Positions 1 to 64,000 of a stretch of 64,000 nucleotides of DNA are shown here, piece after piece. Within the stretch, counting starts at the first letter, position 1. The number at the start of each line of letters is the position of its first letter. The stretch is from Chitinophaga sancti (GTDB lineage Bacteria; Bacteroidota; Bacteroidia; Chitinophagales; Chitinophagaceae), in assembly GCF_034424315.1 (NCBI RefSeq), contig NZ_CP139972.1:6890501-6954500 (forward strand). Reading direction: 5' to 3'. The notes below the pieces were generated by a model. The model did not search any database. It saw only the letters and a list, made by a program, of their open reading frames with translations, and had not been told where the DNA came from. The position numbers were made by a program, and so were the translations under genes.

Positions 1-399
1 ATGGAGTACAATACGCCATCGTACTACCTGCTGGTGATGAATGGCAAAGACATAAAGACCAAAGATGGTCAGAAAGAAAGCCATGTATCTACCAAGGGCA
101 ACAAGCTGTTCGAACAGATCAACAAGATCACGGTGGATTGTGTACAGGGCAATGTTGTAGACAATGCAGCATTCAAAACTAATATCCTGGAGAACGGCAC
201 CGGCTACCTGCTGGAAATGACACCAGTAAATAAGCAGCTGGCGCAGTACTTTAAAACCATCGTACTGCTGGTAGATAAGAAAGATCTGACTGTGAATAAG
301 ATTGAGATGTATGAAGCAGGTGGTGATAATACCACCATCAGTTTCCTGCACAAACAACTGAATGTAAATATACCGGATGCGACCTTTGCTGCTAAATAG
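1..399 (+). CDS. LolA-like outer-membrane lipoprotein carrier family protein, 5' end outside the window
   Basis: The visible 132 residues are the C-terminal part of a LolA-type beta-sheet protein. Such proteins are usually about 200 residues with a signal peptide, and here there is none, so the Met at base 1 is probably internal. Recognisable stretches are 'TGYLLEMTPVNKQ' and 'LVDKKDLTVNKIEMYE', the pattern of LolA strands that end in a substrate-dependent fit. LolA-like proteins are a regular component of aryl-polyene and flexirubin clusters, where they are thought to escort the lipid-linked pigment or its lipoprotein partner across the periplasm. The stop overlaps the next gene by 23 nt, so the two are co-translated parts of one operon. 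The family call is fairly safe; the exact cargo is inference. Confidence 0.72.
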   Translation: MEYNTPSYYLLVMNGKDIKTKDGQKESHVSTKGNKLFEQINKITVDCVQGNVVDNAAFKTNILENGTGYLLEMTPVNKQLAQYFKTIVLLVDKKDLTVNKIEMYEAGGDNTTISFLHKQLNVNIPDATFAAK

Positions 400-997
400 T
401 CTGTTGCTGTTATGCATACTGACCAGCTGTACCAATGTTTATAAGGGCCTGCAACAGACCACTGGCGATCCTGCCTGCATTACGCAGTTCAGGCCACAAT
501 TTGACAATACGCTGTATAGCACACAGGTAGATGTGATGAAGCATCACCTGAGTGGCCTGTTATTCTTCAAGCAAATGCCTGATAGCAGTCAGCGTGTGGT
601 ATTCGCCAATGAAATGGGCTTTAAGTTCTTCGACTTTGAGTTTACGAAAGATGGTCAGTTCATCAAGCATTATATGATGGACAAGATGGATAAGAAAGCA
701 GTCGTAAAAACACTGAGAGGGGATTTTGAGCTGGTATTGTTACAACCTGATCTGTCAAAGGCAAGCGTGAAGCAGGAGGGGGCACTGCGCTATGTAGTCG
801 TGCCTACAGCAAAAGGTAACAACTATTATATCACCGACACCAGCTGTACAAAGCTGGAGAGAATAGAGAAATCATCTTCCCGCAAACCGGTAGTGAAGGC
901 CTGGCTCAGGGATTATAAGAACGGTGTGCCGGATACGATCCTGATCAGGCATCAGGGTTTTAAATTTAATATTTCATTACAACGCGTACAGAAATAA
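377..997 (+). CDS. Small lipoprotein of the flexirubin/aryl-polyene operon
   Basis: The 206-residue protein begins with a lipoprotein signal peptide: a hydrophobic stretch, then 'LCILTSC' with the lipidated Cys near residue 18. The mature part is predicted mostly beta and shows no catalytic motif that I recognise. Its place directly after the LolA-like gene suggests an outer-membrane lipoprotein that receives or anchors the pigment. The E. coli aryl-polyene cluster also has a lipoprotein of about this size (DUF3261), and this may be its positional counterpart, though I cannot show homology by eye. It starts inside the previous gene and shares one base with the next (TAATG), so translation is tightly coupled. 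Confidence 0.7.
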   Translation: MRPLLLNSLLLLCILTSCTNVYKGLQQTTGDPACITQFRPQFDNTLYSTQVDVMKHHLSGLLFFKQMPDSSQRVVFANEMGFKFFDFEFTKDGQFIKHYMMDKMDKKAVVKTLRGDFELVLLQPDLSKASVKQEGALRYVVVPTAKGNNYYITDTSCTKLERIEKSSSRKPVVKAWLRDYKNGVPDTILIRHQGFKFNISLQRVQK

Positions 998-1368
998 TGT
1001 TAGCAGGAAAATTATATACACTGGAACAGACATTACAGGAGGCCGCAGATAGCGCCACTTACCGTATCGTGCTGCATGCGCAGCATCCTGTATTTGAAGG
1101 CCATTTTCCCGGTCGCCCTGTGGTACCTGGTGTGACGATGATGCAAACCGTACAGGAATTACTGGAAAGGAAATTACAGCATCAGGTAGTGCTCAAAAAA
1201 GCCAGCCAGATGAAGTTCCTGAACATGATCGATCCAAATGCGCATCCGCAGATAGACGTAACTATCCAGTACAGGGAACAGGATGGAGATATTAAAGTGA
1301 CTGCCTCGCTAAAGTTTGAGGAGCTCACATTTATGAAATTTCAGGGAACATTCGTAGCCGCCTCATGA
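997..1368 (+). CDS. FabZ/hotdog-fold 3-hydroxyacyl-ACP dehydratase-like protein
   Basis: This 123-residue single hotdog domain carries the FabZ signature 'GHFPGRPVVPGV' at residues 35-46, with the catalytic-type His at 36. In FabZ the second catalytic residue is a Glu 14 positions later; here that position, residue 50, is Gln ('VTMMQTVQ'). In the aryl-polyene pathway a dehydratase of this kind removes water from the 3-hydroxyacyl-ACP during each extension cycle to make the conjugated polyene. Related cluster proteins in Bacteroidota seem to me to carry Gln here too, so it may be a subfamily feature rather than a loss. The gene overlaps both neighbours (TAATG before, ATGA after). Confidence 0.8.
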   Translation: MLAGKLYTLEQTLQEAADSATYRIVLHAQHPVFEGHFPGRPVVPGVTMMQTVQELLERKLQHQVVLKKASQMKFLNMIDPNAHPQIDVTIQYREQDGDIKVTASLKFEELTFMKFQGTFVAAS

Positions 1369-2570
1369 CGGAACAGCCAATATACAACGATCAGTTTTCG
1401 GCACGCAAAGTAGCCGTACTGATTCCTACTTATAATAATGCGGGCACGCTAAAAAACGTGCTGCTGGATGTGTTGTCTTATACCCACCACGTAATTGTGG
1501 TGAATGATGGCAGCACAGATAATACTGCAGCTATCCTGGATGAGTGTCCGCATGTGCAGCGGGTGGAATACATGCCTAACAAAGGAAAGGGTATTGCCCT
1601 GCGCAGAGGCTTTAAATACGCTGTGCAGCAGGGTTATGACTATGTGATCACCATGGATGCTGACGGGCAGCATTTTGCCTCAGACCTGCCGGTGATGCTG
1701 GAAAAGGTGAGCACACATCCTAAATCCATTGTAATTGGTGCACGTAACCTGCAACAGGAAAACATGCCTGGGAAAAACACGTTTGCCAATAAGTTTTCCA
1801 ACTTCTGGTTCTATGTGGAAACAGGCTTAAAAATGCCGGACACACAATCCGGTTACCGCCTGTATCCGGTATACGCCATGCAGGGCATGCACTTCTGGTG
1901 TACCAAGTATGAATTTGAAATAGAAGTGATGGTGCGTTGTGCCTGGAAGGGAATCGGTATTGATTCGGCGCCTGTAAAGGTGTATTATCCGCCGGCTGAT
2001 GAAAGGGTCTCTCATTTCCGGCCGCTGCGCGATTTTTCCCGTATCAGTGTATTGAACACGGTACTGGTACTGATCACGTTCCTGTATATCAAGCCTCGCG
2101 ACTTTATCCTGTATCTTTTTAAAAAGGAGAACTGGAAAACGATCTGGAATGATCATATTCTGAACAGGAATGAATCCAATGCGAAGAAAGCCGCAGCCAT
2201 CGGGTTGGGCGTATTCCTGGGCATCGTTCCTATCTGGGGTTTTCAGCTGCTGAGCGCTTACCTGCTGGCGGCGAGGTTGAAACTGAACAAGGCCCTGGTA
2301 CTGATAGCTTGTAATATCAGCGTACCACCCATGATTCCTTTTATCATCTTTGCTAGCTTCCTGACAGGTAAGTTCTGGATGAAGAATGGCAGCACCACTA
2401 TTAACTTCAGCAAGCAACTGAGTTTTGAAACGGTGAAGATGAACTTTGAACAATATCTCTATGGTAGTATTACGCTTTCGATTGTGGCCGGCCTGCTGGC
2501 AGGATTGATTGTGTATGCATTACTTTCTATATTCAGGAACGATCCTGTAAAACAAGACCAGCCAATTTAG
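1365..2570 (+). CDS. Glycosyltransferase family 2 with C-terminal DUF2062 membrane domain
   Basis: Residues about 15-240 form a GT-A family 2 domain: 'VLIPTYNNAG' at the start, 'VVNDGSTDNT' for nucleotide-sugar binding, and the metal-binding region 'TMDADGQH'. From about residue 270 a hydrophobic DUF2062 domain follows ('IGLGVFLGIVPIWGFQ', then two or three membrane segments), which would hold the enzyme at the inner membrane. Such GT2-DUF2062 proteins occur in flexirubin clusters and may transfer a sugar or prenyl-linked sugar to the pigment or its lipid anchor; the acceptor cannot be read from the sequence. The start overlaps the preceding stop as ATGA. A 15-nt gap leads to the transporter fusion. 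Confidence 0.82.
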   Translation: MTEQPIYNDQFSARKVAVLIPTYNNAGTLKNVLLDVLSYTHHVIVVNDGSTDNTAAILDECPHVQRVEYMPNKGKGIALRRGFKYAVQQGYDYVITMDADGQHFASDLPVMLEKVSTHPKSIVIGARNLQQENMPGKNTFANKFSNFWFYVETGLKMPDTQSGYRLYPVYAMQGMHFWCTKYEFEIEVMVRCAWKGIGIDSAPVKVYYPPADERVSHFRPLRDFSRISVLNTVLVLITFLYIKPRDFILYLFKKENWKTIWNDHILNRNESNAKKAAAIGLGVFLGIVPIWGFQLLSAYLLAARLKLNKALVLIACNISVPPMIPFIIFASFLTGKFWMKNGSTTINFSKQLSFETVKMNFEQYLYGSITLSIVAGLLAGLIVYALLSIFRNDPVKQDQPI

Positions 2571-2585
2571 TTAAGCATTATTAGT

Positions 2586-5500
2586 ATGGGCAAATTATTC
2601 GTCGGCATATACAATTTCTTTGATCGTCACAAAGCATGGTGCTGGGCCTGTATGCTCTTCAGTTTCGTGCTGGTAGGCATTGGTGCATGGCAGATCAGGC
2701 TGGAAGAGGACATTACCCGTATTCTGCCACAGGATAAAACCCTTGATAAGCTGCAGCAGGTGTTCAACGATAGCCATTTTGCTGATAAGCTGGTCATTAC
2801 AATTTCACAGAAAGATAGTACAGCTGTTGCGCAGCCGGATAGTTTGACCGCATTTGCAGCTGAACTGACGGATTACGCGCATGTAAGACTGGCACCATGG
2901 GTGAGCCAGATCCAGGCACAGGTACAGGATAGTACGGTACTGGATATGATGCAGGTGATGCAGGAGCACCTGCCCGTATTCCTGGAAGAACAGGATTACA
3001 AGCGCATCGATTCTCTCATCACCCCGGATCGCCTGCAACAATCACTGCAAAACAATTATAATACCCTGATCTCACCGGCTGGTATGGTTGTGAAAAAGGT
3101 GATCGCGGTAGACCCTACCGGTATGTCCTGGCTGGGGATTAAGAAACTCCAACACTTACAGTACGACGATCACTTTGAGCTATATGATGGTTATATCATG
3201 ACGAAAGACCATCAGCACATCCTGCTGTTTATTACACCTAAATTCCCTCCCAGTGCAACGGGAAAGAATACAGTGTTCTTAAAAGAATTACAGGCGCAGA
3301 TCGATTCCCTTCAACAACAGCATTCCTTTACGACAGCTTCCTGTTTTGGGGGCACAGCTGTATCAGCAGGTAATGCAATCCAGCTAAAGCAAGACCTGAT
3401 CCTGACCCTGAGCATTACGATTGTTGTGTTCGTGATATTGATACCGCTGTACTTCAGAAAGAAGAGAGCTGCCCTATTACTGATGTTGCCGGTGGTGTTT
3501 GGTGGATTATTTTCACTGGCATGTATCTGGCTGGTGCAGGGAAGTATCTCAGGTATTGCATTGGGGGTAGGTGCGGTCGTATTGGGTATTGCGATTAACT
3601 ACTCCTTACACGTATTTAACCACTATCGCCATTTCCCCGACATCCGCGAGGTGATCAATGACCTGGCTACCCCTATGACAATCGGAAGCTTTACAACGAT
3701 CGGAGGCTTTCTTTGTTTGCAGTTTATAGAGTCTCCCATATTGCAGGATGTGGGCATTTTTGCTGCATTTAGTTTGATTGGTGCTGCTTTGTTCTCTTTG
3801 GTTTTCTTGCCACACCTGATTGTGCTGGGGAAAAAAACGGATATAACTGTTCATCATGATACCTGGTTAGATAAGATCTCAACTTACAAACCAGAGAAGA
3901 ATAAATGGTTGGTAGGCGGTATTCTCGTATTGACGGTGATCTTCTTCTTCACCATGAAGAATGTAGGTTTTGAAAGTGATATGATGCGTATGAACTTTAT
4001 GCGTCCTGAGCTCAAAGAAGCTGAAACGACGCTTAATAAAGTTAATGCTTATACTGCACAATCCGTATACTTAATCACCGAGGCCCCTGACCTGGAAACA
4101 GCCTTGCAACGCAGTGAAGCACTGTTGCCAAAGGTGAACCAGTTACAGCAACAGGGAGCAGTGAAAAAGTATACAGGTGTAAATGTATTGTTGCTTTCCA
4201 ACCAGGAACAACAACGCCGCATACAAAGATGGAATGCTTACTGGACACCTGAGAAGAAACAACAGGTAATTGCCTATATGCAGCAACATGGTCCTGCTGT
4301 CGGGTTTAAATCCGCTGCCTTCGATGCCTTTGCACAGTGGCTCACACAGGATTTTACAACTATTCCGGATGCAACTTTACATAATTTACGTACAGGTACC
4401 TTAGGCGATTTCATCACAGAAAAACATGGCAAGGTATCGTTGGTGACCCTGCTAAAAGTAGACCCTGCCCAAAAGAAAACGGTTTACGAAAAGCTGGAGC
4501 ATGATCCCAATACCACCATCCTGGATAAGCAATATGTAACGAACCGCCTGGTAGTGGTATTACAAAGTGAGTTCAGCCGAATCGCCTGGATGACTTCATT
4601 GCTCGTATTCTTTGCATTATTACTCTCATATGGCCGTATAGAACTTACCATCATCACCTTTATCCCCATGGCCATCAGCTGGGTATGGATCTTAGGTATT
4701 ATGGGTTTGTTCGGGATTAAATTTAACATCGTAAATATTATCCTCAGTACATTCATCTTTGGTCTTGGTGACGACTACAGCATTTTTACCATGGATGGTT
4801 TATTGCAGCGATATAAGACGGGTAAAGATGAAAACCTTTCTTCATTCCGTTCTTCCATTTTCCTTTCTGCTATCACGACAATCATTGGTCTGGGTGTAAT
4901 GATCTTTGCAAAGCATCCTTCCCTGAAGTCGCTGGCATTGATCTCTATCATTGGTATCAGTTCTGTGGTATTGGTATCACAGGTATTGATTCCATTCCTG
5001 TTCAACTGGCTTATAACGAACCGGGTGAGTAAGGGCAGAGCACCCTGGACACTGCATGGCTGGCTGAAATCTGTATTTGCATTTACATACTTCACCTTTG
5101 GCTGTCTGCTGATGACAGCGATAGGATGGTTCCTGCTCCGCATCCATCCATTCAACAGGAAAACAGGTAAGCGATTGTATCATCGCGTGTTGTCAAAATA
5201 CACATGGTCTGTGATCTATATCATGGGTAATGTGAAAAAGAAGATCATTAATCCACTGGGTGAAAAGCTGGATAAGCCAGCTGTGATCATCAGTAATCAT
5301 CAGTCATTTCTCGATATCCTGGTGTCTACTATGCTGCATCCAAACGTAATATTGCTGACCAGTGAATGGGTATGGAACTCCCCTGTATTTGGTGCGGTGG
5401 TAAGGATGGCAGATTACTACCCGGTAGCAGAGGGTGCAGAAGGAAGTATCGAAAAGCTGAAAGAACAGGTAGCCAATGGATACTCTATCGTGGTATATCC

Positions 5501-6443
5501 GGAAGGTACACGTTCACCTGACGGTAAGATGAAACGCTTCCACAAAGGAGCTTTTTATATTGCAGAACAATTAGGGCTGGATATACTACCTATCCTCATT
5601 CACGGTACAGGTTATACCATGAGCAAGAACGATTTTCTGCTCAAAGACGGTCAGATCACCGTGAAATACCTGCCTCGTATTGCACCTGGTGATAACTATG
5701 CCGCACGTACCAAAGAGATCAGCCGTTATTTCAAAGCTGAGCATGAAGTGCTGCGTCAGACGATTGAAACACCTGCATATTATCGTGAACAGATGATCTA
5801 TAACTACATTTACAAAGGCCCGGTGTTGGAATGGTACATGCGTATCAAAACAAAGCTGGAAGGCAACTATGAGCTCTTTGATGAGTTGTTGCCAAAGCAG
5901 GGCCGTATACTGGATGTAGGTTGCGGATATGGATTCCTGAGCTATATGCTTCACTGGATGTCATCTGGCAGGATTGTGAAAGGGATCGATTATGATGAAG
6001 ATAAAATCATCACCGCGCAGCATGGCTACCTGAGAGGAGAGCAGCTGTCATTCGAATGCGTAGACGTAACCAATTATACATTTGACGAGTACGATGCATT
6101 CATCATTACAGATGTATTGCATTACCTGCAAGCGAACGAGCAGGAGAAAGTATTGTCAGCGTGCATCAATCAACTGGAACCGGGTGGGGTGATCATTGTG
6201 AGGGATGGAGACAGTGACCTCAAAGAAAGACATGAGGGAACCCGTCTCACTGAATTCTTTTCCACCAAACTGCTCGGGTTCAACAAGACAAAAGATAAGC
6301 CCTTGTCTTTCTTTTCCTCATCAGCAATTGCCCGCATTGTGGCAGCTAATGGCGCGGTGATGGAGAAAATTGATAACACGCGTTATACCTCGAATGTTAT
6401 TTTTATCATTAAAAAGTTACCCCCTGAAGATGCAGCAATATGA
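2586..6443 (+). CDS. Trifunctional MMPL exporter / lysophospholipid acyltransferase / SAM methyltransferase
   Basis: This 1285-residue protein joins three domains. Residues 1-860 are an MMPL/RND-type exporter: an N-terminal membrane helix, a large periplasmic loop, a helix cluster at about 268-415, a second periplasmic loop, and a second cluster at about 663-811. Residues about 875-1060 are a PlsC-type acyltransferase with the HX4D motif 'NHQSFLD' (His905, Asp910) and 'YPEGTRS' around 973. The C-terminus is a class I methyltransferase with the SAM loop 'DVGCGYG' at 1110-1116. This architecture is a known feature of Bacteroidota flexirubin clusters. Acylation, methylation and export of the pigment ester by one polypeptide fits the cluster but is inference. 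Its 3' end overlaps the next gene by 14 nt. Confidence 0.9.
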   Translation: MGKLFVGIYNFFDRHKAWCWACMLFSFVLVGIGAWQIRLEEDITRILPQDKTLDKLQQVFNDSHFADKLVITISQKDSTAVAQPDSLTAFAAELTDYAHVRLAPWVSQIQAQVQDSTVLDMMQVMQEHLPVFLEEQDYKRIDSLITPDRLQQSLQNNYNTLISPAGMVVKKVIAVDPTGMSWLGIKKLQHLQYDDHFELYDGYIMTKDHQHILLFITPKFPPSATGKNTVFLKELQAQIDSLQQQHSFTTASCFGGTAVSAGNAIQLKQDLILTLSITIVVFVILIPLYFRKKRAALLLMLPVVFGGLFSLACIWLVQGSISGIALGVGAVVLGIAINYSLHVFNHYRHFPDIREVINDLATPMTIGSFTTIGGFLCLQFIESPILQDVGIFAAFSLIGAALFSLVFLPHLIVLGKKTDITVHHDTWLDKISTYKPEKNKWLVGGILVLTVIFFFTMKNVGFESDMMRMNFMRPELKEAETTLNKVNAYTAQSVYLITEAPDLETALQRSEALLPKVNQLQQQGAVKKYTGVNVLLLSNQEQQRRIQRWNAYWTPEKKQQVIAYMQQHGPAVGFKSAAFDAFAQWLTQDFTTIPDATLHNLRTGTLGDFITEKHGKVSLVTLLKVDPAQKKTVYEKLEHDPNTTILDKQYVTNRLVVVLQSEFSRIAWMTSLLVFFALLLSYGRIELTIITFIPMAISWVWILGIMGLFGIKFNIVNIILSTFIFGLGDDYSIFTMDGLLQRYKTGKDENLSSFRSSIFLSAITTIIGLGVMIFAKHPSLKSLALISIIGISSVVLVSQVLIPFLFNWLITNRVSKGRAPWTLHGWLKSVFAFTYFTFGCLLMTAIGWFLLRIHPFNRKTGKRLYHRVLSKYTWSVIYIMGNVKKKIINPLGEKLDKPAVIISNHQSFLDILVSTMLHPNVILLTSEWVWNSPVFGAVVRMADYYPVAEGAEGSIEKLKEQVANGYSIVVYPEGTRSPDGKMKRFHKGAFYIAEQLGLDILPILIHGTGYTMSKNDFLLKDGQITVKYLPRIAPGDNYAARTKEISRYFKAEHEVLRQTIETPAYYREQMIYNYIYKGPVLEWYMRIKTKLEGNYELFDELLPKQGRILDVGCGYGFLSYMLHWMSSGRIVKGIDYDEDKIITAQHGYLRGEQLSFECVDVTNYTFDEYDAFIITDVLHYLQANEQEKVLSACINQLEPGGVIIVRDGDSDLKERHEGTRLTEFFSTKLLGFNKTKDKPLSFFSSSAIARIVAANGAVMEKIDNTRYTSNVIFIIKKLPPEDAAI

Positions 6444-7938
6444 TGTCATAATTATCGGAAGTGGCCTGGGCAGTTTAGTTTGCGGAGCCATCCTCGGCAA
6501 GTATGGTTATCGTGTTTGTTTATTTGAAAAAAACAGACAGATAGGTGGTTGCCTGCAAACCTATTCGCGCGACAAAGCTATTATTGATTCCGGTGTGCAC
6601 TACATTGGTGGCCTGGAAGAAGGACAGACCCTACACAAAGTATTTCGTTATCTGGGCGTGTTCAATAACATGAAGTTGCTGCGGATGGAGATAGATGGTT
6701 TCGATCATATCTCTTTTGGCAATGAGCAGCATGTATATAAGATGGCCCAGGGCAGGGAAAATTTTATTCAGCAACTGGTAGCCGATTTTCCAAAAGAAAA
6801 GGAAGCCCTGCATGCTTATGTGGATAAACTGGAAGAAGTATGTGGCAAGTTCCCGCTCTTCAATATGAGACTGGGGAATGCCGCAGAAAAGGAAAGTGTG
6901 ATGGGGGAGGAGGTCTCGGCATTCCTGCGTAGTATTACGAGCAATGAACGCCTGCAAAATGTACTGGCAGGTAATAACATGCTCTATGCGGGTTATCCTG
7001 ACAGAACACCTTTATATGTACATGCCCTGGTACAACATAGCTATATAGAAAGTGCCTGGAAATGTGTAGATGGAGGTTCTGTTATTGCGCGCAGCCTGAG
7101 CAAGACTATCCGTGCACAGGGTGGCGATATCATTCGTAATACAGAAGTAAAATCGATTGTTGAGTCAGAAGGGAAGGTGAGCCACATTGTACTGGAAAAT
7201 GGTCAGGAGGTGGGCGGTAAATACTTTATTTCAGGTCTGCATCCTGTGCGTACCATTGGTATGGTAAAGGGAGAAGGGCTTCGTAATGCGTATAAGAGCC
7301 GTATTAACTCGCTGGAAAATACGCCGGGTACCTTTATGATCAACGTAATACTAAAGCCGGGTACATTCCCGTATCTGAATCATAACATCTATCATCATGC
7401 CACTTCCAATGCATGGGATGGCATTAATTATACGGCGGACAACTGGCCGCAGACCTATGCGATGTTCGTATCTGCAGGTACAGGTAAGGAGCAGTATGCT
7501 GATAACCTGTCTATTATGACCTATATGCGTTACGAAGATGTGGCGCAATGGCATGATACCTTCAATACCGACGATAAGCCACATGAAAGGGACGCCAGTT
7601 ACCAGGAATTTAAAAAGGAGAAGGCTGAAAAGCTGCTGGATATGGTATCTCAGCAATATCCGCACCTGCGGAGCTGCATTCATGCGATGTATGTAGCCAC
7701 GCCACTTACATACCGGGATTACCTGAATATTCCGGAAGGTAGTATGTACGGAATTGTTAAAGATGCAAGAGAACCGTTAAAGTCAATGATTCCTGCAGCT
7801 ACCAGGCTGCCGAATTTGTATCTTACAGGCCAAAACCTGAACTTACATGGTATTTTGGGGGTCACGATGAGTGCGGTGCTTACCTGTGCCAGCTTAGTCG
7901 ATTTGGAAACTATCGTGGAAGAGATAAACAGGAGTTAA
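6430..7938 (+). CDS. Phytoene-desaturase-like FAD-dependent oxidoreductase
   Basis: The 502-residue enzyme starts with a Rossmann FAD-binding motif, 'DVIIIGSGLGSLVCG', followed by 'LFEKNRQIGGCLQT', the dinucleotide fingerprint of the phytoene desaturase/CrtI superfamily. The C-terminal motif 'LYLTGQNLNLHGILG' fits the second FAD-contacting segment. An upstream in-frame ATG at 6370 would add 20 residues that lie inside the previous gene and look non-native, so I take the ATG at 6430, directly before the flavin motif. It overlaps the exporter gene by 14 nt. In flexirubin clusters this oxidoreductase is thought to desaturate or tailor the polyene or resorcinol part; the substrate is not visible here. 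Confidence 0.85.
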   Translation: MQQYDVIIIGSGLGSLVCGAILGKYGYRVCLFEKNRQIGGCLQTYSRDKAIIDSGVHYIGGLEEGQTLHKVFRYLGVFNNMKLLRMEIDGFDHISFGNEQHVYKMAQGRENFIQQLVADFPKEKEALHAYVDKLEEVCGKFPLFNMRLGNAAEKESVMGEEVSAFLRSITSNERLQNVLAGNNMLYAGYPDRTPLYVHALVQHSYIESAWKCVDGGSVIARSLSKTIRAQGGDIIRNTEVKSIVESEGKVSHIVLENGQEVGGKYFISGLHPVRTIGMVKGEGLRNAYKSRINSLENTPGTFMINVILKPGTFPYLNHNIYHHATSNAWDGINYTADNWPQTYAMFVSAGTGKEQYADNLSIMTYMRYEDVAQWHDTFNTDDKPHERDASYQEFKKEKAEKLLDMVSQQYPHLRSCIHAMYVATPLTYRDYLNIPEGSMYGIVKDAREPLKSMIPAATRLPNLYLTGQNLNLHGILGVTMSAVLTCASLVDLETIVEEINRS

Positions 7939-7950
7939 GTCATTTATAAT

Positions 7951-9633
7951 ATGAACAAGGGGAAAAAACGAAGCGGATGGCGCAAATTGGGGAGAGCGCT
8001 GTTATTTATTTTTGGCGGCATCTTATTGTTGCTGATAGCATTGATCATTTACGTGGTGAGTGTAGGGCATATCAACCCACCTGATATTGCTGACAAAAGT
8101 GCACTGAAACTGGAGCGTAAACAACTGGATCCATCAGCTTATACCATTGGCAATAACTGGTTCCGTAAGAGCAACAGCGGCTTGTATGAAATGTATGTGG
8201 AAGGAAAGCCTTTTGAAAGAGGCGTGATCTATGGCAAGCTCTCTGCTGAACTGGTGAAAAGACAGGAGGATAACTTCACGGATCAGATCAAAAAGATGAT
8301 CCCTTCGCAGTCTTATTTAAAGTTCCTGCGCTACTTCGTAGGTTTCTTTAACCGTAACCTCGCAAATAATATAGAAGAAGAAAATAAGGAAGAAATATAT
8401 GGTATCTCTTTCTCTGCTTCTGATAAATACGATTTTATTGGTACCAACTATGAGCGCCTGCTCAATTACCACGCTGCGCACGACATAGGTCACGCATTGC
8501 AGAACATGGCACTGGTAGGTTGTACTTCCTTTGCCACCTGGAATGATGCTTCTGCCGATAGTAGCCTGATCATAGGCCGCAATTTCGACTTCTATGTAGG
8601 CGATAAGTTTGCAGAAGATAAGGTGATTGCTTTCTATCATCCTGACAAGGGTTTCAATTTTATGATTGTAACCTGGGCAGGTTTTACCGGTTGTGCTTCA
8701 GGTATGAACCAGGAAGGGCTGACAGTGACGATCAATGCTGATAAGAGTAAAATTCCTACCGGGTCTGCTACACCTGTGTCGCTGGTAGCAAGAGAGATCC
8801 TGCAATATGCGAAGAACATTGACGAAGCTTATGCAATAGCAAAGAAACATACGATGTTCGTATCCGAATCCTTCCTGATCGGCTCTGCATTTGACAACCG
8901 TGCAGCCATCATTGAAAAGACGCCGGATAGCATGGAACTGTATGATCCCAAAAAGAACTTCATCACCTGTACAAATCACTTCCAGGGAGAGAATTTCAAG
9001 GCTACACCTGAGAATATCAAACAGAGAGATGAAACTGCTTCCGGATACCGCTTTGAGCGGCTGACTGAATTGCTGAAAGAGAAGGGTCCTAATACAGTTC
9101 AAAATACGGTAGACATTCTGCGTGACCGTTTCGGTCTGCAGGGCAGGGATATCGGTGTAGGTAATGAGAAAGCCATCAACCAGTTCATCGCACATCACTC
9201 TGTTGTGTTTGAACCTAAGAAGAAACTGGTATGGGTGTCGACTGCACCATGGCAGATGGGTGAGTATGTATGCTATAACCTGGATTCTATTTTCAGCATG
9301 CATGGTTTGCATACAGATCATGAGGTATACGACAGCAGCCGAATGATAGCGCCGGATCCATTTATGCAGACGAAAGCCTTTATTAACTTCAAAGCATATC
9401 GTTCCTTAAAACAGGCAGCACAGGAAGGTGCTCAGTTAGATCCTAAACTGATACCGGCACTGGATCCTGAGTTCTATCATGCATATGTGGTAGCTGGTGA
9501 TTATGCTTTCAAACACGGTAACCTTGAGGAAGCGAAAGGATTTTATGAAGTGGCACTCACAAAAGTGATTGCCAACAAATCAGAGGAAATCCATATCCGG
9601 AAACAAATAGAATTGTGTAATAAAAAATCATGA
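7951..9633 (+). CDS. Membrane-anchored C45-family (acyl-CoA:6-APA acyltransferase-like) Ntn hydrolase
   Basis: After a positively charged N-terminus, residues about 13-35 form one membrane helix ('LLFIFGGILLLLIALIIYVV'). The domain behind it matches the C45/AAT family: 'LVGCTSFATW' with the presumed nucleophile Cys191 after Gly, 'IGRNFDF', 'WAGFTGCASGMNQEGL' and 'ITCTNHF'. In this superfamily the Gly-Cys bond is cut autocatalytically to expose the Cys, which then makes or breaks amides or esters. Residues about 480-560 look helical and TPR-like. In flexirubin clusters it is a candidate for esterifying the polyene acid to the dialkylresorcinol, which is inference. It overlaps acpS by four bases (ATGA). 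Confidence 0.8.
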   Translation: MNKGKKRSGWRKLGRALLFIFGGILLLLIALIIYVVSVGHINPPDIADKSALKLERKQLDPSAYTIGNNWFRKSNSGLYEMYVEGKPFERGVIYGKLSAELVKRQEDNFTDQIKKMIPSQSYLKFLRYFVGFFNRNLANNIEEENKEEIYGISFSASDKYDFIGTNYERLLNYHAAHDIGHALQNMALVGCTSFATWNDASADSSLIIGRNFDFYVGDKFAEDKVIAFYHPDKGFNFMIVTWAGFTGCASGMNQEGLTVTINADKSKIPTGSATPVSLVAREILQYAKNIDEAYAIAKKHTMFVSESFLIGSAFDNRAAIIEKTPDSMELYDPKKNFITCTNHFQGENFKATPENIKQRDETASGYRFERLTELLKEKGPNTVQNTVDILRDRFGLQGRDIGVGNEKAINQFIAHHSVVFEPKKKLVWVSTAPWQMGEYVCYNLDSIFSMHGLHTDHEVYDSSRMIAPDPFMQTKAFINFKAYRSLKQAAQEGAQLDPKLIPALDPEFYHAYVVAGDYAFKHGNLEEAKGFYEVALTKVIANKSEEIHIRKQIELCNKKS

Positions 9634-10007
9634 TCTACGGCTTAGGTACAGATATCGTTGATGTGGCACGCATAGGCGCCAAAATAGCCAAAGGAAACGG
9701 CTTCAGGGAGCTTGTGTTTACCCCTCACGAGATTGCGTACTGTGAGCAGCAGGTACATAGCGAGGAGCACTATGCTGTCCGATTTGCAGCGAAGGAAGCC
9801 CTGTTAAAAGCACTGGGCACCGGTTTCATGCACGGCGACATACTTTTTAATGAAATAGAGATTACCCATGATGCTAAGGGCAAACCCTTACTACAGCTCA
9901 TAGGCAATGCCAGCTCCCGCTACGAACAGTTACAGATCAAACAGATTTTGGTTTCATTGTCACATATCAATACCACAGCGGTAGCGACAGTGATCATTGA
10001 AATCTGA
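9630..10007 (+). CDS. acpS: Holo-[acyl-carrier-protein] synthase
   Basis: The 125-residue protein matches AcpS in length and motifs: 'GLGTDIVDVARI' at the N-terminus, with the magnesium-binding Asp8, and 'RFAAKEALLKALG' with the second metal ligand Glu. It transfers the 4'-phosphopantetheine arm of CoA to the Ser of acyl carrier proteins, turning them into active holo-ACPs. Its place inside the pigment operon suggests that it mainly serves the dedicated ACPs of this pathway, though it could also be the only AcpS of the cell. Translation is coupled to the upstream gene through an ATGA overlap, and a 12-nt gap separates it from the ligase gene. Confidence 0.92.
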   Translation: MIYGLGTDIVDVARIGAKIAKGNGFRELVFTPHEIAYCEQQVHSEEHYAVRFAAKEALLKALGTGFMHGDILFNEIEITHDAKGKPLLQLIGNASSRYEQLQIKQILVSLSHINTTAVATVIIEI

Positions 10008-10019
10008 AAACCTGATACC

Positions 10020-11312
10020 ATGTATATACCCACCATAGAATTGCAGCCCTCTTCTTCCATCAGGGCATTTCAGGAAAAAGAAGTCCTTCACCTGCTGGGC
10101 TACCTGCGGGAGTTCTCACCTTTTTACAGAAATTGGTTTGCCGAACACGGCGTACATCCTTCTGACGTGAAATCGCTGGATGATCTCTGGCGTATTCCAC
10201 CAGTCACGAAGGAGCATCTGCAACAGCAGAACTGGGAATTCCTGTGCGTGGACAAGCGTAAGATCGCTGAATATACAACTACCTCCGGCACCCTCGGCAG
10301 ACCTGTGATCATTGCACTGACACAGAAAGACCAGGACCGCCTGGCTTACAATGAATACATTTCTTTTTGCTGTGCAGATGGTACGGAGAATGATACCTAC
10401 CAGCTGATGCTCACGCTGGACAGGCAGTTTATGGCCGGGATGGCTTATTATAATGGTATCCGCAAACTAGGTGCTGGCGTGCTGCGTGTAGGCCCGGGAG
10501 TACCTTCACTGCAATGGGAGAATATACAGCGTATACAGCCTACTACTATTGTAGCAGTGCCTTCATTTATCGTGAAACTGATCGCATTTGCGAAGGAACA
10601 TAACATTGATATCAACGCTTCTTCAGTGAAGAAGGCTGTATGTATAGGGGAGAATATCCGTAGTGCGGATTTCACCTACAATGTATTGGGTAAGAAGATC
10701 ACGGAGCAATGGGATATCAAGCTCTATTCAACTTATGCCAGTACAGAAATGCAAACGGCATTCACGGAGTGTAATGCAGGTCATGGTGGACATCATCATC
10801 CTGAATTACTGTATGTTGAATTGCTGGATGATAATAATCAACCCGTAGGCCCGGGACAGGATGGCGAAGTGACGATTACGACACTGGGTGTGGAAGGCAT
10901 GCCCTTACTGAGGTACAAGACCGGGGACATCTGCCGTTACTTTGAAGAACCTTGTTCCTGTGGTCGTCATTCAAAGCGTTTATCGCCGGTGATAGGCCGT
11001 CGTAAGCAGATGATCAAATACAAGGGAACAACCCTGTATCCACCGGCACTCTTTGACCTGCTGAACGATATGGAAGAAGTGAAAGAGTTTGTAGTAGAAG
11101 TATTCTCCAACGAAATAGGCACAGACGAAATCCTGCTGCACCTTTGGCCGGTGCAGGAATCAGAAGAAATAGACAGAAAGATCCGTTCTTATCTGCAGGC
11201 GAAACTGAGAGTGATCCCCCAGATCAGGTATGTAGGGCAGGCGGAGATCATGAAGATGCTGATGCCGGAAGGCGTACGTAAACCACTGAAATTTGTGGAT
11301 AAGCGCAGCTAG
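10020..11312 (+). CDS. PaaK-like AMP-forming ligase of the flexirubin cluster
   Basis: This 430-residue member of the adenylate-forming superfamily resembles phenylacetate-CoA ligase. It has the phosphate-binding loop 'TTSGTLGRPVI', the adenine-side motif 'YSTYASTEMQ', 'LLRYKTGDIC', and a cysteine cluster 'CSCGRHS' before 'IGRRKQMIKYKG', where the C-terminal lid begins. It would activate an aromatic or fatty acid as an acyl-adenylate and load it on CoA or an ACP. In an aryl-polyene pathway the natural guess is the 4-hydroxycinnamate-type starter, but the substrate is inference. It is the last gene of the operon visible here and ends in a 4-nt convergent overlap (CTAG) with the DUF6702 gene, without a terminator hairpin. 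Confidence 0.82.
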   Translation: MYIPTIELQPSSSIRAFQEKEVLHLLGYLREFSPFYRNWFAEHGVHPSDVKSLDDLWRIPPVTKEHLQQQNWEFLCVDKRKIAEYTTTSGTLGRPVIIALTQKDQDRLAYNEYISFCCADGTENDTYQLMLTLDRQFMAGMAYYNGIRKLGAGVLRVGPGVPSLQWENIQRIQPTTIVAVPSFIVKLIAFAKEHNIDINASSVKKAVCIGENIRSADFTYNVLGKKITEQWDIKLYSTYASTEMQTAFTECNAGHGGHHHPELLYVELLDDNNQPVGPGQDGEVTITTLGVEGMPLLRYKTGDICRYFEEPCSCGRHSKRLSPVIGRRKQMIKYKGTTLYPPALFDLLNDMEEVKEFVVEVFSNEIGTDEILLHLWPVQESEEIDRKIRSYLQAKLRVIPQIRYVGQAEIMKMLMPEGVRKPLKFVDKRS

Positions 11313-11794
11313 AAACTTACGGAGACAGTGGCTTTTGGATTATCCAGTTTATTGCTCTTTCTCACACCATCCCTGATCACATGTATCATGTTGATCTGGT
11401 TAGGATGTTCGCCGTACAGGATATCGTCTTTAACTTTCACCTGTTTAAAGGGCGTCGCATTCTGGGCTACGAGAAAGCACCAGGCTGCCTCTTCTTCAAT
11501 TTTATAGCCCAGGTAGGTCAGTTTAATCAATTTGCCATCTACATTTACAACCAGGTGCCGGTTGATGTAACCGGCTATGAGGCTATCCATCCGGGCCTTA
11601 TTGGCAGGATGGATAATGTCCAGGGGGAGTTTAGACTCCTTTTTCAGTACATTCTCCAGGTCGTCGGCAAAGATCCGGCAGCTGACCTGGATCTCGTTTT
11701 TAGCTTTTATGTGCTCGATTTCTGTGACACTCACATAGAATGGGTGAAAGGCGAAAAAAGCTGGCAATAACCATTTATATAATATTAAACCCAC
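11309..11794 (-). CDS. DUF6702 family protein with N-terminal hydrophobic segment
   Basis: The 161-residue protein has a short hydrophobic N-terminus ('LILYKWLLPAFFAFHPFYV') and the pattern 'HPFYVSVTEI-HxxxxxxIQVSCRIFADDLE', which I recognise as the DUF6702 family, common next to HupE-like and M1 peptidase genes in Bacteroidota. The function is unknown. The start must be the GTG at 11794-11792, because there is an in-frame stop 8 codons upstream and no ATG before residue 69. It converges on the ligase gene with a 4-nt overlap and diverges from the HupE-like gene, sharing a 60-nt promoter region with it. Confidence 0.68.
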   Translation of the reverse strand: MGLILYKWLLPAFFAFHPFYVSVTEIEHIKAKNEIQVSCRIFADDLENVLKKESKLPLDIIHPANKARMDSLIAGYINRHLVVNVDGKLIKLTYLGYKIEEEAAWCFLVAQNATPFKQVKVKDDILYGEHPNQINMIHVIRDGVRKSNKLDNPKATVSVSF

Positions 11795-11839
11795 TTGCCT
11801 AAAAAATTTTAAATATTAGCAGTAACCTTGTATAATTAC

Positions 11840-11847
11840 CAAAAATA
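11840..11847 (-). promoter_or_regulatory. Candidate -7 box for the DUF6702 gene
   Basis: Read on the minus strand this is TATTTTTG, an exact match to the Bacteroidota -7 consensus TAnnTTTG, 46 nt before the GTG start. No clear TTTG -33 box is seen at the right distance, so the call is weak. Confidence 0.3.
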
Positions 11848-11854
11848 GGAAATT

Positions 11855-12448
11855 GTGAGCACCGAATTCGGGATGTATTTTCAAATGGGCTGGCAGCATA
11901 TAATTGCCTGGGATGGCTACGATCACATCCTGTTTATCATGGCCTTATCCGCAATTTATATGCTCCGGGACTGGAGAAAGGTTCTCGTACTCGTCACCGC
12001 CTTTACCATTGGTCATGCAGTTACACTGGCGCTGAGCCTCACAAACGTCGTCTATGTTCAAAGCAGTCTGATAGAACTGCTCATACCAATTACTATCTGG
12101 ATAACCGCTCTTTTCAACATGTTTAAAAAAGAGCTGTCACCACAAAAAGTCCAACTGAACTATTTGTTCGCATTGTTTTTCGGCCTCGTGCATGGTATGG
12201 CTTTCTCCGCATACCTGAAGAGTTTGATCGGAACCCGGGAAAACATTCTGCAACCCTTATTAGCCTTCAATCTCGGGCTGGAAGCAGGACAGATGGTGGT
12301 CGTGGCAGGGGTATTATTACTGGCCGGAATCATTGTAAATGTTACAGGTGTAAAGCGCAGGGATTGGAATATTTACCTCTCTGCAGCCATTTTTGGGATC
12401 GCTGTCCTGATAACCATTGAGAGATGTAAAGAATTTATAACAAAATAG
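11855..12448 (+). CDS. HupE/UreJ-family membrane protein
   Basis: The 197-residue protein is almost wholly membrane-embedded, with about six helices. It has the HupE/UreJ_2 hallmarks 'GWQHIIAWDGYDHILFI' near the N-terminus, 'FTIGHAVTLAL', and 'FGLVHGMAFS' in the middle. The conserved His and Asp residues in these segments are thought to bind or pass a metal ion, nickel in the better-studied HupE/UreJ proteins. No hydrogenase or urease gene lies nearby, so the metal and role here are open. GTG at 11855 is preferred, with AGGA eight bases upstream; ATG at 11873 is an alternative. The M1 peptidase gene follows after 31 nt in the same direction. Confidence 0.78.
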   Translation: MSTEFGMYFQMGWQHIIAWDGYDHILFIMALSAIYMLRDWRKVLVLVTAFTIGHAVTLALSLTNVVYVQSSLIELLIPITIWITALFNMFKKELSPQKVQLNYLFALFFGLVHGMAFSAYLKSLIGTRENILQPLLAFNLGLEAGQMVVVAGVLLLAGIIVNVTGVKRRDWNIYLSAAIFGIAVLITIERCKEFITK

Positions 12449-12479
12449 ACAGGGACAACCAACTGTCAGTAGATTTCTT

Positions 12480-14810
12480 ATGAGAAAAAAAGCAATCAAA
12501 TTGGCTCTGGCGGCTTGTTGCATCACCGCCGGGGCGAGCGCGCAATCCTTAGCACCTACCGGCTCTGACCATGGCAACAAGTTTGAGCAATTAGGTACCA
12601 TCCTCCAGACGCCCAACGAATACCGTTCCGCTTCCGGAGCGCCCGGTCCTAAGTATTGGCAACAAAGAGCCGATTACGACATCTCCGCGACCCTGGACGA
12701 TGACAAGCAAAAGCTGACGGGAAAGGAGACTGTTACCTATTTCAACAACTCTCCTGATCCGCTGACTTACATCTGGTTGCAACTGGATGAAAATGAGCAT
12801 AACCCTAAAAGTGACAATAACAGCTTTGACGGGAGCGCCATGAAATCCAAAATGACGATGAGGGATGTAAACCAGATCCTTGGCCCACGCCCTGGTTTCG
12901 GTACCAACATTGTAAAGATCACCGACGAAAACGGGAAGGATATTCCATATACCATCAACCAGACCATGCTGCGGATGGATCTGCCACAAACCCTGCAACC
13001 CGGTCAGAAATTAAGGTTCAAGGTAGAGTGGTGGTACAACATCTCCGATCGTACGATCGAAGGCGGTCGTGGCGGTTATGAGTACTTCGCTGAAGATAAA
13101 AACTACCTCTACACCATTACACAATGGTATCCCCGCCTGGCAGTGTATTCTGATTTCCAGGGCTGGCAGAACCATCAGTTTACCGGTCGTGGCGAGTTCG
13201 CCCTCACTTTTGGCAACTTCCATGTAAGCATGAATGTACCTGCTGACCACATCGTAGGTGCTACCGGCGAATGCCAGAACTACAAGGAAGTGCTGACAGG
13301 CGTACAATACCAGCGCTGGCAACAGGCACAAAGTGCAAAAGAGCCGCTGGAAATCGTGACACCTGATGAGATGAAGAATAACATGGCAAGTCATGCGACC
13401 GGCCGTAAAACATGGGTGTATAACGCTGAGAACGTACGTGACTTCGCACTGGTATCTTCCCGCAGACTGGTATGGGATGCGATGGCCACTAATGTGGAAG
13501 GGAAAAAAGTGATGGCCATGTCTTACTACGGTCCGGAAGCTTACCCGCTGTGGAAACGCTATTCTACCAAGGTAGTAGCCAATACCCTGAAAGTATATTC
13601 CAAACATACCATTCCATATCCTTACCCCGTAGCCATTTCTGTAGAAGCTGCCAATGGCATGGAATACCCGATGATCTGCTTTAACTATGGCCGTACTGAA
13701 AAAGACGGCACTTATTCCGAAGCCGTGAAGAATGGTATGATAGGTGTAATCACTCATGAAGTAGGTCACAACTTCTTCCCTATGATCGTGAACTCTGACG
13801 AAAGGCAGTGGACATGGATGGATGAAGGACTGAATACGTTCTGCCAGTTCCTCGCAGAACAGGAGTGGGATAACAACTTCCCTTCCAACCGTGGTCCGGC
13901 TTACAAGATAGCAGACTATATGCGGATGCCTAAGGATCAGCTGGAGCCTGTCATGACGAACTCTGAAAACATTGAGCAATTTGGTCCTAATGCATATGCA
14001 AAACCATGTACAGCGCTGAATATTCTGCGTGAAACTGTAATGGGCCGTGAACTGTTTGACTTTGCTTTCCGTGAATATGCACGTCGCTGGGCATTCAAAC
14101 ATCCTACACCGGCAGACTTTTTCCGTACAATGGAAGATGCATCTGCGGTGGACCTGGATTGGTTCTGGAGAGGATGGTTCTTTGGTATTGAACCAGTGGA
14201 TATCTCTATTGATAGCGTGAAAATGTTCCGCCTGGATACGAAGGATCCTCAGACAGCAAAGGCTGAAGCAAAAGCGAAATACGACCATAATGCAGACCAT
14301 ATCTCCCGCTCACGCAACAAAGCTGCAGGAATGAAATTCACCGCAGAGCAGGATACCGCGTTACAGGATTTCTATTATAAATGGAATCGCTTTAATGTAA
14401 ATGAAGAAGATAAGCAGGCATACGGCAATTTCTATGCAGGTCTGAGCCCTGAAGAGAAGAGATTGTATGAAAGCAAAAAGAACTTCTACCAGGTATCATT
14501 CAGCAATGTAGGCGGGCTGGTAATGCCGCTGATCATAGAGTGGACATATGCAGATGGTACAAAAGAAACAGATCGTATTTCGGCATATATCTGGAGGCAT
14601 GATGAAAACCATGTAACCAAGGTATTTGCAAAAGATAAAGAAGTGGTGTCTGTTAAACTGGATCCATTGAGAGAAACTGCTGATATTGATGAAGCAAATA
14701 ACAGCTGGCCAAGAGCGTTGACACCAACAAGGTTCGAATTGTTCCGTAGCGAGCAGGCAGCAAGAGGTTCTTCTACCGGAGGTAACCCCATGCAGCAGCA
14801 ACGTAAATAA
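12480..14810 (+). CDS. Secreted M1-family zinc metallopeptidase
   Basis: This 776-residue protein has a signal peptide (cleavage near 'GASAQ', residue 22) and an N-terminal beta domain of the aminopeptidase N type. It has the gluzincin zinc site 'HEVGHN' at 426-431 with the third ligand Glu449 in 'WMDEGLN'. M1 peptidases remove N-terminal residues from peptides, and the exopeptidase motif is expected as G-A/M-E-N; here 'NGMEYP' sits before the zinc site. The C-terminal 200 residues contain a charged alanine/lysine-rich stretch and a beta part. It lies just upstream of a SusCD pair, so periplasmic peptide processing linked to uptake is possible but unproven. A strong terminator follows. Confidence 0.88.
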   Translation: MRKKAIKLALAACCITAGASAQSLAPTGSDHGNKFEQLGTILQTPNEYRSASGAPGPKYWQQRADYDISATLDDDKQKLTGKETVTYFNNSPDPLTYIWLQLDENEHNPKSDNNSFDGSAMKSKMTMRDVNQILGPRPGFGTNIVKITDENGKDIPYTINQTMLRMDLPQTLQPGQKLRFKVEWWYNISDRTIEGGRGGYEYFAEDKNYLYTITQWYPRLAVYSDFQGWQNHQFTGRGEFALTFGNFHVSMNVPADHIVGATGECQNYKEVLTGVQYQRWQQAQSAKEPLEIVTPDEMKNNMASHATGRKTWVYNAENVRDFALVSSRRLVWDAMATNVEGKKVMAMSYYGPEAYPLWKRYSTKVVANTLKVYSKHTIPYPYPVAISVEAANGMEYPMICFNYGRTEKDGTYSEAVKNGMIGVITHEVGHNFFPMIVNSDERQWTWMDEGLNTFCQFLAEQEWDNNFPSNRGPAYKIADYMRMPKDQLEPVMTNSENIEQFGPNAYAKPCTALNILRETVMGRELFDFAFREYARRWAFKHPTPADFFRTMEDASAVDLDWFWRGWFFGIEPVDISIDSVKMFRLDTKDPQTAKAEAKAKYDHNADHISRSRNKAAGMKFTAEQDTALQDFYYKWNRFNVNEEDKQAYGNFYAGLSPEEKRLYESKKNFYQVSFSNVGGLVMPLIIEWTYADGTKETDRISAYIWRHDENHVTKVFAKDKEVVSVKLDPLRETADIDEANNSWPRALTPTRFELFRSEQAARGSSTGGNPMQQQRK

Positions 14811-14831
14811 TCTTTACATCGCTTAATAATG

Positions 14832-14866
14832 AAGCGCTTTTGCCCAGGAGGCAAAAGCGCTTTTTG
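14832..14866 (+). terminator. Rho-independent terminator after the M1 peptidase gene
   Basis: A 13-bp perfect stem (AAGCGCTTTTGCC at 14832-14844 with its complement at 14850-14862) closes a 5-nt loop and is followed by a T-rich run. It separates the peptidase gene from the SusC gene 190 nt downstream. Confidence 0.9.
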
Positions 14867-15051
14867 TTTAATCCCTTTTAGAAATACTTAACAATTAGTT
14901 AAGGTATACTAAACAAATTGTTAAAACTCCTTTTGGATATTTGCACCCATTATAGACCATAGGGATTGTAGAAGCTAGCCTAGCCGTTAAAAGAAGTCTT
15001 AAACATTTAAATCGCTTTATAGTAGTAATTCACATCAACTAAAAAACAGTT

Positions 15052-18000
15052 ATGCCAAAAAGATGTAACGCATTCGCAAGGATGTTAATGGTAATGCTAT
15101 TGCTGCCGTTTTCCTCCTTCGCGCAAAAACTAATTACCGGCCATGTACTGGCTAAATCAGACCAGACACCTATACCCAGTGCGAGGGTCATTGTAAAAGG
15201 CACAAAGAACGGAACAGTCACCAATGTAGATGGGAGTTTCTCAATCAAAGCTGAAAAAGGAAATGTATTATCGATCAATGGACTCGGGATTACTCCATCT
15301 GAATATACTATCAATGGCGAAGATATTACAATCGCTGTTGAAGCCAGCACCAAGGATCTCAACGAAGTAGTAGTAACAGCGACCGGGGTAAAGAAAGAAG
15401 TAAAACGCCTTGGATACGCTATCCAGGACGTAAAGGCCAATGACCTTACCCAGGCTCGTGAACCTAGTGTGCTCAACTCACTGAAAGGTAGCGTAGCAGG
15501 TCTCTCTATCAATATCACACCTGAAATAGGTCACTCTCCCAACGTGGTAATGCGTGGCGAAGGTAGCCCCATGTATGTAATAGATGGTGTACCTATGAGC
15601 TCTGATACCTACAACATCAACCCGGATGATATCGAAAGCTTTACCGTGTTGAAAGGCCCAAGTGCCTCAGCATTGTATGGTTTCAGAGGTAAATTTGGTG
15701 TGATCATCATCAATACCAAAAAAGGTACGAAGAACAAACGTGGATATACTGTTGATTTCAATAATAGTACACAATGGAATGGTGGCTTCATCGCACTGCC
15801 TAAATACCAGGATGATTATGGTGCTGGTGAATATGGTAAATATGCCTTTGGAGACGGTAAAGGTAGTGGTGTAAACGACTATGACTATGACATCTGGGGG
15901 CCAAAACTGGATGGCCGTATGCTGCCACAATATGATGGTGTGTATGATGCAAATACGACCTATACCACCAGCTTTGAAGATGGTACTTCCTTCCAGGGCC
16001 ACATTAAACCAACTGCATGGACAGCCCGTGGTAAAAACAACCTGAAACGCTTTCTGCAAACAGGGATCCTGAACAGCACCAGCATTGCGGTGAGTTCTTC
16101 TACTGAAAAGGCAGACCTGCGTTTTTCAATGGGCAACAGTTACCAGAAAGGAATCGTTCCCAATACACAATTAAACAACTTTAACGCTACTGCAAGCATC
16201 GGTTATAAATTTACAAAGCGATTCTCTATCAGCACTTATATTAACTACAGCCGCCAGTCTACTCCAAACATTCCGGATGTAAACTATGGTCCTAACAGTA
16301 TTATCTACAACATGATCTTGTGGGGTGGCGCTGACTGGAGCGTAGATGATATGCGTGATTACTGGCAGCCTGGTAAAGTAGGTATCCAGCAGAAATATGC
16401 TGAATACTATCGCTATAATAACCCATGGTTCATGAGCTACGAGTGGCTGAGAGGTCACTATGTAAACAACGTAAGTGGTTATGCCGCATTGAACTATAAT
16501 GTTAACCCCAATATCGACCTGACCTTACGTCCAAGCATAACAACTTACAATTTTACCAATACAGAAAAATTGCCTTACTCTGCTACTGTTTATGACAGGG
16601 CGGAGCACAAAGGGGATTACCGTGTGGATAACCGCTCCCTCTTCGAATCAAACGTAGAGTTCCAGGCTAAGTATCATAAAAATGCAATCCTCGGTTTCCT
16701 CGATGTGCAGGGTATGTTAGGTGGTAATGCCAGGACTTTCCGCTTTAATTCTGAGTTCACCACTACCAACTACCTGAACGTACCAGGTGTATATGCATTC
16801 TCTAACTCACTGAACTCTGTACAGGCTTCTTCTTACAACGCTGAAATGCTTGTACTGAGTGGCTATTATTCACTGGATCTGGGTTATAAATCTTATGTGA
16901 CGGCGAACATCACGGGTCGTTTCGATAAGTCTTCTACATTACCTGCACAGAACAATACCTATTTCTATCCTTCATTCAACCTCGCTACAGTTATATCTGA
17001 CTATGCAAAATTGCCTAAAGCGATTTCCTTCCTGAAACTGCGCGGATCATTTGCCAGCAGTAAAGCAGGTGGTACTAAAGGATTCTTCTCTCCAAATGTA
17101 TCTAACCTGGCAGGTGGTGGTTATGGTTATACTTACCTGTCTCCATACGATGGCCCTGAATATGCTTTCTCCCAGGTATATGGACTCAAGCCTTATTATA
17201 ATAACCAGAACAGTGCATCTTATACTGATATCCTGGTGGATAATGACATTAAGACTGATGAAAGAAAAGCTTACGAAGGTGGTCTGGATGTACGTTTCCT
17301 GGAAAACAGGTTAAGCCTGGATGTGACCCGTTATCGTTATACAGATGACCTGATCTTTAAAGGAAACGTATCAGAATCAACAGGATATTCACAGTTAACA
17401 AAGAACCAGGGCCGTACTCAGAATGATGGTTGGGAAATTACCCTGGGCGGTGCTCCCATTCGTAACAAAGAGGGTCTGAACTGGGATGTTAATGTAAACT
17501 GGTTCAGGTTCGTAAGGAAGTGGGTAGATAATCCAAGTGGTGACAACTGGGTACATAGTGGAACCCGTACAGACCTGGTATATGACAATGCATTTGTACG
17601 TACCTCAGATGGTAAAATGGTAATTGACAAGGCTTCAGGTTTGCTGCTGCGATATGCAGATCTGGGTGTGAATGCGAAGAAAGTATATGGTCACTCAGAT
17701 CCTGACTGGCAGTGGGGTATCACCAATACCTTTAGTTATAAGAGCTTCTCTTTCCGCTTCAGATTCGATGGTATGGTAGGTGGTGTGGTACACGACTACG
17801 TACGCCAGAAATCACTGCAGGGTGGCCGTCATATCGAAAGTACACAGGGTAAATTTGGAACAGCACGTCCGGATGATTCAAAAGGTGCTACCGGCTTCTC
17901 CTATGTGGGTGAGGGTGTAAACCTGACTGGTGGTACTATTCAGCTGGATCCTGTGACTGGTAGAATTACCAACGAAAAAGAACTGACTGTATCTCAGAAT

Positions 18001-18306
18001 ACAACCAAAACTTCTGTACAGCAGTATGTAACCAGGATGGCTTCTATCAATGACCTGGATAATATCAAAAAGACCTATGCTAAACTGAGAGAAGTAACCC
18101 TGACTTACAGGCTGCCATCCAATCTCTTTGGCAGTCATGCGGTATTCCAGAATGCTTCCCTGTCTGTAGTAGGTCGTAACCTCCTGTATTTCTTCCCTGG
18201 CCGCTACAAGGATATGGACGTAGACCAGTACACACAGGATAGCGGATCCGGTCTGCAAACGCCTACTACCCGCAGTTACGGTGTGAACCTGAATATTACC
18301 TTTTAA
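15052..18306 (+). CDS. SusC/RagA-family TonB-linked outer-membrane transporter (pair 1)
   Basis: The 1084-residue protein has a signal peptide ending 'SSFAQ', then a carboxypeptidase-regulatory-like domain (about 27-95), the TonB-box-like motif 'LNEVVVTATG' near 103, a plug domain with 'MYVIDGVP' and 'GPSASALYG', and a 22-strand barrel ending in 'NLNITF' with the terminal Phe needed for barrel insertion. It has no STN domain, so it should not signal to a FecR protein. SusC proteins import glycans or peptides bound by the SusD lid using TonB energy. The SusD gene follows after 12 nt. The substrate cannot be read from the sequence. Confidence 0.93.
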   Translation: MPKRCNAFARMLMVMLLLPFSSFAQKLITGHVLAKSDQTPIPSARVIVKGTKNGTVTNVDGSFSIKAEKGNVLSINGLGITPSEYTINGEDITIAVEASTKDLNEVVVTATGVKKEVKRLGYAIQDVKANDLTQAREPSVLNSLKGSVAGLSINITPEIGHSPNVVMRGEGSPMYVIDGVPMSSDTYNINPDDIESFTVLKGPSASALYGFRGKFGVIIINTKKGTKNKRGYTVDFNNSTQWNGGFIALPKYQDDYGAGEYGKYAFGDGKGSGVNDYDYDIWGPKLDGRMLPQYDGVYDANTTYTTSFEDGTSFQGHIKPTAWTARGKNNLKRFLQTGILNSTSIAVSSSTEKADLRFSMGNSYQKGIVPNTQLNNFNATASIGYKFTKRFSISTYINYSRQSTPNIPDVNYGPNSIIYNMILWGGADWSVDDMRDYWQPGKVGIQQKYAEYYRYNNPWFMSYEWLRGHYVNNVSGYAALNYNVNPNIDLTLRPSITTYNFTNTEKLPYSATVYDRAEHKGDYRVDNRSLFESNVEFQAKYHKNAILGFLDVQGMLGGNARTFRFNSEFTTTNYLNVPGVYAFSNSLNSVQASSYNAEMLVLSGYYSLDLGYKSYVTANITGRFDKSSTLPAQNNTYFYPSFNLATVISDYAKLPKAISFLKLRGSFASSKAGGTKGFFSPNVSNLAGGGYGYTYLSPYDGPEYAFSQVYGLKPYYNNQNSASYTDILVDNDIKTDERKAYEGGLDVRFLENRLSLDVTRYRYTDDLIFKGNVSESTGYSQLTKNQGRTQNDGWEITLGGAPIRNKEGLNWDVNVNWFRFVRKWVDNPSGDNWVHSGTRTDLVYDNAFVRTSDGKMVIDKASGLLLRYADLGVNAKKVYGHSDPDWQWGITNTFSYKSFSFRFRFDGMVGGVVHDYVRQKSLQGGRHIESTQGKFGTARPDDSKGATGFSYVGEGVNLTGGTIQLDPVTGRITNEKELTVSQNTTKTSVQQYVTRMASINDLDNIKKTYAKLREVTLTYRLPSNLFGSHAVFQNASLSVVGRNLLYFFPGRYKDMDVDQYTQDSGSGLQTPTTRSYGVNLNITF

Positions 18307-18318
18307 TACCCGAACACA

Positions 18319-19926
18319 ATGAGAAGATATCAACATATACTTATCATAGCATTAGGTTGTCTTATAATGACAGCTTGTAATAAAAAAATTGAAGAGCTAC
18401 AGGCCAACCCGAATCAGCCAGGTAGCGTAACCGCAGAACTGCTGCTGGGTGCTATACTGACAGATATGTCGGGTACGCAGGACAAAGGCTCGCTGCAAGG
18501 TTATGGTTCATGGGGTGCCGTTCAGCGCTGGAACCAGTATTATTGCCGTAACTATGAATATTATGGTGATAACCAGTATGGATGGGCGAGTGGTAGCTTT
18601 GATAGCTATATCGTACTGAAAAACGTAGTGCAGATGGAAAAAGAAGCTGCTTCACGTGGTGCAGATTCTATCAATCCTTATGAGTCTATTGGTAAGTTTG
18701 TACGTGCGTATTACTATTACAACATGACCTCCCTGATGGGAGATATTCCGCTGAATGGCGCTGTACAGGGTACTGGTAATCTTACCCCGGTTTATGCTGC
18801 ACAGAAGGATGTATTCAGGTTTGTGCTGAATACGCTGGATACAGTGAATAACCACCTGGTACAACTGATCAGAAAAGGGGATAATACCATCTCCGGTTCT
18901 GGCCAGGATATTTATTACAAAGGTGACCTGAACCAGTGGCGCAAACTGGTGAACAGTTTCAAACTTCGTGTGCTGATCAGCCTGAGTAATAAGTCTGCAG
19001 ACAACGAATTGAATGTCGCTGCTCAATTTGCTGCTATCATCAACAACCCTTCCAACTACCCGGTTTTCACATCAGTAAGTGATGATTTCAAGTTCACCTA
19101 TGTACCTACCTATAACGTTTATCCACAAAGCCCTAACAACTTTGGATCGGATGCACAGCGTTATAACATGGCGAATACTTATGTGCATAACCTGACAGAT
19201 CTGAATGATGCACGTGTGTTCATTACCTGTGAGCCAGCGTGGAATATCATTGCTACCAAGGGTTACAGTGCGGTAGACTATCGTTCATTTGTAGGAGCCA
19301 GCACAGGTGAATCTATTGCTAATATGTATTCTGATGCAATCGCAGGTAATACTTCCCTCATCAACCGTAAGCGTTATTATGATACTTACACTGGTGAGCC
19401 GGATGTACTGGTAGGTTACAAAGAGATGTGTTTTAACATCGCAGAAGCGATCAACAGGGGTTGGATCAGTGGTGATGCAGAAACCTGGTACAATACAGGT
19501 ATAACCGAATCATTTAAGTTCTATGGTATTACTGCCGCACAAACCAGTTATACAGCGTATTTCCTGAAGTTTGGTAGTTCGCTGGGTGATTATACCTCTT
19601 ATCCGTTTACATTCAATTTAAGCACCTATTTAGCACAATCTACAGTGAAGTATGCAGGTGCTGATGCCGGGTTAAAACAGATCCTCACACAGAAGTACCT
19701 GGCTATGTTCCAGAACTCCGGTTGGGAAGCTTATTTTAACTACCGCAGAACAGGCGTACCTGCTTTTGACCAGGGAACTGGTATCGGTAACAATGGCCTG
19801 ATCCCTAAGAGATGGGGTTACCCGAGTACTGAACAGAACCTGAATGCAACGAACTGGAAAGCAGCGTTGACAAACCAGGGATTGAGCAGCGATGATATCA
19901 ATGGCTCAATGTGGTTGATAAAATAA
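18319..19926 (+). CDS. SusD/RagB-type substrate-binding lipoprotein (pair 1, SusD-like_2 type)
   Basis: The 535-residue lipoprotein has a signal peptide with lipobox 'IMTAC' (Cys20) and the early 'ANPNQP' pattern of the SusD-like_2 family, followed by a TPR-rich helical fold and the C-terminal 'YLAMFQNSGWEAYFNYRRTG' region, which is typical of the family. SusD proteins sit on top of the SusC barrel and close over the ligand. It directly follows its SusC partner and ends in a bidirectional terminator, so the pair forms a two-gene transcription unit with no enzyme gene attached. Confidence 0.92.
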   Translation: MRRYQHILIIALGCLIMTACNKKIEELQANPNQPGSVTAELLLGAILTDMSGTQDKGSLQGYGSWGAVQRWNQYYCRNYEYYGDNQYGWASGSFDSYIVLKNVVQMEKEAASRGADSINPYESIGKFVRAYYYYNMTSLMGDIPLNGAVQGTGNLTPVYAAQKDVFRFVLNTLDTVNNHLVQLIRKGDNTISGSGQDIYYKGDLNQWRKLVNSFKLRVLISLSNKSADNELNVAAQFAAIINNPSNYPVFTSVSDDFKFTYVPTYNVYPQSPNNFGSDAQRYNMANTYVHNLTDLNDARVFITCEPAWNIIATKGYSAVDYRSFVGASTGESIANMYSDAIAGNTSLINRKRYYDTYTGEPDVLVGYKEMCFNIAEAINRGWISGDAETWYNTGITESFKFYGITAAQTSYTAYFLKFGSSLGDYTSYPFTFNLSTYLAQSTVKYAGADAGLKQILTQKYLAMFQNSGWEAYFNYRRTGVPAFDQGTGIGNNGLIPKRWGYPSTEQNLNATNWKAALTNQGLSSDDINGSMWLIK

Positions 19927-19934
19927 AAAAACAA

Positions 19935-19960
19935 AAGCCGGACCTGAACAGGTCCGGCTT
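19935..19960. terminator. Bidirectional terminator between two convergent SusD genes
   Basis: A 12-bp stem with arms AAGCCGGACCTG and CAGGTCCGGCTT encloses only two bases, so the inner pairs must open. The longer T run lies on the minus strand, which favours ending the leftward SusCD transcript; the rightward one also stops here. Confidence 0.85.
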
Positions 19961-20002
19961 GTTATTGCTGCTTTTTATAGCGGTATAGATGGCTATACTA
20001 AA

Positions 20003-21586
20003 TTATTTATCCCACCACACCTTCGTCATCAACGAATTACTTCCCTGCCTTGCAATTGCCTCCTGGTAATTCGTTGCATTGCTGGCCGCCTCTGATGCGG
20101 GATATAACATCCTTCTTGGAATCTGCCCACCAGTTGCATTGCCCACATAATTTACCGGAGTTAATGCCGGATATCCACTTCTTCTCCAGTTCGCCCATAC
20201 CTCATACCAATCCAGCATACTTGCTGCCCAATACTGGGTATTGATCTGGTTGTAACCATCAGCATCATTATAAGGATGTGCTGCCAGGTAAGTCTGAATA
20301 GCAGTACTGCTGATGGCCGCTGACGCATCGTACTGCGCCAGCTGACCCATTGCAGCGCTCACCCCATTAGCATAATGTGTTGCAGCATCTGCTCCCACAT
20401 TCCAGCCTCTTTTAGCGGCTTCTGCCAACAGTAGCTCTACCTGTGCATAAGTAATTAAAAACGTCGGTCCGTTCAGTTTCAGGAACACGTTCTTATTCAG
20501 AACGGAATATTTTGCCAGGTCACCAGGGTAACCCGGTGCCTTGGAAATGTCTGTCGCACTACCTTCGCCATTGGTATCATAGCCATTCGGCATCCCCAGC
20601 TGATCAGCAGCTGCTGTGCTGCCTGTAGCCGGTACAGTGCCGATATACGCCAGGCGGGGATCGTTATTAGTTTTGAAATAGTCAATAAAAGTTTTGCCCA
20701 GACTAGCCTCCCCTTTATTAGCAATCGCATTCCATTCACCGGAAAGGATATTACTATTCCTGTTTACGGTAGTTCTGCCACCCGCCGCATCGTGCAGAAT
20801 GTAAGCATTCGCACTGTTGGCAGAGATCACACCACCCGCATACGCTTTCTCTACTACCTGCTGTGCAGTGGCCAGGTCTACTTTTGTGAGACGCATACCA
20901 ATACGAAGCATCAGGGAATAAGCCAGTTTCTTCCAGTTATCCACTACCACGCTGGCGGTGGCACTACCTCCTTTATTATAAATGAGGTCACCCTGACCCG
21001 GTACTGCTTTAGTAGCATCCAGTGCTTTGGCAGCAGCATCCAGTTCATTGACCATATCGGTATAGATGCTTTGCTGCGCATCGTATTTAGGAGCATAGTT
21101 CTGAGCACTATACCCGGCACCTGCTTCAGAATAAGGAATATCACCGTATACATCTGTCAGACGCTGAAAGATCATTACACGGGCAATGCGTGCCATGTTA
21201 TACTGATTGGAAAAATACGCATCAGATTTAGTCAGGCGTATTACATCCGTAATGTATTTCACCTGGTCAGTATATGCTTTGTCAAACAAGGCATTGGACC
21301 ATGCATCGTTCTGTGTATACTTATCACCTGCATACCAGCTTACATTTGATAACTGTTGCATCATCATTGCACAGTAGATGATGTTCACGCGCCAGGTATC
21401 GTAACTGTAATCACTGTTACCTGTATATTCCAGCAGTGCACGGGTAAAGTTGTACTCCGGTACACCTGTGCTTTCACTGGATTTGTTCTTATCTGTGTTA
21501 ATGCTTTCAAAGTTCTTAGTACAAGATGGCAGCAGCATTAAAGCAGGAAAAGAAATAGCAAGGATCTTTTTATATAGAGCGTTCAT
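20003..21586 (-). CDS. SusD/RagB-type substrate-binding lipoprotein (pair 2)
   Basis: The 527-residue lipoprotein has a lipobox 'LLPSC' (Cys22) followed by 'NFESINTDKNK', the start pattern of the SusD-like_2 family. The TPR-like helical core contains 'RIARVMIFQRLTDVYGDIPYSEAG', a very typical SusD segment (a short part is quoted), and the end reads 'WYEVWANWRRSGYP'. It is the downstream gene of a minus-strand pair, 11 nt after its SusC partner. The ligand is unknown, and no hydrolase accompanies the pair. Confidence 0.93.
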   Translation of the reverse strand: MNALYKKILAISFPALMLLPSCTKNFESINTDKNKSSESTGVPEYNFTRALLEYTGNSDYSYDTWRVNIIYCAMMMQQLSNVSWYAGDKYTQNDAWSNALFDKAYTDQVKYITDVIRLTKSDAYFSNQYNMARIARVMIFQRLTDVYGDIPYSEAGAGYSAQNYAPKYDAQQSIYTDMVNELDAAAKALDATKAVPGQGDLIYNKGGSATASVVVDNWKKLAYSLMLRIGMRLTKVDLATAQQVVEKAYAGGVISANSANAYILHDAAGGRTTVNRNSNILSGEWNAIANKGEASLGKTFIDYFKTNNDPRLAYIGTVPATGSTAAADQLGMPNGYDTNGEGSATDISKAPGYPGDLAKYSVLNKNVFLKLNGPTFLITYAQVELLLAEAAKRGWNVGADAATHYANGVSAAMGQLAQYDASAAISSTAIQTYLAAHPYNDADGYNQINTQYWAASMLDWYEVWANWRRSGYPALTPVNYVGNATGGQIPRRMLYPASEAASNATNYQEAIARQGSNSLMTKVWWDK

Positions 21587-21597
21587 TGCAGCTGGTT

Positions 21598-24500
21598 TTA
21601 GAATTTAACATTCAGGTTAACACCAAAGGATTTGCTTGTAGGCAGACCGGCATATTCAAGACCCTGTGCATTACTATTGCTATAGTTTGATTCAGGATCG
21701 ATGTTGGGTGTAGATTTCTTAAAGTAGAACAGGTTACGGCCAACCAGCGACACACTTACACCATGCAGCTTATTGTGCAGGGCAGCACTGCTGAAATCGT
21801 AGGTCAGGCTCACGGAACGGAACTTGATGAAATCAGTCTTATACACCTGGAGGGCTGAGATACCTCCCAGCTGGTTGTAATAGGTCTGTGCATCAATAGT
21901 CTTTGTTACCGGTGCACCTCCATCATCTACACCAGTTACGCTGATACCACTTTCGCGGCCGGGCAGTGTTTCTTTCTGCAAGCCGTATTTGTAGGCATTC
22001 GCATTTGTACCTGAGTAAATGTGGCCGCCTGATTTAAAGTCGATCAGGAATGAGAGGTGGAATTGTTTGTAAGCAAAATCATTACTCCATCCGCCGCTCC
22101 ATGGTGCTACACCAGTACCTGCACTCACCAGTGCATCTGTACGCTGTGGCAAACCGGAGGCGTTCAATACCAGGTTACCCTTTCCATCTTTCTTATAATC
22201 ATACACCATGATCTGCGCATACGGCTTACCCACCACATGCTCTATGAAAGCTGATTCAGTGCGGGATTCCCCATTCTCCACCACCATTTCGTTCTGGCCC
22301 GGTGCTAACTGGATCACCTTGTTTTTATTGTTAGCAATATTCACCGTAGTGGCCCAGGTGAAGACACCTGATTTTACCGGACTACCACCAATCATAAATT
22401 CGAAACCGCTGTTCTCCAGCTCGCCCACATTCACCAGCGCGCTGGAATAACCGGAGCCTAAGGATACGGTTGCTGTAACGATATCGTTCGTTGCTTTCTT
22501 ATTGTAATAACTGAAGTCACCAAACACGTGGTTGTTGAACAACTTAAACTCAGCACCCACTTCCAGTTCTTTTACTTTCAGTGGTTTCAGCGCCTTGTTA
22601 GGGATCTTGTTGTCGATATCACCGATCGGCGCACCGTTTACAGTAGCTCCCAGTGTGCTGTAATACAGGGCTGTTTTATATTCATCGGCATCACCACCTA
22701 CCTGTGCATAACCGGCACGGAGTTTACCGAAGTTGAGCCAGCCTGCATGTACGTTTTCAGAGAAAACATAAGAGATAGTAGCCGATGGATAATTGTAAGA
22801 GTTGTTCGCCATCGGCAGGGTACTGCTCCAGTCGTTACGATCTGTCAGGTTCAGGTACAAGACATTGCTGTAAGCCAGTTCCAGCGCACCATACACAGAG
22901 TGTACTTCTTTCTTGTATTCGATAAGTGTGCTGTTCTTTGTACCTGCAGTAGATGGGTTGTACACAAATGGGAAGGCGAAATTAGATGCGGTGACATCAT
23001 TGACCTTATCAGTTTTTTGCAACAGGTTCGCGCCGGCATTCAGGTTCATGCTGATCTTGCGGGTAATATTTTTATTTACACCAATCAGCACATCGGCATT
23101 CATTTCATTGAACTGCCTGTTACGCTCCAGGTCCAGGCTACCGGTAGGGCGGTAAGCTGTACCCCATGGCGTAATAGAAGTAGCATTGAAGCTGAAAAAG
23201 TCATTGGCCACACGGCCCTGGATGTAGAACCAGGAAGTAGGTGCGTAGCGCAGACTGGTCATACCAATCACGCGGTCTTTCTTCGTATTGTTCATAAACC
23301 GGTAAGCAGCAAAGTAAGGATTGGTGCTGAACAGGTCACTGCTAAACACGGTTTCTTTACCCTGTGCATCATAGCCAGGAGCAAGGAGAGAAGCCTTCAC
23401 ATTCGCAGGTAAGAACGCAATGGCATAGTTACCATTACCGGGAGCGTCACTCAGGTTAGAGCGGTTGTTGGTCACTTCTTTAGCGTATGTGATGTTCGTT
23501 TGTCCGCTCCATTTCTCCGACATTTTGTAATTAAGATCCAGGTTCACGTTATCACGGATGTACTGTGTATTTGGGTAAATACCATTGCTACGCAGGTCAC
23601 CGAGAGATACGCGATAAGTGGTCTTGTCAGATCCGCCAGCTACAGAAATTGTATTGCTGAGTGTAGACCCTGTTTTATAGAAATCTTTTAAATGGTTACC
23701 TTGTTTGGAGTAGGGATGTGTTTGTCCGTCAAAAAGCGTGACAGCAGAATCATCCAGTTTGGTGCCCCAGCTGGAGAGACCACTGTTCAGGGCAGAAGTT
23801 TTGTCAGTGGGGTGTGCTCCCATAATACCCTGTCCGTATACTTCCTGGAAGTCGAGGAAGTCGTTCAGTTTATCAACTGTAATGTTGCTGTTTAGTTCTA
23901 CAGCCAGCTGACCTGCTTTACCTGATTTGGTAGTAATGAGGATCACCCCGTTTACACCTCGCTGACCATAGAGGGCAGAAGCTGCCGCACCTTTCAGGAT
24001 GGTCATATCTTCGATGTCATCAGGATTGATACTGGAGATCCCATCGCCAAGGTCAGCGCCGCCCCACATGGTGGCAGAGCCGAGGTTCGCGTTGTTCATA
24101 GCGATACCGTCTACTACATATAGTGGCTGGTTGTTGCCACTCAGCGATGAGTTACCCCTGATAGTTACGCGGGATGAGCCACCTGGACCGGTGGACGGAG
24201 GGGCACTGTTCACACCGGCTACGCGCCCTTCCAGCGCATTTGCCACGCTTATTTCGCGGGCTTTGGTCATATCAGCGCCCTGTACTTTTGATACAGCATA
24301 ACCCTGACTGCGGGCTTCTCTGCGTATACCCAGTGCAGTTACTACCAGTTCGTTCAGACCTTTTACTGTTTCTTCAAGAACAATGCTGATGGTATTGTCT
24401 GCACCTATAGTGATTTCCCTGGGAGTATAGCCAACGTAAGAGAATACCAGTACATCGCCCGCCCCTGCTGCGATGTGGTATGCTCCGCTTATATCGGTTT

Positions 24501-24717
24501 TAGTTCCCTTGTTACTATTTTTGAGCGTTACGGTTACGCCGGGCAATGGATTGCCGTGAACGTCGCGCACTATACCCGTAATGTCTCTCTGTTGCCTTGC
24601 GGCATACGTTAAAAGAGAAGGAGCCGCAACGGCCGTCTGTATGCCGTTTGAGAGCATGAGGCCTAGCACAATGCCTGCGGCACTGCATGCTTTTGACAAG
24701 CGTAGTGTACGTTTCAT
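21598..24717 (-). CDS. SusC/RagA-family TonB-linked outer-membrane transporter (pair 2)
   Basis: The 1039-residue protein has a long signal region ending near 'TAVAAPS', a carboxypeptidase-regulatory-like domain ('ITGIVRDVHGNPLPGVTV'), the TonB-box-like 'LNELVVTALG', a plug with 'LYVVDGIAMN' and 'GAAASALYGQRG', and a barrel ending 'VNLNVKF'. It lacks an STN domain. Upstream, on its own strand, lies a 378-nt intergenic region that holds a striking interrupted dyad at 24762-24796, which would fall in the 5' untranslated region or promoter. It forms an operon with the SusD gene downstream. Confidence 0.93.
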   Translation of the reverse strand: MKRTLRLSKACSAAGIVLGLMLSNGIQTAVAAPSLLTYAARQQRDITGIVRDVHGNPLPGVTVTLKNSNKGTKTDISGAYHIAAGAGDVLVFSYVGYTPREITIGADNTISIVLEETVKGLNELVVTALGIRREARSQGYAVSKVQGADMTKAREISVANALEGRVAGVNSAPPSTGPGGSSRVTIRGNSSLSGNNQPLYVVDGIAMNNANLGSATMWGGADLGDGISSINPDDIEDMTILKGAAASALYGQRGVNGVILITTKSGKAGQLAVELNSNITVDKLNDFLDFQEVYGQGIMGAHPTDKTSALNSGLSSWGTKLDDSAVTLFDGQTHPYSKQGNHLKDFYKTGSTLSNTISVAGGSDKTTYRVSLGDLRSNGIYPNTQYIRDNVNLDLNYKMSEKWSGQTNITYAKEVTNNRSNLSDAPGNGNYAIAFLPANVKASLLAPGYDAQGKETVFSSDLFSTNPYFAAYRFMNNTKKDRVIGMTSLRYAPTSWFYIQGRVANDFFSFNATSITPWGTAYRPTGSLDLERNRQFNEMNADVLIGVNKNITRKISMNLNAGANLLQKTDKVNDVTASNFAFPFVYNPSTAGTKNSTLIEYKKEVHSVYGALELAYSNVLYLNLTDRNDWSSTLPMANNSYNYPSATISYVFSENVHAGWLNFGKLRAGYAQVGGDADEYKTALYYSTLGATVNGAPIGDIDNKIPNKALKPLKVKELEVGAEFKLFNNHVFGDFSYYNKKATNDIVTATVSLGSGYSSALVNVGELENSGFEFMIGGSPVKSGVFTWATTVNIANNKNKVIQLAPGQNEMVVENGESRTESAFIEHVVGKPYAQIMVYDYKKDGKGNLVLNASGLPQRTDALVSAGTGVAPWSGGWSNDFAYKQFHLSFLIDFKSGGHIYSGTNANAYKYGLQKETLPGRESGISVTGVDDGGAPVTKTIDAQTYYNQLGGISALQVYKTDFIKFRSVSLTYDFSSAALHNKLHGVSVSLVGRNLFYFKKSTPNIDPESNYSNSNAQGLEYAGLPTSKSFGVNLNVKF

Positions 24718-25095
24718 AGATACTGCCTTTAAAATTGACCTAATGGATGTTGTTGCTCATAGGAATGACAGTGGATGTAGTACATCCATGCATTCCAGGT
24801 AACTGTTAGTGATGTTGATTGTCGACTTTAGATTTTGGTTGATAAGCAGTATGACATAATCTTTTCAGCTATGGGCCCGTTTAGCAGAAAGGAAGTGATG
24901 TGATACGATGCGCCGTTACAGGCGCATTTCACCTATACCATTGTGATGATTTACTAACATGTTCAATACGTGCTGCCCTGATTTGATTCCCCCTTTGTGT
25001 CTACAGGATTTTTTTTCAGGTGCATAATGAGGTGTCGTGTGGAAATTAAAATAGTACCATCGCAGGAGAAAAAAATATTTTCATCTTAAATATAT
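24718..25095 (-). other. Intergenic region before the pair-2 SusC gene
   Basis: This gap holds the end of the pair-3 transcript and the promoter/leader of pair 2, both on the minus strand. Besides the dyad at 24762-24796 there is a hairpin at 24908-24927 (ATGCGCC, six-base loop, GGCGCAT) without a T run. I found no exact -7 box and no open reading frame worth calling. Confidence 0.5.
24762..24796 (-). promoter_or_regulatory. Interrupted dyad upstream of the pair-2 SusC gene
   Basis: TGGATGTA at 24772-24779 faces TACATCCA at 24781-24788 around a single G, and outside them GGAATG (24762-24767) faces CATTCC (24791-24796). It lies 45-79 nt before the start codon. It could be an operator for a dimeric regulator or an RNA hairpin in the leader. 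Confidence 0.5.
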
Positions 25096-26655
25096 TCATG
25101 GCACATCCCACCACAATCTCGTTCCCCCATTATCAGGCCCCTTCAATGTGGCTACTGCTCTGTTCACGCCCGCCTGGTTTGTGGTGTATTCAAACTGTAT
25201 AAAAGGAATTCTCCTGATAAACGTATTCGTAGGGATCTTCCCACTACTATTGTTCACTACTATCGGGAATAAGCCCGGATACCCCGTACGCCGAAATTCA
25301 GACCAGGCCTCCTGTCCGTCAGGAAATACCGCAATCCATTTCTGCGTAATAATCCTTTCCAGCTTGGAGGCGGTGGTTGCAGCAGGATCCCATTGAATGG
25401 TAATTTTACTTAATGGTGAGTCTACATTATTCAGTGCATTCTGTGGGTCAACATATGGCCTGGCTACGTAAGTACTATTGTGGATATAATCAAAAAAGGC
25501 AGTAGTAATACCATATTGCTGAAAAGACATATAGATCCCCAGTTCATAATTGTTTTGTACATCGCTTGCACCTTTCCATCCGTATAATCCTGCTTCTGCT
25601 TTTAGAAAATAGGCTTCTGCTGCTGTTAATAACTGGATATGCGAAGGCAGCAATGCCAGTTTTGAAAAACCTGCGTACAGGTCTTTACTGGGAATTGCAA
25701 TCCCATTCCTGATGCCATGATAAACCGAATCCTTTGCATCTGCCGATCTGAAATAATAAGGTAACCTGGGATCATGGTACCCTGTCAGGATCGATTCCAT
25801 CGGCGCTCCCATTCGTATGTCATTCCAGGAATTACAGATCACATTCACCGGGTGTGTAGCCGGGCTAATATCAATATTAAAATTATCTGCTACAGAACTG
25901 ATCAGTCCATAAGGATGTGAAAGGGCTGCTTCACCTTCCAGTTTTGCTTTGACGGGATCTACTTTTGAAATACGGATGGCCAGCCGCAGTCGCAATGTAT
26001 TGGCCAGTCTTACCCATTTGGTATAATCTCCTTTATAAGACAGGTCAAAATCTGCAAAGCGCCGCGTACCTGTGCTGTCTGCAAAATGAGTAAGTGTATT
26101 GATCGCTGAATCGAGATCTTTAAAGAAAGCAGCATAAGCATGCTGCTGGGAATCGTAATCAATACTATGATCTTCGTTGATCATGGCATAGTGTGTATAA
26201 ATCACCGGGCCATAGATATCACTGATGCGGTGCATAGCAATGACTTTCAGTAGCTGTGCCCATGCATAGAAATCCATGTATTTACCCCGTGCATTATCCA
26301 TTACGAATTTGCAATTAGGCATCACACTGCCATAGGCAGTCAGCCATGCGTCGTCGTTCCAGCTATCCAGCAGGTCATACGTCATATTGTTCCTGTTATC
26401 CTGAAAGGGATTAGGTGTCATCATGTACCCGGAGAAAACATCACCCATCAGGTTCTGCTGTAATTGCGCCACACTCACATCACTGCTGGAAAGTATATTC
26501 AGCATGGCTTGCGTAAGCGGATCGCCCAGCAGTTTAAAATTACCTTTCAGTTCATCGTCATACAGATCATAAGGATTCGTATTAATCTCTTCAAATTTAC
26601 GCGTGCAGGCAGTAAGCAGCAAAACGGCCATACACATCAGAATCGTGTTACGCAT
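25096..26655 (-). CDS. SusD/RagB-type substrate-binding lipoprotein (pair 3)
   Basis: The 519-residue lipoprotein has lipobox 'LLTAC' (Cys17) and the family start 'KFEEINTNPYD'. It contains 'MHRISDIYGPVIYTHY', a SusD-typical segment that reads 'GDIPYS' in most relatives, so the ligand-facing loop differs a little here. The end 'WSEFRRTGYPGLFP' is standard. It is the last gene of a minus-strand operon in which an ECF sigma factor, a FecR anti-sigma factor and an STN-containing SusC precede it. Nine bases separate it from that SusC. No glycosidase or peptidase gene is attached. Confidence 0.92.
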   Translation of the reverse strand: MRNTILMCMAVLLLTACTRKFEEINTNPYDLYDDELKGNFKLLGDPLTQAMLNILSSSDVSVAQLQQNLMGDVFSGYMMTPNPFQDNRNNMTYDLLDSWNDDAWLTAYGSVMPNCKFVMDNARGKYMDFYAWAQLLKVIAMHRISDIYGPVIYTHYAMINEDHSIDYDSQQHAYAAFFKDLDSAINTLTHFADSTGTRRFADFDLSYKGDYTKWVRLANTLRLRLAIRISKVDPVKAKLEGEAALSHPYGLISSVADNFNIDISPATHPVNVICNSWNDIRMGAPMESILTGYHDPRLPYYFRSADAKDSVYHGIRNGIAIPSKDLYAGFSKLALLPSHIQLLTAAEAYFLKAEAGLYGWKGASDVQNNYELGIYMSFQQYGITTAFFDYIHNSTYVARPYVDPQNALNNVDSPLSKITIQWDPAATTASKLERIITQKWIAVFPDGQEAWSEFRRTGYPGLFPIVVNNSSGKIPTNTFIRRIPFIQFEYTTNQAGVNRAVATLKGPDNGGTRLWWDVP

Positions 26656-26664
26656 AAAATCATT

Positions 26665-29600
26665 TTAAAATGCAGCCTTCACATGTACGCCTATACTTCT
26701 TGTAGCCGATAGCCCAAATACATCAATGCCCTGCAATGCATTGCCACTGCTCATCGCGACTTCCGGATCAAAGGGAGCATTCAGTTTAAGGAAGCAGAGG
26801 TTCTTTCCAAGCAATCCTATCTGCAGGCGATTAATGTACTTGCTTTTGACAGGTACTTCATAAGTCAATGACAATTCCCGTAATCTTATATTGGTAGCAT
26901 CATACATATACATTTCTCCGATGCCCGCCCTGCCTCCTATAGTAGAGAAGTACTTACGGGCATCATAAGGCACCGTCAGCGGTGTGCCATTTTCATACAC
27001 CGCATTCAATGAAACACCGCCATTATCCCTGGCTCGGGCACTACGCTCACTCACGCCGTAATTATCCAGCACAGAACTGGTCACACTCATCACATCTCCG
27101 CCAAAGCGGCCATCTATCAAACAGTTGAAAGTGAAATGCCGGTATTCCACCGTATTACTCCATCCTGAGATCAGGCGCGGGTTTGGGTTCCCTACTTTCT
27201 TAAATATATTTCTTGTCACCAGGTTTCCCTGTTCATCAATTACATACTGGCCTTTCTCGTTTTTATACAATTCCTTGTTAGTATAAATATCTCCCCAGCT
27301 ACCACCTTCCTTGATGAAAGAGCCATACATATTGGTATTGAATTCCGTGAGAATATAATAGTTGTCAGGACCTGCACCGGGAATCGTATTACTGCTTAAC
27401 TGCACGACCCGGTTACAGTTTACCGTGCAGTTGATGGTGGTGGACCAGCGGATATGAGTATGTTGTACTGGTACAACAGTGAGCGTAGCTTCCACTCCCT
27501 TGTTCTGGATATTGCCAAGGTTCAGGTAGTAATAAAGATAACCGGAGCCAGAGGGTGCCCGCACTTCCATGTACTGCTGATAGTTATTATTCTTATACCA
27601 GGTAAAGTCAAAGCTGATCCTGTCTTTCAATAACCTGATTTCAGTACCTGCTTCCAGCGAACGGTTATCTTCTGGTTTTAAGTAGATTCCCGGGTAAGGG
27701 GTGCGGATATTAAAATTCACCCTGGATACACCTGCCGTAGTTTGTAAAATAAACCTGGCAGGTCTGGAAGAATAAGGTGCGATATCATTCCCTGCTTTCG
27801 CATAGGATAACCGCACTTTTGCAAAGCTCACCGCCTTCGGTAATTTAAGCAGCTCGCTGATAATGGTACTGATCCCTGAAGAATAATAGAAATAACCCTT
27901 GTCTTTGATAGGTGTAAAGGCAAAAGTGCTGCTCCAGTCATTACGACCGGTGAGGTCCAGGAAGATACTATTTTTGAAATGTACCTGGGCGCTGCCAAAG
28001 AATGCCTGCAGTTGTTTCCGTTCCACACTCTGCTGTGCATCAAGTGCATTAGAGGCAATGTTTTTGACGGAGAATTTATTCACTACGATCAATCCTTCAG
28101 CAGCGGTTGCATTCGTACTGATCAGGCTTCTGTCGTGTGCCCTGATATCTGTGATGCTGGCACCCAGCATGCCTTGCAGTTTCCATAAAGGGGATAGCTG
28201 TCTGCTGGCAGTCATCATCATATCAGCATACAACTGTTTGTTACTTTCTTTCTCCAGTGTATACCTGCCATTAGGAGGGGAGAGCACCTGTTGGGTACCG
28301 GCATAAGCTTTTAATTCGTACTGGTCATCGCTCTTATCAAAATTAGCCCTGGCTTGCAGTGTAAGCCAGTCATTGAAGCGATACCTTGCTGAAAGAGAGG
28401 CCAGCCCCCTGTAACGATTATCTTCCCGCTCGTCTCTTTTCTGGATCCAGTAAGGGTTTTGCTGATCATCCTGCCCGCTCCACCCCATGGCATTGTTGAT
28501 ATTCCACCAGTTTTGCATATACATATTCCTGGCATCGTCAGAGTATTCGTAGTTTTTATAATTATTGAAATCCAGCCCGCGGGGGAATGTATATAAGCCA
28601 GTGAGCGGGTTATAATAAAGACCACTTGAAGGCCTGTTCACAGCATATTGTGCCAGGTAGGAAATGTTCGCATCTACATGTAGTTTGTTCTCCAGCAGAT
28701 CGCTGGTGACGCGGATATTGAAATTGTGTTTTTGCAGGCGGTTGACAGGCATAATGCCCCTGTTCATCGTATTCGAGTAGGATATATAGTATTGGGTTTT
28801 TTCAAGACCTCCGCTGATAGAAAGACCATTCATAGAAGTCAGGCCCGTGTTGAAAAATGGTTTCACATGATCGCCCGCCTGTATAGGAGCCCCCCAGCTA
28901 TCAGCAGAACCGGGCTGTTTCTCAGCAGCATAAGGAGGCACTGACTGACCATAGCGATATTGCAATGAAGGCAGCAGCAAGGGTGTTTCAGTGGTCAGGT
29001 CTGAAGAAACCTCGATATGCCCTTTGCCAGAATGACCTTTTTTAGTAGTGATCATAATCACGCCATTTGCGGCCTGGCTGCCATACAAGGCAGCGGCAGA
29101 AGCGCTCTTTAGTACACTGATACTTTCAATATCATCTGGGTTCAGGTTCGAAATACCATCTCCGCCATCGCGGCCACCATTCCCGGTGATACCCGAGGAT
29201 TCACCCCAAATGTCCGTAGGTTGCGAGGGTGTAAAGTTTGCCATCGGTACCCCATCAATGATATACAAAGGTTGATTTTCGCGGGTCGATTTATTCCCCC
29301 TCAGTACAACTCTTGCAGAACCACCGATACCCGAGGCACTGCGGTTGATCATTACACCAGCTATTCTGCCGGAGAGGTTATTGATCACATTGGCATCTTT
29401 TACGGTAGAGATATCGTCACTATTCAGTAAGCCGGTAGAGTAGGGGAGTTCTTTATTGTTTTTGGGGATGCCGAGTGCAGTAACGATCAGTTCATTCAGC
29501 CCTTTGATATTTTCGGTGAGGGTAACATCGAGTTTAGAACTGGCCAGGGGTGCCAGGATCTCCCTGTTGATGTAGCCTACAGAGCGGAAGATCAGTACAT

Positions 29601-30093
29601 CACTAAGGCCCGTAGCAATTGTATAAAATCCCGCGTCATCAGTTTTCACCCCTCTTGTAGTATTTTTAATCATCACCGTTACACCAGGTAGTGGTGAGCC
29701 ATGCATAGAAACCACCCTGCCATTGATCTCTTTCTGTGCCAAAGCCGGGTTATGCAGTTGTACGCTTTCAGGGGTGTCACTTATTGTGCTGACAATTACA
29801 TTTTCACCCCTGGGAGTAAATTTATAACCCGTCAAGGTGGATAACTGATCGAGGACCTGCGTTAAAGTGAGATTGTTACAGTGGAGCGAGACCCGCTGTT
29901 CTACATCGATGCTGGCTTTATCGTAGTGAAAACTAATGTGTTGCCTGGCAGCAATGGCATCCAGAATTTCCGTTACCGGCTGATTGCGAAAGGAGAGGCT
30001 AATCTGGGCCATAGCATTCCTGCCTGCTAATAATGCTATTAACAGGAAAATTACGACAACACATACTTTCATTAAGTATGATCTTCCCTTCAT
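26665..30093 (-). CDS. SusC-family transporter with N-terminal STN signalling domain (pair 3)
   Basis: The 1142-residue protein has, after the signal peptide ending 'NAMAQ', an STN (secretin/TonB short N-terminal) domain at about residues 20-90 ('SLSFRNQPVTEILDAIA' ... 'LTLTQVLDQLS'), then a carboxypeptidase-regulatory domain, 'LNELIVTALG', a plug with 'LYIIDGVPM' and 'SASAAALYGSQ', and a barrel ending 'HVKAAF'. The STN domain in FecA-type transporters contacts FecR in the periplasm when substrate binds. I chose the ATG at 30093; the frame extends 12 codons further to a TTG, which is unlikely to be the start. An ATG at 30072 is a second option. Confidence 0.92.
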   Translation of the reverse strand: MKGRSYLMKVCVVVIFLLIALLAGRNAMAQISLSFRNQPVTEILDAIAARQHISFHYDKASIDVEQRVSLHCNNLTLTQVLDQLSTLTGYKFTPRGENVIVSTISDTPESVQLHNPALAQKEINGRVVSMHGSPLPGVTVMIKNTTRGVKTDDAGFYTIATGLSDVLIFRSVGYINREILAPLASSKLDVTLTENIKGLNELIVTALGIPKNNKELPYSTGLLNSDDISTVKDANVINNLSGRIAGVMINRSASGIGGSARVVLRGNKSTRENQPLYIIDGVPMANFTPSQPTDIWGESSGITGNGGRDGGDGISNLNPDDIESISVLKSASAAALYGSQAANGVIMITTKKGHSGKGHIEVSSDLTTETPLLLPSLQYRYGQSVPPYAAEKQPGSADSWGAPIQAGDHVKPFFNTGLTSMNGLSISGGLEKTQYYISYSNTMNRGIMPVNRLQKHNFNIRVTSDLLENKLHVDANISYLAQYAVNRPSSGLYYNPLTGLYTFPRGLDFNNYKNYEYSDDARNMYMQNWWNINNAMGWSGQDDQQNPYWIQKRDEREDNRYRGLASLSARYRFNDWLTLQARANFDKSDDQYELKAYAGTQQVLSPPNGRYTLEKESNKQLYADMMMTASRQLSPLWKLQGMLGASITDIRAHDRSLISTNATAAEGLIVVNKFSVKNIASNALDAQQSVERKQLQAFFGSAQVHFKNSIFLDLTGRNDWSSTFAFTPIKDKGYFYYSSGISTIISELLKLPKAVSFAKVRLSYAKAGNDIAPYSSRPARFILQTTAGVSRVNFNIRTPYPGIYLKPEDNRSLEAGTEIRLLKDRISFDFTWYKNNNYQQYMEVRAPSGSGYLYYYLNLGNIQNKGVEATLTVVPVQHTHIRWSTTINCTVNCNRVVQLSSNTIPGAGPDNYYILTEFNTNMYGSFIKEGGSWGDIYTNKELYKNEKGQYVIDEQGNLVTRNIFKKVGNPNPRLISGWSNTVEYRHFTFNCLIDGRFGGDVMSVTSSVLDNYGVSERSARARDNGGVSLNAVYENGTPLTVPYDARKYFSTIGGRAGIGEMYMYDATNIRLRELSLTYEVPVKSKYINRLQIGLLGKNLCFLKLNAPFDPEVAMSSGNALQGIDVFGLSATRSIGVHVKAAF

Positions 30094-30398
30094 TTCAGCC
30101 CCGGTGATTTTAACATAATAAAGCAGCAATAAACATTTATGGGGCTACCCAAATACTACATGCAGGAATGCTCCGGGGAGCGGATTATAAATAGCCGGCA
30201 TCCTCCGCATTACGGAAGACACCCTGGTAATAGTATCAAAACGTGTTAGATGTTAGAAGGAGCCTGAATGAAAAGTAATCAGAAGATGCTGAGAATGATG
30301 GAACGAAAATTCTCTTCCTCTGGTATCCGGATTCAACCGGAGAAATTTACTTCTGATCCACGCTCACCTGATTGTAGTGCCGGGGCTAACCCCATAAA
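30094..30398 (-). other. Gap between the FecR-type gene and the STN-SusC gene
   Basis: This 305-nt gap is long for genes in one signalling operon, so the SusC gene probably has its own promoter here, perhaps one used by the neighbouring ECF sigma factor. There are small hairpins (for example TCCG-CATTA-CGGA), but I see no convincing terminator, -7 box or gene. Confidence 0.4.
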
Positions 30399-31385
30399 TT
30401 ATTTCTTATTTTTTAAAATTATAGTGTCACGCTCTTTTGACCAGGCCAGCGATTCCGTCAGACAAATTGTTTCCAGCACATTTTGCAGGGTTTCCTGCCG
30501 GAAGCTTCCGGTGTAGGTCCATGCTTTCTTGTCACTTTGGTTGATGATAGTTACTGCAAAGGTGTTTTCAATGGCGTTGCGCACTTGTTCATACGATGCA
30601 TCTTTGAATACCAGGGTGCCCTGTTGCCATCCGGTGGCTTCTGGCGTATTAAATTTCGACCTGGTTACCTGCAGGCTTTGCAGGTCATAACTCAACTGCT
30701 CACTTGATTCAAGTACGACTGGCTTTTTACCGGTGGCGGTTACTTTTACTTTTCCACTCAGCAGTGCTACAGTGATTTTCTGTTCGTTACGGTAAGCGCG
30801 TATATTGAAAGAGGTGCCCAGCGCTGTGGTACTGAGGCCTCCGCTGTGTACGGTGAATTGGCGTGCGGGGTCGGGGGCTACATCAAAGTAGGCCTCACCT
30901 TCTTCAAGGAAGAGATCACGACCTGTGCTGAAGTGTACAGGATACCTGAGCCGGCTGCCTGCGTTCAGTACAATGGTGCTGCCGTCTTCCAGTGTCAGGT
31001 GTTCGGTTTTACCTTTTACGGTAGTAATGATATAAAATCCGTCGATAATTTCTTTGTGGTTGTCAACTTTGGCAATGGGGGCTTGACCGGCAGGGAGGAC
31101 GCTGCGGGTGTAGTGCTGGAAAAACCAGCTGGCGGCAGCTACCAACAAAGTGATAGCGGCAGCGGCATAGTACCACGGGCGCATGGTGCGCCGGCGGGGC
31201 ACGTTAATATTCTTCTGCAGTGCAGCGTGTACATCTGCAAGGTCCTGCTGGATGACAGTGTCCGGAATGTGTGTAACAGGCTGTTGTATCCCTTCAAACC
31301 ACTCTTCTATCAACTGTTTTTCCCCGGCTGTGGACTGTTCTTCGTTATAACGTTCCAATAATTTCTTTATCTGATCAAGGTTCAC
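30399..31385 (-). CDS. FecR-family anti-sigma factor
   Basis: The 328-residue protein has a cytoplasmic N-terminal domain (about 1-68, starting 'MNLDQIKKLLERYNEE'), one membrane helix at about 72-90 ('YYAAAAITLLVAAASWFF'), and a periplasmic FecR domain with 'LTLEDGSTIVLNAGSRLRYP' and 'RDLFLEEGEAYFDV'. The C-terminal part (about 250-328) is the DUF4974-type domain that receives the signal from the STN domain of the SusC partner. GTG at 31385 is the start; no ATG fits the family's usual N-terminus. It would hold the ECF sigma factor encoded 97 nt upstream until the transporter is loaded. Confidence 0.92.
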   Translation of the reverse strand: MNLDQIKKLLERYNEEQSTAGEKQLIEEWFEGIQQPVTHIPDTVIQQDLADVHAALQKNINVPRRRTMRPWYYAAAAITLLVAAASWFFQHYTRSVLPAGQAPIAKVDNHKEIIDGFYIITTVKGKTEHLTLEDGSTIVLNAGSRLRYPVHFSTGRDLFLEEGEAYFDVAPDPARQFTVHSGGLSTTALGTSFNIRAYRNEQKITVALLSGKVKVTATGKKPVVLESSEQLSYDLQSLQVTRSKFNTPEATGWQQGTLVFKDASYEQVRNAIENTFAVTIINQSDKKAWTYTGSFRQETLQNVLETICLTESLAWSKERDTIILKNKK

Positions 31386-31482
31386 AGCGTTGTAATTTAA
31401 ATAATGTCCTAATGTATCTGTTGTTTGTCCCTAACGTTAGTGATGCTCTTAATGGAGTCGTACCAGGTTGCAGTAAGTACCA

Positions 31483-32070
31483 TCAATTATAAAAAAAAGC
31501 GGCGCTCAGCAGCAACAATACGATGTCTGTCTGTGCATGGTTGGTACGTAAAATTTTTAAGGCCTTGGTAATCTGGTTCTTAACTGTTTGCTGAGATAAT
31601 CCCATGCGTAGTGCGATCTGTTCCACCGTCTGGTGTTCCACCCTGCTCAGGATGAAGACTTCCTTCATTCGTTCAGGAAGCTGGTTGATCGTTTCAAACA
31701 CGTCTTCTGTGCGGGTTTTGCTGTCCAGCAGTTCGGTAATACTACCGGGTTGTACATCAAAGTGTTCGATGAGTTGCTGCAGGTATTTACGATAAGTCGT
31801 GTTCTTCCGGTAGATATCTATGATCTTGTGACGGGCAGACTGGTAGAGATATGATTTCAACGATTCATTGACACTCAGCGTCTGCCTTCTTTCCCAAAGG
31901 GAGGTAAAGAGTTCCTGTAATACATCCTTGCCTGCTTCGGCAGGTTCAATCTTACTAAGGATATAGAGGTATAACGGCTGACTATAACGTGCGTAGATAG
32001 TATTGAAGGCCATTATGTTATCTTCCTGTAGTAGTGAAAGTAATTGGGTATCTGAGTAATTACTATACAT
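31483..32070 (-). CDS. ECF sigma-70 factor of the FecR/SusC signalling set
   Basis: The 195-residue protein has a sigma region 2 ('NTIYARYSQPLYLYILS', 'LYQSARHKIIDIYRK') and a sigma region 4 helix-turn-helix ('VEQIALRMGLSQQTVKNQITKALKIL', in part), the layout of Bacteroidota ECF factors paired with FecR. The last 15 residues are hydrophobic ('IVLLLLSAAFFYN'), a tail seen in many such factors that may tie them to the membrane. It leads the minus-strand operon sigma - FecR - STN-SusC - SusD and should switch on that operon and perhaps itself. Confidence 0.92.
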   Translation of the reverse strand: MYSNYSDTQLLSLLQEDNIMAFNTIYARYSQPLYLYILSKIEPAEAGKDVLQELFTSLWERRQTLSVNESLKSYLYQSARHKIIDIYRKNTTYRKYLQQLIEHFDVQPGSITELLDSKTRTEDVFETINQLPERMKEVFILSRVEHQTVEQIALRMGLSQQTVKNQITKALKILRTNHAQTDIVLLLLSAAFFYN

Positions 32071-32164
32071 GGATTACAGTCGTGACATAGATTTGGTTAA
32101 GGTTCTCAACAAGCGTATATATGAGGGGAAATTACCACATTTATTGATAATACAAAAACAAAAA

Positions 32165-32183
32165 AGCCGGCCATTGGCCGGCT
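32165..32183 (-). terminator. Terminator of the AraC-type regulator gene
   Basis: The 8-bp GC-rich stem AGCCGGCC / GGCCGGCT with a 3-nt loop is followed on the minus strand by TTTTTTGTTTTT, so it ends the leftward AraC-type transcript. Confidence 0.85.
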
Positions 32184-32189
32184 AAAAAT

Positions 32190-33065
32190 TTATGCCTCTT
32201 TCAATCTCAATTCATTCTTATATTCTTTGGGTGTTTTCCCCACTATCTCTTTAAAAAACCTGTTAAAATTCGAGAGGTTCTTGAACCCGCACGAATATGC
32301 TATCTCTGCTATCGACCAATCTTCTTCAGTGAGCCGCTTACAGGCATGCCCGATTCTCACCTCATTCAAAAACTGCACGAAAGACTTCTTTGTTCTGTTC
32401 TTAAAGAAGCGGCAGAAAGACTGTGGAGAAAGGTTGGTGATACTTGCCACATCCTGCAAAGAGATCTCCTTGCTGAAGTTACTCATCACATACTTGAACA
32501 CTTCATCGATCTTATGGTTATCCTTCGCATTGAAAGCATGTGAATAACCTGTACTTGCCAGGTATTGTACATCCTTGGTTTCTGTCAATACTTTCAGGAT
32601 ATTCAATAATGAAATAATTCTTTCCAGTCCTTCTTTTTTTGGCAGCTGCAGGATCTGGTCTTTCAGCAGGTCATAGGTAGGGCCTATGATCTTCATGCCG
32701 CGTTGTGCGCGGTGAAACAGATCTGTTAATGCCTTTGTTTCCGGCAGTCCGTAGAACTTATCTCCGAAAATATCTTTCGGAAAATAAATCACCACAGATC
32801 TTGCTTTCAGCGCTTCATTGTTTTTGTAGTAGCTTTCATCATTGTACCATACGTGTGGAATGTGTGGCCCCAGAAACACCATGTCTCCTACGTCAAAACT
32901 CTCAATGCTGTCGCCTACAATTCTTTTACCGTTGCTTTCTGTAACGTATACCAGCTCGCACTCCGGGTGAAAATGGAATGGAGTATTGAAATAAGGATCA
33001 CTTCTCTCAATGATCGTGATCTGATTGTCGGCAAATGCCCCCACTTTAATAAGAATGGGTTTCAT
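32190..33065 (-). CDS. AraC-family transcriptional regulator with cupin sensor domain
   Basis: The 291-residue regulator has an N-terminal cupin-type domain ('PFHFHPECELVYV' with the metal- or ligand-contacting His residues, 'GDMVFLGPHIPHVW') and a C-terminal pair of helix-turn-helix motifs ('ISLQDVASITNLSPQSFCRFFKN', in part, and 'SIAEIAYSCGFKNLSNFNRFFKE', in part). AraC proteins with this sensor often respond to sugars and activate uptake or catabolic genes. It stands alone between the sigma-factor operon and the divergent LacI-type gene, so its target may be any of the nearby SusCD pairs; this cannot be decided by reading. Confidence 0.92.
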   Translation of the reverse strand: MKPILIKVGAFADNQITIIERSDPYFNTPFHFHPECELVYVTESNGKRIVGDSIESFDVGDMVFLGPHIPHVWYNDESYYKNNEALKARSVVIYFPKDIFGDKFYGLPETKALTDLFHRAQRGMKIIGPTYDLLKDQILQLPKKEGLERIISLLNILKVLTETKDVQYLASTGYSHAFNAKDNHKIDEVFKYVMSNFSKEISLQDVASITNLSPQSFCRFFKNRTKKSFVQFLNEVRIGHACKRLTEEDWSIAEIAYSCGFKNLSNFNRFFKEIVGKTPKEYKNELRLKEA

Positions 33066-33444
33066 GTAGTATAAGTTTAAGCTGTTTGTATTCTAGCTCC
33101 GTTGTGATGATGATTCGTCTTCTTGCCCCAGACAGGACATTATCTCCCGAAACAATTCAATTTGTATAGTAATAATTCCATGACCATTTCCAAATGGATG
33201 TCGGTCTCCAAATTCATTCCCCCTGACAGAAGTTTTTCTGTGAAAGTGGCAAATTATCAAATTTTGGTTAAAAAAACATCATTTTTTAGTAAATATCATT
33301 TATTTCCTGTTGAAACGCCTATCCGGGCCACTTAAGGAGGCATGATTGATATCATTCCTCCCGGGACAGCCTCTACTGGAAATAATTTGGTCGTTTGCTA
33401 CTAAGATTATAATTTTCTAACGAATCAAACCAAATCTGAATCAC
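33066..33444. other. Divergent intergenic region between the AraC- and LacI-type genes
   Basis: This 379-nt region must contain the promoters of both regulators. It holds the LacI-gene promoter candidate at 33386-33417 and an imperfect dyad at 33336-33361 (GGAGG-C-ATGAT, TGAT, ATCAT-T-CCTCC). I see no gene in it. Confidence 0.5.
33386..33417 (+). promoter_or_regulatory. Candidate promoter of the LacI-type regulator
   Basis: TTTG at 33386-33389 is separated by 20 nt from TAATTTTC at 33410-33417, one mismatch from the Bacteroidota -33/-7 consensus (TTTG, TAnnTTTG). Transcription would start about 20-25 nt before the GTG at 33445. Confidence 0.5.
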
Positions 33445-34476
33445 GTGAAAGGAATATCGATTAAAGATATAGCCCAGCAGGCCGGCGTTTCTCCCACCAC
33501 CGTTTCTTTCGTTCTGAATGGTAAAGGAAAAGAAAAAAGGATCAGCGAACAGGTAAGCAAACGTATTCTGAAGATAGCCGGCAAGCTAAAGTATAAACCT
33601 AACCAACTGGCACGTGGTTTACGCACTGGTAAAACCAAAACAATCGGGTTAATCGTAGAAGACATTGCTAATAATTTCTTTGCCAACGTAGCGAAAGTAG
33701 TAGAAGACGAGGCAGACAAATATGGCTACAAGGTACTCTTCGGGAGTACTGAAGACAATGAAGAAAAAGCCCGTGGCTTGCTGGAAGTACTTCGTTACCG
33801 ACAGGTAGACGGCTACATTATCACGCCTACCCTCAATCTGGACAAGGACATTGCTTCCCTGCAAAAGCCGGTTGTCCTCATGGACCGTTATTTTCCGAAT
33901 GTCAAAGATTCCTCGTATGTAGTGGTAGATAACTACCAGGGGGCCGTGACTGCTGTAGACCACCTGGTGGCCCAGGGGTATAAGCACATTGGTATTATTA
34001 CCACCACCTCGCACCAGATCCAGATGCAACAGCGCCTGGAAGGTTTTAGTGCAGGCCTGAAGAAGCATGGGCTGCCTTCAGGAAAGAATGTGATCAAACG
34101 CCTGCCTTTTGACCTGGACCGACCAGGTTTTACCCAGGAGATCACCAAATATTTGCAAAACAACCGGGAACTGGATGCCGTGTTCTTTGCCACCAACTAC
34201 CTGGGTATTTGTGGTATAGAAAGCATTCGCTCGATAGGTTTGCAGATAGGCAGTGAACTGGGTATGGTAAGTTTTGACGACCATGACATTTTCCGCTTAT
34301 TAAGCCCTGCAGTGACCTGCGTAGCACAGCCGGTAGAGGAAATAGGCAGAACATTGATCAGGATCCTGATGGAGGAGCTGGACGAGACCTCCGAAGGGCC
34401 TAAGCAGGTTGTATTGCCACTGGAATTGCGGGAACGGGAATCTTCCGTACTTGTAAAGAAGTTGCCGAAGGCCTGA
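33445..34476 (+). CDS. LacI-family transcriptional regulator
   Basis: The 343-residue protein has the LacI helix-turn-helix at the N-terminus ('ISIKDIAQQAGVSPTTVSFV'), the hinge 'YKPNQLARGLRTGKTKTIGL', and a periplasmic-binding-protein-like sensor domain ('VEDIANNFFANVAKVVE', 'VDGYIITPT', 'DAVFFATNYLG', 'MVSFDDHDIF'). Such regulators bind a palindromic operator and respond to a sugar or a phosphorylated sugar. The start is GTG. The gene points at the SusCD pair beginning at 35289, about 810 nt downstream, the likely target. A terminator follows the gene, so the SusCD pair has its own promoter. Confidence 0.93.
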   Translation: MKGISIKDIAQQAGVSPTTVSFVLNGKGKEKRISEQVSKRILKIAGKLKYKPNQLARGLRTGKTKTIGLIVEDIANNFFANVAKVVEDEADKYGYKVLFGSTEDNEEKARGLLEVLRYRQVDGYIITPTLNLDKDIASLQKPVVLMDRYFPNVKDSSYVVVDNYQGAVTAVDHLVAQGYKHIGIITTTSHQIQMQQRLEGFSAGLKKHGLPSGKNVIKRLPFDLDRPGFTQEITKYLQNNRELDAVFFATNYLGICGIESIRSIGLQIGSELGMVSFDDHDIFRLLSPAVTCVAQPVEEIGRTLIRILMEELDETSEGPKQVVLPLELRERESSVLVKKLPKA

Positions 34477-34490
34477 TGTAATCGTTTACC
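34477..34490. promoter_or_regulatory. LacI-type operator-like palindrome after the LacI gene
   Basis: TGTAATCGTTTACC begins directly after the stop codon. It matches the common LacI-family operator layout TGTAAnCGnTTACA at 13 of 14 positions, with the central CG. Its place 800 nt before the SusC gene is odd for an operator, so it may be coincidence. Confidence 0.35.
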
Positions 34491-34509
34491 TTAAATTATT
34501 TCATTTTAT

Positions 34510-34546
34510 AATCGCTTTTGTCGCAGGCAGAAGCGATTTTTTTTGT
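34510..34546 (+). terminator. Terminator of the LacI-type gene
   Basis: AATCGCTT at 34510-34517 pairs with AAGCGATT at 34531-34538, and a run of eight Ts follows. Confidence 0.8.
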
Positions 34547-35288
34547 CATGAATTTGACATACTGTATAAATATAATTTGTTCATTATGAAAACTTTCTAT
34601 AAGTTGCAAAAAAACACCTATACCGGAACCCGTGAAGTTGCTTAGAACCCATTTTATCTGCTTTTTATAAATAATCACAGGAAATCATTTTTGTAAATGC
34701 TTATACCATGAAAAGAGTGAAATTTCTACTGTCGCGTTACGGATAAACTTCCCACTATTAATTTTTCGTAAAGTCTTGGGACAGGAATGAAATTATATTA
34801 CGATTTCTTCAATTTGTGTTTTTTTCTCCAATAGTATTTTCTCATGAAAGGGTGTTAATTTACCTGGATTAAGCGTAAATGACTTATTAGATAAAAAAAT
34901 GTTAAATCTTTTTTGTTTCTAAGAATTATTTGGGTAGTTTGGCGCTGTCAATTTAAGAATGTAGAGAAAAACTATGTCATTTTAGAGAAGATGAGTGTAC
35001 TGGCGGACAATATGGTGAAAATACCACCAATAAAGAAGAAATCAAAATGGCCTATACCAATAATAAAGAGAAGTAATACGTAAACGGTGACTGCCGGAAT
35101 GTGCTAAAAAATAGTTACAATTTCAGCGATAGGGTCCCAACTTTAGAAGAGAAAATAACATCACATTTCAGGAAAAAGAGCTTGTCTGCTCCTTGTAAAA
35201 AAGGAGCCATCCTATGCCGTGCCTTCCTGTATGTAATCACATTGTGACTAAACACTTATCATACTTAAAATCTAACTAAAAGAAAGCT
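34547..35288 (+). other. Long AT-rich region before the pair-4 SusC gene
   Basis: This 742-nt stretch must contain the promoter of the SusCD pair. It shows no exact TAnnTTTG box. There is a short hairpin at 35188-35207 (GCTCCTT / AAGGAGC) without a T run, probably in the 5' untranslated region. A 30-codon reading frame at 34991-35083 is lysine/isoleucine-rich, and I see no evidence that it is translated. Confidence 0.45.
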
Positions 35289-38200
35289 ATGCGAAGATCT
35301 CTATTAGTAAGCACACTGCTTCTTTTGTTCTGCTGCTTTACTGCTTTGGCGCAAGACAAAAAGGTTGTGTCCGGAACTGTTAAAGACGACAAAGGAGCAC
35401 CTGTTCCTGGTGTGACTGTTGTGGAAAAAGGTACCAAAAATGGTATTCAGACAGCTCCAGACGGTACATTTAAACTTTCCGTAGGTCCAAATGCCACCCT
35501 GATTATCTCCTATGTAGGTTATGCAAAACAGGAAATTGCAGTTGCAGGCCAGTCAACCATCAACACTACGCTCGCTGTAGACAACAAAGGTCTGAATGAA
35601 GTAGTGGTCACTGCGATGGGTATTAAGAGAGAAGCCCGTGCACTGGGTTATTCTGTTAGTACTGTAAACGCAAAAGATCTCACACAATCCGGTTCTCCGA
35701 GCTTCTCTTCCGCTCTGTACGGTAAAGCTGCCGGTGTAAAGGTAGTTGCTGCTCCGGGTGGTGCCAGCTCTGGTGTTGCTATCCAGGTGAGAGGTGTATC
35801 TTCTGTGTCTCTGAACACTCAGCCACTGTATGTTGTGGATGGTGTGCCTATCAGAAACTTCGCTGATCCTACCAAATCAAGTTTCAATACCACTAACAAC
35901 CGTATCGATGGTAACGGTGCACTGGATATCAACCCTGAAGATATCGAAACCCTGACCGTACTGAAAGGTGCTTCTGCATCTGCACTGTATGGTTCTGAGG
36001 CTACAAATGGTGTAATCGTAATCACTACCAAGAAAGGTATTAAAGGTAGAGGCTTAGGCGTCGATATGAACTATTCATATACTGCTGAAAATCTGCAGAA
36101 TAGCCCTGATTACCAAACTGAATTTGGTCCTGGTTATGAAGCACAAACAAACGTAGCAAACGGTGCTACTGCTGAAGGCTGGATCGCTGACTCTGATGGA
36201 ACTTTACGTCCTTACTATAGGGCATATGGTCAGTTCGGTCCTAAATACGATGGCAGAACTGTAAGATACTGGGATGGTTCTACAAAGACCTACTCTGCTC
36301 AGAAGAATAACTACCGTAGTTTCTTCCAGACTGGTTATAACTCTATGTTCAACGTAGCAGTATCTAACTCCAGCGATATCGCTACTTATCGTTTCTCTTA
36401 CAGCCGTAACGATTATAAAGCTATTCTGCCAGGTTCTAACCTGAACAAGAATAACTTCAACCTGAACGCTACACTGAGACTGCATAAGAAAGTAACCTTA
36501 GATATCGTATCTACATTCAATAACAACTTTACGCACAACCGTCCTCAGTCTATGACTAACCTGTTTAGCTCATACGATGGTTTCTTTAGCCGTATGGATG
36601 ATATGGATGCTTACAAAACCAGGTACCAGACATCTCATGGTTACAAATATGTTAGATATAATGAAAGTACCTATGATCAGGACGAGAAGTTCCGTTATAA
36701 TATCAGAGCTTACAACTTACTGGACTATCTGTACACTCAGTTGAGAAACAGCTATGATGAAAATCAAAACCGTTTCATCAACAGTGCAACCTTAACTTAC
36801 TCTATCCTGGATAACCTGAAGTTCCGTGGCCGTATTGGTAATGACTTCACTAACTGGAAAGCTGAAAATAAGGAACATAACCAAGTGCCTACTTATGCAG
36901 GTACAAGCGGTAAATATGGTGTAGAACAAAGAACCAACAGCCTGCTGTACGGTGATGCGATGTTAACTTACAACCCTAAAATTGGTAAGAACTTCGATCT
37001 GGGTGTTAGCGGTGGTTTCACTGGTAGAAAACAAAACTTCCAGTACGGTTACAACTATACAACTGTAGGTCTGGGTACTGAAAACTGGTTCTCCCTGACT
37101 AACTCTGCTGGTACCCTGGGTTCTGAGAGTGCACGTGGCGAGCAGATCGACATCGCTGGTTTCGGTATCGTTAACCTGAGCTATAAAGGCTGGTTATACC
37201 TGGAAGGAACTGGACGTACTGAAAAAACTTCTACCCTGCCTAAAGGTGCAAACTCTTACACTTATCCTTCTGTGAATGCAGGTTTCGTATTCTCTGATGT
37301 GTTTAAGATGCCAACATGGTTTAACTATGGTAAACTGAGAACCTCTTATGGTTTAACAGGTAACCACCCAACCATGTACATGTCTCCAATCGCATTTACA
37401 CAATATGGTATAACCATCGATGGTAACTATATTGCATACCAACAGCCTAATGCCAGCACTTTCGGTAACGAAGGTCTGAGATCAGAGCAGAAGAGAGAGT
37501 TCGAATTTGGTCTGGAAACAAGAATCCTGGATGGTAAAGTAGGTGTTGACCTGACTTACTATAATAACAAGATCAAAGATCAGATCCTGACTGCTACTAC
37601 ACCAATGACAGCTGGTGCTGGTGCACAGATCGTGAATGCAGGTGACCTGAGCAACTACGGTTTTGAAGGCGCTATCAACGCAACTCCGATCCAAAACAAA
37701 AATTTCCGTTGGAATACACGTTTCAACTTTGCGATTAACCGTAACAAGCTGACCAGACTGGCTCCTATCTTCCCGAACATTACAAATGACCTCGAAGGTG
37801 GTTATGTAATCGCAAGATCTGAAGTAGGTGATCCACTGGGTAACCTGTACGTTCACCCTCATAACACCGATGCTAACGGTAACTATATCGTAGATAAGGA
37901 TGCGGGTATTTACACTTACAATACCGATAAATATATTTATGCTGGTAACGTAATGCCTAAGATCGTAGGTGGTTTCTCCAACACTTTCACTTACAAAGCA
38001 TTCTCCGTGGATGTGACCCTGGATTACCGTTTTGGTGGTAAACTGGTTTCTATTCCTTCTTATTATGCAGTGGGTGCAGGTATGTTTAAGAGCACACTCC
38101 AGTACAGAGATGCTGCCCGTGGTGGTCTCCCTTACGCTGTTGTTTCTGATAAAGATGGTAATTACGCTCCTGTTGCTGCCGGTCAACCTGGCGATCGTCA

Positions 38201-38579
38201 AAATGGTGTAATCCTGGAAGGTGTAACTGACGAAGCAGGTACTAAGAATAGCAAAATTATCGATGCTGGTACTTACTACAGGAACCAATTCGGATGGCAC
38301 TCTGGTGATTATACCGCTGCTATCTTCAACAATAATTACATCAAGGTACGTGAGGTTTCTGCTACTTACACAATGCCTAAAAAGATCGTTGACAAATTAC
38401 ATTTCCAGGGCCTGCAGGTTTCTCTGGTTGCACGTAACCTGTTCTACATTCACAAATCTCTGCCTTATGGTCTGGATCCGGAATCTGCTACAGGTTCTTC
38501 CTGGTTGGATCAGGGTCAGGACAAAGGTGCTCTTGCTCCTACAAGAAGCTTTGGTGCTAGCTTACGTGCACGCTTCTAA
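35289..38579 (+). CDS. SusC/RagA-family TonB-linked outer-membrane transporter (pair 4)
   Basis: The 1096-residue protein has a signal peptide ending 'TALAQ', a carboxypeptidase-regulatory-like domain ('VSGTVKDDKGAPVPGVTVVE'), the TonB-box-like 'LNEVVVTAMG', a plug with 'LYVVDGVPI' and 'GASASALYGSE', and a barrel ending 'GASLRARF'. It has no STN domain. Codon choice is strongly biased (GGT, AAC, CTG, GCT, CGT), more than in the other three SusC genes, which suggests high expression. The LacI-type gene upstream is the probable regulator. The SusD gene starts 36 nt after the stop. Confidence 0.94.
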   Translation: MRRSLLVSTLLLLFCCFTALAQDKKVVSGTVKDDKGAPVPGVTVVEKGTKNGIQTAPDGTFKLSVGPNATLIISYVGYAKQEIAVAGQSTINTTLAVDNKGLNEVVVTAMGIKREARALGYSVSTVNAKDLTQSGSPSFSSALYGKAAGVKVVAAPGGASSGVAIQVRGVSSVSLNTQPLYVVDGVPIRNFADPTKSSFNTTNNRIDGNGALDINPEDIETLTVLKGASASALYGSEATNGVIVITTKKGIKGRGLGVDMNYSYTAENLQNSPDYQTEFGPGYEAQTNVANGATAEGWIADSDGTLRPYYRAYGQFGPKYDGRTVRYWDGSTKTYSAQKNNYRSFFQTGYNSMFNVAVSNSSDIATYRFSYSRNDYKAILPGSNLNKNNFNLNATLRLHKKVTLDIVSTFNNNFTHNRPQSMTNLFSSYDGFFSRMDDMDAYKTRYQTSHGYKYVRYNESTYDQDEKFRYNIRAYNLLDYLYTQLRNSYDENQNRFINSATLTYSILDNLKFRGRIGNDFTNWKAENKEHNQVPTYAGTSGKYGVEQRTNSLLYGDAMLTYNPKIGKNFDLGVSGGFTGRKQNFQYGYNYTTVGLGTENWFSLTNSAGTLGSESARGEQIDIAGFGIVNLSYKGWLYLEGTGRTEKTSTLPKGANSYTYPSVNAGFVFSDVFKMPTWFNYGKLRTSYGLTGNHPTMYMSPIAFTQYGITIDGNYIAYQQPNASTFGNEGLRSEQKREFEFGLETRILDGKVGVDLTYYNNKIKDQILTATTPMTAGAGAQIVNAGDLSNYGFEGAINATPIQNKNFRWNTRFNFAINRNKLTRLAPIFPNITNDLEGGYVIARSEVGDPLGNLYVHPHNTDANGNYIVDKDAGIYTYNTDKYIYAGNVMPKIVGGFSNTFTYKAFSVDVTLDYRFGGKLVSIPSYYAVGAGMFKSTLQYRDAARGGLPYAVVSDKDGNYAPVAAGQPGDRQNGVILEGVTDEAGTKNSKIIDAGTYYRNQFGWHSGDYTAAIFNNNYIKVREVSATYTMPKKIVDKLHFQGLQVSLVARNLFYIHKSLPYGLDPESATGSSWLDQGQDKGALAPTRSFGASLRARF

Positions 38580-38615
38580 TGTAATTTTTTGCTAAATGAT
38601 CAAACAAAAAAACTA

Positions 38616-40193
38616 ATGAAAAAACTTTTGATAAATGCATCTCTTCTTGTCTTATTAGTAGCTGGCTTCAGCTCCTGTAAGCAAAGAATTGAAGACGATT
38701 ACCAAAACCCGGAGCAAACGACAGTGGCAAACCCGGGTAAGCTGTTCAACGGCTTGTTCCTGAATGAAAGGATCCATCCTTCCTACTGGGATTACTATAC
38801 TTACCTGTTCGCGTTTACAGCTCCTTACTCCGGCCTGCAAACCATCCTTCCATCCAGCACTATGTACCTGGCTAACACCTCTTACTCAGATAACCGCTGG
38901 AGAGATTATTATAACGGTGCTAACGGTAACGACTATAATTACAATGGTCCTGGTATCCTGAACAACTACCGTGAAATGCAGACTGCTTTCAACACCATGT
39001 CTGATGCAGAACAGAGAAAAAATCTGATATATCTGAAATTATCTGAAGTGATCCTTTGCGATCAGACATCTCAGATGGTAGATGCATTTGGTGATATTCC
39101 TTTCTCAAAAGCAAACTCCCTGAACCTCGCTGACCGTTCAATCGTGTTCGCTTCTTATGACGATGCTGCACAAATCTATGATACCCTGATCTACAAACTG
39201 GATCAGATCAATAACTACCTGGATACCGCTACCGTAGTTTCTACTGAAAGCGCTAACCTGAAAATCTATGACAGAATGTATGCTGGCGACCTCACCATGT
39301 GGCGTCGTTATACAAACTCTCTGCGTTTGCGTCTCCTGATGCGTATCTCCAATGTTAGCGAAGCAAAAGCTAAACCTGAGATCGTTAACATGCTGAACAA
39401 CTCATCTAAATATCCTGTTATCACTTCTAACGACCAGGATGCACTGGTATGGGAAAGCCCAACCAACCTGAAAAGTGATCTGTATGATGTATTCAAAGAT
39501 TTCAGATGGGCTCCTAAGTACCTGATCGATTTCATGACCACCAACAATGACCCTCGTGTTGAAGTATTCTTCGATGCAGATGGAACCAACGGTTACAAAG
39601 GGTTCCCTTATGATGGTACTGAAAAAGATTATACCAACGGCGGTTACGCATCTTATGACTCTGCAACTTTCTTCTATAACTATAACCTGCCAGGTGTACT
39701 GTTCACTGCCGCAGAAGTTAGCTTCATCAAAGCTGAAGCTAACGAAAGATGGGGCCTTGGAGCTGCTGAAACTCCATATGCTGAAGGTATCGCCCAGTCA
39801 GTTAAGTTTTTCTACAACCTGAACTCAAGGATCTACGCTCGTAGCGGTGCTCCAAGAAAATGGGCAGCGCTGATTGAACCATCTGCAACAGCCGTTAGTG
39901 CCTACGCAAGCAGCGCTAACATCGCGTTATCTGGTTCTACTCAGGAAAGACTGGCTAAGATCTATACACAGAAATGGGAAAGCTTCTTCGTTCTGCAGAC
40001 TGTGCAGGCATGGTCAGAATACAGAAGAACCGGTTATCCTGAAATTCCAGTGTATACCTCCACTGGTACCCAGACTAAACCAGGTGTTCGCTTCCTGTAT
40101 CCTTCAAACGAATCATTGTATAACACTGCAAACTACAATGCCGTTAGAGCTAAAGATACCCGCGATACTAAGATCTTCTGGGATCTTAACTAA
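38616..40193 (+). CDS. SusD/RagB-type substrate-binding lipoprotein (pair 4)
   Basis: The 525-residue lipoprotein starts at the ATG at 38616, giving 'MKKLLINASLLVLLVAGFSS' and the lipidated Cys; the frame is open further upstream only from a TTG. The N-terminus shows the family pattern 'RIEDDYQNPEQ', and the core has 'VDAFGDIPFSKAN', the usual SusD motif. The end reads 'WSEYRRTGYPEIP'. Like its SusC partner it uses strongly biased codons. The pair is closed by a perfect-stem terminator at 40216-40245. Confidence 0.93.
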   Translation: MKKLLINASLLVLLVAGFSSCKQRIEDDYQNPEQTTVANPGKLFNGLFLNERIHPSYWDYYTYLFAFTAPYSGLQTILPSSTMYLANTSYSDNRWRDYYNGANGNDYNYNGPGILNNYREMQTAFNTMSDAEQRKNLIYLKLSEVILCDQTSQMVDAFGDIPFSKANSLNLADRSIVFASYDDAAQIYDTLIYKLDQINNYLDTATVVSTESANLKIYDRMYAGDLTMWRRYTNSLRLRLLMRISNVSEAKAKPEIVNMLNNSSKYPVITSNDQDALVWESPTNLKSDLYDVFKDFRWAPKYLIDFMTTNNDPRVEVFFDADGTNGYKGFPYDGTEKDYTNGGYASYDSATFFYNYNLPGVLFTAAEVSFIKAEANERWGLGAAETPYAEGIAQSVKFFYNLNSRIYARSGAPRKWAALIEPSATAVSAYASSANIALSGSTQERLAKIYTQKWESFFVLQTVQAWSEYRRTGYPEIPVYTSTGTQTKPGVRFLYPSNESLYNTANYNAVRAKDTRDTKIFWDLN

Positions 40194-40215
40194 GATATCT
40201 TAGATAAAATGATAA

Positions 40216-40250
40216 AAAGGCCCTGGCATTTATGCCAGGGCCTTTCTTTT
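40216..40250 (+). terminator. Terminator of SusCD pair 4
   Basis: A 14-bp perfect stem (AAAGGCCCTGGCAT with its complement) around TT is followed by CTTTTTT. The structure begins 22 nt after the SusD stop. Confidence 0.9.
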
Positions 40251-40271
40251 TTCCAAAATGTCTAAACATTA

Positions 40272-40279
40272 TACATTTG
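40272..40279 (+). promoter_or_regulatory. Candidate -7 box for the heme/copper oxidase trio
   Basis: TACATTTG is an exact match to TAnnTTTG, 31 nt before the ATG at 40311. The -33 region falls in the T tract of the terminator just upstream (TTTTTT) and lacks a clear TTTG. Confidence 0.45.
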
Positions 40280-40310
40280 AGAAAAAATTATCTATTTTGG
40301 GTAAATAAGT

Positions 40311-41612
40311 ATGAAACGCCTGTTCCTGTTCCTATGCCTGTTCACGATCCTTTCGTTAGCTGCCAGCGCGCAGCACATTACCTGGTACCAACACATTGCA
40401 CCCATTATTCACACTAACTGTACCCCCTGCCATCGCCCGGATGAAGCCGGCCCTTTCTCTCTGATCACTTACGAAGATGTTGCGAAACGTGCTGCTATGG
40501 TGAAAAGAGTGACCCAAAGCCGGTACATGCCACCATGGAAAGCAGATCCACATTATGTAAACTACGCGAATGAAAGAAGGCTTACCGATGAGGAAATAGC
40601 ACTGATCACTGACTGGGCCGATCATCAGATGCCGGTTGGGAAAAATGGCAAGGACAAACCAGACACCATCCTTACGTCCAAAGTATCACGCCTGCCTGAC
40701 CTGGAATTGACGATGAAGCAGGCCTTTATCGTGAAAGGCGATAATGTAGAACGCTTTGTCGTATTCAAGATCCCATTTGAGCTGCCTGACTCTATGAATG
40801 TAGAAGCCATCCGCTTTATTACTAACAACCGCAAACTGATCCACCACGCGAACTACGAAATTGACGATGTGCCTGCCGAAGATCTCTATAACACCCAGGA
40901 CTATGTGAACCTTACAGAAGAGGGGAACATCAGAACCGCCCAATACATTCCCTACCGTAAGCGTATGATTTATTATGGTGGCTGGATTCCGGGCGCCTCC
41001 TATGAATCATATCCACCCGGTATTGGCTGGAAAATGCCAAAGAGAGGCATTATCCTGCTCACGCTACATTTTGCCCCCCTTGGTAAAGAAGAAAAAAGCA
41101 TCAGTGGCGTGCAGGTATATTTTACAAAGAAAGAAGTAAAAAGGAGTATCCGGGCAGCAAGCATTGGCTCCGGTGGAGCAGGAGAAAAGGATATTGATCC
41201 GTTTTTCTATATCCCTGCCAACGTTGTAAAAACTTTCAGGGTCAAAGTTGGCGTTCCCGCTGATGAATCAATACTCTACGTCTGGCCCCATATGCACTAT
41301 ATCGGCAAAATCTTCCGGGCCTATTGTGTCACACCTGAACAAGACACCATTCGCCTGGTCTCCATTCCTGACTGGAATGTAGCCTGGCAGGAAATGTACT
41401 GGTTCCCTCAATTGAAAAAACTACCAAAGGGATCCACGATAGTCGTAGAAGGAACATATGATAATACCGCAGAAAATCCGTCGAATCCGAATAACCCTCC
41501 TCAGTTGATTTATAGTAGTGGTGATATGAAATCGACTGATGAGATGATGACACTCGTGATGGTTTACCTGCCCTATGAAAAGGGAGATGAAAAGATGGAA
41601 ATTAAACGATGA
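40311..41612 (+). CDS. Secreted c-type heme protein fused to a PHM-like copper monooxygenase domain (copy 1)
   Basis: The 433-residue protein has a signal peptide ending 'AASAQ' and a heme-attachment motif 'CTPCH' (37-41), in a short cytochrome-like segment with 'SRYMPPWKADPHY'. The rest resembles peptidylglycine alpha-hydroxylating monooxygenase. Possible ligands of one copper are His178-His179 ('LIHHANYE') and His253 ('LLTLHFAPLG'); those of the second are His327 and His329 ('WPHMHYIGK') and Met412 ('DEMMTLVMVY', compare 'DEMC' in PHM). Such enzymes hydroxylate C-H bonds with oxygen, usually with ascorbate as reductant. The substrate is unknown. A paralogue and a redoxin gene follow. The function as an oxygenase is inference from the ligand set. 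Confidence 0.72.
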   Translation: MKRLFLFLCLFTILSLAASAQHITWYQHIAPIIHTNCTPCHRPDEAGPFSLITYEDVAKRAAMVKRVTQSRYMPPWKADPHYVNYANERRLTDEEIALITDWADHQMPVGKNGKDKPDTILTSKVSRLPDLELTMKQAFIVKGDNVERFVVFKIPFELPDSMNVEAIRFITNNRKLIHHANYEIDDVPAEDLYNTQDYVNLTEEGNIRTAQYIPYRKRMIYYGGWIPGASYESYPPGIGWKMPKRGIILLTLHFAPLGKEEKSISGVQVYFTKKEVKRSIRAASIGSGGAGEKDIDPFFYIPANVVKTFRVKVGVPADESILYVWPHMHYIGKIFRAYCVTPEQDTIRLVSIPDWNVAWQEMYWFPQLKKLPKGSTIVVEGTYDNTAENPSNPNNPPQLIYSSGDMKSTDEMMTLVMVYLPYEKGDEKMEIKR

Positions 41613-41674
41613 CTTATATCATGAATAAACAAAATTGATATTGATAACTTACCACTGTCAACCAATGAGCAGAA

Positions 41675-42238
41675 ATGTTAAGAATACTGATATTATCACT
41701 GCTGATAACAGGCCTTTGCATGCAGTCGATAGCGAATCCACATGGAACTGCCTTTAATGAGAGATTAAAAGATTATACAGGCAAAACTTATGACATCAGG
41801 CCACAGGGAAAGATTGTTGTGTATTTATTTCTTTCACCTGAATGTCCACTATGCAGAAACTATGCACCCATTGTACAAAAGCTGTCAGAAAAGTACAAAA
41901 GCGTACAATTCTACGGCATCATCAGTGGTCGCACCTTTACCAGAGGGCAGGTCGCCGCTTATGCCAAAGATTTTAATCTCTCCTTCCCGGTCCTGATGGA
42001 TACGGATAAAGAAGTCGCTAATTCACTTAAAGCAACCATTACGCCCGAAGCGCTGCTGGTAGGAAGTGATGGCATAGAATATTACCGCGGATTGATCGAT
42101 GACTGGATTACCGGTCTGGGTACCAAGCGTGCAAAGACCACGCAACTCTACCTCGATCAATCTATACAAAATCTGGTGGCGGGTGTGCCCACTATTACAA
42201 AGACCACACCAATTGGTTGTCTGATCAGTAATTATTAA
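41675..42238 (+). CDS. Secreted redoxin/thioredoxin-fold protein between two heme-copper genes
   Basis: The 187-residue protein has a hydrophobic signal segment, then a thioredoxin-like fold with the active-site-like motif 'ECPLC' (Cys57, Cys60) after 'IVVYLFLSP', and the cis-Pro region 'ATITPEALLVG'. A third Cys sits near the C-terminus ('TPIGCLIS'). This is the redoxin/AhpC-TSA type, facing the periplasm. Placed 62 nt after one heme-copper gene and 3 nt before the other, it may keep the heme-binding cysteines reduced, help copper loading, or donate electrons. I recall related proteins in other phyla in which redoxin, CxxCH and copper-monooxygenase domains are fused, which would support a joint role. 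Confidence 0.78.
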   Translation: MLRILILSLLITGLCMQSIANPHGTAFNERLKDYTGKTYDIRPQGKIVVYLFLSPECPLCRNYAPIVQKLSEKYKSVQFYGIISGRTFTRGQVAAYAKDFNLSFPVLMDTDKEVANSLKATITPEALLVGSDGIEYYRGLIDDWITGLGTKRAKTTQLYLDQSIQNLVAGVPTITKTTPIGCLISNY

Positions 42239-42241
42239 ATT

Positions 42242-43549
42242 ATGCGTGTTGTTACTACGATAGCACTGGCGTTATCTTTCTTTATTTGCGAAATGGGGAA
42301 GGCACAGGATATTACCTGGTATAAACACATTGCACCCATTATTCATCATAACTGTACTCCTTGTCACAGAACCGGGGAAGCAGCGCCATTCTCGCTGCTA
42401 ACCTATGATGATGTTGCTAAAAGAGCCAGTATGATACAGCGGGTTACAGAAGCCCGGTATATGCCCCCCTGGAAACCGGATCCTCACTATGTGCAATATG
42501 CCAACGAAAGGCGGCTTTCAGCTGCCGATATTGCAATGATCGCCAACTGGACAGCCCATGATATGCCCAAAGGTAATGCGACCGATGCCAGAGAAGAAGA
42601 CCTTCAATTTGTAACAGGTACCCGCTATAACCGAAAGCCCGATATTGTGCTGCAAATGAAGAATAGTTATCACCTGGAAGGAGATAACAAAGACCATTAT
42701 ATTGTATATAAGATCCCCTTTGAGCTGGCGGATTCTATGAACGTAGAAGGGATAGAATTCATTACCAATAACCGCAAGGTGATCCACCATGCAAATTATG
42801 AAATAGATGATGTGCCAGGCCTGGATCTGTATAATACAGTAGATTATATAGATCATGAAACTGAAACGACGAAGTACTTTGAAAACTTTGTACCCTATCG
42901 GAGCCGGATCAGGTATTTTGGGGGCTGGATACCTGGTGCTTCCATGGAGTCCTACCCAAAACATATTGGTTGGGTGATGCCTAAAAGAGGCGTGATATTA
43001 CTGACCCTGCATTATGCTCCATTGGGGAAAGCGGAAGATGTGATCAGTGGCGTGCAGATATGGACTACAACATCAAATATTACCAGGCAGATCAAAAATG
43101 AGAACCTGGGATCAGGTAGTGATTCTCAAAAGGATATTCAACCGTTTTTCTATTTGCCGCCGGATGTGGTGCGCACTTTTACATTGAATGTAAAAACCGG
43201 GGAAGATAAATCCCTGCTCTATGTGTGGCCGCACATGCATATGTTGGGAAAAGTGTTTAAGGCATATGCCATTAAACCCAATAAAGATACCATTCCCCTG
43301 GTGCATATTCCTGCATGGGATTTTAACTGGCAGGAGATTTACTGGTTCCCCAAAATGCTGAAGATTCCAAAAGGATCCACCATCCACATTGAATGTACTT
43401 ACGATAATACTATCAATAATCCTTATAATCCTAATTTGCCACCGGCGCTGGTAATGGAAAATATGAATACAAACAATGAAATGATGACGCTGGTAATGGT
43501 CACGCTGCCTTATCAGGATGGGGATGAAAACATTTCACTGGAAAAATAG
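42242..43549 (+). CDS. Secreted c-type heme protein fused to a PHM-like copper monooxygenase domain (copy 2)
   Basis: The 435-residue paralogue of the gene at 40311 has the same order of parts: signal peptide ending 'GKAQ', 'CTPCH' (38-42), 'ARYMPPWKPDPHY', 'VIHHANYEIDDVP', 'LLTLHYAPLG', 'WPHMHMLGK' and 'NEMMTLVMV'. All motifs proposed as copper ligands are kept in both copies. By eye most aligned residues in these blocks are identical, while the segment after the heme ('DAREEDLQFVTGTRY') and the surface loops differ. So the copies come from a duplication and may act on different substrates or as a heteromer. The gene ends at a 15-bp-stem bidirectional terminator shared with mutS. Confidence 0.72.
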   Translation: MRVVTTIALALSFFICEMGKAQDITWYKHIAPIIHHNCTPCHRTGEAAPFSLLTYDDVAKRASMIQRVTEARYMPPWKPDPHYVQYANERRLSAADIAMIANWTAHDMPKGNATDAREEDLQFVTGTRYNRKPDIVLQMKNSYHLEGDNKDHYIVYKIPFELADSMNVEGIEFITNNRKVIHHANYEIDDVPGLDLYNTVDYIDHETETTKYFENFVPYRSRIRYFGGWIPGASMESYPKHIGWVMPKRGVILLTLHYAPLGKAEDVISGVQIWTTTSNITRQIKNENLGSGSDSQKDIQPFFYLPPDVVRTFTLNVKTGEDKSLLYVWPHMHMLGKVFKAYAIKPNKDTIPLVHIPAWDFNWQEIYWFPKMLKIPKGSTIHIECTYDNTINNPYNPNLPPALVMENMNTNNEMMTLVMVTLPYQDGDENISLEK

Positions 43550-43567
43550 CAGCCACAAAGAGTGGAG

Positions 43568-43604
43568 AAAGCCGCTTTTACTTACAGTAAAAGCGGCTTT
43601 TCCT
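43568..43604. terminator. Bidirectional terminator between the heme-copper genes and mutS
   Basis: A 15-bp perfect stem (AAAGCCGCTTTTACT with its complement) around a 3-nt loop has T runs on both strands; it lies between two convergent genes. Confidence 0.92.
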
Positions 43605-46211
43605 TTATAATAAATTCTTTATCTCACTTAACTTCAGCAGTGCCTCCACCGGCGTCAGCCTGTTAATATCCACATTGTCCAGCATATCCCTGATATGCTT
43701 AAACGTATCGCTGTGCGCATCAAAAATACTCAGCTGCACCTTCTGTGCAGGACCACTGATATGCTTTACATGCTCCTGCATAGGCCCACCAATCTGCTTC
43801 TCTTCCAGGTGTGCCAACACTTCGTTTGCCCTGTCAATCAGCTTTGGTGGCATACCTGCCATCTTCGCTACATGAATACCAAAACTATGCCTGCTGCCAC
43901 CCGGTGCGAGCTTTCTTAAGAAGATCACCTTATTGCCAGATTCCTTGTTGGTAATATGGAAGTTCCTGATACGTGCATGCTTGTTCTCCAGTTCATTCAA
44001 CTCATGATAGTGCGTGGCAAACAAGGTCTTTGGTTTGGCCGAAGTCATATCATGCAGGTATTCCACAATACTCCATGCAATAGAGATCCCATCGTAGGTA
44101 CTGGTACCACGCCCGATCTCATCGAGTATCACCAGGCTACGCGGTGTAATATTGTTAATAATACTCGCCGTTTCATTCATCTCTACCATGAACGTAGATT
44201 CGCCGCCACTCAGGTTATCAGAAGCGCCTACACGGGTAAAGATCTTATCTGTCAACCCGATTTCCGCCGCCGCCGCAGGTACAAAACTACCCATGTGTGC
44301 CATCAGTGTAATCAGTGCCGTTTGACGTAACAGGGCAGATTTACCACTCATGTTTGGACCTGTAAGAATGATGATCTGCTGGCTTTCTTTATCCAGCATA
44401 ATATCATTCGCTACATAATTTTCTCCCGGCGGCAATCCTCTCTCAATGACAGGATGGCGGCCTTCCCGGATATCCAAATGAAAGCCATCTGTAATATTCG
44501 GACGACGATATTTAAACTGTACCGCATTGTTTGCAAAACTCAGCAGGCAGTCTAATCTTGCCATCACCTGGGCATTCTGCTGGATCGGTTTGATGAAAGG
44601 TTGTAAGGCTGACAGCAGTTCTTCGAACAGCTGTGCTTCCAGCGCCAGGATCTTTTCTTCCGCACCTACAATCTTTTCTTCGTATTCCTTCAGCTCAGGT
44701 GTAATATATCTTTCTGCATTCGCCAGCGTTTGCTTACGGATCCAGGTTTCAGGTACTTTATTCTTATGTGCATTCGTCACTTCCAGGTAGTAACCGAATA
44801 CGTTGTTGAATGCTATTTTCAGGCTTGGAATACCCGTGATCTCAGATTCTTTTTGTTGGATCTGCAACAGGTAATCCTTGCCGGAACGGGCTATCTTGCG
44901 CAGGCTATCCAGTTCGGTGTGAATACCCATCTGTATCACCTCACCTTTGCTCACCAGGATAGGTGGTGTCTCCGTAATTTCGCGGAGGATCCTGTCCAGT
45001 ATTTCATTACACCCATCCATGTTCATAGCCAGTTTGGCCAGGTAGGGATGAGGTACTTTTTCCAGCATTGATTTTACGCCACACACCTGTTGCAGCGCCC
45101 TGGCCAGCGACATCACTTCCCTTGGGTTGATCTTTTTCAAAGGAATTTTGGATACCAGCCTTTCCAGGTCACCGGTTTGTTTGAGGTGATGACTCAGGTT
45201 TTTGGCGAGGTCATTTTCTTTGATAAAGTACTCCACCACATCCAGCCGTTCATTGATCTGGTTAATATCGCGAAGCGGGAATATAAGCCAGCGTTTCAGC
45301 AGGCGGGCACCCATAGGGCTTACCGTAGTATCGATGGTGGTGAGCAGGGTATGCCCGTTTTCCACGCTGCTGCCTAACAGTTCCAGGTTCCGGATGGTGA
45401 ACCGGTCCATCCACAGGAAATCGTCCTGCTCTATGCGCTGGATGTTGGTAATGTGTTGCAGGTGAGGATGTTCTGTATCGCGCAGGTAATGTAGTGCAGC
45501 ACCGGCAGCGATGATGGCATCGTTAAGACCATCTACCCCAAAGCCTTTCAGGCTATGTGTTTCAAATTGTTTGAGGAGTACTTCATGTGCATAAGTGGAA
45601 GTAAAGATCCACTCATCCATGGTGTATGTATAAAACTTAGTACCAAAATGCTGCCGGAAGTTTTTCTGTTGTTGTTTGGCATAAAGTACTTCGGCCGGTT
45701 TAAAGCTTTGCAGGAGTTTGTCAGCATACTCAATGGTACCCTGTGCTACAAAGAATTCACCGGTGGAGATATCCAGGAAAGCCACGCCGGCTGCGTCATC
45801 ATGAAGATGAACAGCTGCCAGGAAATTGTTATTGGCATTTTCGAGGATCTTGTCATTTACGGCAACCCCGGGTGTCACCATTTCGGTAACGCCACGTTTT
45901 ACAATTCCTTTTACAGTTTTGGGATCTTCCAGTTGATCACAGACCGCAACGCGGTATCCTGCTTTTACCAGTTTGTGGAGGTATGTGTCCAGTGAATGGT
46001 GTGGAAAACCAGCCAGGTCAACGTAAGAGGCAGAACCGTTTGCTCTTTTGGTCAGCACGATCCCCAATACTTTGGAGGCTATGACTGCGTCTTCATTGAA
46101 GGTTTCATAAAAATCGCCCACGCGGAACAAAAGCACGGCATCCGGGTAACGGGTTTTAATAGCCTTATGCTGTTGCATCAGTGGGGTTTCTTCCGATTTG
46201 CTTTTCGCCAT
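43605..46211 (-). CDS. mutS: DNA mismatch repair protein MutS
   Basis: The 868-residue protein has the full MutS layout: the mismatch-binding domain with 'LLFRVGDFYETFNEDA' (Phe and Glu of the F-x-E motif, which contact the mispair), connector, core and clamp, then the ABC ATPase with Walker A 'GPNMSGKS' at about 618-625, 'NLSGGESTFMVEM', Walker B 'LVILDEIGRGTSTYDG' and 'FATHYHEL'. The C-terminal helix-turn-helix region is present. It recognises mispaired bases and recruits MutL. The ATG at 46211 lies about 4 nt from an exact -7 box, so the mRNA may be leaderless. Confidence 0.97.
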   Translation of the reverse strand: MAKSKSEETPLMQQHKAIKTRYPDAVLLFRVGDFYETFNEDAVIASKVLGIVLTKRANGSASYVDLAGFPHHSLDTYLHKLVKAGYRVAVCDQLEDPKTVKGIVKRGVTEMVTPGVAVNDKILENANNNFLAAVHLHDDAAGVAFLDISTGEFFVAQGTIEYADKLLQSFKPAEVLYAKQQQKNFRQHFGTKFYTYTMDEWIFTSTYAHEVLLKQFETHSLKGFGVDGLNDAIIAAGAALHYLRDTEHPHLQHITNIQRIEQDDFLWMDRFTIRNLELLGSSVENGHTLLTTIDTTVSPMGARLLKRWLIFPLRDINQINERLDVVEYFIKENDLAKNLSHHLKQTGDLERLVSKIPLKKINPREVMSLARALQQVCGVKSMLEKVPHPYLAKLAMNMDGCNEILDRILREITETPPILVSKGEVIQMGIHTELDSLRKIARSGKDYLLQIQQKESEITGIPSLKIAFNNVFGYYLEVTNAHKNKVPETWIRKQTLANAERYITPELKEYEEKIVGAEEKILALEAQLFEELLSALQPFIKPIQQNAQVMARLDCLLSFANNAVQFKYRRPNITDGFHLDIREGRHPVIERGLPPGENYVANDIMLDKESQQIIILTGPNMSGKSALLRQTALITLMAHMGSFVPAAAAEIGLTDKIFTRVGASDNLSGGESTFMVEMNETASIINNITPRSLVILDEIGRGTSTYDGISIAWSIVEYLHDMTSAKPKTLFATHYHELNELENKHARIRNFHITNKESGNKVIFLRKLAPGGSRHSFGIHVAKMAGMPPKLIDRANEVLAHLEEKQIGGPMQEHVKHISGPAQKVQLSIFDAHSDTFKHIRDMLDNVDINRLTPVEALLKLSEIKNLL

Positions 46212-46215
46212 TCGG

Positions 46216-46223
46216 CAAAAATA
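46216..46223 (-). promoter_or_regulatory. Candidate -7 box of mutS
   Basis: On the minus strand this reads TATTTTTG, an exact TAnnTTTG match ending 4 nt before the mutS ATG. With the usual spacing, transcription would begin at or next to the A of the start codon. No good -33 box is visible. Confidence 0.45.
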
Positions 46224-46262
46224 TAGAAAATGTGCTTTATTTCCCGGAAGGCGGGAATATCC

Positions 46263-46270
46263 TACCTTTG
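46263..46270 (+). promoter_or_regulatory. Candidate -7 box of the TrmH-type gene
   Basis: TACCTTTG is an exact TAnnTTTG match ending 4 nt before the ATG at 46275, again predicting a leaderless or almost leaderless mRNA. The -33 region (CTTT) is weak. Confidence 0.5.
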
Positions 46271-46274
46271 CAAA

Positions 46275-46805
46275 ATGCGCAAACTTAGCATGGACGAACT
46301 AGGCCGCAAAACAATCGAAGAATTCAGGGCCGCCGAAAAAACACCACTCGTACTCGTACTGGACAATGTCAGGAGCATGCACAATGTCGGCTCCGTATTC
46401 CGTACCGCCGATGCCTTTTTAACGCAGGGCATTATACTGTGTGGCTATACCCCCGTTCCTCCTCACCGCGATATTCAGAAAACCGCCCTCGGTGCTACTG
46501 AAACCGTACACTGGCAATACTATAACACCACTGTAGAAGCAGTAAACGCCCTGAAAGAAGCTGGTTACCGTGTGCTGGCTATCGAACAGGCGGAAAACAG
46601 CATTATGCTTGACCAGTTCCAGATGAACAACGATCAGCCCCTGGCCCTCGTATTTGGCAACGAAGTAGCTGGTGTAGATGCAGCAGTGATGAAACTGGTA
46701 GACGGGTGTATTGAGATCCCTCAGCTGGGTATGAAACACTCTTTGAACATATCTGTTAGCACAGGTATCGTAGTTTGGGATATCTTTGTAAAGTTAAAAA
46801 AGTAA
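46275..46805 (+). CDS. TrmH/SpoU-family RNA 2'-O-methyltransferase
   Basis: The 176-residue protein is a compact SPOUT methyltransferase: 'LVLDNVRSMHNVGSVFRTAD' (motif 1, with the catalytic Arg), 'LALVFGNEVAGV' (motif 2) and 'IEIPQLGMKHSLNISVSTGI' (motif 3, knotted SAM site). It methylates a ribose in tRNA or rRNA; which one cannot be told. The ATG at 46275 gives the usual N-terminus 'MRKLSMDELG'. An ATG at 46230 would add 15 residues but lies upstream of the apparent promoter. The prenyltransferase gene follows after 6 nt. Confidence 0.92.
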   Translation: MRKLSMDELGRKTIEEFRAAEKTPLVLVLDNVRSMHNVGSVFRTADAFLTQGIILCGYTPVPPHRDIQKTALGATETVHWQYYNTTVEAVNALKEAGYRVLAIEQAENSIMLDQFQMNNDQPLALVFGNEVAGVDAAVMKLVDGCIEIPQLGMKHSLNISVSTGIVVWDIFVKLKK

Positions 46806-46811
46806 CCGGAA

Positions 46812-47678
46812 ATGATTACGACTGTAAATAAATACCTCTCGCTTGTAAAATTCAGCCATACCATATTCGCCATGCCTTTTGCGCTGACGGGTTTCTTTAT
46901 GGCTACAGCAAAGGCTGGGTACTCGTTCAGCTGGCAACTGTTTGTACTGGTAGTATTATGTATGGTGTTTGCAAGAAGTGCGGCAATGGCCTTTAACCGC
47001 TGGCTGGATGTGGATATCGATAAGATCAATCCCCGTACCGCAAAACGCGAGATCCCTGCAGGTGTGATCACTAAGAAAAATGCCCTGCTGTTTATCATTA
47101 TCAATTGCGCGGCATTTATTACCACCACCTGGTTTATCAACATGATTTGCTTTGTCCTCTCACCGGTTGCTTTGATCGTAGTGCTGGGATATAGTTATAC
47201 CAAGCGCTTCACCGCTCTGTGCCACATGGTACTGGGCTTAGGCTTATCACTGGCTCCTATCGGTGCTTACCTGTCAGTAACGGGCCATTTTGCGGCATTG
47301 CCTATCCTGCTGTCCTGCCTGGTGCTCTGCTGGGTATCCGGTTTCGACATCATCTATTCTCTCCAGGATGAAGATTTCGACCGTTCTCAGGCCCTTAATT
47401 CCGTGCCTGCCTGGTTAGGAAAGGCAGGTGCCCTGCACTTCTCCGAAGGACTGCATGTGGTAGCAGGCGCATTGGCTATTACCATTGGATTAATGGGGCA
47501 GTTCCACTGGTTGTATGCTATCGGGGCAGCTGTGTTCATTATAATGCTGATCTCTCAGCACCTGCTGGTAAAACCAAACGATCTGAGTAAGGTGAACATC
47601 GCGTTCATGACCACGAATGGTATAGCAAGCGTGGTATTTGCCATATTTGCCATTGCTGACATGTTATTTTTAGCTTAA
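46812..47678 (+). CDS. UbiA-family prenyltransferase, 4-hydroxybenzoate type (MqnP-like)
   Basis: The 288-residue membrane protein has about eight helices and the two Asp-rich motifs of the UbiA superfamily, 'NRWLDVDIDKINPRT' and 'DIIYSLQDEDFDRSQ', which bind the prenyl diphosphate through magnesium. 'SVPAWLG' after the second motif is characteristic of the UbiA group found with futalosine-pathway menaquinone synthesis (MqnP). It would attach a polyprenyl chain to an aromatic acid in the quinone pathway. Assignment to MqnP rather than UbiA rests on memory of the motif. It shares one base with ruvX (TAATG). Confidence 0.85.
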   Translation: MITTVNKYLSLVKFSHTIFAMPFALTGFFMATAKAGYSFSWQLFVLVVLCMVFARSAAMAFNRWLDVDIDKINPRTAKREIPAGVITKKNALLFIIINCAAFITTTWFINMICFVLSPVALIVVLGYSYTKRFTALCHMVLGLGLSLAPIGAYLSVTGHFAALPILLSCLVLCWVSGFDIIYSLQDEDFDRSQALNSVPAWLGKAGALHFSEGLHVVAGALAITIGLMGQFHWLYAIGAAVFIIMLISQHLLVKPNDLSKVNIAFMTTNGIASVVFAIFAIADMLFLA

Positions 47679-48088
47679 TGGGAAGAATACTGGCAATAGA
47701 TTATGGGAAAAAGCGCACCGGCTTGGCGGTCACAGATCCTTTGCAGATCATTGCAACGGGGCTCACCACCATTCCTTCACAAACGCTGATCCCTTATTTA
47801 AAGAAATACTTTGAAACTGAGCAGGTAGAGATGATCCTGATAGGGGAGCCAAAGAACCTGGATGGGAGTGATACAGACGCGACTGCTTTGGTAGCCGAAT
47901 GTGTGAGGATATTGAAAAAGAATTTCCCGGCAATGCCCCTGAAACAGGTAGATGAGCGCTTTACATCTAAAATGGCCTTTCAGACCATGATAGATAGTGG
48001 CTTGAAGAAGAAAGACAGGCAGAACAAGGGCCTGGTCGATGAGATCAGTGCTACGATTATATTACAGGAATACCTCCGTTCTAAATAA
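47678..48088 (+). CDS. ruvX: Putative pre-16S rRNA nuclease / Holliday junction resolvase-like YqgF
   Basis: The 136-residue protein is of typical YqgF/RuvX length, with the RNase H-like motifs 'LAIDYGKKRTGLAVTD' (catalytic Asp), 'ILIGEPKNLDGS', 'VDERFTSKMA' (Glu) and 'VDEISATIIL' (Asp). Proteins of this family trim the 5' end of 16S rRNA precursor and resemble Holliday junction resolvases in fold. It is the last gene of the mutS-divergent operon and is followed by a long terminator hairpin. Confidence 0.93.
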   Translation: MGRILAIDYGKKRTGLAVTDPLQIIATGLTTIPSQTLIPYLKKYFETEQVEMILIGEPKNLDGSDTDATALVAECVRILKKNFPAMPLKQVDERFTSKMAFQTMIDSGLKKKDRQNKGLVDEISATIILQEYLRSK

Positions 48089-48117
48089 ATTTATTGAAGC
48101 TGGCCGCGGGCCCGCAC

Positions 48118-48157
48118 AAAAAAATAGCTTCTGCTAAAGGCGGAAGCTATTTTTTTG
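48118..48157 (+). terminator. Terminator after ruvX
   Basis: A 17-bp stem with one G-U pair (48118-48134 with 48140-48156) closes a 5-nt loop and ends in seven Ts. Confidence 0.9.
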
Positions 48158-48166
48158 CCATTTTCG

Positions 48167-48174
48167 TAACTTTG
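48167..48174 (+). promoter_or_regulatory. Candidate -7 box of def
   Basis: TAACTTTG exactly matches TAnnTTTG and lies 23 nt before the def start codon, giving a leader of about 20 nt. The -33 region overlaps the terminator of the previous gene and lacks a clear TTTG. Confidence 0.5.
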
Positions 48175-48197
48175 CACTTTTAAAACAATTCTATAGA

Positions 48198-48776
48198 ATG
48201 ATTTTACCAATCGTCGCCTACGGCCATCCGGTACTCCGCAAAGTGTGTGAGGACATCACACCAGAATACCCAGATTTAAACAAGCTGATCGCAAATATGT
48301 GGGAAACCATGTATGCGTCCAGCGGAGTAGGCCTCGCAGCACCCCAGATTAACAGGCCCATCCGCCTTTTCGTAATAGACAGCGAACAAATTATCAATAA
48401 CCTGGAAGATGATGAAAAAGACGAATACCCTGGCGATGCCGGCGTAAAACGTGTTTTCATCAACGCACAGATCATAAACACCGGTGGCGAAGACTGGCCT
48501 TACAACGAAGGTTGCCTCAGTATTCCGAAGGTAAGAGAAGACGTATACCGTCCTGAAACCGTCACCATTAAATATGTGGACGAAAACTTCCAGCCGCACG
48601 AAGATACCTTTACCGGTGTCACAGCCCGCGTTATCTTCCATGAATATGACCATATAGATGGTAAATTATTTATTGATCACCTGAAGCCACTCAAGCGCAG
48701 AATGATTAAAAGCAAGCTGGATGATATATCAAAAGGAAAGATCAAGATGGATTACAAAATGATATTTCATAAATAA
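48198..48776 (+). CDS. def: Peptide deformylase
   Basis: The 192-residue enzyme has all three deformylase motifs: 'GVGLAAPQ', 'EGCLSIP' with metal ligand Cys106, and 'HEYDHIDG' with His148, catalytic Glu149 and His152. It removes the formyl group from the initiator methionine of new proteins. A roughly 15-residue insertion before motif 2 ('NNLEDDEKDEYPGDAGVKR', in part) is common in Bacteroidota type enzymes. The gene is transcribed alone from a promoter just upstream, and the sigma-factor gene 68 nt downstream has its own promoter. Confidence 0.96.
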   Translation: MILPIVAYGHPVLRKVCEDITPEYPDLNKLIANMWETMYASSGVGLAAPQINRPIRLFVIDSEQIINNLEDDEKDEYPGDAGVKRVFINAQIINTGGEDWPYNEGCLSIPKVREDVYRPETVTIKYVDENFQPHEDTFTGVTARVIFHEYDHIDGKLFIDHLKPLKRRMIKSKLDDISKGKIKMDYKMIFHK

Positions 48777-48789
48777 AATGTGTTAAAAT

Positions 48790-48820
48790 TTTGTAATGTT
48801 AGAAATCCCTATTATTTTAG
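48790..48820 (+). promoter_or_regulatory. Candidate promoter of the first ECF sigma gene
   Basis: TTTG at 48790-48793, a 19-nt spacer and TATTTTAG at 48813-48820 give one mismatch to the Bacteroidota -33/-7 pattern with ideal spacing. The start codon follows 24 nt later. Confidence 0.55.
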
Positions 48821-48844
48821 TGCCTGCAAACTAATCAACTATTA

Positions 48845-49393
48845 TTGGGAGCAGCACTTACATATACTGAAGCCGAACTGGTCACTGGATTAAAATCCAG
48901 GAATGAAAAGTTTTTCGGTTATTTATATGATCATTATTCACCGGCATTGTATGGCATCGCCCTCAAAGTGGTGGTCGATGAGTCACTGGCCGGGGATGTG
49001 TTGCAGGAAATCTTTCTCAAAATCTGGAGAGGCATAGACCGTTACGATACGGAAAAAGGCCGTCTGTTCACCTGGATGGTGAACATAGCCCGCAATACAG
49101 CTATCGATACCCTCCGCTCCAAAGGCCACAAGCTGGGCCAGAAAGTTCAGGAAATAGGAAACAATTCCCTTATAATAGATCAACTGGCGGTACACCCGTC
49201 TGTTGATCACCTGGGATTGGCCAAAGTAGTGGAACAGTTGAACAAGGAACAACGTGTTATCATAGACCTGGCCTACTACAAAGGCTGTACACAGGACGAG
49301 ATCTCCAAAATTCTGGATATCCCGCTTGGTACGGTCAAGACCAGAATGCGTAATGCGATCATACAATTGCGGAATATTTTAAAACAGATGTAA
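48845..49393 (+). CDS. ECF sigma-70 factor, module A (TTG start)
   Basis: The 182-residue protein has sigma region 2 ('YDHYSPALYGIALKVV', 'VLQEIFLKIWRGIDRYD') and region 4 ('GCTQDEISKILDIPLGTVKT'), typical of ECF factors paired with RskA-type anti-sigma factors. The only start that keeps region 2 is TTG at 48845: an in-frame stop lies 9 codons upstream and the next Met is at about residue 78. Its paralogue at 50477 also starts with TTG. The anti-sigma gene follows after 4 nt. Confidence 0.9.
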   Translation: MGAALTYTEAELVTGLKSRNEKFFGYLYDHYSPALYGIALKVVVDESLAGDVLQEIFLKIWRGIDRYDTEKGRLFTWMVNIARNTAIDTLRSKGHKLGQKVQEIGNNSLIIDQLAVHPSVDHLGLAKVVEQLNKEQRVIIDLAYYKGCTQDEISKILDIPLGTVKTRMRNAIIQLRNILKQM

Positions 49394-49397
49394 GCAA

Positions 49398-50258
49398 GTG
49401 GATGTTCAACGTTACATATCATCCGGTATTATTGAAAACCACGTGATCGGTTTGGTCTCCGAAGCGGAACACCGCGAAATGGAGGCAGCGATCCGGCAGC
49501 ATCCTGAAGTAAAGGCTGCTGTAGATGCTGTACAGCAGGACCTGGAAAAATACGTGATGATGTTGGCGAAGAAGCCACCTGTAGACCTGAAAAAACAAAT
49601 ACTTGAGAGACTAAAAGACGACACTGCTGCTGAAGAGCCAGTTACTCCGATAGCTCAACCCGTTGCATCCGACGAGGAAATTCCTGTAATCGACTATACA
49701 CCCCAAACCCCGGTTTCCCCTTTAAAGATCTGGCAATATGCTGCCGCTGCCGCATTTACCTTGCTTGTAGCCAGTGTGGTCATGAACATTGCCTATTACA
49801 CCAAATACAACGATTCCCAAAATCAATACGCCAGTCTTCAGAACAACCAGGCCAGTTTTACCACCGAAAAGGATTCCCTCTCGGCACAACTGAATCATGC
49901 CCGGGAAGAACTGAAGATGATGAAGGACCCTGCTTTTAAATGGATAAAAATGCTGGGCACGCCCAAACACCAGGGCATCATAGCCACCATTTGCTGGAAT
50001 CCTGAATCGAAAGCCACATTTATACTCGCACAAAAGCTTCCAGAACCGCCACCTGATATGCAATACCAGCTATGGGCAATCGTCAATGGCAAATGTATAG
50101 ATGCGGGGGTATTCGCCACCGGCGAACTCGCCACCGCTATGCAGAAAGTCAAAGACGTAGTTACCGCGCAGGCATTTGCAGTTACCCTCGAAAAGAAAGG
50201 CGGCAGTCCAAGCCCTACACTAGACCAGATGTTTGTAGCTGGAAAGGTGGCTGGATGA
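49398..50258 (+). CDS. RskA-type anti-sigma factor, module A
   Basis: The 286-residue protein has a cytoplasmic zinc-less anti-sigma domain (about 1-75, 'YISSGIIENHVIGLVSEAEH'), one membrane helix at about 110-130 ('IWQYAAAAAFTLLVASVVM'), a coiled-coil-like stretch (about 137-175), and a periplasmic RskA C-terminal domain with 'YQLWAIVNGKCIDAGVFATG' and 'FAVTLEKKGGSPSPT'. It would bind the sigma factor encoded directly upstream. It starts at GTG; no ATG fits. A proline-rich linker lies before the helix. The signal is unknown. Confidence 0.88.
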   Translation: MDVQRYISSGIIENHVIGLVSEAEHREMEAAIRQHPEVKAAVDAVQQDLEKYVMMLAKKPPVDLKKQILERLKDDTAAEEPVTPIAQPVASDEEIPVIDYTPQTPVSPLKIWQYAAAAAFTLLVASVVMNIAYYTKYNDSQNQYASLQNNQASFTTEKDSLSAQLNHAREELKMMKDPAFKWIKMLGTPKHQGIIATICWNPESKATFILAQKLPEPPPDMQYQLWAIVNGKCIDAGVFATGELATAMQKVKDVVTAQAFAVTLEKKGGSPSPTLDQMFVAGKVAG

Positions 50259-50476
50259 TACAAAAAAGTCTCTTAGTCCTTCATTTTCAATTATTCCGCA
50301 ATAATTGCTATATTTCCTTTATTATTGCATTCCCTTTAACCATTAATTATTATTTGTATTTATTTGTAATCACACGCAGCTGTACCGGAACACGGGTACT
50401 TTTTTTCTGTAGCGTTTACGGCTATGATGTGGGAGCACTTGTGAAACGTAATTTTTAACATAATTCTTTATTTGTT

Positions 50477-51028
50477 TTGGAATCCGCGTTTACATATACG
50501 GAATCTGAGCTGATCCAGGGCTTAAAAGCTAAAGACCAAAAGGTGTTTAGTTACCTGTATGACCGTTACTCTCCTGCATTGTACGGCGTTGCACTCAAAG
50601 TGCTCAACGACGAAAGCAATGCAAGTGATTGTCTGCAGGAAGTATTCATGAAAATCTGGCGAAACATCGATCGTTACGACGAAAGTAAAGGTCGATTGTT
50701 CACCTGGATGCTGAATATTACCCGTAATACAGCCATTGACACACTTCGTTCTAAGGCACATAAAATGGATCAGAAAATCCAGGACATCGGAGATGACGTA
50801 CATTTATATACAGGCAATCTGGCTGTACACCCTTCCGTTGACCATCTCGGACTCTCCAAGGTTCTGGAAAAACTGACAAAAGAACAACGTATCATCATTG
50901 ACCTTGCATACTACAAAGGTTGCACCCAGGAAGAAATTTCCAGGTTGCTGGAAATCCCGTTGGGTACTGTAAAGACAAGGATGCGCAACGCGATCATTCA
51001 ATTAAGGAATCTGTTAAAATTAGTTTAA
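50477..51028 (+). CDS. ECF sigma-70 factor, module B (TTG start)
   Basis: The 183-residue paralogue of the factor at 48845 has the same blocks 'YDRYSPALYGVALKVL', 'KGRLFTWMLNITRNTAIDTL', 'HPSVDHLGLSKV' and 'GCTQEEISRLLEIPLGTVKT'. Region 4, which reads the -35/-33 element, is almost identical in the two, so they may recognise overlapping promoters. TTG at 50477 is the only usable start. It follows a 218-nt gap, so module B probably has its own promoter, and its anti-sigma gene begins 3 nt downstream. Confidence 0.9.
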   Translation: MESAFTYTESELIQGLKAKDQKVFSYLYDRYSPALYGVALKVLNDESNASDCLQEVFMKIWRNIDRYDESKGRLFTWMLNITRNTAIDTLRSKAHKMDQKIQDIGDDVHLYTGNLAVHPSVDHLGLSKVLEKLTKEQRIIIDLAYYKGCTQEEISRLLEIPLGTVKTRMRNAIIQLRNLLKLV

Positions 51029-51031
51029 GAA

Positions 51032-51862
51032 GTGAATGCAAACAGTTACATATCTTCTGGGTTAATTGAAGCCTATGTAAGCGGACTCGCTTCCTCCAAC
51101 GAAAGGGAGGAGCTGGAACAAGCCATAGCACAATACCCGGAGCTTGCTGCAGAATACCAAAGCTGCCAGCAGGATATGGAGCAATATATCATCTACCAAT
51201 CAGTCACACCACCTGCCACCTTAAAAGAAAGGTTATTCACACAGCTCGATACTGAAGAAACGGCACGCGCCAATGGTACTTACGTCGATGAAGACGCAAT
51301 ACCAGAAACGCCTGTACGTAAAATCCTCGTCAGCAGCGCATGGCGCTGGGTAGCTGCTGCATCCATCCTTTTACTGGTAGGAAGTGCGCTGCTAAATTAT
51401 AACCAGTATACACAGTACAACGGTTTACAACAGCGCTTTGATGCCATGGTGGTGTCCAATACCTCCATCGCATCAGAAACCAACGTATATCGTACAAGAC
51501 TGGAACAAGCCGAACAAAATTTACACATTGTGCAGGACCCTTCCATGAAAACGGTAAAAATGCCGGGAACAAAAACATTCCCGACTGCACTCGCTACCGT
51601 TTACTGGAGCCAGACTTCCAAAGAAGTTTTCGTAATGGTCAATAACCTGCCACAACCTTCTTCTGATAAACAATACCAGCTGTGGGCCATCGTAAATGGT
51701 AAACCCGTTGATATGGGCGTTTTTGAAACAGGCACCGCCGCAAAACTTATGCAGAAAATGAAATCTGTCGACAATGCGGAGATGTTTGCCGTTACTTTGG
51801 AGAATAAAGGCGGTAGCCCGGAACCAACTTTAGACCAGATGTACGCAGCAGGTAAGATATAA
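51032..51862 (+). CDS. RskA-type anti-sigma factor, module B
   Basis: The 276-residue paralogue of the protein at 49398 starts 'NSYISSGLIEAYVSGLASSN' after a GTG start. It has one membrane helix at about 105-122 ('WRWVAAASILLLVGSALL') and an RskA C-terminal domain with 'YQLWAIVNGKPVDMGVFETG' and 'FAVTLENKGGSPEPT'. The linker and the stretch after the helix differ most from module A, which is where signal sensing or proteolysis would act. The unknown secreted protein at 51889 starts 26 nt downstream and may belong to the same transcript. Confidence 0.88.
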   Translation: MNANSYISSGLIEAYVSGLASSNEREELEQAIAQYPELAAEYQSCQQDMEQYIIYQSVTPPATLKERLFTQLDTEETARANGTYVDEDAIPETPVRKILVSSAWRWVAAASILLLVGSALLNYNQYTQYNGLQQRFDAMVVSNTSIASETNVYRTRLEQAEQNLHIVQDPSMKTVKMPGTKTFPTALATVYWSQTSKEVFVMVNNLPQPSSDKQYQLWAIVNGKPVDMGVFETGTAAKLMQKMKSVDNAEMFAVTLENKGGSPEPTLDQMYAAGKI

Positions 51863-51888
51863 TCCCCCGGTATTTCGTAATTTGCAGC

Positions 51889-52815
51889 ATGCGATTATTG
51901 TTGTTATTCATTGTTGCTCTCTTGATCAGTAACATTTCACGTTCCCAGGATACGGCTAACTACAGAGGGATGACTGTCAACCTCGACGAAGTTGTCGTGC
52001 AAGCCAAACGGGTAGGCTTTGATGTCAATAGCTTTATCAAAAGGGTAGAAACTGATACTACCTTTTACAGGGCTTTCCGTAACCTGCATCTTTTAGGCTA
52101 TTCGGCCGATAATGATATCCGCATTTATGGGAAGAGAGGAAAGATCGAAGCCTTCCTGAAAAGTCAGACCCTCCAAACTATGCAGGGAACCTGCCGTAGT
52201 ATGAAAGTACTGCACGAAGAAACCGGTGGCGATTTCTATACCTCCAAAGGCGATTATAGATACTATACGGCTGAACTGTACGCAAACTTCTTCTTTACCA
52301 AAGGAACCATCTGTGCCAAAGCCAACGGAGAATCTATAGAACCATCCAAGGGCAACCTGGCCAAACACAAAGCCCAGCTGAAACAACTTATTTTCAATCC
52401 GGGTCAGCCTATCAAGGGCGTACCTATCGTAGGCGGTAAGGTGGCCATCTTCGATCCAGAAGTGATGCGCCTCTATGATTTCTCCATTACTTCCGAAGAA
52501 TTTAATGGCGTACCCTGCTGGGTGTTCTCCGCATTTGCGAAAAAGAACCTGGGTTATTTCGACAAGAATGATATCGTGATCAATGAGTTAGTCACCTACT
52601 TCTCCAAAGAGAACTTTGATATCGTAAACCGGAAATATTCACTCTCTTACAAGACCATGGTGTTTGATTTTAATGTGAAGATGAATGTACAACTGGTAAA
52701 GAGACAGAACCTGCTTACACCGGTATTAGTGACTTACGAAGGTACCTGGGATGTACCTTTCAAAAAAAGAGAGACAGCAATATTTATAGCGAAGTTTCAT
52801 GAGTTTACAAGATAA
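51889..52815 (+). CDS. Secreted protein of unknown function with a TonB-box-like motif
   Basis: The 308-residue protein begins with a signal peptide ending near 'SRSQD'. Close behind it comes 'VNLDEVVVQAKR' (about 30-41), which resembles the sequence after the carboxypeptidase-like domain in SusC proteins, but no plug or barrel follows. The remainder is predicted mostly beta with 'GYSADNDIRIYGKRGK', 'EEFNGVPCWVFSA' and a late 'KMNVQLVKRQNLLTPV'. I do not recognise a family. It comes 26 nt after the module B anti-sigma gene, so it may be a target or a partner of that regulator. A perfect palindrome follows its stop. Confidence 0.6.
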   Translation: MRLLLLFIVALLISNISRSQDTANYRGMTVNLDEVVVQAKRVGFDVNSFIKRVETDTTFYRAFRNLHLLGYSADNDIRIYGKRGKIEAFLKSQTLQTMQGTCRSMKVLHEETGGDFYTSKGDYRYYTAELYANFFFTKGTICAKANGESIEPSKGNLAKHKAQLKQLIFNPGQPIKGVPIVGGKVAIFDPEVMRLYDFSITSEEFNGVPCWVFSAFAKKNLGYFDKNDIVINELVTYFSKENFDIVNRKYSLSYKTMVFDFNVKMNVQLVKRQNLLTPVLVTYEGTWDVPFKKRETAIFIAKFHEFTR

Positions 52816-52816
52816 A

Positions 52817-52854
52817 ATAGAAGAGGCCCGTTCGTACGAACGGGCCTCTTCTAT
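52817..52854. terminator. Perfect 38-nt palindrome between two convergent genes
   Basis: All 38 bases are self-complementary around GTAC (core GAGGCCCGTTCGTACGAACG). A T-rich run (TTTTATC) follows only on the minus strand, so it mainly ends the leftward T9SS-cargo transcript and probably blocks both. Confidence 0.82.
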
Positions 52855-52857
52855 CTC

Positions 52858-52906
52858 TGAAAATGGTTTTCATTCCCTTGGGTGAATACCGCCTTTCATG
52901 AATGTT
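52858..52906 (-). repeat. 49-nt intergenic repeat, copy C
   Basis: On the minus strand this begins AACATTCATGAAAG and ends AATGAAAACCATTTTCA. It starts 3 nt after the stop codon of the gene at 52910-54571, in that gene's direction, and is closely similar to the two copies after lipB. Confidence 0.8.
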
Positions 52907-52909
52907 TTA

Positions 52910-54571
52910 TCAACGTATAAGTGTAATTGCTCCTGTTTTCCTCACATGTTCCCCTGACTTCTGTACCGTATATTCCATCACATACACATAAGTGCCAACT
53001 GGTACCCGGGTGCCGTTCCTCGTACCGGTCCAGCCAATATCCGGATCTGTTGTATAGTAGATCTGTGCTCCCCAGCGGTTGTACACACTAATGGAGAACG
53101 ACTGCAGAGGACATTTATATTTCGGCCGGAACAGGTCATTGTTACCATCCCCATTCGGACTAAAGCCACTTGGTAACCATACCTGGCAATCACAGTCCTT
53201 AAAACCTACTTCTACTGAATCAATCGCAGTGCCACAGGTATTTTGGGCTACCACGGCATAAATGCCTGCTGTATTGACTTTAAAGACAGAAACAGTACTG
53301 CTGTCCTGCCATTTATAATTACTACCTGCACCTTTAGGATACAGGGTATATACTTCCCCGCTGCACAATACCGTGTCTCTACCCAGGCTTACCCGCAGGG
53401 TATCTTCAATCTGTACATGCACGGTATCGCTGCTTACACAGCGGCCAATTTGTGCACGCACATAATAGTATCCTGTTTTGGTCACATAATAGGTAGCCTG
53501 CTTACTCGTATCCTGCCAGCGGTAGGTACCTGTTCCGAAATCGGCGGTCAATACCAGCTTTTCACCTTTACAGATGATGGTATCATTACCCAGGTTTACA
53601 TTGCGGAGGGCATTGTAGCGAACACGGATGCTATCAATTACATTGCAGGTATTATTGATCGTGGCATAGCACCACAAGTCCGCCGGACGGCTTGCCGAGA
53701 CGGTAGGTGTAGTCGCCCCTGTGCTCCAGAGGTAAGCGGTGGCACCACTGGTGGCGCCATTGATGATCACCGTTTCGCCGGGACAAAGTAAAGTATCCGG
53801 GCCCAGTGAGTATGGGTGCACAGTACCTCCAAATGCAATACGGATACTATCGATAAAAGTACCACAACCTTTGGCGTTTGCATTCACAATATAGGTGAAA
53901 GCGGCACGGGCAGTATCGCTGTGTACAATGATGTCAGGAGTCGTCGCGCCCGTGTTCCAGGAGAAGGTACAGTTCTGGGCAGTGGCATCCAGCTGCAGGG
54001 TTTCGCCCAGGCAAAGGATCACATCATTCCCCAGTTCTATTTCCGGCCTAGGCGTATAAAACACGTTCATAGAATCGGGTACCAGGCAGCCATTGATCTT
54101 TACCTTGTAGGTCTGCATCGAATCTACCACTATACTCTGGCTGGTAGAGCTATCCTGCCACATGTAAGCGGCCCCGGCTACATAGGGAGCCGTCAGGGTG
54201 ATAGTTGTTCCTTCGCAGAGAGTAGAGTCGGTAGGGCCAAAATCGTAAGGTACGGGAGCTACGACGGTAATCGTATTGGTAGAAATGTCTTCCACACCGC
54301 TCCGGTAAGCAACCAGGGTAATGGTGTAATCGCCCAGGGTATTATAAAGATGAACCCCGTTGATGGCTTTGGAAGAATCATACTTGCCTGATGCCGGATC
54401 ACCATAGTACCACTTAACGGAATCAATTCCGGCACGATCTGCAGTGGCGATGATAAAACGAATACTATCATTCTGGCAAGTGGTATTGTAGGTAAAGGGC
54501 GTAGATGCCTGCGCGGTGGTTGAACCGAGTAAAACGAGCAAAAATACTAGAAAGGGATATAGGTTTCTCAT
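52910..54571 (-). CDS. Secreted Ig-like repeat protein with T9SS type B sorting domain
   Basis: The 553-residue protein has a signal peptide ending 'TAQAST', a PKD-like segment (about 30-105, 'WYYGDPASGKYDSSKAINGV', 'LGDYTITLVA'), and five repeats of about 75-90 residues that each carry a variant of 'LGNDTxLCxGExxxL' followed by 'YxWxDSS' and a final Cys. It ends with the gliding-motility/CHU_C-type C-terminal domain ('WLPSGFSPNGDGNNDLFRP', 'YNRWGAQIYYT', 'TYVYVMEY'). That domain directs export by the type IX system and cell-surface display or release. Probably an adhesin-like surface protein; the binding partner is unknown. Confidence 0.88.
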   Translation of the reverse strand: MRNLYPFLVFLLVLLGSTTAQASTPFTYNTTCQNDSIRFIIATADRAGIDSVKWYYGDPASGKYDSSKAINGVHLYNTLGDYTITLVAYRSGVEDISTNTITVVAPVPYDFGPTDSTLCEGTTITLTAPYVAGAAYMWQDSSTSQSIVVDSMQTYKVKINGCLVPDSMNVFYTPRPEIELGNDVILCLGETLQLDATAQNCTFSWNTGATTPDIIVHSDTARAAFTYIVNANAKGCGTFIDSIRIAFGGTVHPYSLGPDTLLCPGETVIINGATSGATAYLWSTGATTPTVSASRPADLWCYATINNTCNVIDSIRVRYNALRNVNLGNDTIICKGEKLVLTADFGTGTYRWQDTSKQATYYVTKTGYYYVRAQIGRCVSSDTVHVQIEDTLRVSLGRDTVLCSGEVYTLYPKGAGSNYKWQDSSTVSVFKVNTAGIYAVVAQNTCGTAIDSVEVGFKDCDCQVWLPSGFSPNGDGNNDLFRPKYKCPLQSFSISVYNRWGAQIYYTTDPDIGWTGTRNGTRVPVGTYVYVMEYTVQKSGEHVRKTGAITLIR

Positions 54572-54718
54572 GCTTGGGACATGGGTAAGCCATAAAATTA
54601 ACAGAAATTCATGATATATGGTATTTTTTTAATAGAAAGCTAAAAACTTCGTGGTGTTAACATCCGGTTAGCAAACGTACCATATCATTATCCTATTTTT
54701 ACTCCTGAGAGAGAAGTA

Positions 54719-54763
54719 GAGCAGCGTCCCATGCTGCTCAGGCATCCCGCATTGCGGGATGCC
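54719..54763 (-). terminator. Double hairpin after the RluD-type gene
   Basis: GGCATCCCGC (54741-54750) pairs with GCGGGATGCC (54754-54763), and a second 7-bp hairpin GAGCAGC/GCTGCTC lies at 54719-54739. The T run after the first hairpin is short on the minus strand, so termination is likely but not certain. Confidence 0.65.
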
Positions 54764-54774
54764 CTTTTAAACAG

Positions 54775-55842
54775 CTAATCTTCCAGCGGTCTTGCAGAGA
54801 TATATCTTCTCCACTTTTCTAACACCGCCTTAAAGTCTTCCGGCATTGGGCTTTCAAAGTGTACCGGCTTGCGGGTACGCGGGTGAATAAAGCCTAAGGT
54901 TTGGGCATGGAGTGCATGCCTTGGCATCAGCTCAAAGCAGTTATCCACAAATTGCTTGTATTTATTGAAAACGGTGCCTTTCAGGATGCGGTTGCCGCCA
55001 TAAGTATCGTCGTTGAACAGGGAGTGCCCGATATGCTGCATGTGTACCCTGATCTGGTGGGTACGACCTGTTTCCAGGCGGCATTCGATGAGGGTCACAT
55101 AGTTAAAGCGTTCCAGCACCTTGTAATGGGTGATGGCATCTTTACCATATTCCCCGTCAGGATAGGCATCCATAATCTTTCTAAAGCGTTGATGACGACC
55201 CACATGTGCTTCCACGGTGCCTTCATCTTCTTCAAAATCTCCCCATACCAGGGCAATGTATCTTCTTTGTACGGTGTGATCAAAGAATTGCTTGGCCAGG
55301 TCGTTCATGGCCTTTTCTGATTTGGCAATGACGAGGAGGCCACTTGTATTCTTGTCAATACGGTGTACCAGGCCAAAACGGGGAATCTCCGGTTCAATCA
55401 CCTCGGTAGTTTGTCCACCCAGGTACCAGGCCAGCCCGTTTACCAGGGTACCGGTATAGTTACCACAACCCGGATGTACGACCATCCCTGGTTGCTTATT
55501 GATGATCATAATGTCTTCATCCTCAAATACGATGTTCAGGTCCAGTTGTTCCGGGATTACGTCGGTATTCTCAGGATTCTTAGTGGTCATTACCACGATC
55601 TTGTCGCCGGCTTTGACTTTATAGTTGGACTTTACCGGTTTATCATTGACGATCACCCAGCCTGATTCACAGGCTTGCTGAATCTTGTTTCGGGTAGCAC
55701 CTTCTACCCGGTTCATCAGGAATTTGTCGATACGGAGAGGTTCTTGTCCCTTATCGGCAACAATATTGACACGCTCATACAGTTCTTCACTGCCTTCGCC
55801 GCTTTCCAGCTCATCATCCAGTTCAATCGGATCTTCGTGCAT
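54775..55842 (-). CDS. RluA/RluD-family 23S rRNA pseudouridine synthase
   Basis: The 355-residue protein has an N-terminal S4 RNA-binding domain ('RIDKFLMNRVEGATRNKIQQ', then 'GWVIVNDKPVKSNYKVKAGD') and a pseudouridine synthase domain with the catalytic motif 'HRIDKNTSGLLVIAK' (Asp nucleophile) and 'ECRLETGRTHQIRVHM'. This is the RluD layout; RluD modifies uridines in helix 69 of 23S rRNA, but other members act elsewhere, so the exact site is open. The first 25 residues are acidic ('ELDDELESGEGSEE'), an extension common in Bacteroidota. An exact -7 box lies 19-26 nt upstream. Confidence 0.92.
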   Translation of the reverse strand: MHEDPIELDDELESGEGSEELYERVNIVADKGQEPLRIDKFLMNRVEGATRNKIQQACESGWVIVNDKPVKSNYKVKAGDKIVVMTTKNPENTDVIPEQLDLNIVFEDEDIMIINKQPGMVVHPGCGNYTGTLVNGLAWYLGGQTTEVIEPEIPRFGLVHRIDKNTSGLLVIAKSEKAMNDLAKQFFDHTVQRRYIALVWGDFEEDEGTVEAHVGRHQRFRKIMDAYPDGEYGKDAITHYKVLERFNYVTLIECRLETGRTHQIRVHMQHIGHSLFNDDTYGGNRILKGTVFNKYKQFVDNCFELMPRHALHAQTLGFIHPRTRKPVHFESPMPEDFKAVLEKWRRYISARPLED

Positions 55843-55860
55843 TTATTTCAAAAATTTATG

Positions 55861-55868
55861 CAAAGGTA
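55861..55868 (-). promoter_or_regulatory. Candidate -7 box of the RluD-type gene
   Basis: On the minus strand this reads TACCTTTG, an exact TAnnTTTG match, giving a leader of about 15 nt. No clear -33 element. Confidence 0.5.
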
Positions 55869-55935
55869 TGTCATTTTGGCCGCTTTTATGGGTGGTGGTC
55901 AGGTGAAAAGTATCGGGGCATTAGGGGTAACAGCT

Positions 55936-56035
55936 ATATTTCCCGCAGATAAGCCGCAGATATCCCGCCTTCTTAAAGAGGCGGGTTAAAGGCGGCTTAT
56001 AGGCGGGATATCTGCGGGTTATCTGCGGGATATCT
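55936..56035. repeat. REP-like inverted repeat in the rluD-lipB gap
   Basis: A 34-nt arm (55936-55969) is the near-perfect complement of 56002-56035, with two mismatches. Each arm holds two copies of a TATCTGCGGG-type word. The 32 nt between them contain further GGCGG/CCGCC words. It lies between two divergent genes and encodes nothing. Confidence 0.85.
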
Positions 56036-56117
56036 CTCTTTTTTCGCCGAAGCTGAGATCGGTTTCAATTTGGATTACATCCCCAAACCAGCTCATTACC
56101 CAAAGGCAACATTTCAG

Positions 56118-56125
56118 TAACTTTG
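56118..56125 (+). promoter_or_regulatory. Candidate -7 box of lipB
   Basis: TAACTTTG is an exact TAnnTTTG match ending 7 nt before the lipB ATG, so the leader would be only a few bases long. No -33 box is evident. Confidence 0.5.
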
Positions 56126-56132
56126 TACAGTT

Positions 56133-56843
56133 ATGACCAACAGAACTATTCATATCCAGGACCTGGGGGTGATTGCGTACCAGCCGGCCTGGGATTACCA
56201 GGAACAATTGCTACAGGAGAACGTAAGGATCAAGCAGGCAAAGGGCAGGGGAGAGCTTCCTGCCGATAGTGCGGTAACAACGAACCATTTTCTCTTTTGT
56301 GAACATCCCCCCGTATACACCCTCGGTAAGAGCGGGCATATGGAAAACCTGCTGCTTAACGAAGCGCAGCTGGTAGACAAGGGTATTACCTTCGTGCCTA
56401 CCAACCGGGGAGGCGACATCACCTACCATGGCCCGGGGCAGGTAGTAGGGTATCCGATCCTGGATCTTGAACACTTTTTCACCGATATAGGCAAATACCT
56501 TCGCTTACTGGAAGAGGTGGTGATCCGCACGCTGGCAGATTATGGCATCAAAGGGGATCGCTCCCCGGGAGAAACCGGGGTATGGCTGGATCCTGGAGAT
56601 CCGAAAAAAGCCCGCAAGATCTGTGCAATGGGTGTACGCTGCAGCCGCTGGATCACCATGCATGGTTTTGCACTGAATGTGAATACTGACCTGAATTACT
56701 TTAGTAATATCATTCCCTGTGGTATAGTCGATAAGAAAGTGGCCGCGATGCAGGAAGAGCTGGGCAGGGAAATTCCCCTTGCAGAAGTGAAGGAGAAACT
56801 ATTGAAGCATTTTGCTGAAGTCTTTGACGCGGTGATCGCATAA
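56133..56843 (+). CDS. lipB: Octanoyl-[ACP]:protein octanoyltransferase
   Basis: The 236-residue enzyme has the LipB motifs 'RGGDITYHGPGQVVGYPILD', 'ARKICAMGVR' with the catalytic Lys162 and 'NIIPCGI' with the nucleophile Cys196. It moves octanoyl groups from ACP to the lipoyl domains of 2-oxoacid dehydrogenases and the glycine cleavage H protein, the first step of lipoate assembly; LipA would finish it. An 8- to 10-residue insertion with 'DPGDPKKA' sits before the Lys. The gene ends directly in two tandem copies of a 49-nt repeat and then a long terminator. Confidence 0.95.
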   Translation: MTNRTIHIQDLGVIAYQPAWDYQEQLLQENVRIKQAKGRGELPADSAVTTNHFLFCEHPPVYTLGKSGHMENLLLNEAQLVDKGITFVPTNRGGDITYHGPGQVVGYPILDLEHFFTDIGKYLRLLEEVVIRTLADYGIKGDRSPGETGVWLDPGDPKKARKICAMGVRCSRWITMHGFALNVNTDLNYFSNIIPCGIVDKKVAAMQEELGREIPLAEVKEKLLKHFAEVFDAVIA

Positions 56844-56892
56844 AACATTCCTGAATGGTGGAATTCACCCAGGGCCATGAAAACCATTTTCA
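56844..56892 (+). repeat. 49-nt intergenic repeat, copy A
   Basis: This begins at the base after the lipB stop codon with AACATTCCTGAA and ends ATGAAAACCATTTTCA. It matches copy B and the inverted copy C at most positions, with the last 15 bases identical in all three. Confidence 0.82.
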
Positions 56893-56896
56893 AAAG

Positions 56897-56945
56897 AACA
56901 TTCATGAAAGAGGGAATTCACCAACGGTAATGAAAACCATTTTCA
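56897..56945 (+). repeat. 49-nt intergenic repeat, copy B
   Basis: The tandem partner of copy A starts four bases after it (period 53 nt). It begins AACATTCATGAAAG and ends AATGAAAACCATTTTCA. It runs directly into the terminator stem that follows. Confidence 0.82.
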
Positions 56946-56990
56946 ACAAAAAGAGCTTGTATCAGCATCCTGATACAAGCTCTTTTTGTT
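56945..56990. terminator. 21-bp perfect terminator hairpin between lipB and the next convergent gene
   Basis: The stem has 21 unbroken pairs (56945-56965 with 56970-56990) around CATC, with AAAAA/TTTTT flanks on both strands, so it can stop transcripts from both sides. Confidence 0.92.
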
Positions 56991-57003
56991 GCTGAAACTA
57001 ATT

Positions 57004-57801
57004 TTAATTTCTATAGCTAAGCGGAATAAACACATTCCACTTTTCCAGTACTTTTCCGTCTTCAAGTATTTCGAAATTGAACCAGCCGGCATGGAGGAAG
57101 ATAGCTTTTTCCAGGATGAGGAAAGGCTCTTTTACTTCCCTGATGTCGAACAGGAAGGATCCATCCGGTTCAAAAAACTTAATGATATACTTTTTATTTG
57201 GTGCATCCGGCAGTTTGATATTCACATTGCCATCTGCAGTGGTATAAATGTAATTGGAAGGATGCCATACGATCTTCTCTTCTTTTGGTGCTTCCTTTTC
57301 CTTCTCTTTTTCAGGCACTTTCCCCTTGTCCGTGACTACCGTAGGCGGTGCGGTGGTAGTTGTTACACCAGCAGCCTTTGCAGCTGCAATAGCGGCCTTC
57401 ACATCGGCAGCAGTGAGTTTCTCCCTGTCGTTGATGGTGGAGTCCGGTATAGCCAAAACTACTTTGGTAAAGAAATAACGGCCGTTGTTAAAGATGATAC
57501 ACATACGGTAATAGTTGGAGCCGGGTAATGGCTTCCCATCATCGTATGCACACCTGATCTCTCCAGGATTGCTGATATAACCAATCGTATTAAAGTTCAG
57601 GACGCTATCCAGCGAGCGCTGAACGCCGATCGATTTTACGTCTCTGAAACCCGATATGAATTCAAGACGGATCTTTCCTGTTTGAATCAGGGCCGAAAAC
57701 GCCGGAAATACCGGTGGATTTTTTTGTTGAGCCCTTACTGAAAATACTAATGCTAATAGTGCTGATACTGTGACGATAAAAATTCGCGACAACTGCTTCA
57801 T
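57004..57801 (-). CDS. Secreted protein of unknown function with charged linker
   Basis: The 265-residue protein has a signal peptide ending 'SVRAQ'. Its first half (about 25-125) resembles a small beta domain ('RCAYDDGKPLPGSNYYRMCI', 'GRYFFTKVVLAI'), then comes an Ala/Thr/Pro-rich segment ('AAIAAAKAAGVTTTTAPP'), a Lys/Glu run ('KEKEKEAPKEEK') and a second beta domain (about 185-265). The linker suggests two domains spaced apart in the periplasm or at the surface. I do not recognise the family, and no T9SS sorting signal is obvious at the end. An exact -7 box (TATATTTG at 57841-57834) lies about 30 nt upstream. It converges on lipB. Confidence 0.6.
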   Translation of the reverse strand: MKQLSRIFIVTVSALLALVFSVRAQQKNPPVFPAFSALIQTGKIRLEFISGFRDVKSIGVQRSLDSVLNFNTIGYISNPGEIRCAYDDGKPLPGSNYYRMCIIFNNGRYFFTKVVLAIPDSTINDREKLTAADVKAAIAAAKAAGVTTTTAPPTVVTDKGKVPEKEKEKEAPKEEKIVWHPSNYIYTTADGNVNIKLPDAPNKKYIIKFFEPDGSFLFDIREVKEPFLILEKAIFLHAGWFNFEILEDGKVLEKWNVFIPLSYRN

Positions 57802-57833
57802 AAATTCCTGATTCCTGTAACTACAATTAGCTT

Positions 57834-57841
57834 CAAATATA
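57834..57841 (-). promoter_or_regulatory. Candidate -7 box of the unknown secreted protein gene
   Basis: On the minus strand this reads TATATTTG, an exact TAnnTTTG match, giving a leader of about 28 nt. The -33 region has no TTTG. Confidence 0.45.
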
Positions 57842-57908
57842 GTAAACGCCCCTTTAAATATTCGTTAATATAGTAATATACCGGGCGGAAGCTGACAAAT
57901 ATTTTTCC

Positions 57909-58796
57909 TTAATAGCTTAATTCTCCTGGTTTGAGTGAAAGATTCCCCTGTAATCCTCCTGAATGGATCAGTAAAACCCGGCTTCCCGGCGGGAATACAC
58001 CAGATTCCAGGTCCTTTTTAAATCCCTGTACCAGCTTGCCTGTATACACGATATCCAGGGGGATCTGCGTCTCCTCGTAGAACTGATTCATGAAGGCGAT
58101 CAATTCCGGTTTCACCTTTGCATAACCACCGCCATGGTGCTCATGAACGAGTTCCCATTGTGGGGATTGATCTCTTAACAAAAGGCTGCGCACTTCATGT
58201 TCCAGGTAGGATGCCCCTTTTAAAACCACATACCCTTTCAGCTGCTGCTGTGGCTGCGCACTATTAATCAATCCAGCCAGCGTAGTGCCGGTTCCTACCG
58301 CACATAGAATGTGTGTAAAAGCCGAACAATCTTTAAGAGGCAGGATCTCTTCACATCCCTTTGCACCTGCTGCATTATGCCCTCCTTCAGGAACGATATA
58401 CGCATTTGGAAACAGGCTCGTCCAGTCTGTAGTTTCCTTATCCCTGTAAGCCTCTCTCGTTACAAAATGCAGCCGCATACCCTGCTGCTGTGCCAGCTGT
58501 AGTGTATGGCTTAATTCCGGCGCAGCAGCTCCTCTTACTACCGCTGTACAACGTATTCCCAATAACTGGCAAGCCGCAGCTGTGGCTGCCAGGTGGTTGG
58601 AATATGCGCCTCCAAAGGTGACGATATGCTCCCTGCCCTGTGCTTTGGCGGCCGCAACATTACATTGCAGCTTGAACCATTTATTGCCGGATACAGCGCC
58701 ATGTAAAAGGTCTAAACGCAACATGGCTGCCTGTATTGTACCGGGCAGCCATGTTGGAGAGATATATTGTAACCGGATATTGTTATAATCAAACAT
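57909..58796 (-). CDS. PLP-dependent ACC deaminase / D-cysteine desulfhydrase family enzyme
   Basis: The 295-residue enzyme has the fold-type II PLP signature of this family: 'GAVSGNKWFKL' with the PLP-binding Lys39, 'TFGGAYSNHLAATAAAC' with the phosphate/nucleophile Ser, and 'VGTGTTLAGL'. Members either deaminate 1-aminocyclopropane-1-carboxylate or cleave D-cysteine to pyruvate, ammonia and sulfide; sequence reading alone does not separate them. I use the ATG at 58796. It shares one base with the stop of the GH20 gene upstream (TGATG), so the two are translationally coupled despite having no obvious common pathway. Confidence 0.85.
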   Translation of the reverse strand: MFDYNNIRLQYISPTWLPGTIQAAMLRLDLLHGAVSGNKWFKLQCNVAAAKAQGREHIVTFGGAYSNHLAATAAACQLLGIRCTAVVRGAAAPELSHTLQLAQQQGMRLHFVTREAYRDKETTDWTSLFPNAYIVPEGGHNAAGAKGCEEILPLKDCSAFTHILCAVGTGTTLAGLINSAQPQQQLKGYVVLKGASYLEHEVRSLLLRDQSPQWELVHEHHGGGYAKVKPELIAFMNQFYEETQIPLDIVYTGKLVQGFKKDLESGVFPPGSRVLLIHSGGLQGNLSLKPGELSY

Positions 58797-61072
58797 CAAT
58801 TGAACAGGCTATTGCGCAAAATTAATGCTTGTCCGCCTTTTGACAACAATACATTTATCCATCCAATTTCGCCGGTGTTGAAATATTGTATTTTAATTTT
58901 GTGGTAGCCCTTTTTCAGCCCGATCACGCCTACTTTTTCTGTTGTACTATGTATGCCATCATTATCTGCTACTACTTCATCATCGATGTATAATACAGCA
59001 CCATCGTCAGAGAGCAGGTTGAAGGTATACATGCCATCTGCATCTACTTTTACATAGCCTGTATAAGTGATACCAAAGTCTTTCTTTGAAGCAAGGAAAG
59101 GACGTACATCCAGCCAGGCCACTGTACCTGAACTATCACCTTTTTCCGGCAGTTCTTTGGCTGTTTTAGGTAGGTTCTTATACACGGCAGAGAAACGTAA
59201 TCCATTGTTCGCAGGTTTTACACTTACTGCTTCCCTGTATGGTTTACGGGTATATGTAGTGCTGTATACATTACTCTTACGGCCGCCGGGCGTCACTTCT
59301 ATATATTGTAACACCACTGTTCCATTGTCCGGAATATTGATAGTGAATGGCTGCGTATATTGTTTACTGTTAGTATCCGGTCCCCTGCCATCGATGGTGT
59401 AATAAATGGCAGCACCTTTTACCCCCGGCGTGAGTGTGACGCTTGTGCTGGCAGTTGCGATCAGGGTATCTTTTAATTGTGCAGGTTCCGGTATTCTGAA
59501 GTGCACCCCTTGTTTATCGATCGCTGCTAATGCAGTGGGTGCTTTCTTCTGGAAGCGGCTCCAGCTGCGCTTTGCAACAGGAGACCAGGCGATCTCTGAC
59601 AAAGCCAGTGCCCGCGGCCATGCCATGTAATCTACATAAGTCTGATCAGGCATATATTCTGTCCAGATATTCGCCTGTACACCTTTGATGTATTGTTGCT
59701 CTTCCGCATTCAGGGAAGGTGGTAAGGGCTCGTAATTATACACGGTATTCAGTGAAAGATAATTACCGATTCTACCAGGTTCGGTAGCTTGCGGGCTTTG
59801 GTAATAATCGAGGTAGAGATAAGTATTAGGAGACATGATCACATCATGTTTTTCCTTTGCAGCAGCAATACCACCTGCTTCCCCGCGCCAGCTCATCACG
59901 GTTGCATTAGGTGCCAGGCCACCTTCCAGGATCTCATCCCAGCCAATGATGCTGCGGCCTTTGCTGTTCACAAACTTTTCCACACGCTGTATGAAATAAC
60001 TCTGCAAAGCATGTTCATCTTTCAGCCCCAGTTGCTGCATCAGTGCCTGTACCTGTGGTGATTCTTTCCAGCGATCTTTCGGGCACTCGTCGCCGCCTAT
60101 GTGGATATACCTGCCCGGGAAGAGTTCCATTACTTCAGTAAGTACATCCTGGAGAAAAGTAAATACAGAATCATTGGCAGGATTCAGTACTTCTTTTGAG
60201 ATCCCAAAGGTGGTCATTGTTTCGTATTGTTTGCCATAACCAAAGCTGGGAAATGCCGCCAGTACTGCCTGTGAGTGACCTGGCATTTCTATTTCAGGAA
60301 TGATGGTGATATGTCTTTCAGCAGCGTATTTTACGATATCCCTGATTTCATTTTGTGTATAATATCCTCCGTATGGTTTACCATCATAAGTATTGCTGCG
60401 GGCAGCATGGCCTACTACGGTTTCTTTACGCTGGGAGGAGATCTTTGTGAGCTGCGGATATTTTTTGATTTCTATACGCCAGCCCTGATCTTCTGTGAGG
60501 TGCCAGTGGAAGCGGTTAAATTTATACTGCGCCATCACATCGATGAACTTTTTTACATAATCAGGAGGATAGAAATGGCGGGCTACATCCAGCATTAACC
60601 CGCGATAAGCAAAGCGGGGGGCGTCGGATATTTCCACACCAGGTATATGGATGGCGGCATTTTTTTCTGCCGGCAGTAATTGCTGCAAAGTTTGTAAGCC
60701 GTAGAAGAGGCCTGCTGCATCACCTTTCAGCGCAATGGTACCATTGTTTACAAACAATGTATATGCCTCTGGTGCACCGCCCGTTTCCCTGATATCTATC
60801 ACGGCGGTGGATTTTACCTTAGGCACAGGCTTGTCTGAAGTTTCTACCCTGAACCCATATACGCTTTGCAGAAATGCATTGAGTAAACCGGCCGTGGTTT
60901 TAGCTGCAGCACCTTCATAATGAATGAGGGCATTTTCATTCAGCACAAAACTACCCGGCACACTTTGCAGTGACTTTGGTTCCGGGATGATCATGATGTC
61001 AGCTGTTTTCTTCTGAGCGGTGCCATAGAGGCACAGCAGGGCTGATAGAGTTGACAGGATTAGTTTTTTCAT
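58796..61072 (-). CDS. Secreted beta-N-acetylhexosaminidase, GH20
   Basis: The 758-residue protein has a signal peptide ending 'YGTAQ', an N-terminal GH20b domain (about 25-150, 'IIPEPKSLQSVPGSF'), the GH20 barrel (about 155-490) with 'RGLMLDVARHFYPPDYVKKF', 'FNRFHWHLTEDQGW', the catalytic pair Asp328-Glu329 in 'HIGGDECPKDRW', and 'WDEILEGGL'. A chitobiase-type C-terminal domain (about 520-610) and a PA14-like domain (about 640-758) follow, the latter probably carbohydrate-binding. It removes terminal GlcNAc or GalNAc from chitin oligosaccharides, glycans or peptidoglycan fragments. The downstream PLP enzyme gene overlaps it by one base. Confidence 0.95.
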   Translation of the reverse strand: MKKLILSTLSALLCLYGTAQKKTADIMIIPEPKSLQSVPGSFVLNENALIHYEGAAAKTTAGLLNAFLQSVYGFRVETSDKPVPKVKSTAVIDIRETGGAPEAYTLFVNNGTIALKGDAAGLFYGLQTLQQLLPAEKNAAIHIPGVEISDAPRFAYRGLMLDVARHFYPPDYVKKFIDVMAQYKFNRFHWHLTEDQGWRIEIKKYPQLTKISSQRKETVVGHAARSNTYDGKPYGGYYTQNEIRDIVKYAAERHITIIPEIEMPGHSQAVLAAFPSFGYGKQYETMTTFGISKEVLNPANDSVFTFLQDVLTEVMELFPGRYIHIGGDECPKDRWKESPQVQALMQQLGLKDEHALQSYFIQRVEKFVNSKGRSIIGWDEILEGGLAPNATVMSWRGEAGGIAAAKEKHDVIMSPNTYLYLDYYQSPQATEPGRIGNYLSLNTVYNYEPLPPSLNAEEQQYIKGVQANIWTEYMPDQTYVDYMAWPRALALSEIAWSPVAKRSWSRFQKKAPTALAAIDKQGVHFRIPEPAQLKDTLIATASTSVTLTPGVKGAAIYYTIDGRGPDTNSKQYTQPFTINIPDNGTVVLQYIEVTPGGRKSNVYSTTYTRKPYREAVSVKPANNGLRFSAVYKNLPKTAKELPEKGDSSGTVAWLDVRPFLASKKDFGITYTGYVKVDADGMYTFNLLSDDGAVLYIDDEVVADNDGIHSTTEKVGVIGLKKGYHKIKIQYFNTGEIGWINVLLSKGGQALILRNSLFN

Positions 61073-61962
61073 ACAATGTTATGTTTACATTCCGGATCTC
61101 TTTTAAAGCAAGAAGGACTTGTATTGAGCTTCTCTTTTTAAAAGAAATGCAGAAAGGGTGATGGCCGGATAATTTAATCAATATTAGTCAGAAACCCATC
61201 TTTGCCCCTGGATACCTTTACGGGCTTGTTCAGTTGCAGGGCTCATATGGTCTTATATGATCATGGATATTTCCAGGTACGTTAATATACACAAGACCGG
61301 GCATACTACTCCAGGAAATCCATATTTAATACCTTCTTTGTGCAGGGTGGTATCGCAGGTCATGAGTACATTTCCTTTGGCAGGTGTACTGTTCACCGCA
61401 TCCGGCATGCTTATTTTGCTGTTACCCCATCATGATGTTAGGTGCTGGTTAAGGCCTAAGGAGCACCTGGTTCTCCTGGATCATAGGCGATGGCAGTAAA
61501 GCCTTTCAGCTGTGCATATCATCCTGGTATGCTATTACTTTATTAAGGAATAGACCTGGATTCGTCAATCCCCATTTAAGGAATATATACCCTGGTAAAT
61601 AAGGATCCCGGGCTTCGCATCGACGAGCCATTGCATCTTTTGAGAGACGTTTGTGGGTGGAAATGTTGTAGTGCAAAGGCATAGACACACGGCGCAAATG
61701 CAATAGCAGCCTGCATGAAGAGTCGTTCCGCCGGCGAATTAAAATTGATAATAAAAATGTAATAGCCCGGGTTGGTATAAAGTTTGCTGTTCCTTTATCA
61801 CCTACGGGCTTATATTACAGGTAACTCTAATGGCTAGAGCTACGAAAGTTAAGACACATACTTTATTGAAAAAGAAAACGTGAAAATAGTTTTAATCAGT
61901 AAATTTAGTCCCTGGAATTTCGCCAATACACATAAAAAATTATTAAAAACAATCTAGTAAAG
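61073..61962. other. 890-nt region without a supported gene
   Basis: This is the longest gap in the window. It must hold the promoters of the GH20 gene (leftward) and of the nucleotidyltransferase (rightward; a weak TTG-N18-TAGTTTTA lies at 61866-61894). Two short frames, 61257-61499 (+) and 61506-61703 (-), have no family I recognise with confidence. The minus frame contains 'YLPGYIFLKWGL' and might be the remnant of a small protein. An interrupted inverted repeat, GTAATA-GCCCG with CGGGC-TATTAC, lies at 61759-61818. Confidence 0.45.
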
Positions 61963-62865
61963 ATGAAACCCACTTTGTTGATTCTGGCAGCCGGTATGGC
62001 GAGCCGTTATGGTAGTTTAAAACAAATACAGCAGTTTGGCCCTAGCGGTGAGACTATTATCGACTACTCTATCTACGACGCGATCAGAGCAGGTTTCGGT
62101 AAGATTGTGTTTATTATCCGCAAGGATTTTGAAGCGGAATTCAGGGAGATTTTTGAACCGAAACTGAAAGGACGCGTAGAAACTGATTATGTATATCAGG
62201 AGATGGACGCTTTCCTGGGTGGGTATCCTGTACCAGCGGATCGTACTAAGCCGTGGGGTACTGCACATGCAGTGTTGTGTGCTAAAAATGCAATCAGCGA
62301 ACCATTTGCAGTGATCAACGCGGATGACTTTTATGGCAAAGATTCGTTCGCGAAAATGGCGAAGTTCCTGGAAAATTCCTGCAAACCCGATGTATACAGT
62401 GTAGTGGGTTATCAGCTGAGCAAGACCATTTCTGAGCATGGTTCCGTATCCCGTGGGGTATGCGCTGCCGATGGTAATGGTAACCTGGCTGAGATCAACG
62501 AGCGTACCAAGGTATATAAAGATGGTGACAGGATCGTGTATGAGAATGCTGATGGCAGCAAGCACGAACTGGCGCCTGAAACACCGGTATCCATGAACTT
62601 CTGGGGTTTCCACCAGAATGTATTCGATATGAGCCAGGAACTGTTTAAGGAATTCCTGGAGAAAGACGGGGATAAGCCTAAGTCTGAGTTCTTCATTCCA
62701 ATTGTGGTGGACAACTTTATCCGGAAGAAACTGGGTGTCGTAAATGTACTGCCTACCGCTGCACAGTGGTTCGGTGTTACTTACAAGGAAGATGCTCCAG
62801 GCGTTCAGGCAAGTTTGTCAGCACTCGTGGAGTCAGGAGAATATCCTACCAGCTTATGGAAATAA
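61963..62865 (+). CDS. Sugar-phosphate nucleotidyltransferase-like protein
   Basis: The 300-residue protein has the nucleotidyltransferase fingerprint 'LAAGMASRYGSLKQ' at the N-terminus, 'GTAHAVLCAKNAI', and the metal-binding 'VINADDFYG'. It lies in the GT-A-fold NTP_transferase superfamily, which couples a sugar or polyol phosphate to a nucleotide. Conserved Chitinophagaceae/Flavobacteriia relatives of this length are usually annotated only as nucleotidyltransferases, so the sugar is unknown. The C-terminal part (about 225-300, 'KSEFFIPIVVDNFI', 'TAAQWFGVTYKEDAPGVQ') is well formed. It stands as a single gene before the ilvE leader. Confidence 0.82.
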   Translation: MKPTLLILAAGMASRYGSLKQIQQFGPSGETIIDYSIYDAIRAGFGKIVFIIRKDFEAEFREIFEPKLKGRVETDYVYQEMDAFLGGYPVPADRTKPWGTAHAVLCAKNAISEPFAVINADDFYGKDSFAKMAKFLENSCKPDVYSVVGYQLSKTISEHGSVSRGVCAADGNGNLAEINERTKVYKDGDRIVYENADGSKHELAPETPVSMNFWGFHQNVFDMSQELFKEFLEKDGDKPKSEFFIPIVVDNFIRKKLGVVNVLPTAAQWFGVTYKEDAPGVQASLSALVESGEYPTSLWK

Positions 62866-62868
62866 ACA

Positions 62869-62919
62869 ACCAGGGGTGTGTATTAACGTAAGTCGTTATA
62901 CAATAATTCTGCTGGTTTT
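62869..62919 (+). terminator. Possible terminator of the nucleotidyltransferase gene
   Basis: An 8-bp hairpin with one bulged base at 62880-62901 (GTATTAACG / CGTTATAC) sits inside an outer ACCAG/CTGGT pairing and is followed by TTTT. The structure is irregular, so the call is weak. Confidence 0.35.
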
Positions 62920-63008
62920 ATAAAAAAAGTATAAAGAAAAGGGCTTAAATTTCAATATTTTCAAAAAGGGAAGATTTGTTTGCGAAATCACTAAATTTTT
63001 TGATTGTA

Positions 63009-63039
63009 TTGTTTTTTATTTCAATCACCGATATTTTTG
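63009..63039 (+). promoter_or_regulatory. Promoter of the ilvE leader transcript
   Basis: TTG at 63009-63011, a 20-nt spacer and TATTTTTG at 63032-63039 (exact TAnnTTTG) give one of the best Bacteroidota-type promoters in the window. Transcription would start near 63043, about 25 nt before the leader ORF. Confidence 0.6.
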
Positions 63040-63067
63040 TACAGTTAAACAACAAAGCAATCCTCCC

Positions 63068-63181
63068 ATGTGGGTAAATAAAGACAATAACAAGATCAAT
63101 CACATCGTAGCTCAGCTCAACTGGGCTATTACGCTCATCGTGATCGTCGTTGTCATTATTAGCCACCAATATGGAGGATAG
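63068..63181 (+). CDS. Predicted branched-chain amino acid leader peptide (37 codons)
   Basis: This short ORF starts at ATG 63068 and ends at TAG 63179-63181. Codons 21-31 read ITLIVIVVVII, ten of eleven being Ile, Val or Leu. That is the hallmark of a leader peptide whose ribosome stalls when charged branched-chain tRNAs are scarce, as in enterobacterial ilvL. It lies between a strong promoter and a terminator, upstream of the ilvE gene for branched-chain aminotransferase. Read as a protein it could also be a small single-helix membrane peptide, but the context makes a regulatory role more likely. No homologue search was possible. Confidence 0.72.
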   Translation: MWVNKDNNKINHIVAQLNWAITLIVIVVVIISHQYGG

Positions 63182-63243
63182 GTAATTGTGTACAACCAAA
63201 TCAAAATATACAGCCTTCCTCCACCCGAGGGAGGCTTTTTTTT
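63173..63243 (+). promoter_or_regulatory. Attenuator: antiterminator pairing and terminator hairpin before ilvE
   Basis: The terminator is a 9- to 10-bp stem with one G-U pair (63212-63221 with 63227-63236) and eight Ts. GGAGGATAGG at 63173-63182, the last two codons and stop of the leader ORF, can instead pair with CCTTCCTCC at 63214-63222: nine pairs and one bulged T. A ribosome stalled on the Ile/Val run would leave this segment free and so block the terminator. One that reaches the stop would cover it and allow termination. Confidence 0.7.
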
Positions 63244-63281
63244 GCGCCTGTTATTCACTAGATTTCTAATATCTGAATTAT

Positions 63282-64000
63282 ATGTATAGCTATTACAACG
63301 AGAACACCATCATTTACGTTGACGGGGAGTATGTTAAAGCCAGTGAGGCCAAAATCGACCTGTATGGTCAGTCATTACATTATGGATACGCCGTATTCGA
63401 AGGTATCAGAGCTTATAAAACTGCTGCAGGAGAAGTAAAGATCTTCAAGGCAGAGGAGCACTTCGATCGTTTCCGTCGCTCGTGTGAGTTAATTCACATG
63501 CCTTACAACTATTCCAACGAGGAGTTGATCGCCGCTTGTTACAAGGTGCTGGAGCTGAACAACATGGAGGAAGCTTACATTCGTCCGCTCGCTTATTGCC
63601 CGCCAAACATGACCCTGAAAGCTGCATCCGAAATGAACGTGATGATCTGCGCATGGGAATGGGGTGCTTACCTGGGTGAAAAGCTGCTGAAGGTGATGAC
63701 CTCTTCTTATCAGCGTCCAAATCCGAAGGCATTTAAGATCGAATCCAAATCAGCTGGTTTGTACATCAACTCCATCCTGGCTTCTCAGGAAGCTAAGTCA
63801 CTGGGCTATGACGAGGCGCTGCTGCTGGATCTGGAAGGCTATGTAGCTGAAGGTCCGGGCGCTAATATCTTCTTCGAAAAAGATGGTAAGATCGTAACCC
63901 CACCTCCGGGTGCTATTCTGCCTGGTATTACCCGTGCTACAGTGATTGAACTGTGCCAGGAGCTGAATATTCCATTAGAACAAAGACTGTTCACTACTGA
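63282..64000 (+). CDS. ilvE: Branched-chain amino acid aminotransferase, 3' end outside the window
   Basis: About 239 residues are visible from the ATG at 63282 and the frame is open to the window end. It is a class IV PLP aminotransferase: 'DLYGQSLHYGYAVFEGIRAY' (substrate loop), 'HFDRFRRSCE', 'YIRPLAYC', 'IESKSAGLYINS' with the PLP-binding Lys156, 'DEALLLDLEGYVAEGPGANI' and 'PPPGAILPGITRATVIEL'. It catalyses the last step of Leu, Ile and Val synthesis (and the first of their breakdown), swapping the amino group with 2-oxoglutarate. Upstream lies the predicted attenuator, so ilvE, perhaps followed by more ilv/leu genes, would be controlled by branched-chain tRNA charging. Confidence 0.95.
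   Translation, partial: MYSYYNENTIIYVDGEYVKASEAKIDLYGQSLHYGYAVFEGIRAYKTAAGEVKIFKAEEHFDRFRRSCELIHMPYNYSNEELIAACYKVLELNNMEEAYIRPLAYCPPNMTLKAASEMNVMICAWEWGAYLGEKLLKVMTSSYQRPNPKAFKIESKSAGLYINSILASQEAKSLGYDEALLLDLEGYVAEGPGANIFFEKDGKIVTPPPGAILPGITRATVIELCQELNIPLEQRLFTT

Follow-up and report, generated by a model that had tools for sequence, protein, structure and literature searches.

The branched-chain-amino-acid transaminase gene ilvE of the soil bacterium Chitinophaga sancti is very probably controlled by a ribosome-mediated transcription attenuator, judging from the sequence of its 5' leader and of related loci. The leader lies close to the 3' end of the 64,000-nt stretch analysed here (the window), which covers positions 6890501-6954500 of an 8.42-Mb genome assembled as one contig and ends within ilvE. 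In enterobacteria, leader-peptide attenuators control the ilv, leu, his, trp and phe operons. The Chitinophaga leader resembles these in combining a short ORF carrying codons for the product amino acids, an antiterminator that competes with an intrinsic terminator, and a gene of the same pathway on its 3' side; it differs in belonging to another phylum, and is likened to them here by architecture. Ribosome-mediated attenuation itself is an established kind of control that in Bacteroidota has been hinted at and little described. Lopatovskaya et al. reportedly surveyed attenuation in 2010, possibly including Bacteroidota.

All parts of the leader are on the forward strand. A putative Bacteroidota-type promoter consists of TTG at 63009-63011 and TATTTTTG (TAnnTTTG) at 63032-63039, with 20 nt between them; we take the TTG/TAnnTTTG pair to be the promoter type of this phylum, and both the promoter and its start site are predictions. 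The leader ORF (63068-63181, ATG at 63068 and TAG at 63179-63181), supported by both sequence and conservation, would encode the 37-residue peptide MWVNKDNNKINHIVAQLNWAITLIVIVVVIISHQYGG, in which control codons 21-31 (63128-63160) read Ile Thr Leu Ile Val Ile Val Val Val Ile Ile. The 5' strand of the antiterminator (segment 2, 63172-63183) overlaps the last codons and the stop codon, and its 3' strand (segment 3, 63213-63223) is common to the 5' arm and loop of the terminator, making the two pairings mutually exclusive. Nine pairs join 63173-63182 with 63214-63222, with one bulged U at 63179; in full, the antiterminator comprises 11 pairs between 63172-63183 and 63213-63223 (-17.1 kcal/mol), and none of 300 mononucleotide shuffles paired as well. 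The last Ile codon ends at 63160 and the nine-pair antiterminator starts at 63173, 13 nt on. The intrinsic terminator predicted by folding (63212-63243) has a 10-bp hairpin at 63212-63236 (-16.4 kcal/mol) that runs into eight Ts, counting the last stem base, with the T run extending to 63243. Then follows ilvE (63282-64000 within the window, 301 residues in total), which scored 287.6 bits against TIGR01122 (ilvE_I; cut-off 245.55). The nearest named ilvE loci, over the 239 residues in the window, are those of Chitinophaga silvisoli (97% identity) and [Flexibacter] sp. ATCC 35208 (96%). A preceding sequence-only reading had described the promoter pair, the 37-codon ORF with ITLIVIVVVII at codons 21-31, the eight-T terminator, and the nine-pair alternative pairing with its start 13 nt past the last Ile codon, and each of these was borne out.

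A leader of this composition is rarely encountered by chance. Among 20,000 400-nt stretches drawn at random from the Chitinophaga loci compared here, 31 contained an ATG-started ORF of 12-70 residues with at least nine Ile, Leu or Val in 11 codons, and none contained one with at least ten; the 400-nt regions ahead of 524 other ORFs (each of at least 150 residues) held one leader-like ORF with at least nine and none with ten. Ahead of ilvE, by comparison, all 49 Chitinophaga-type loci had a leader with at least nine, and the same leader ORF was present in 50 of 50 Chitinophaga loci when the window was counted, with ten Ile, Leu or Val in 32 (the window among them) and nine in 18. The promoter pattern, TTG-N17..22-TAnnTTTG, preceded the leader in 49 of the 50 (absent from L049), against 159 of 20,000 random 90-nt stretches. 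The 208-nt leader (63043-63250) also folded more stably than all 200 of its shuffles (z = -5.3). Directly 5' of the leader ATG lies TCCTCCC (63061-63067), a possible segment 1 whose candidate partner is the terminal GGAGGA of the ORF. In 46 of 50 Chitinophaga loci, CCTCC stands no more than 3 nt from the leader ATG, but its pairing with GGAGGA outdid shuffles singly in only 2 of 46, and we regard this segment as suggestive and do not adopt it as firm.

To assess its conservation, we followed the leader through the phylum; the loci counted are kin and not independent. In the same family, 54 of 147 genomes matched this ilvE, 3 of them Chitinophaga, and 47 of the other 51 were examined (all but G019, G139, G047 and G043). 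A leader with at least seven Ile, Leu or Val in 11 codons was present in 44 of these 47 loci (at least eight in 43), where two loci, L154 and L155, repeat L063 and L062. In the three leaderless loci (L111, L132 and L142), ilvE sits inside an operon directly behind the end of a leuB-like gene (named by eye), and no leader was seen before the first gene of that operon either. Leaders with at least eight were found in 11 of 11 Chryseobacterium/Epilithonimonas-type loci (L051-L061), and leaders were present in four further Chitinophagales loci (L050, L062, L063 and L067). None was found in eight of eight Sphingobacterium/Pedobacter-type loci (L064-L066 and L068-L072) or in the six most distant loci (L073-L078). 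Among the former, one Pedobacter-type locus (L071) has a weak terminator-like hairpin (-8.7) preceded by a TTG-started, Leu-rich ORF with 6 of 11, and was counted as leaderless. Six Sphingobacterium-type loci (L064-L066, L068, L070 and L072) share a similar stretch upstream of ilvE, TATTGTAAA...CTAACTTAACAAAA.

A search across the phylum matched 118 of 247 genomes and added 26 new loci. Among those from other families with at least 54% identity, 11 of 14 had an Ile/Val/Leu-rich leader, one a doubtful Leu-rich leader (L156) and two none; at 39-41% identity, 0 of 12 had one. The leaders of L163 and L165 are Leu-rich instead of Ile/Val-rich. In the 46 distinct non-Chitinophaga peptides (from the 44 family loci plus L050, L062, L063 and L067), Pro follows the run in 38 and Gly-Gly lies at most six residues further on in 41. 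An automatic picker that requires five Ts in a row found leader and terminator in 119 of 138 loci, two of which (L168 and L170) lack a real leader; four others (L129, L140, L161 and L162) have a leader and no picked terminator. The alignment of relatives' ilvE 5' regions that the sequence-only reading had proposed thus revealed a conserved Ile/Val/Leu-rich leader ORF.

The antiterminator was conserved as a pairing across clades. We paired segment 2 with the terminator arm and loop and compared the result with mononucleotide shuffles, omitting 7 of the 119 loci (L110, L117, L164, L169 and L171, in which the wrong hairpin or unit was picked, and the leaderless L168 and L170) and retaining L156, whose leader is doubtful. 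Mean pairing energies were -15.6 kcal/mol in Chitinophaga (37 distinct loci; -7.4 shuffled), -16.0 in other Chitinophagales (41 loci; -7.4), -16.3 in Chryseobacterium-type loci (9 loci; -8.1) and -13.3 in other families (7 loci; -7.4), with 36, 39, 9 and 4 loci, respectively, at or below 5% of shuffles. Pairing with the arm minus its loop was weaker, reaching this level in 32 of 50, 24 of 44, 1 of 11 and 4 of 7. The spacing between run end and terminator arm was also similar: 44-56 nt in 50 Chitinophaga loci, 45-54 in 11 Chryseobacterium-type loci, 41-56 in 42 of 44 other Chitinophagales (the remaining two at 22 and 24) and 34-49 in 7 others.

The letters themselves differ most between Chryseobacterium-type loci and the rest, with pairing and place retained. 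Chitinophaga loci carry GGAGGATA (49 of 50) and CCTTCCTCC (50 of 50); in the 44 other Chitinophagales, segment 2 contains GGAGG in 36 and the terminator CCGCCT in 41; and in Chryseobacterium-type loci, GGUGGUGAG...GAUGG pairs with CCAUUCUCACCAC. Swapping strands gave only -8.2 for Chitinophaga segment 2 on Chryseobacterium-type arms, whereas segment 2 from other Chitinophagales (-14.3) or Chryseobacterium (-13.7) on Chitinophaga arms came near the values with their own partners. RNAalifold applied to 49 Chitinophaga sequences detected a double change in 1 of 26 pairs; the paired letters are near-invariant within the genus, and covariation therefore lies between clades. The sequence-only reading had looked for compensatory changes in both stems, and this expectation stands for pairing kept between clades of differing sequence and falls short within the genus. 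Elsewhere in the leader, the first half of the ORF paired with the control codons at -15.0 against -10.0 kcal/mol shuffled, with 28 of 46 at or below 5%. Pairing of the control codons with the spacer behind the stop codon reached that level in 10 of 46 (mean -11.3 against -8.8), and we do not claim it. The counterpart of spacer 63182-63211 is complementary to the control codons in some Chitinophaga (L047, the L014 group and L008), strikingly so by eye in L047 and the L014 group.

These parts suggest how the switch could work. Transcription would start shortly past 63039 and a ribosome would initiate on the leader ORF. When charged Ile, Val or Leu tRNA is scarce, the ribosome would stall on the run, best at codons 25-31, leaving 63172-63183 exposed; this strand would pair with 63213-63223 while the 3' terminator arm is still unmade, so that the terminator would be blocked and RNA polymerase would proceed into ilvE. 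When these amino acids are abundant, a ribosome at the stop codon would mask the mRNA to about 63190 and allow the terminator to form. The terminator would also form on an untranslated leader, in which the control codons would be engaged by the first half of the ORF. Coupling of polymerase and ribosome, the order of folding and termination in the cell are presumed in this scheme.

Equilibrium folding of the window leader with a ribosome placed along it gave, for an A site at codons 25-28, an antiterminator probability of 0.92-0.99, and for codons 29-32 one of 0.19-0.27. On codons 21-24 it was just 0.01-0.02, the terminator forming up to codon 24; from codon 33 to the stop it was 0, and without a ribosome 0.001, and the terminator formed. 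Across loci, the terminator reached a probability of at least 0.9 in 112 of 112 with the ribosome at the stop and in 101 of 112 without a ribosome. With the full terminator present, an antiterminator probability of 0.5 anywhere on the run was reached in only 49 of 112 loci (16 of 50 Chitinophaga, 20 of 44 other Chitinophagales, 11 of 11 Chryseobacterium-type and 2 of 7 from other families), and 71 of 112 scored above the average for shuffled versions of their own spacer (30 of 50, 28 of 44, 11 of 11 and 2 of 7). This weak switching at equilibrium arises because the complete terminator is the stabler fold in many loci; the antiterminator should benefit from the order in which the RNA is made. 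Folding with the 3' arm of the terminator unmade gave at least 0.9 in all 112, but shuffled spacers gave 0.88-0.95, and we do not count this as evidence; in that state, the antiterminator of Chryseobacterium-type loci persisted even with the ribosome at the stop codon (mean 0.52, below 0.1 in 0 of 11). The folding proposed by the sequence-only reading thus produced a switch with ribosome position in the window and a much less clear one in many other loci. Its central proposal, that attenuation logic of the enterobacterial type operates in a Bacteroidota, is supported at the level of prediction by conservation of the leader, the mutually exclusive stems and the folding switch of the window.

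Leaders of the same design precede other amino-acid genes in this genome. hisG (L188) lies behind a His leader, MNANVHTHHHHHFLPSR, and trpE (L190) behind a Trp leader, MTTFITNNHWRWHTIST; by eye, both leaders are followed by a hairpin resembling a terminator. Upstream of pheA, which encodes prephenate dehydratase (L189/L193, at about 6973000-6973418 of the contig, outside the window), two successive Phe/Tyr-rich ORFs (MIQQTTFGYFYGFYFFWYQN, MLRRFSLYFFYFFYFFFYVVKAGTLL) each lead into what looks by eye like a terminator hairpin. Of 40 genomes, all matched, and the 30 Chitinophaga loci examined all carry this double leader; an automatic search located both terminators in 12 of these loci and one or more in every one of them. 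Serial units also occur ahead of ilvE itself: two Ile/Val leader-terminator units were found in four of five loci of one other family (L159, L169, L223 and L225, with L224 the exception) and in a locus of another, L171; in these families few genomes matched this ilvE (4 of 80 and 1 of 57, respectively). No leader was seen in about 400 nt upstream of leuA in this genome. The two ORFs of the mgtCBR tandem attenuators of Salmonella respond to different signals, whereas the serial units described here repeat one amino-acid class and have a terminator each. What the two cases share is a leader with two short ORFs (excerpts of PMC3641672).

The peptide itself is conserved within Chitinophaga. Among 46 distinct ORFs, pN/pS over codons 2-22 was 0.137 (pS 0.516), close to the 0.127 of ilvE (pS 0.680), whose 21-codon stretches range from 0.047 to 0.259. 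On the ilvE tree, Fitch changes at positions 1, 2 and 3 numbered 30, 11 and 102 for codons 2-22 and 14, 6 and 67 for codons 11-22. The substitution pattern of the leader ORF is thus protein-like, in keeping with its predicted translation, and the concentration of change at position 3 in codons 11-22 speaks for selection at the protein level. Third positions of codons 2-22 changed 4.86 times per site, about half the 9.3 of ilvE, indicating an additional constraint at the RNA level. We considered whether the conservation of residues 2-22 is a by-product of RNA pairing, which is possible in part for codons 4-10 only and has the position pattern of codons 11-22 against it. In the control codons, the second base T is invariant and synonymous change is scarce (pS 0.258). 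The conserved QLNWAIT 5' of the run appears to go beyond what codon counting needs. Across genera, the run, its spacing from the terminator and the pairing are retained, but not the first half of the peptide. Among 31 database hits to the peptide, those with a name were called hypothetical protein and, once, Sec61beta.

Such enzyme-like conservation would be expected if the ORF encoded a functional small membrane peptide, with a hydrophilic N-terminus and one hydrophobic stretch, and ilvE were a mere neighbour behind a leaky terminator. We consider this highly unlikely as a replacement for attenuation, because the first half of the peptide is lost between genera while run, distance and pairing persist, because the amino acids of the run are the products of the gene behind it, and because the leader ORFs upstream of hisG, trpE and pheA obey the same logic; a membrane-peptide role in addition to attenuation is compatible with these observations. 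The presence of extra leader structure, in which the control codons pair with the ORF's first half in 28 of 46, could instead point to another 5' regulator, such as a riboswitch, a T-box or a bound protein, that acts on the terminator while the ORF senses nothing. An Rfam search of 60000-64000 and of the region around ilvE found no family at gathering score, the best match being Thr_leader (RF00506) at 22.3 bits against 55, and within 60000-64000 no T-box or known riboswitch matched at E values up to 1, Thr_leader being the only match. In the other leaders of this genome, moreover, the amino acid of the run fits the pathway, making such a regulator exceedingly improbable.

The hairpin might also terminate the gene upstream, a nucleotidyltransferase-like ORF (61963-62865, named by eye) that reads in the same direction, with an accidental codon run in a hydrophobic ORF. 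The chance of this appears negligible: a promoter pattern conserved in 49 of 50 loci lies between the two, leader and terminator accompany ilvE in many genera and are absent where it is intra-operonic, and an ORF with 10 of 11 such codons did not arise in 20,000 random stretches. Attenuation by a translating ribosome is the reading that we retain.

How far this control extends beyond ilvE may differ between clades. The order ilvE-ilvD-ilvB-ilvN was found in 49 of 49 Chitinophaga-type loci, with ilvA after ilvN in this genome. The ilvE-ilvD gap spans 232 to 449 nt in Chitinophaga-type loci, whereas it spans 12 to 134 nt in 14 loci (L050-L063). Many loci have strong hairpins in this gap, and TTTT lies close behind the strongest in 10 of 50, this genome included; here, the gap is 449 nt long with a strong hairpin and includes CCATTTTAAA, a candidate terminator. 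Given this long, hairpin-bearing gap, the attenuator may govern ilvE alone in Chitinophaga; elsewhere, it is more likely to govern the ilv operon. The sequence-only reading had the operon continuing past the window into other ilv and leu genes, which the presence of ilvD, ilvB, ilvN and ilvA supports for ilv as gene order; no leu gene is among them, and a single transcript spanning the hairpin-bearing gap of 449 nt is a conjecture. By eye, the gap (L081:1289-1737; L001-L049) contains a conserved GGTTTGG...TTGTA and repeated GTTTG elements, perhaps a second promoter.

Compared with the enterobacterial attenuators, the Chitinophaga element has ilvE immediately 3' of the switch, ilvD (in this genome) beyond a 449-nt gap, and an antiterminator strand that overlaps the stop codon as GGAGGAUAGG. 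Further comparisons draw on parts of the cited papers. The ilvBNC attenuator of Corynebacterium likewise places a leader ORF and alternative hairpins 5' of branched-chain genes, but in Actinobacteria and ahead of other target genes (PMC11857589, PMC10272879). Naville and Gautheret (2010) state that, before their own Firmicutes case, leader peptide systems were known only in Proteobacteria and Actinobacteria (PMC2965389). Within Bacteroidota, a map of Bacteroides mentions sORFs resembling leader peptides (PMC7366714), and a map of Flavobacterium psychrophilum, from the same phylum as Chitinophaga, gives clues for leader-peptide attenuation 5' of amino-acid operons, though its main text lacks the term ilv (PMC9723704). 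In the titles and abstract openings searched, with most subscription journals outside scope, there was no Chitinophaga ilvE leader and there were no serial same-class leader peptides.

Beyond the switch itself, it is possible, if somewhat doubtful, that residues 2-22 of the Chitinophaga peptide act themselves and that the element belongs to a wider Bacteroidota system of his, trp, phe and ilv leaders with serial units of the same class. The nascent or released peptide would then be active itself, in one case tuning the halt from within the ribosome tunnel, in the other serving as a small membrane peptide in trans. Among attenuator leader peptides, a precedent for such a separate function is peTrpL of Sinorhizobium, which differs in being a Trp leader from an alphaproteobacterium with low sequence conservation, whereas residues 2-22 are conserved within Chitinophaga (excerpts of PMC7298713). 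For specialists, the conserved peptide and the serial units would be the surprising part; if this proposal is true, serial units, at pheA in Chitinophaga and at ilvE in other families, would sharpen the response.

A conserved attenuator would imply that the ribosome keeps close behind RNA polymerase over the leader in these Bacteroidota, and such coupling cannot be taken for granted. A 2026 paper that sorts phyla into those with coupled and those with runaway transcription does not, in the parts available, list Bacteroidota as runaway, and its main text lacks the stem 'bacteroid' (PMC13323073). The leaders described here would provide elements with predicted signals for genes that Rfam leaves uncovered in this genome, and a conserved short ORF annotated as hypothetical would gain an explanation.
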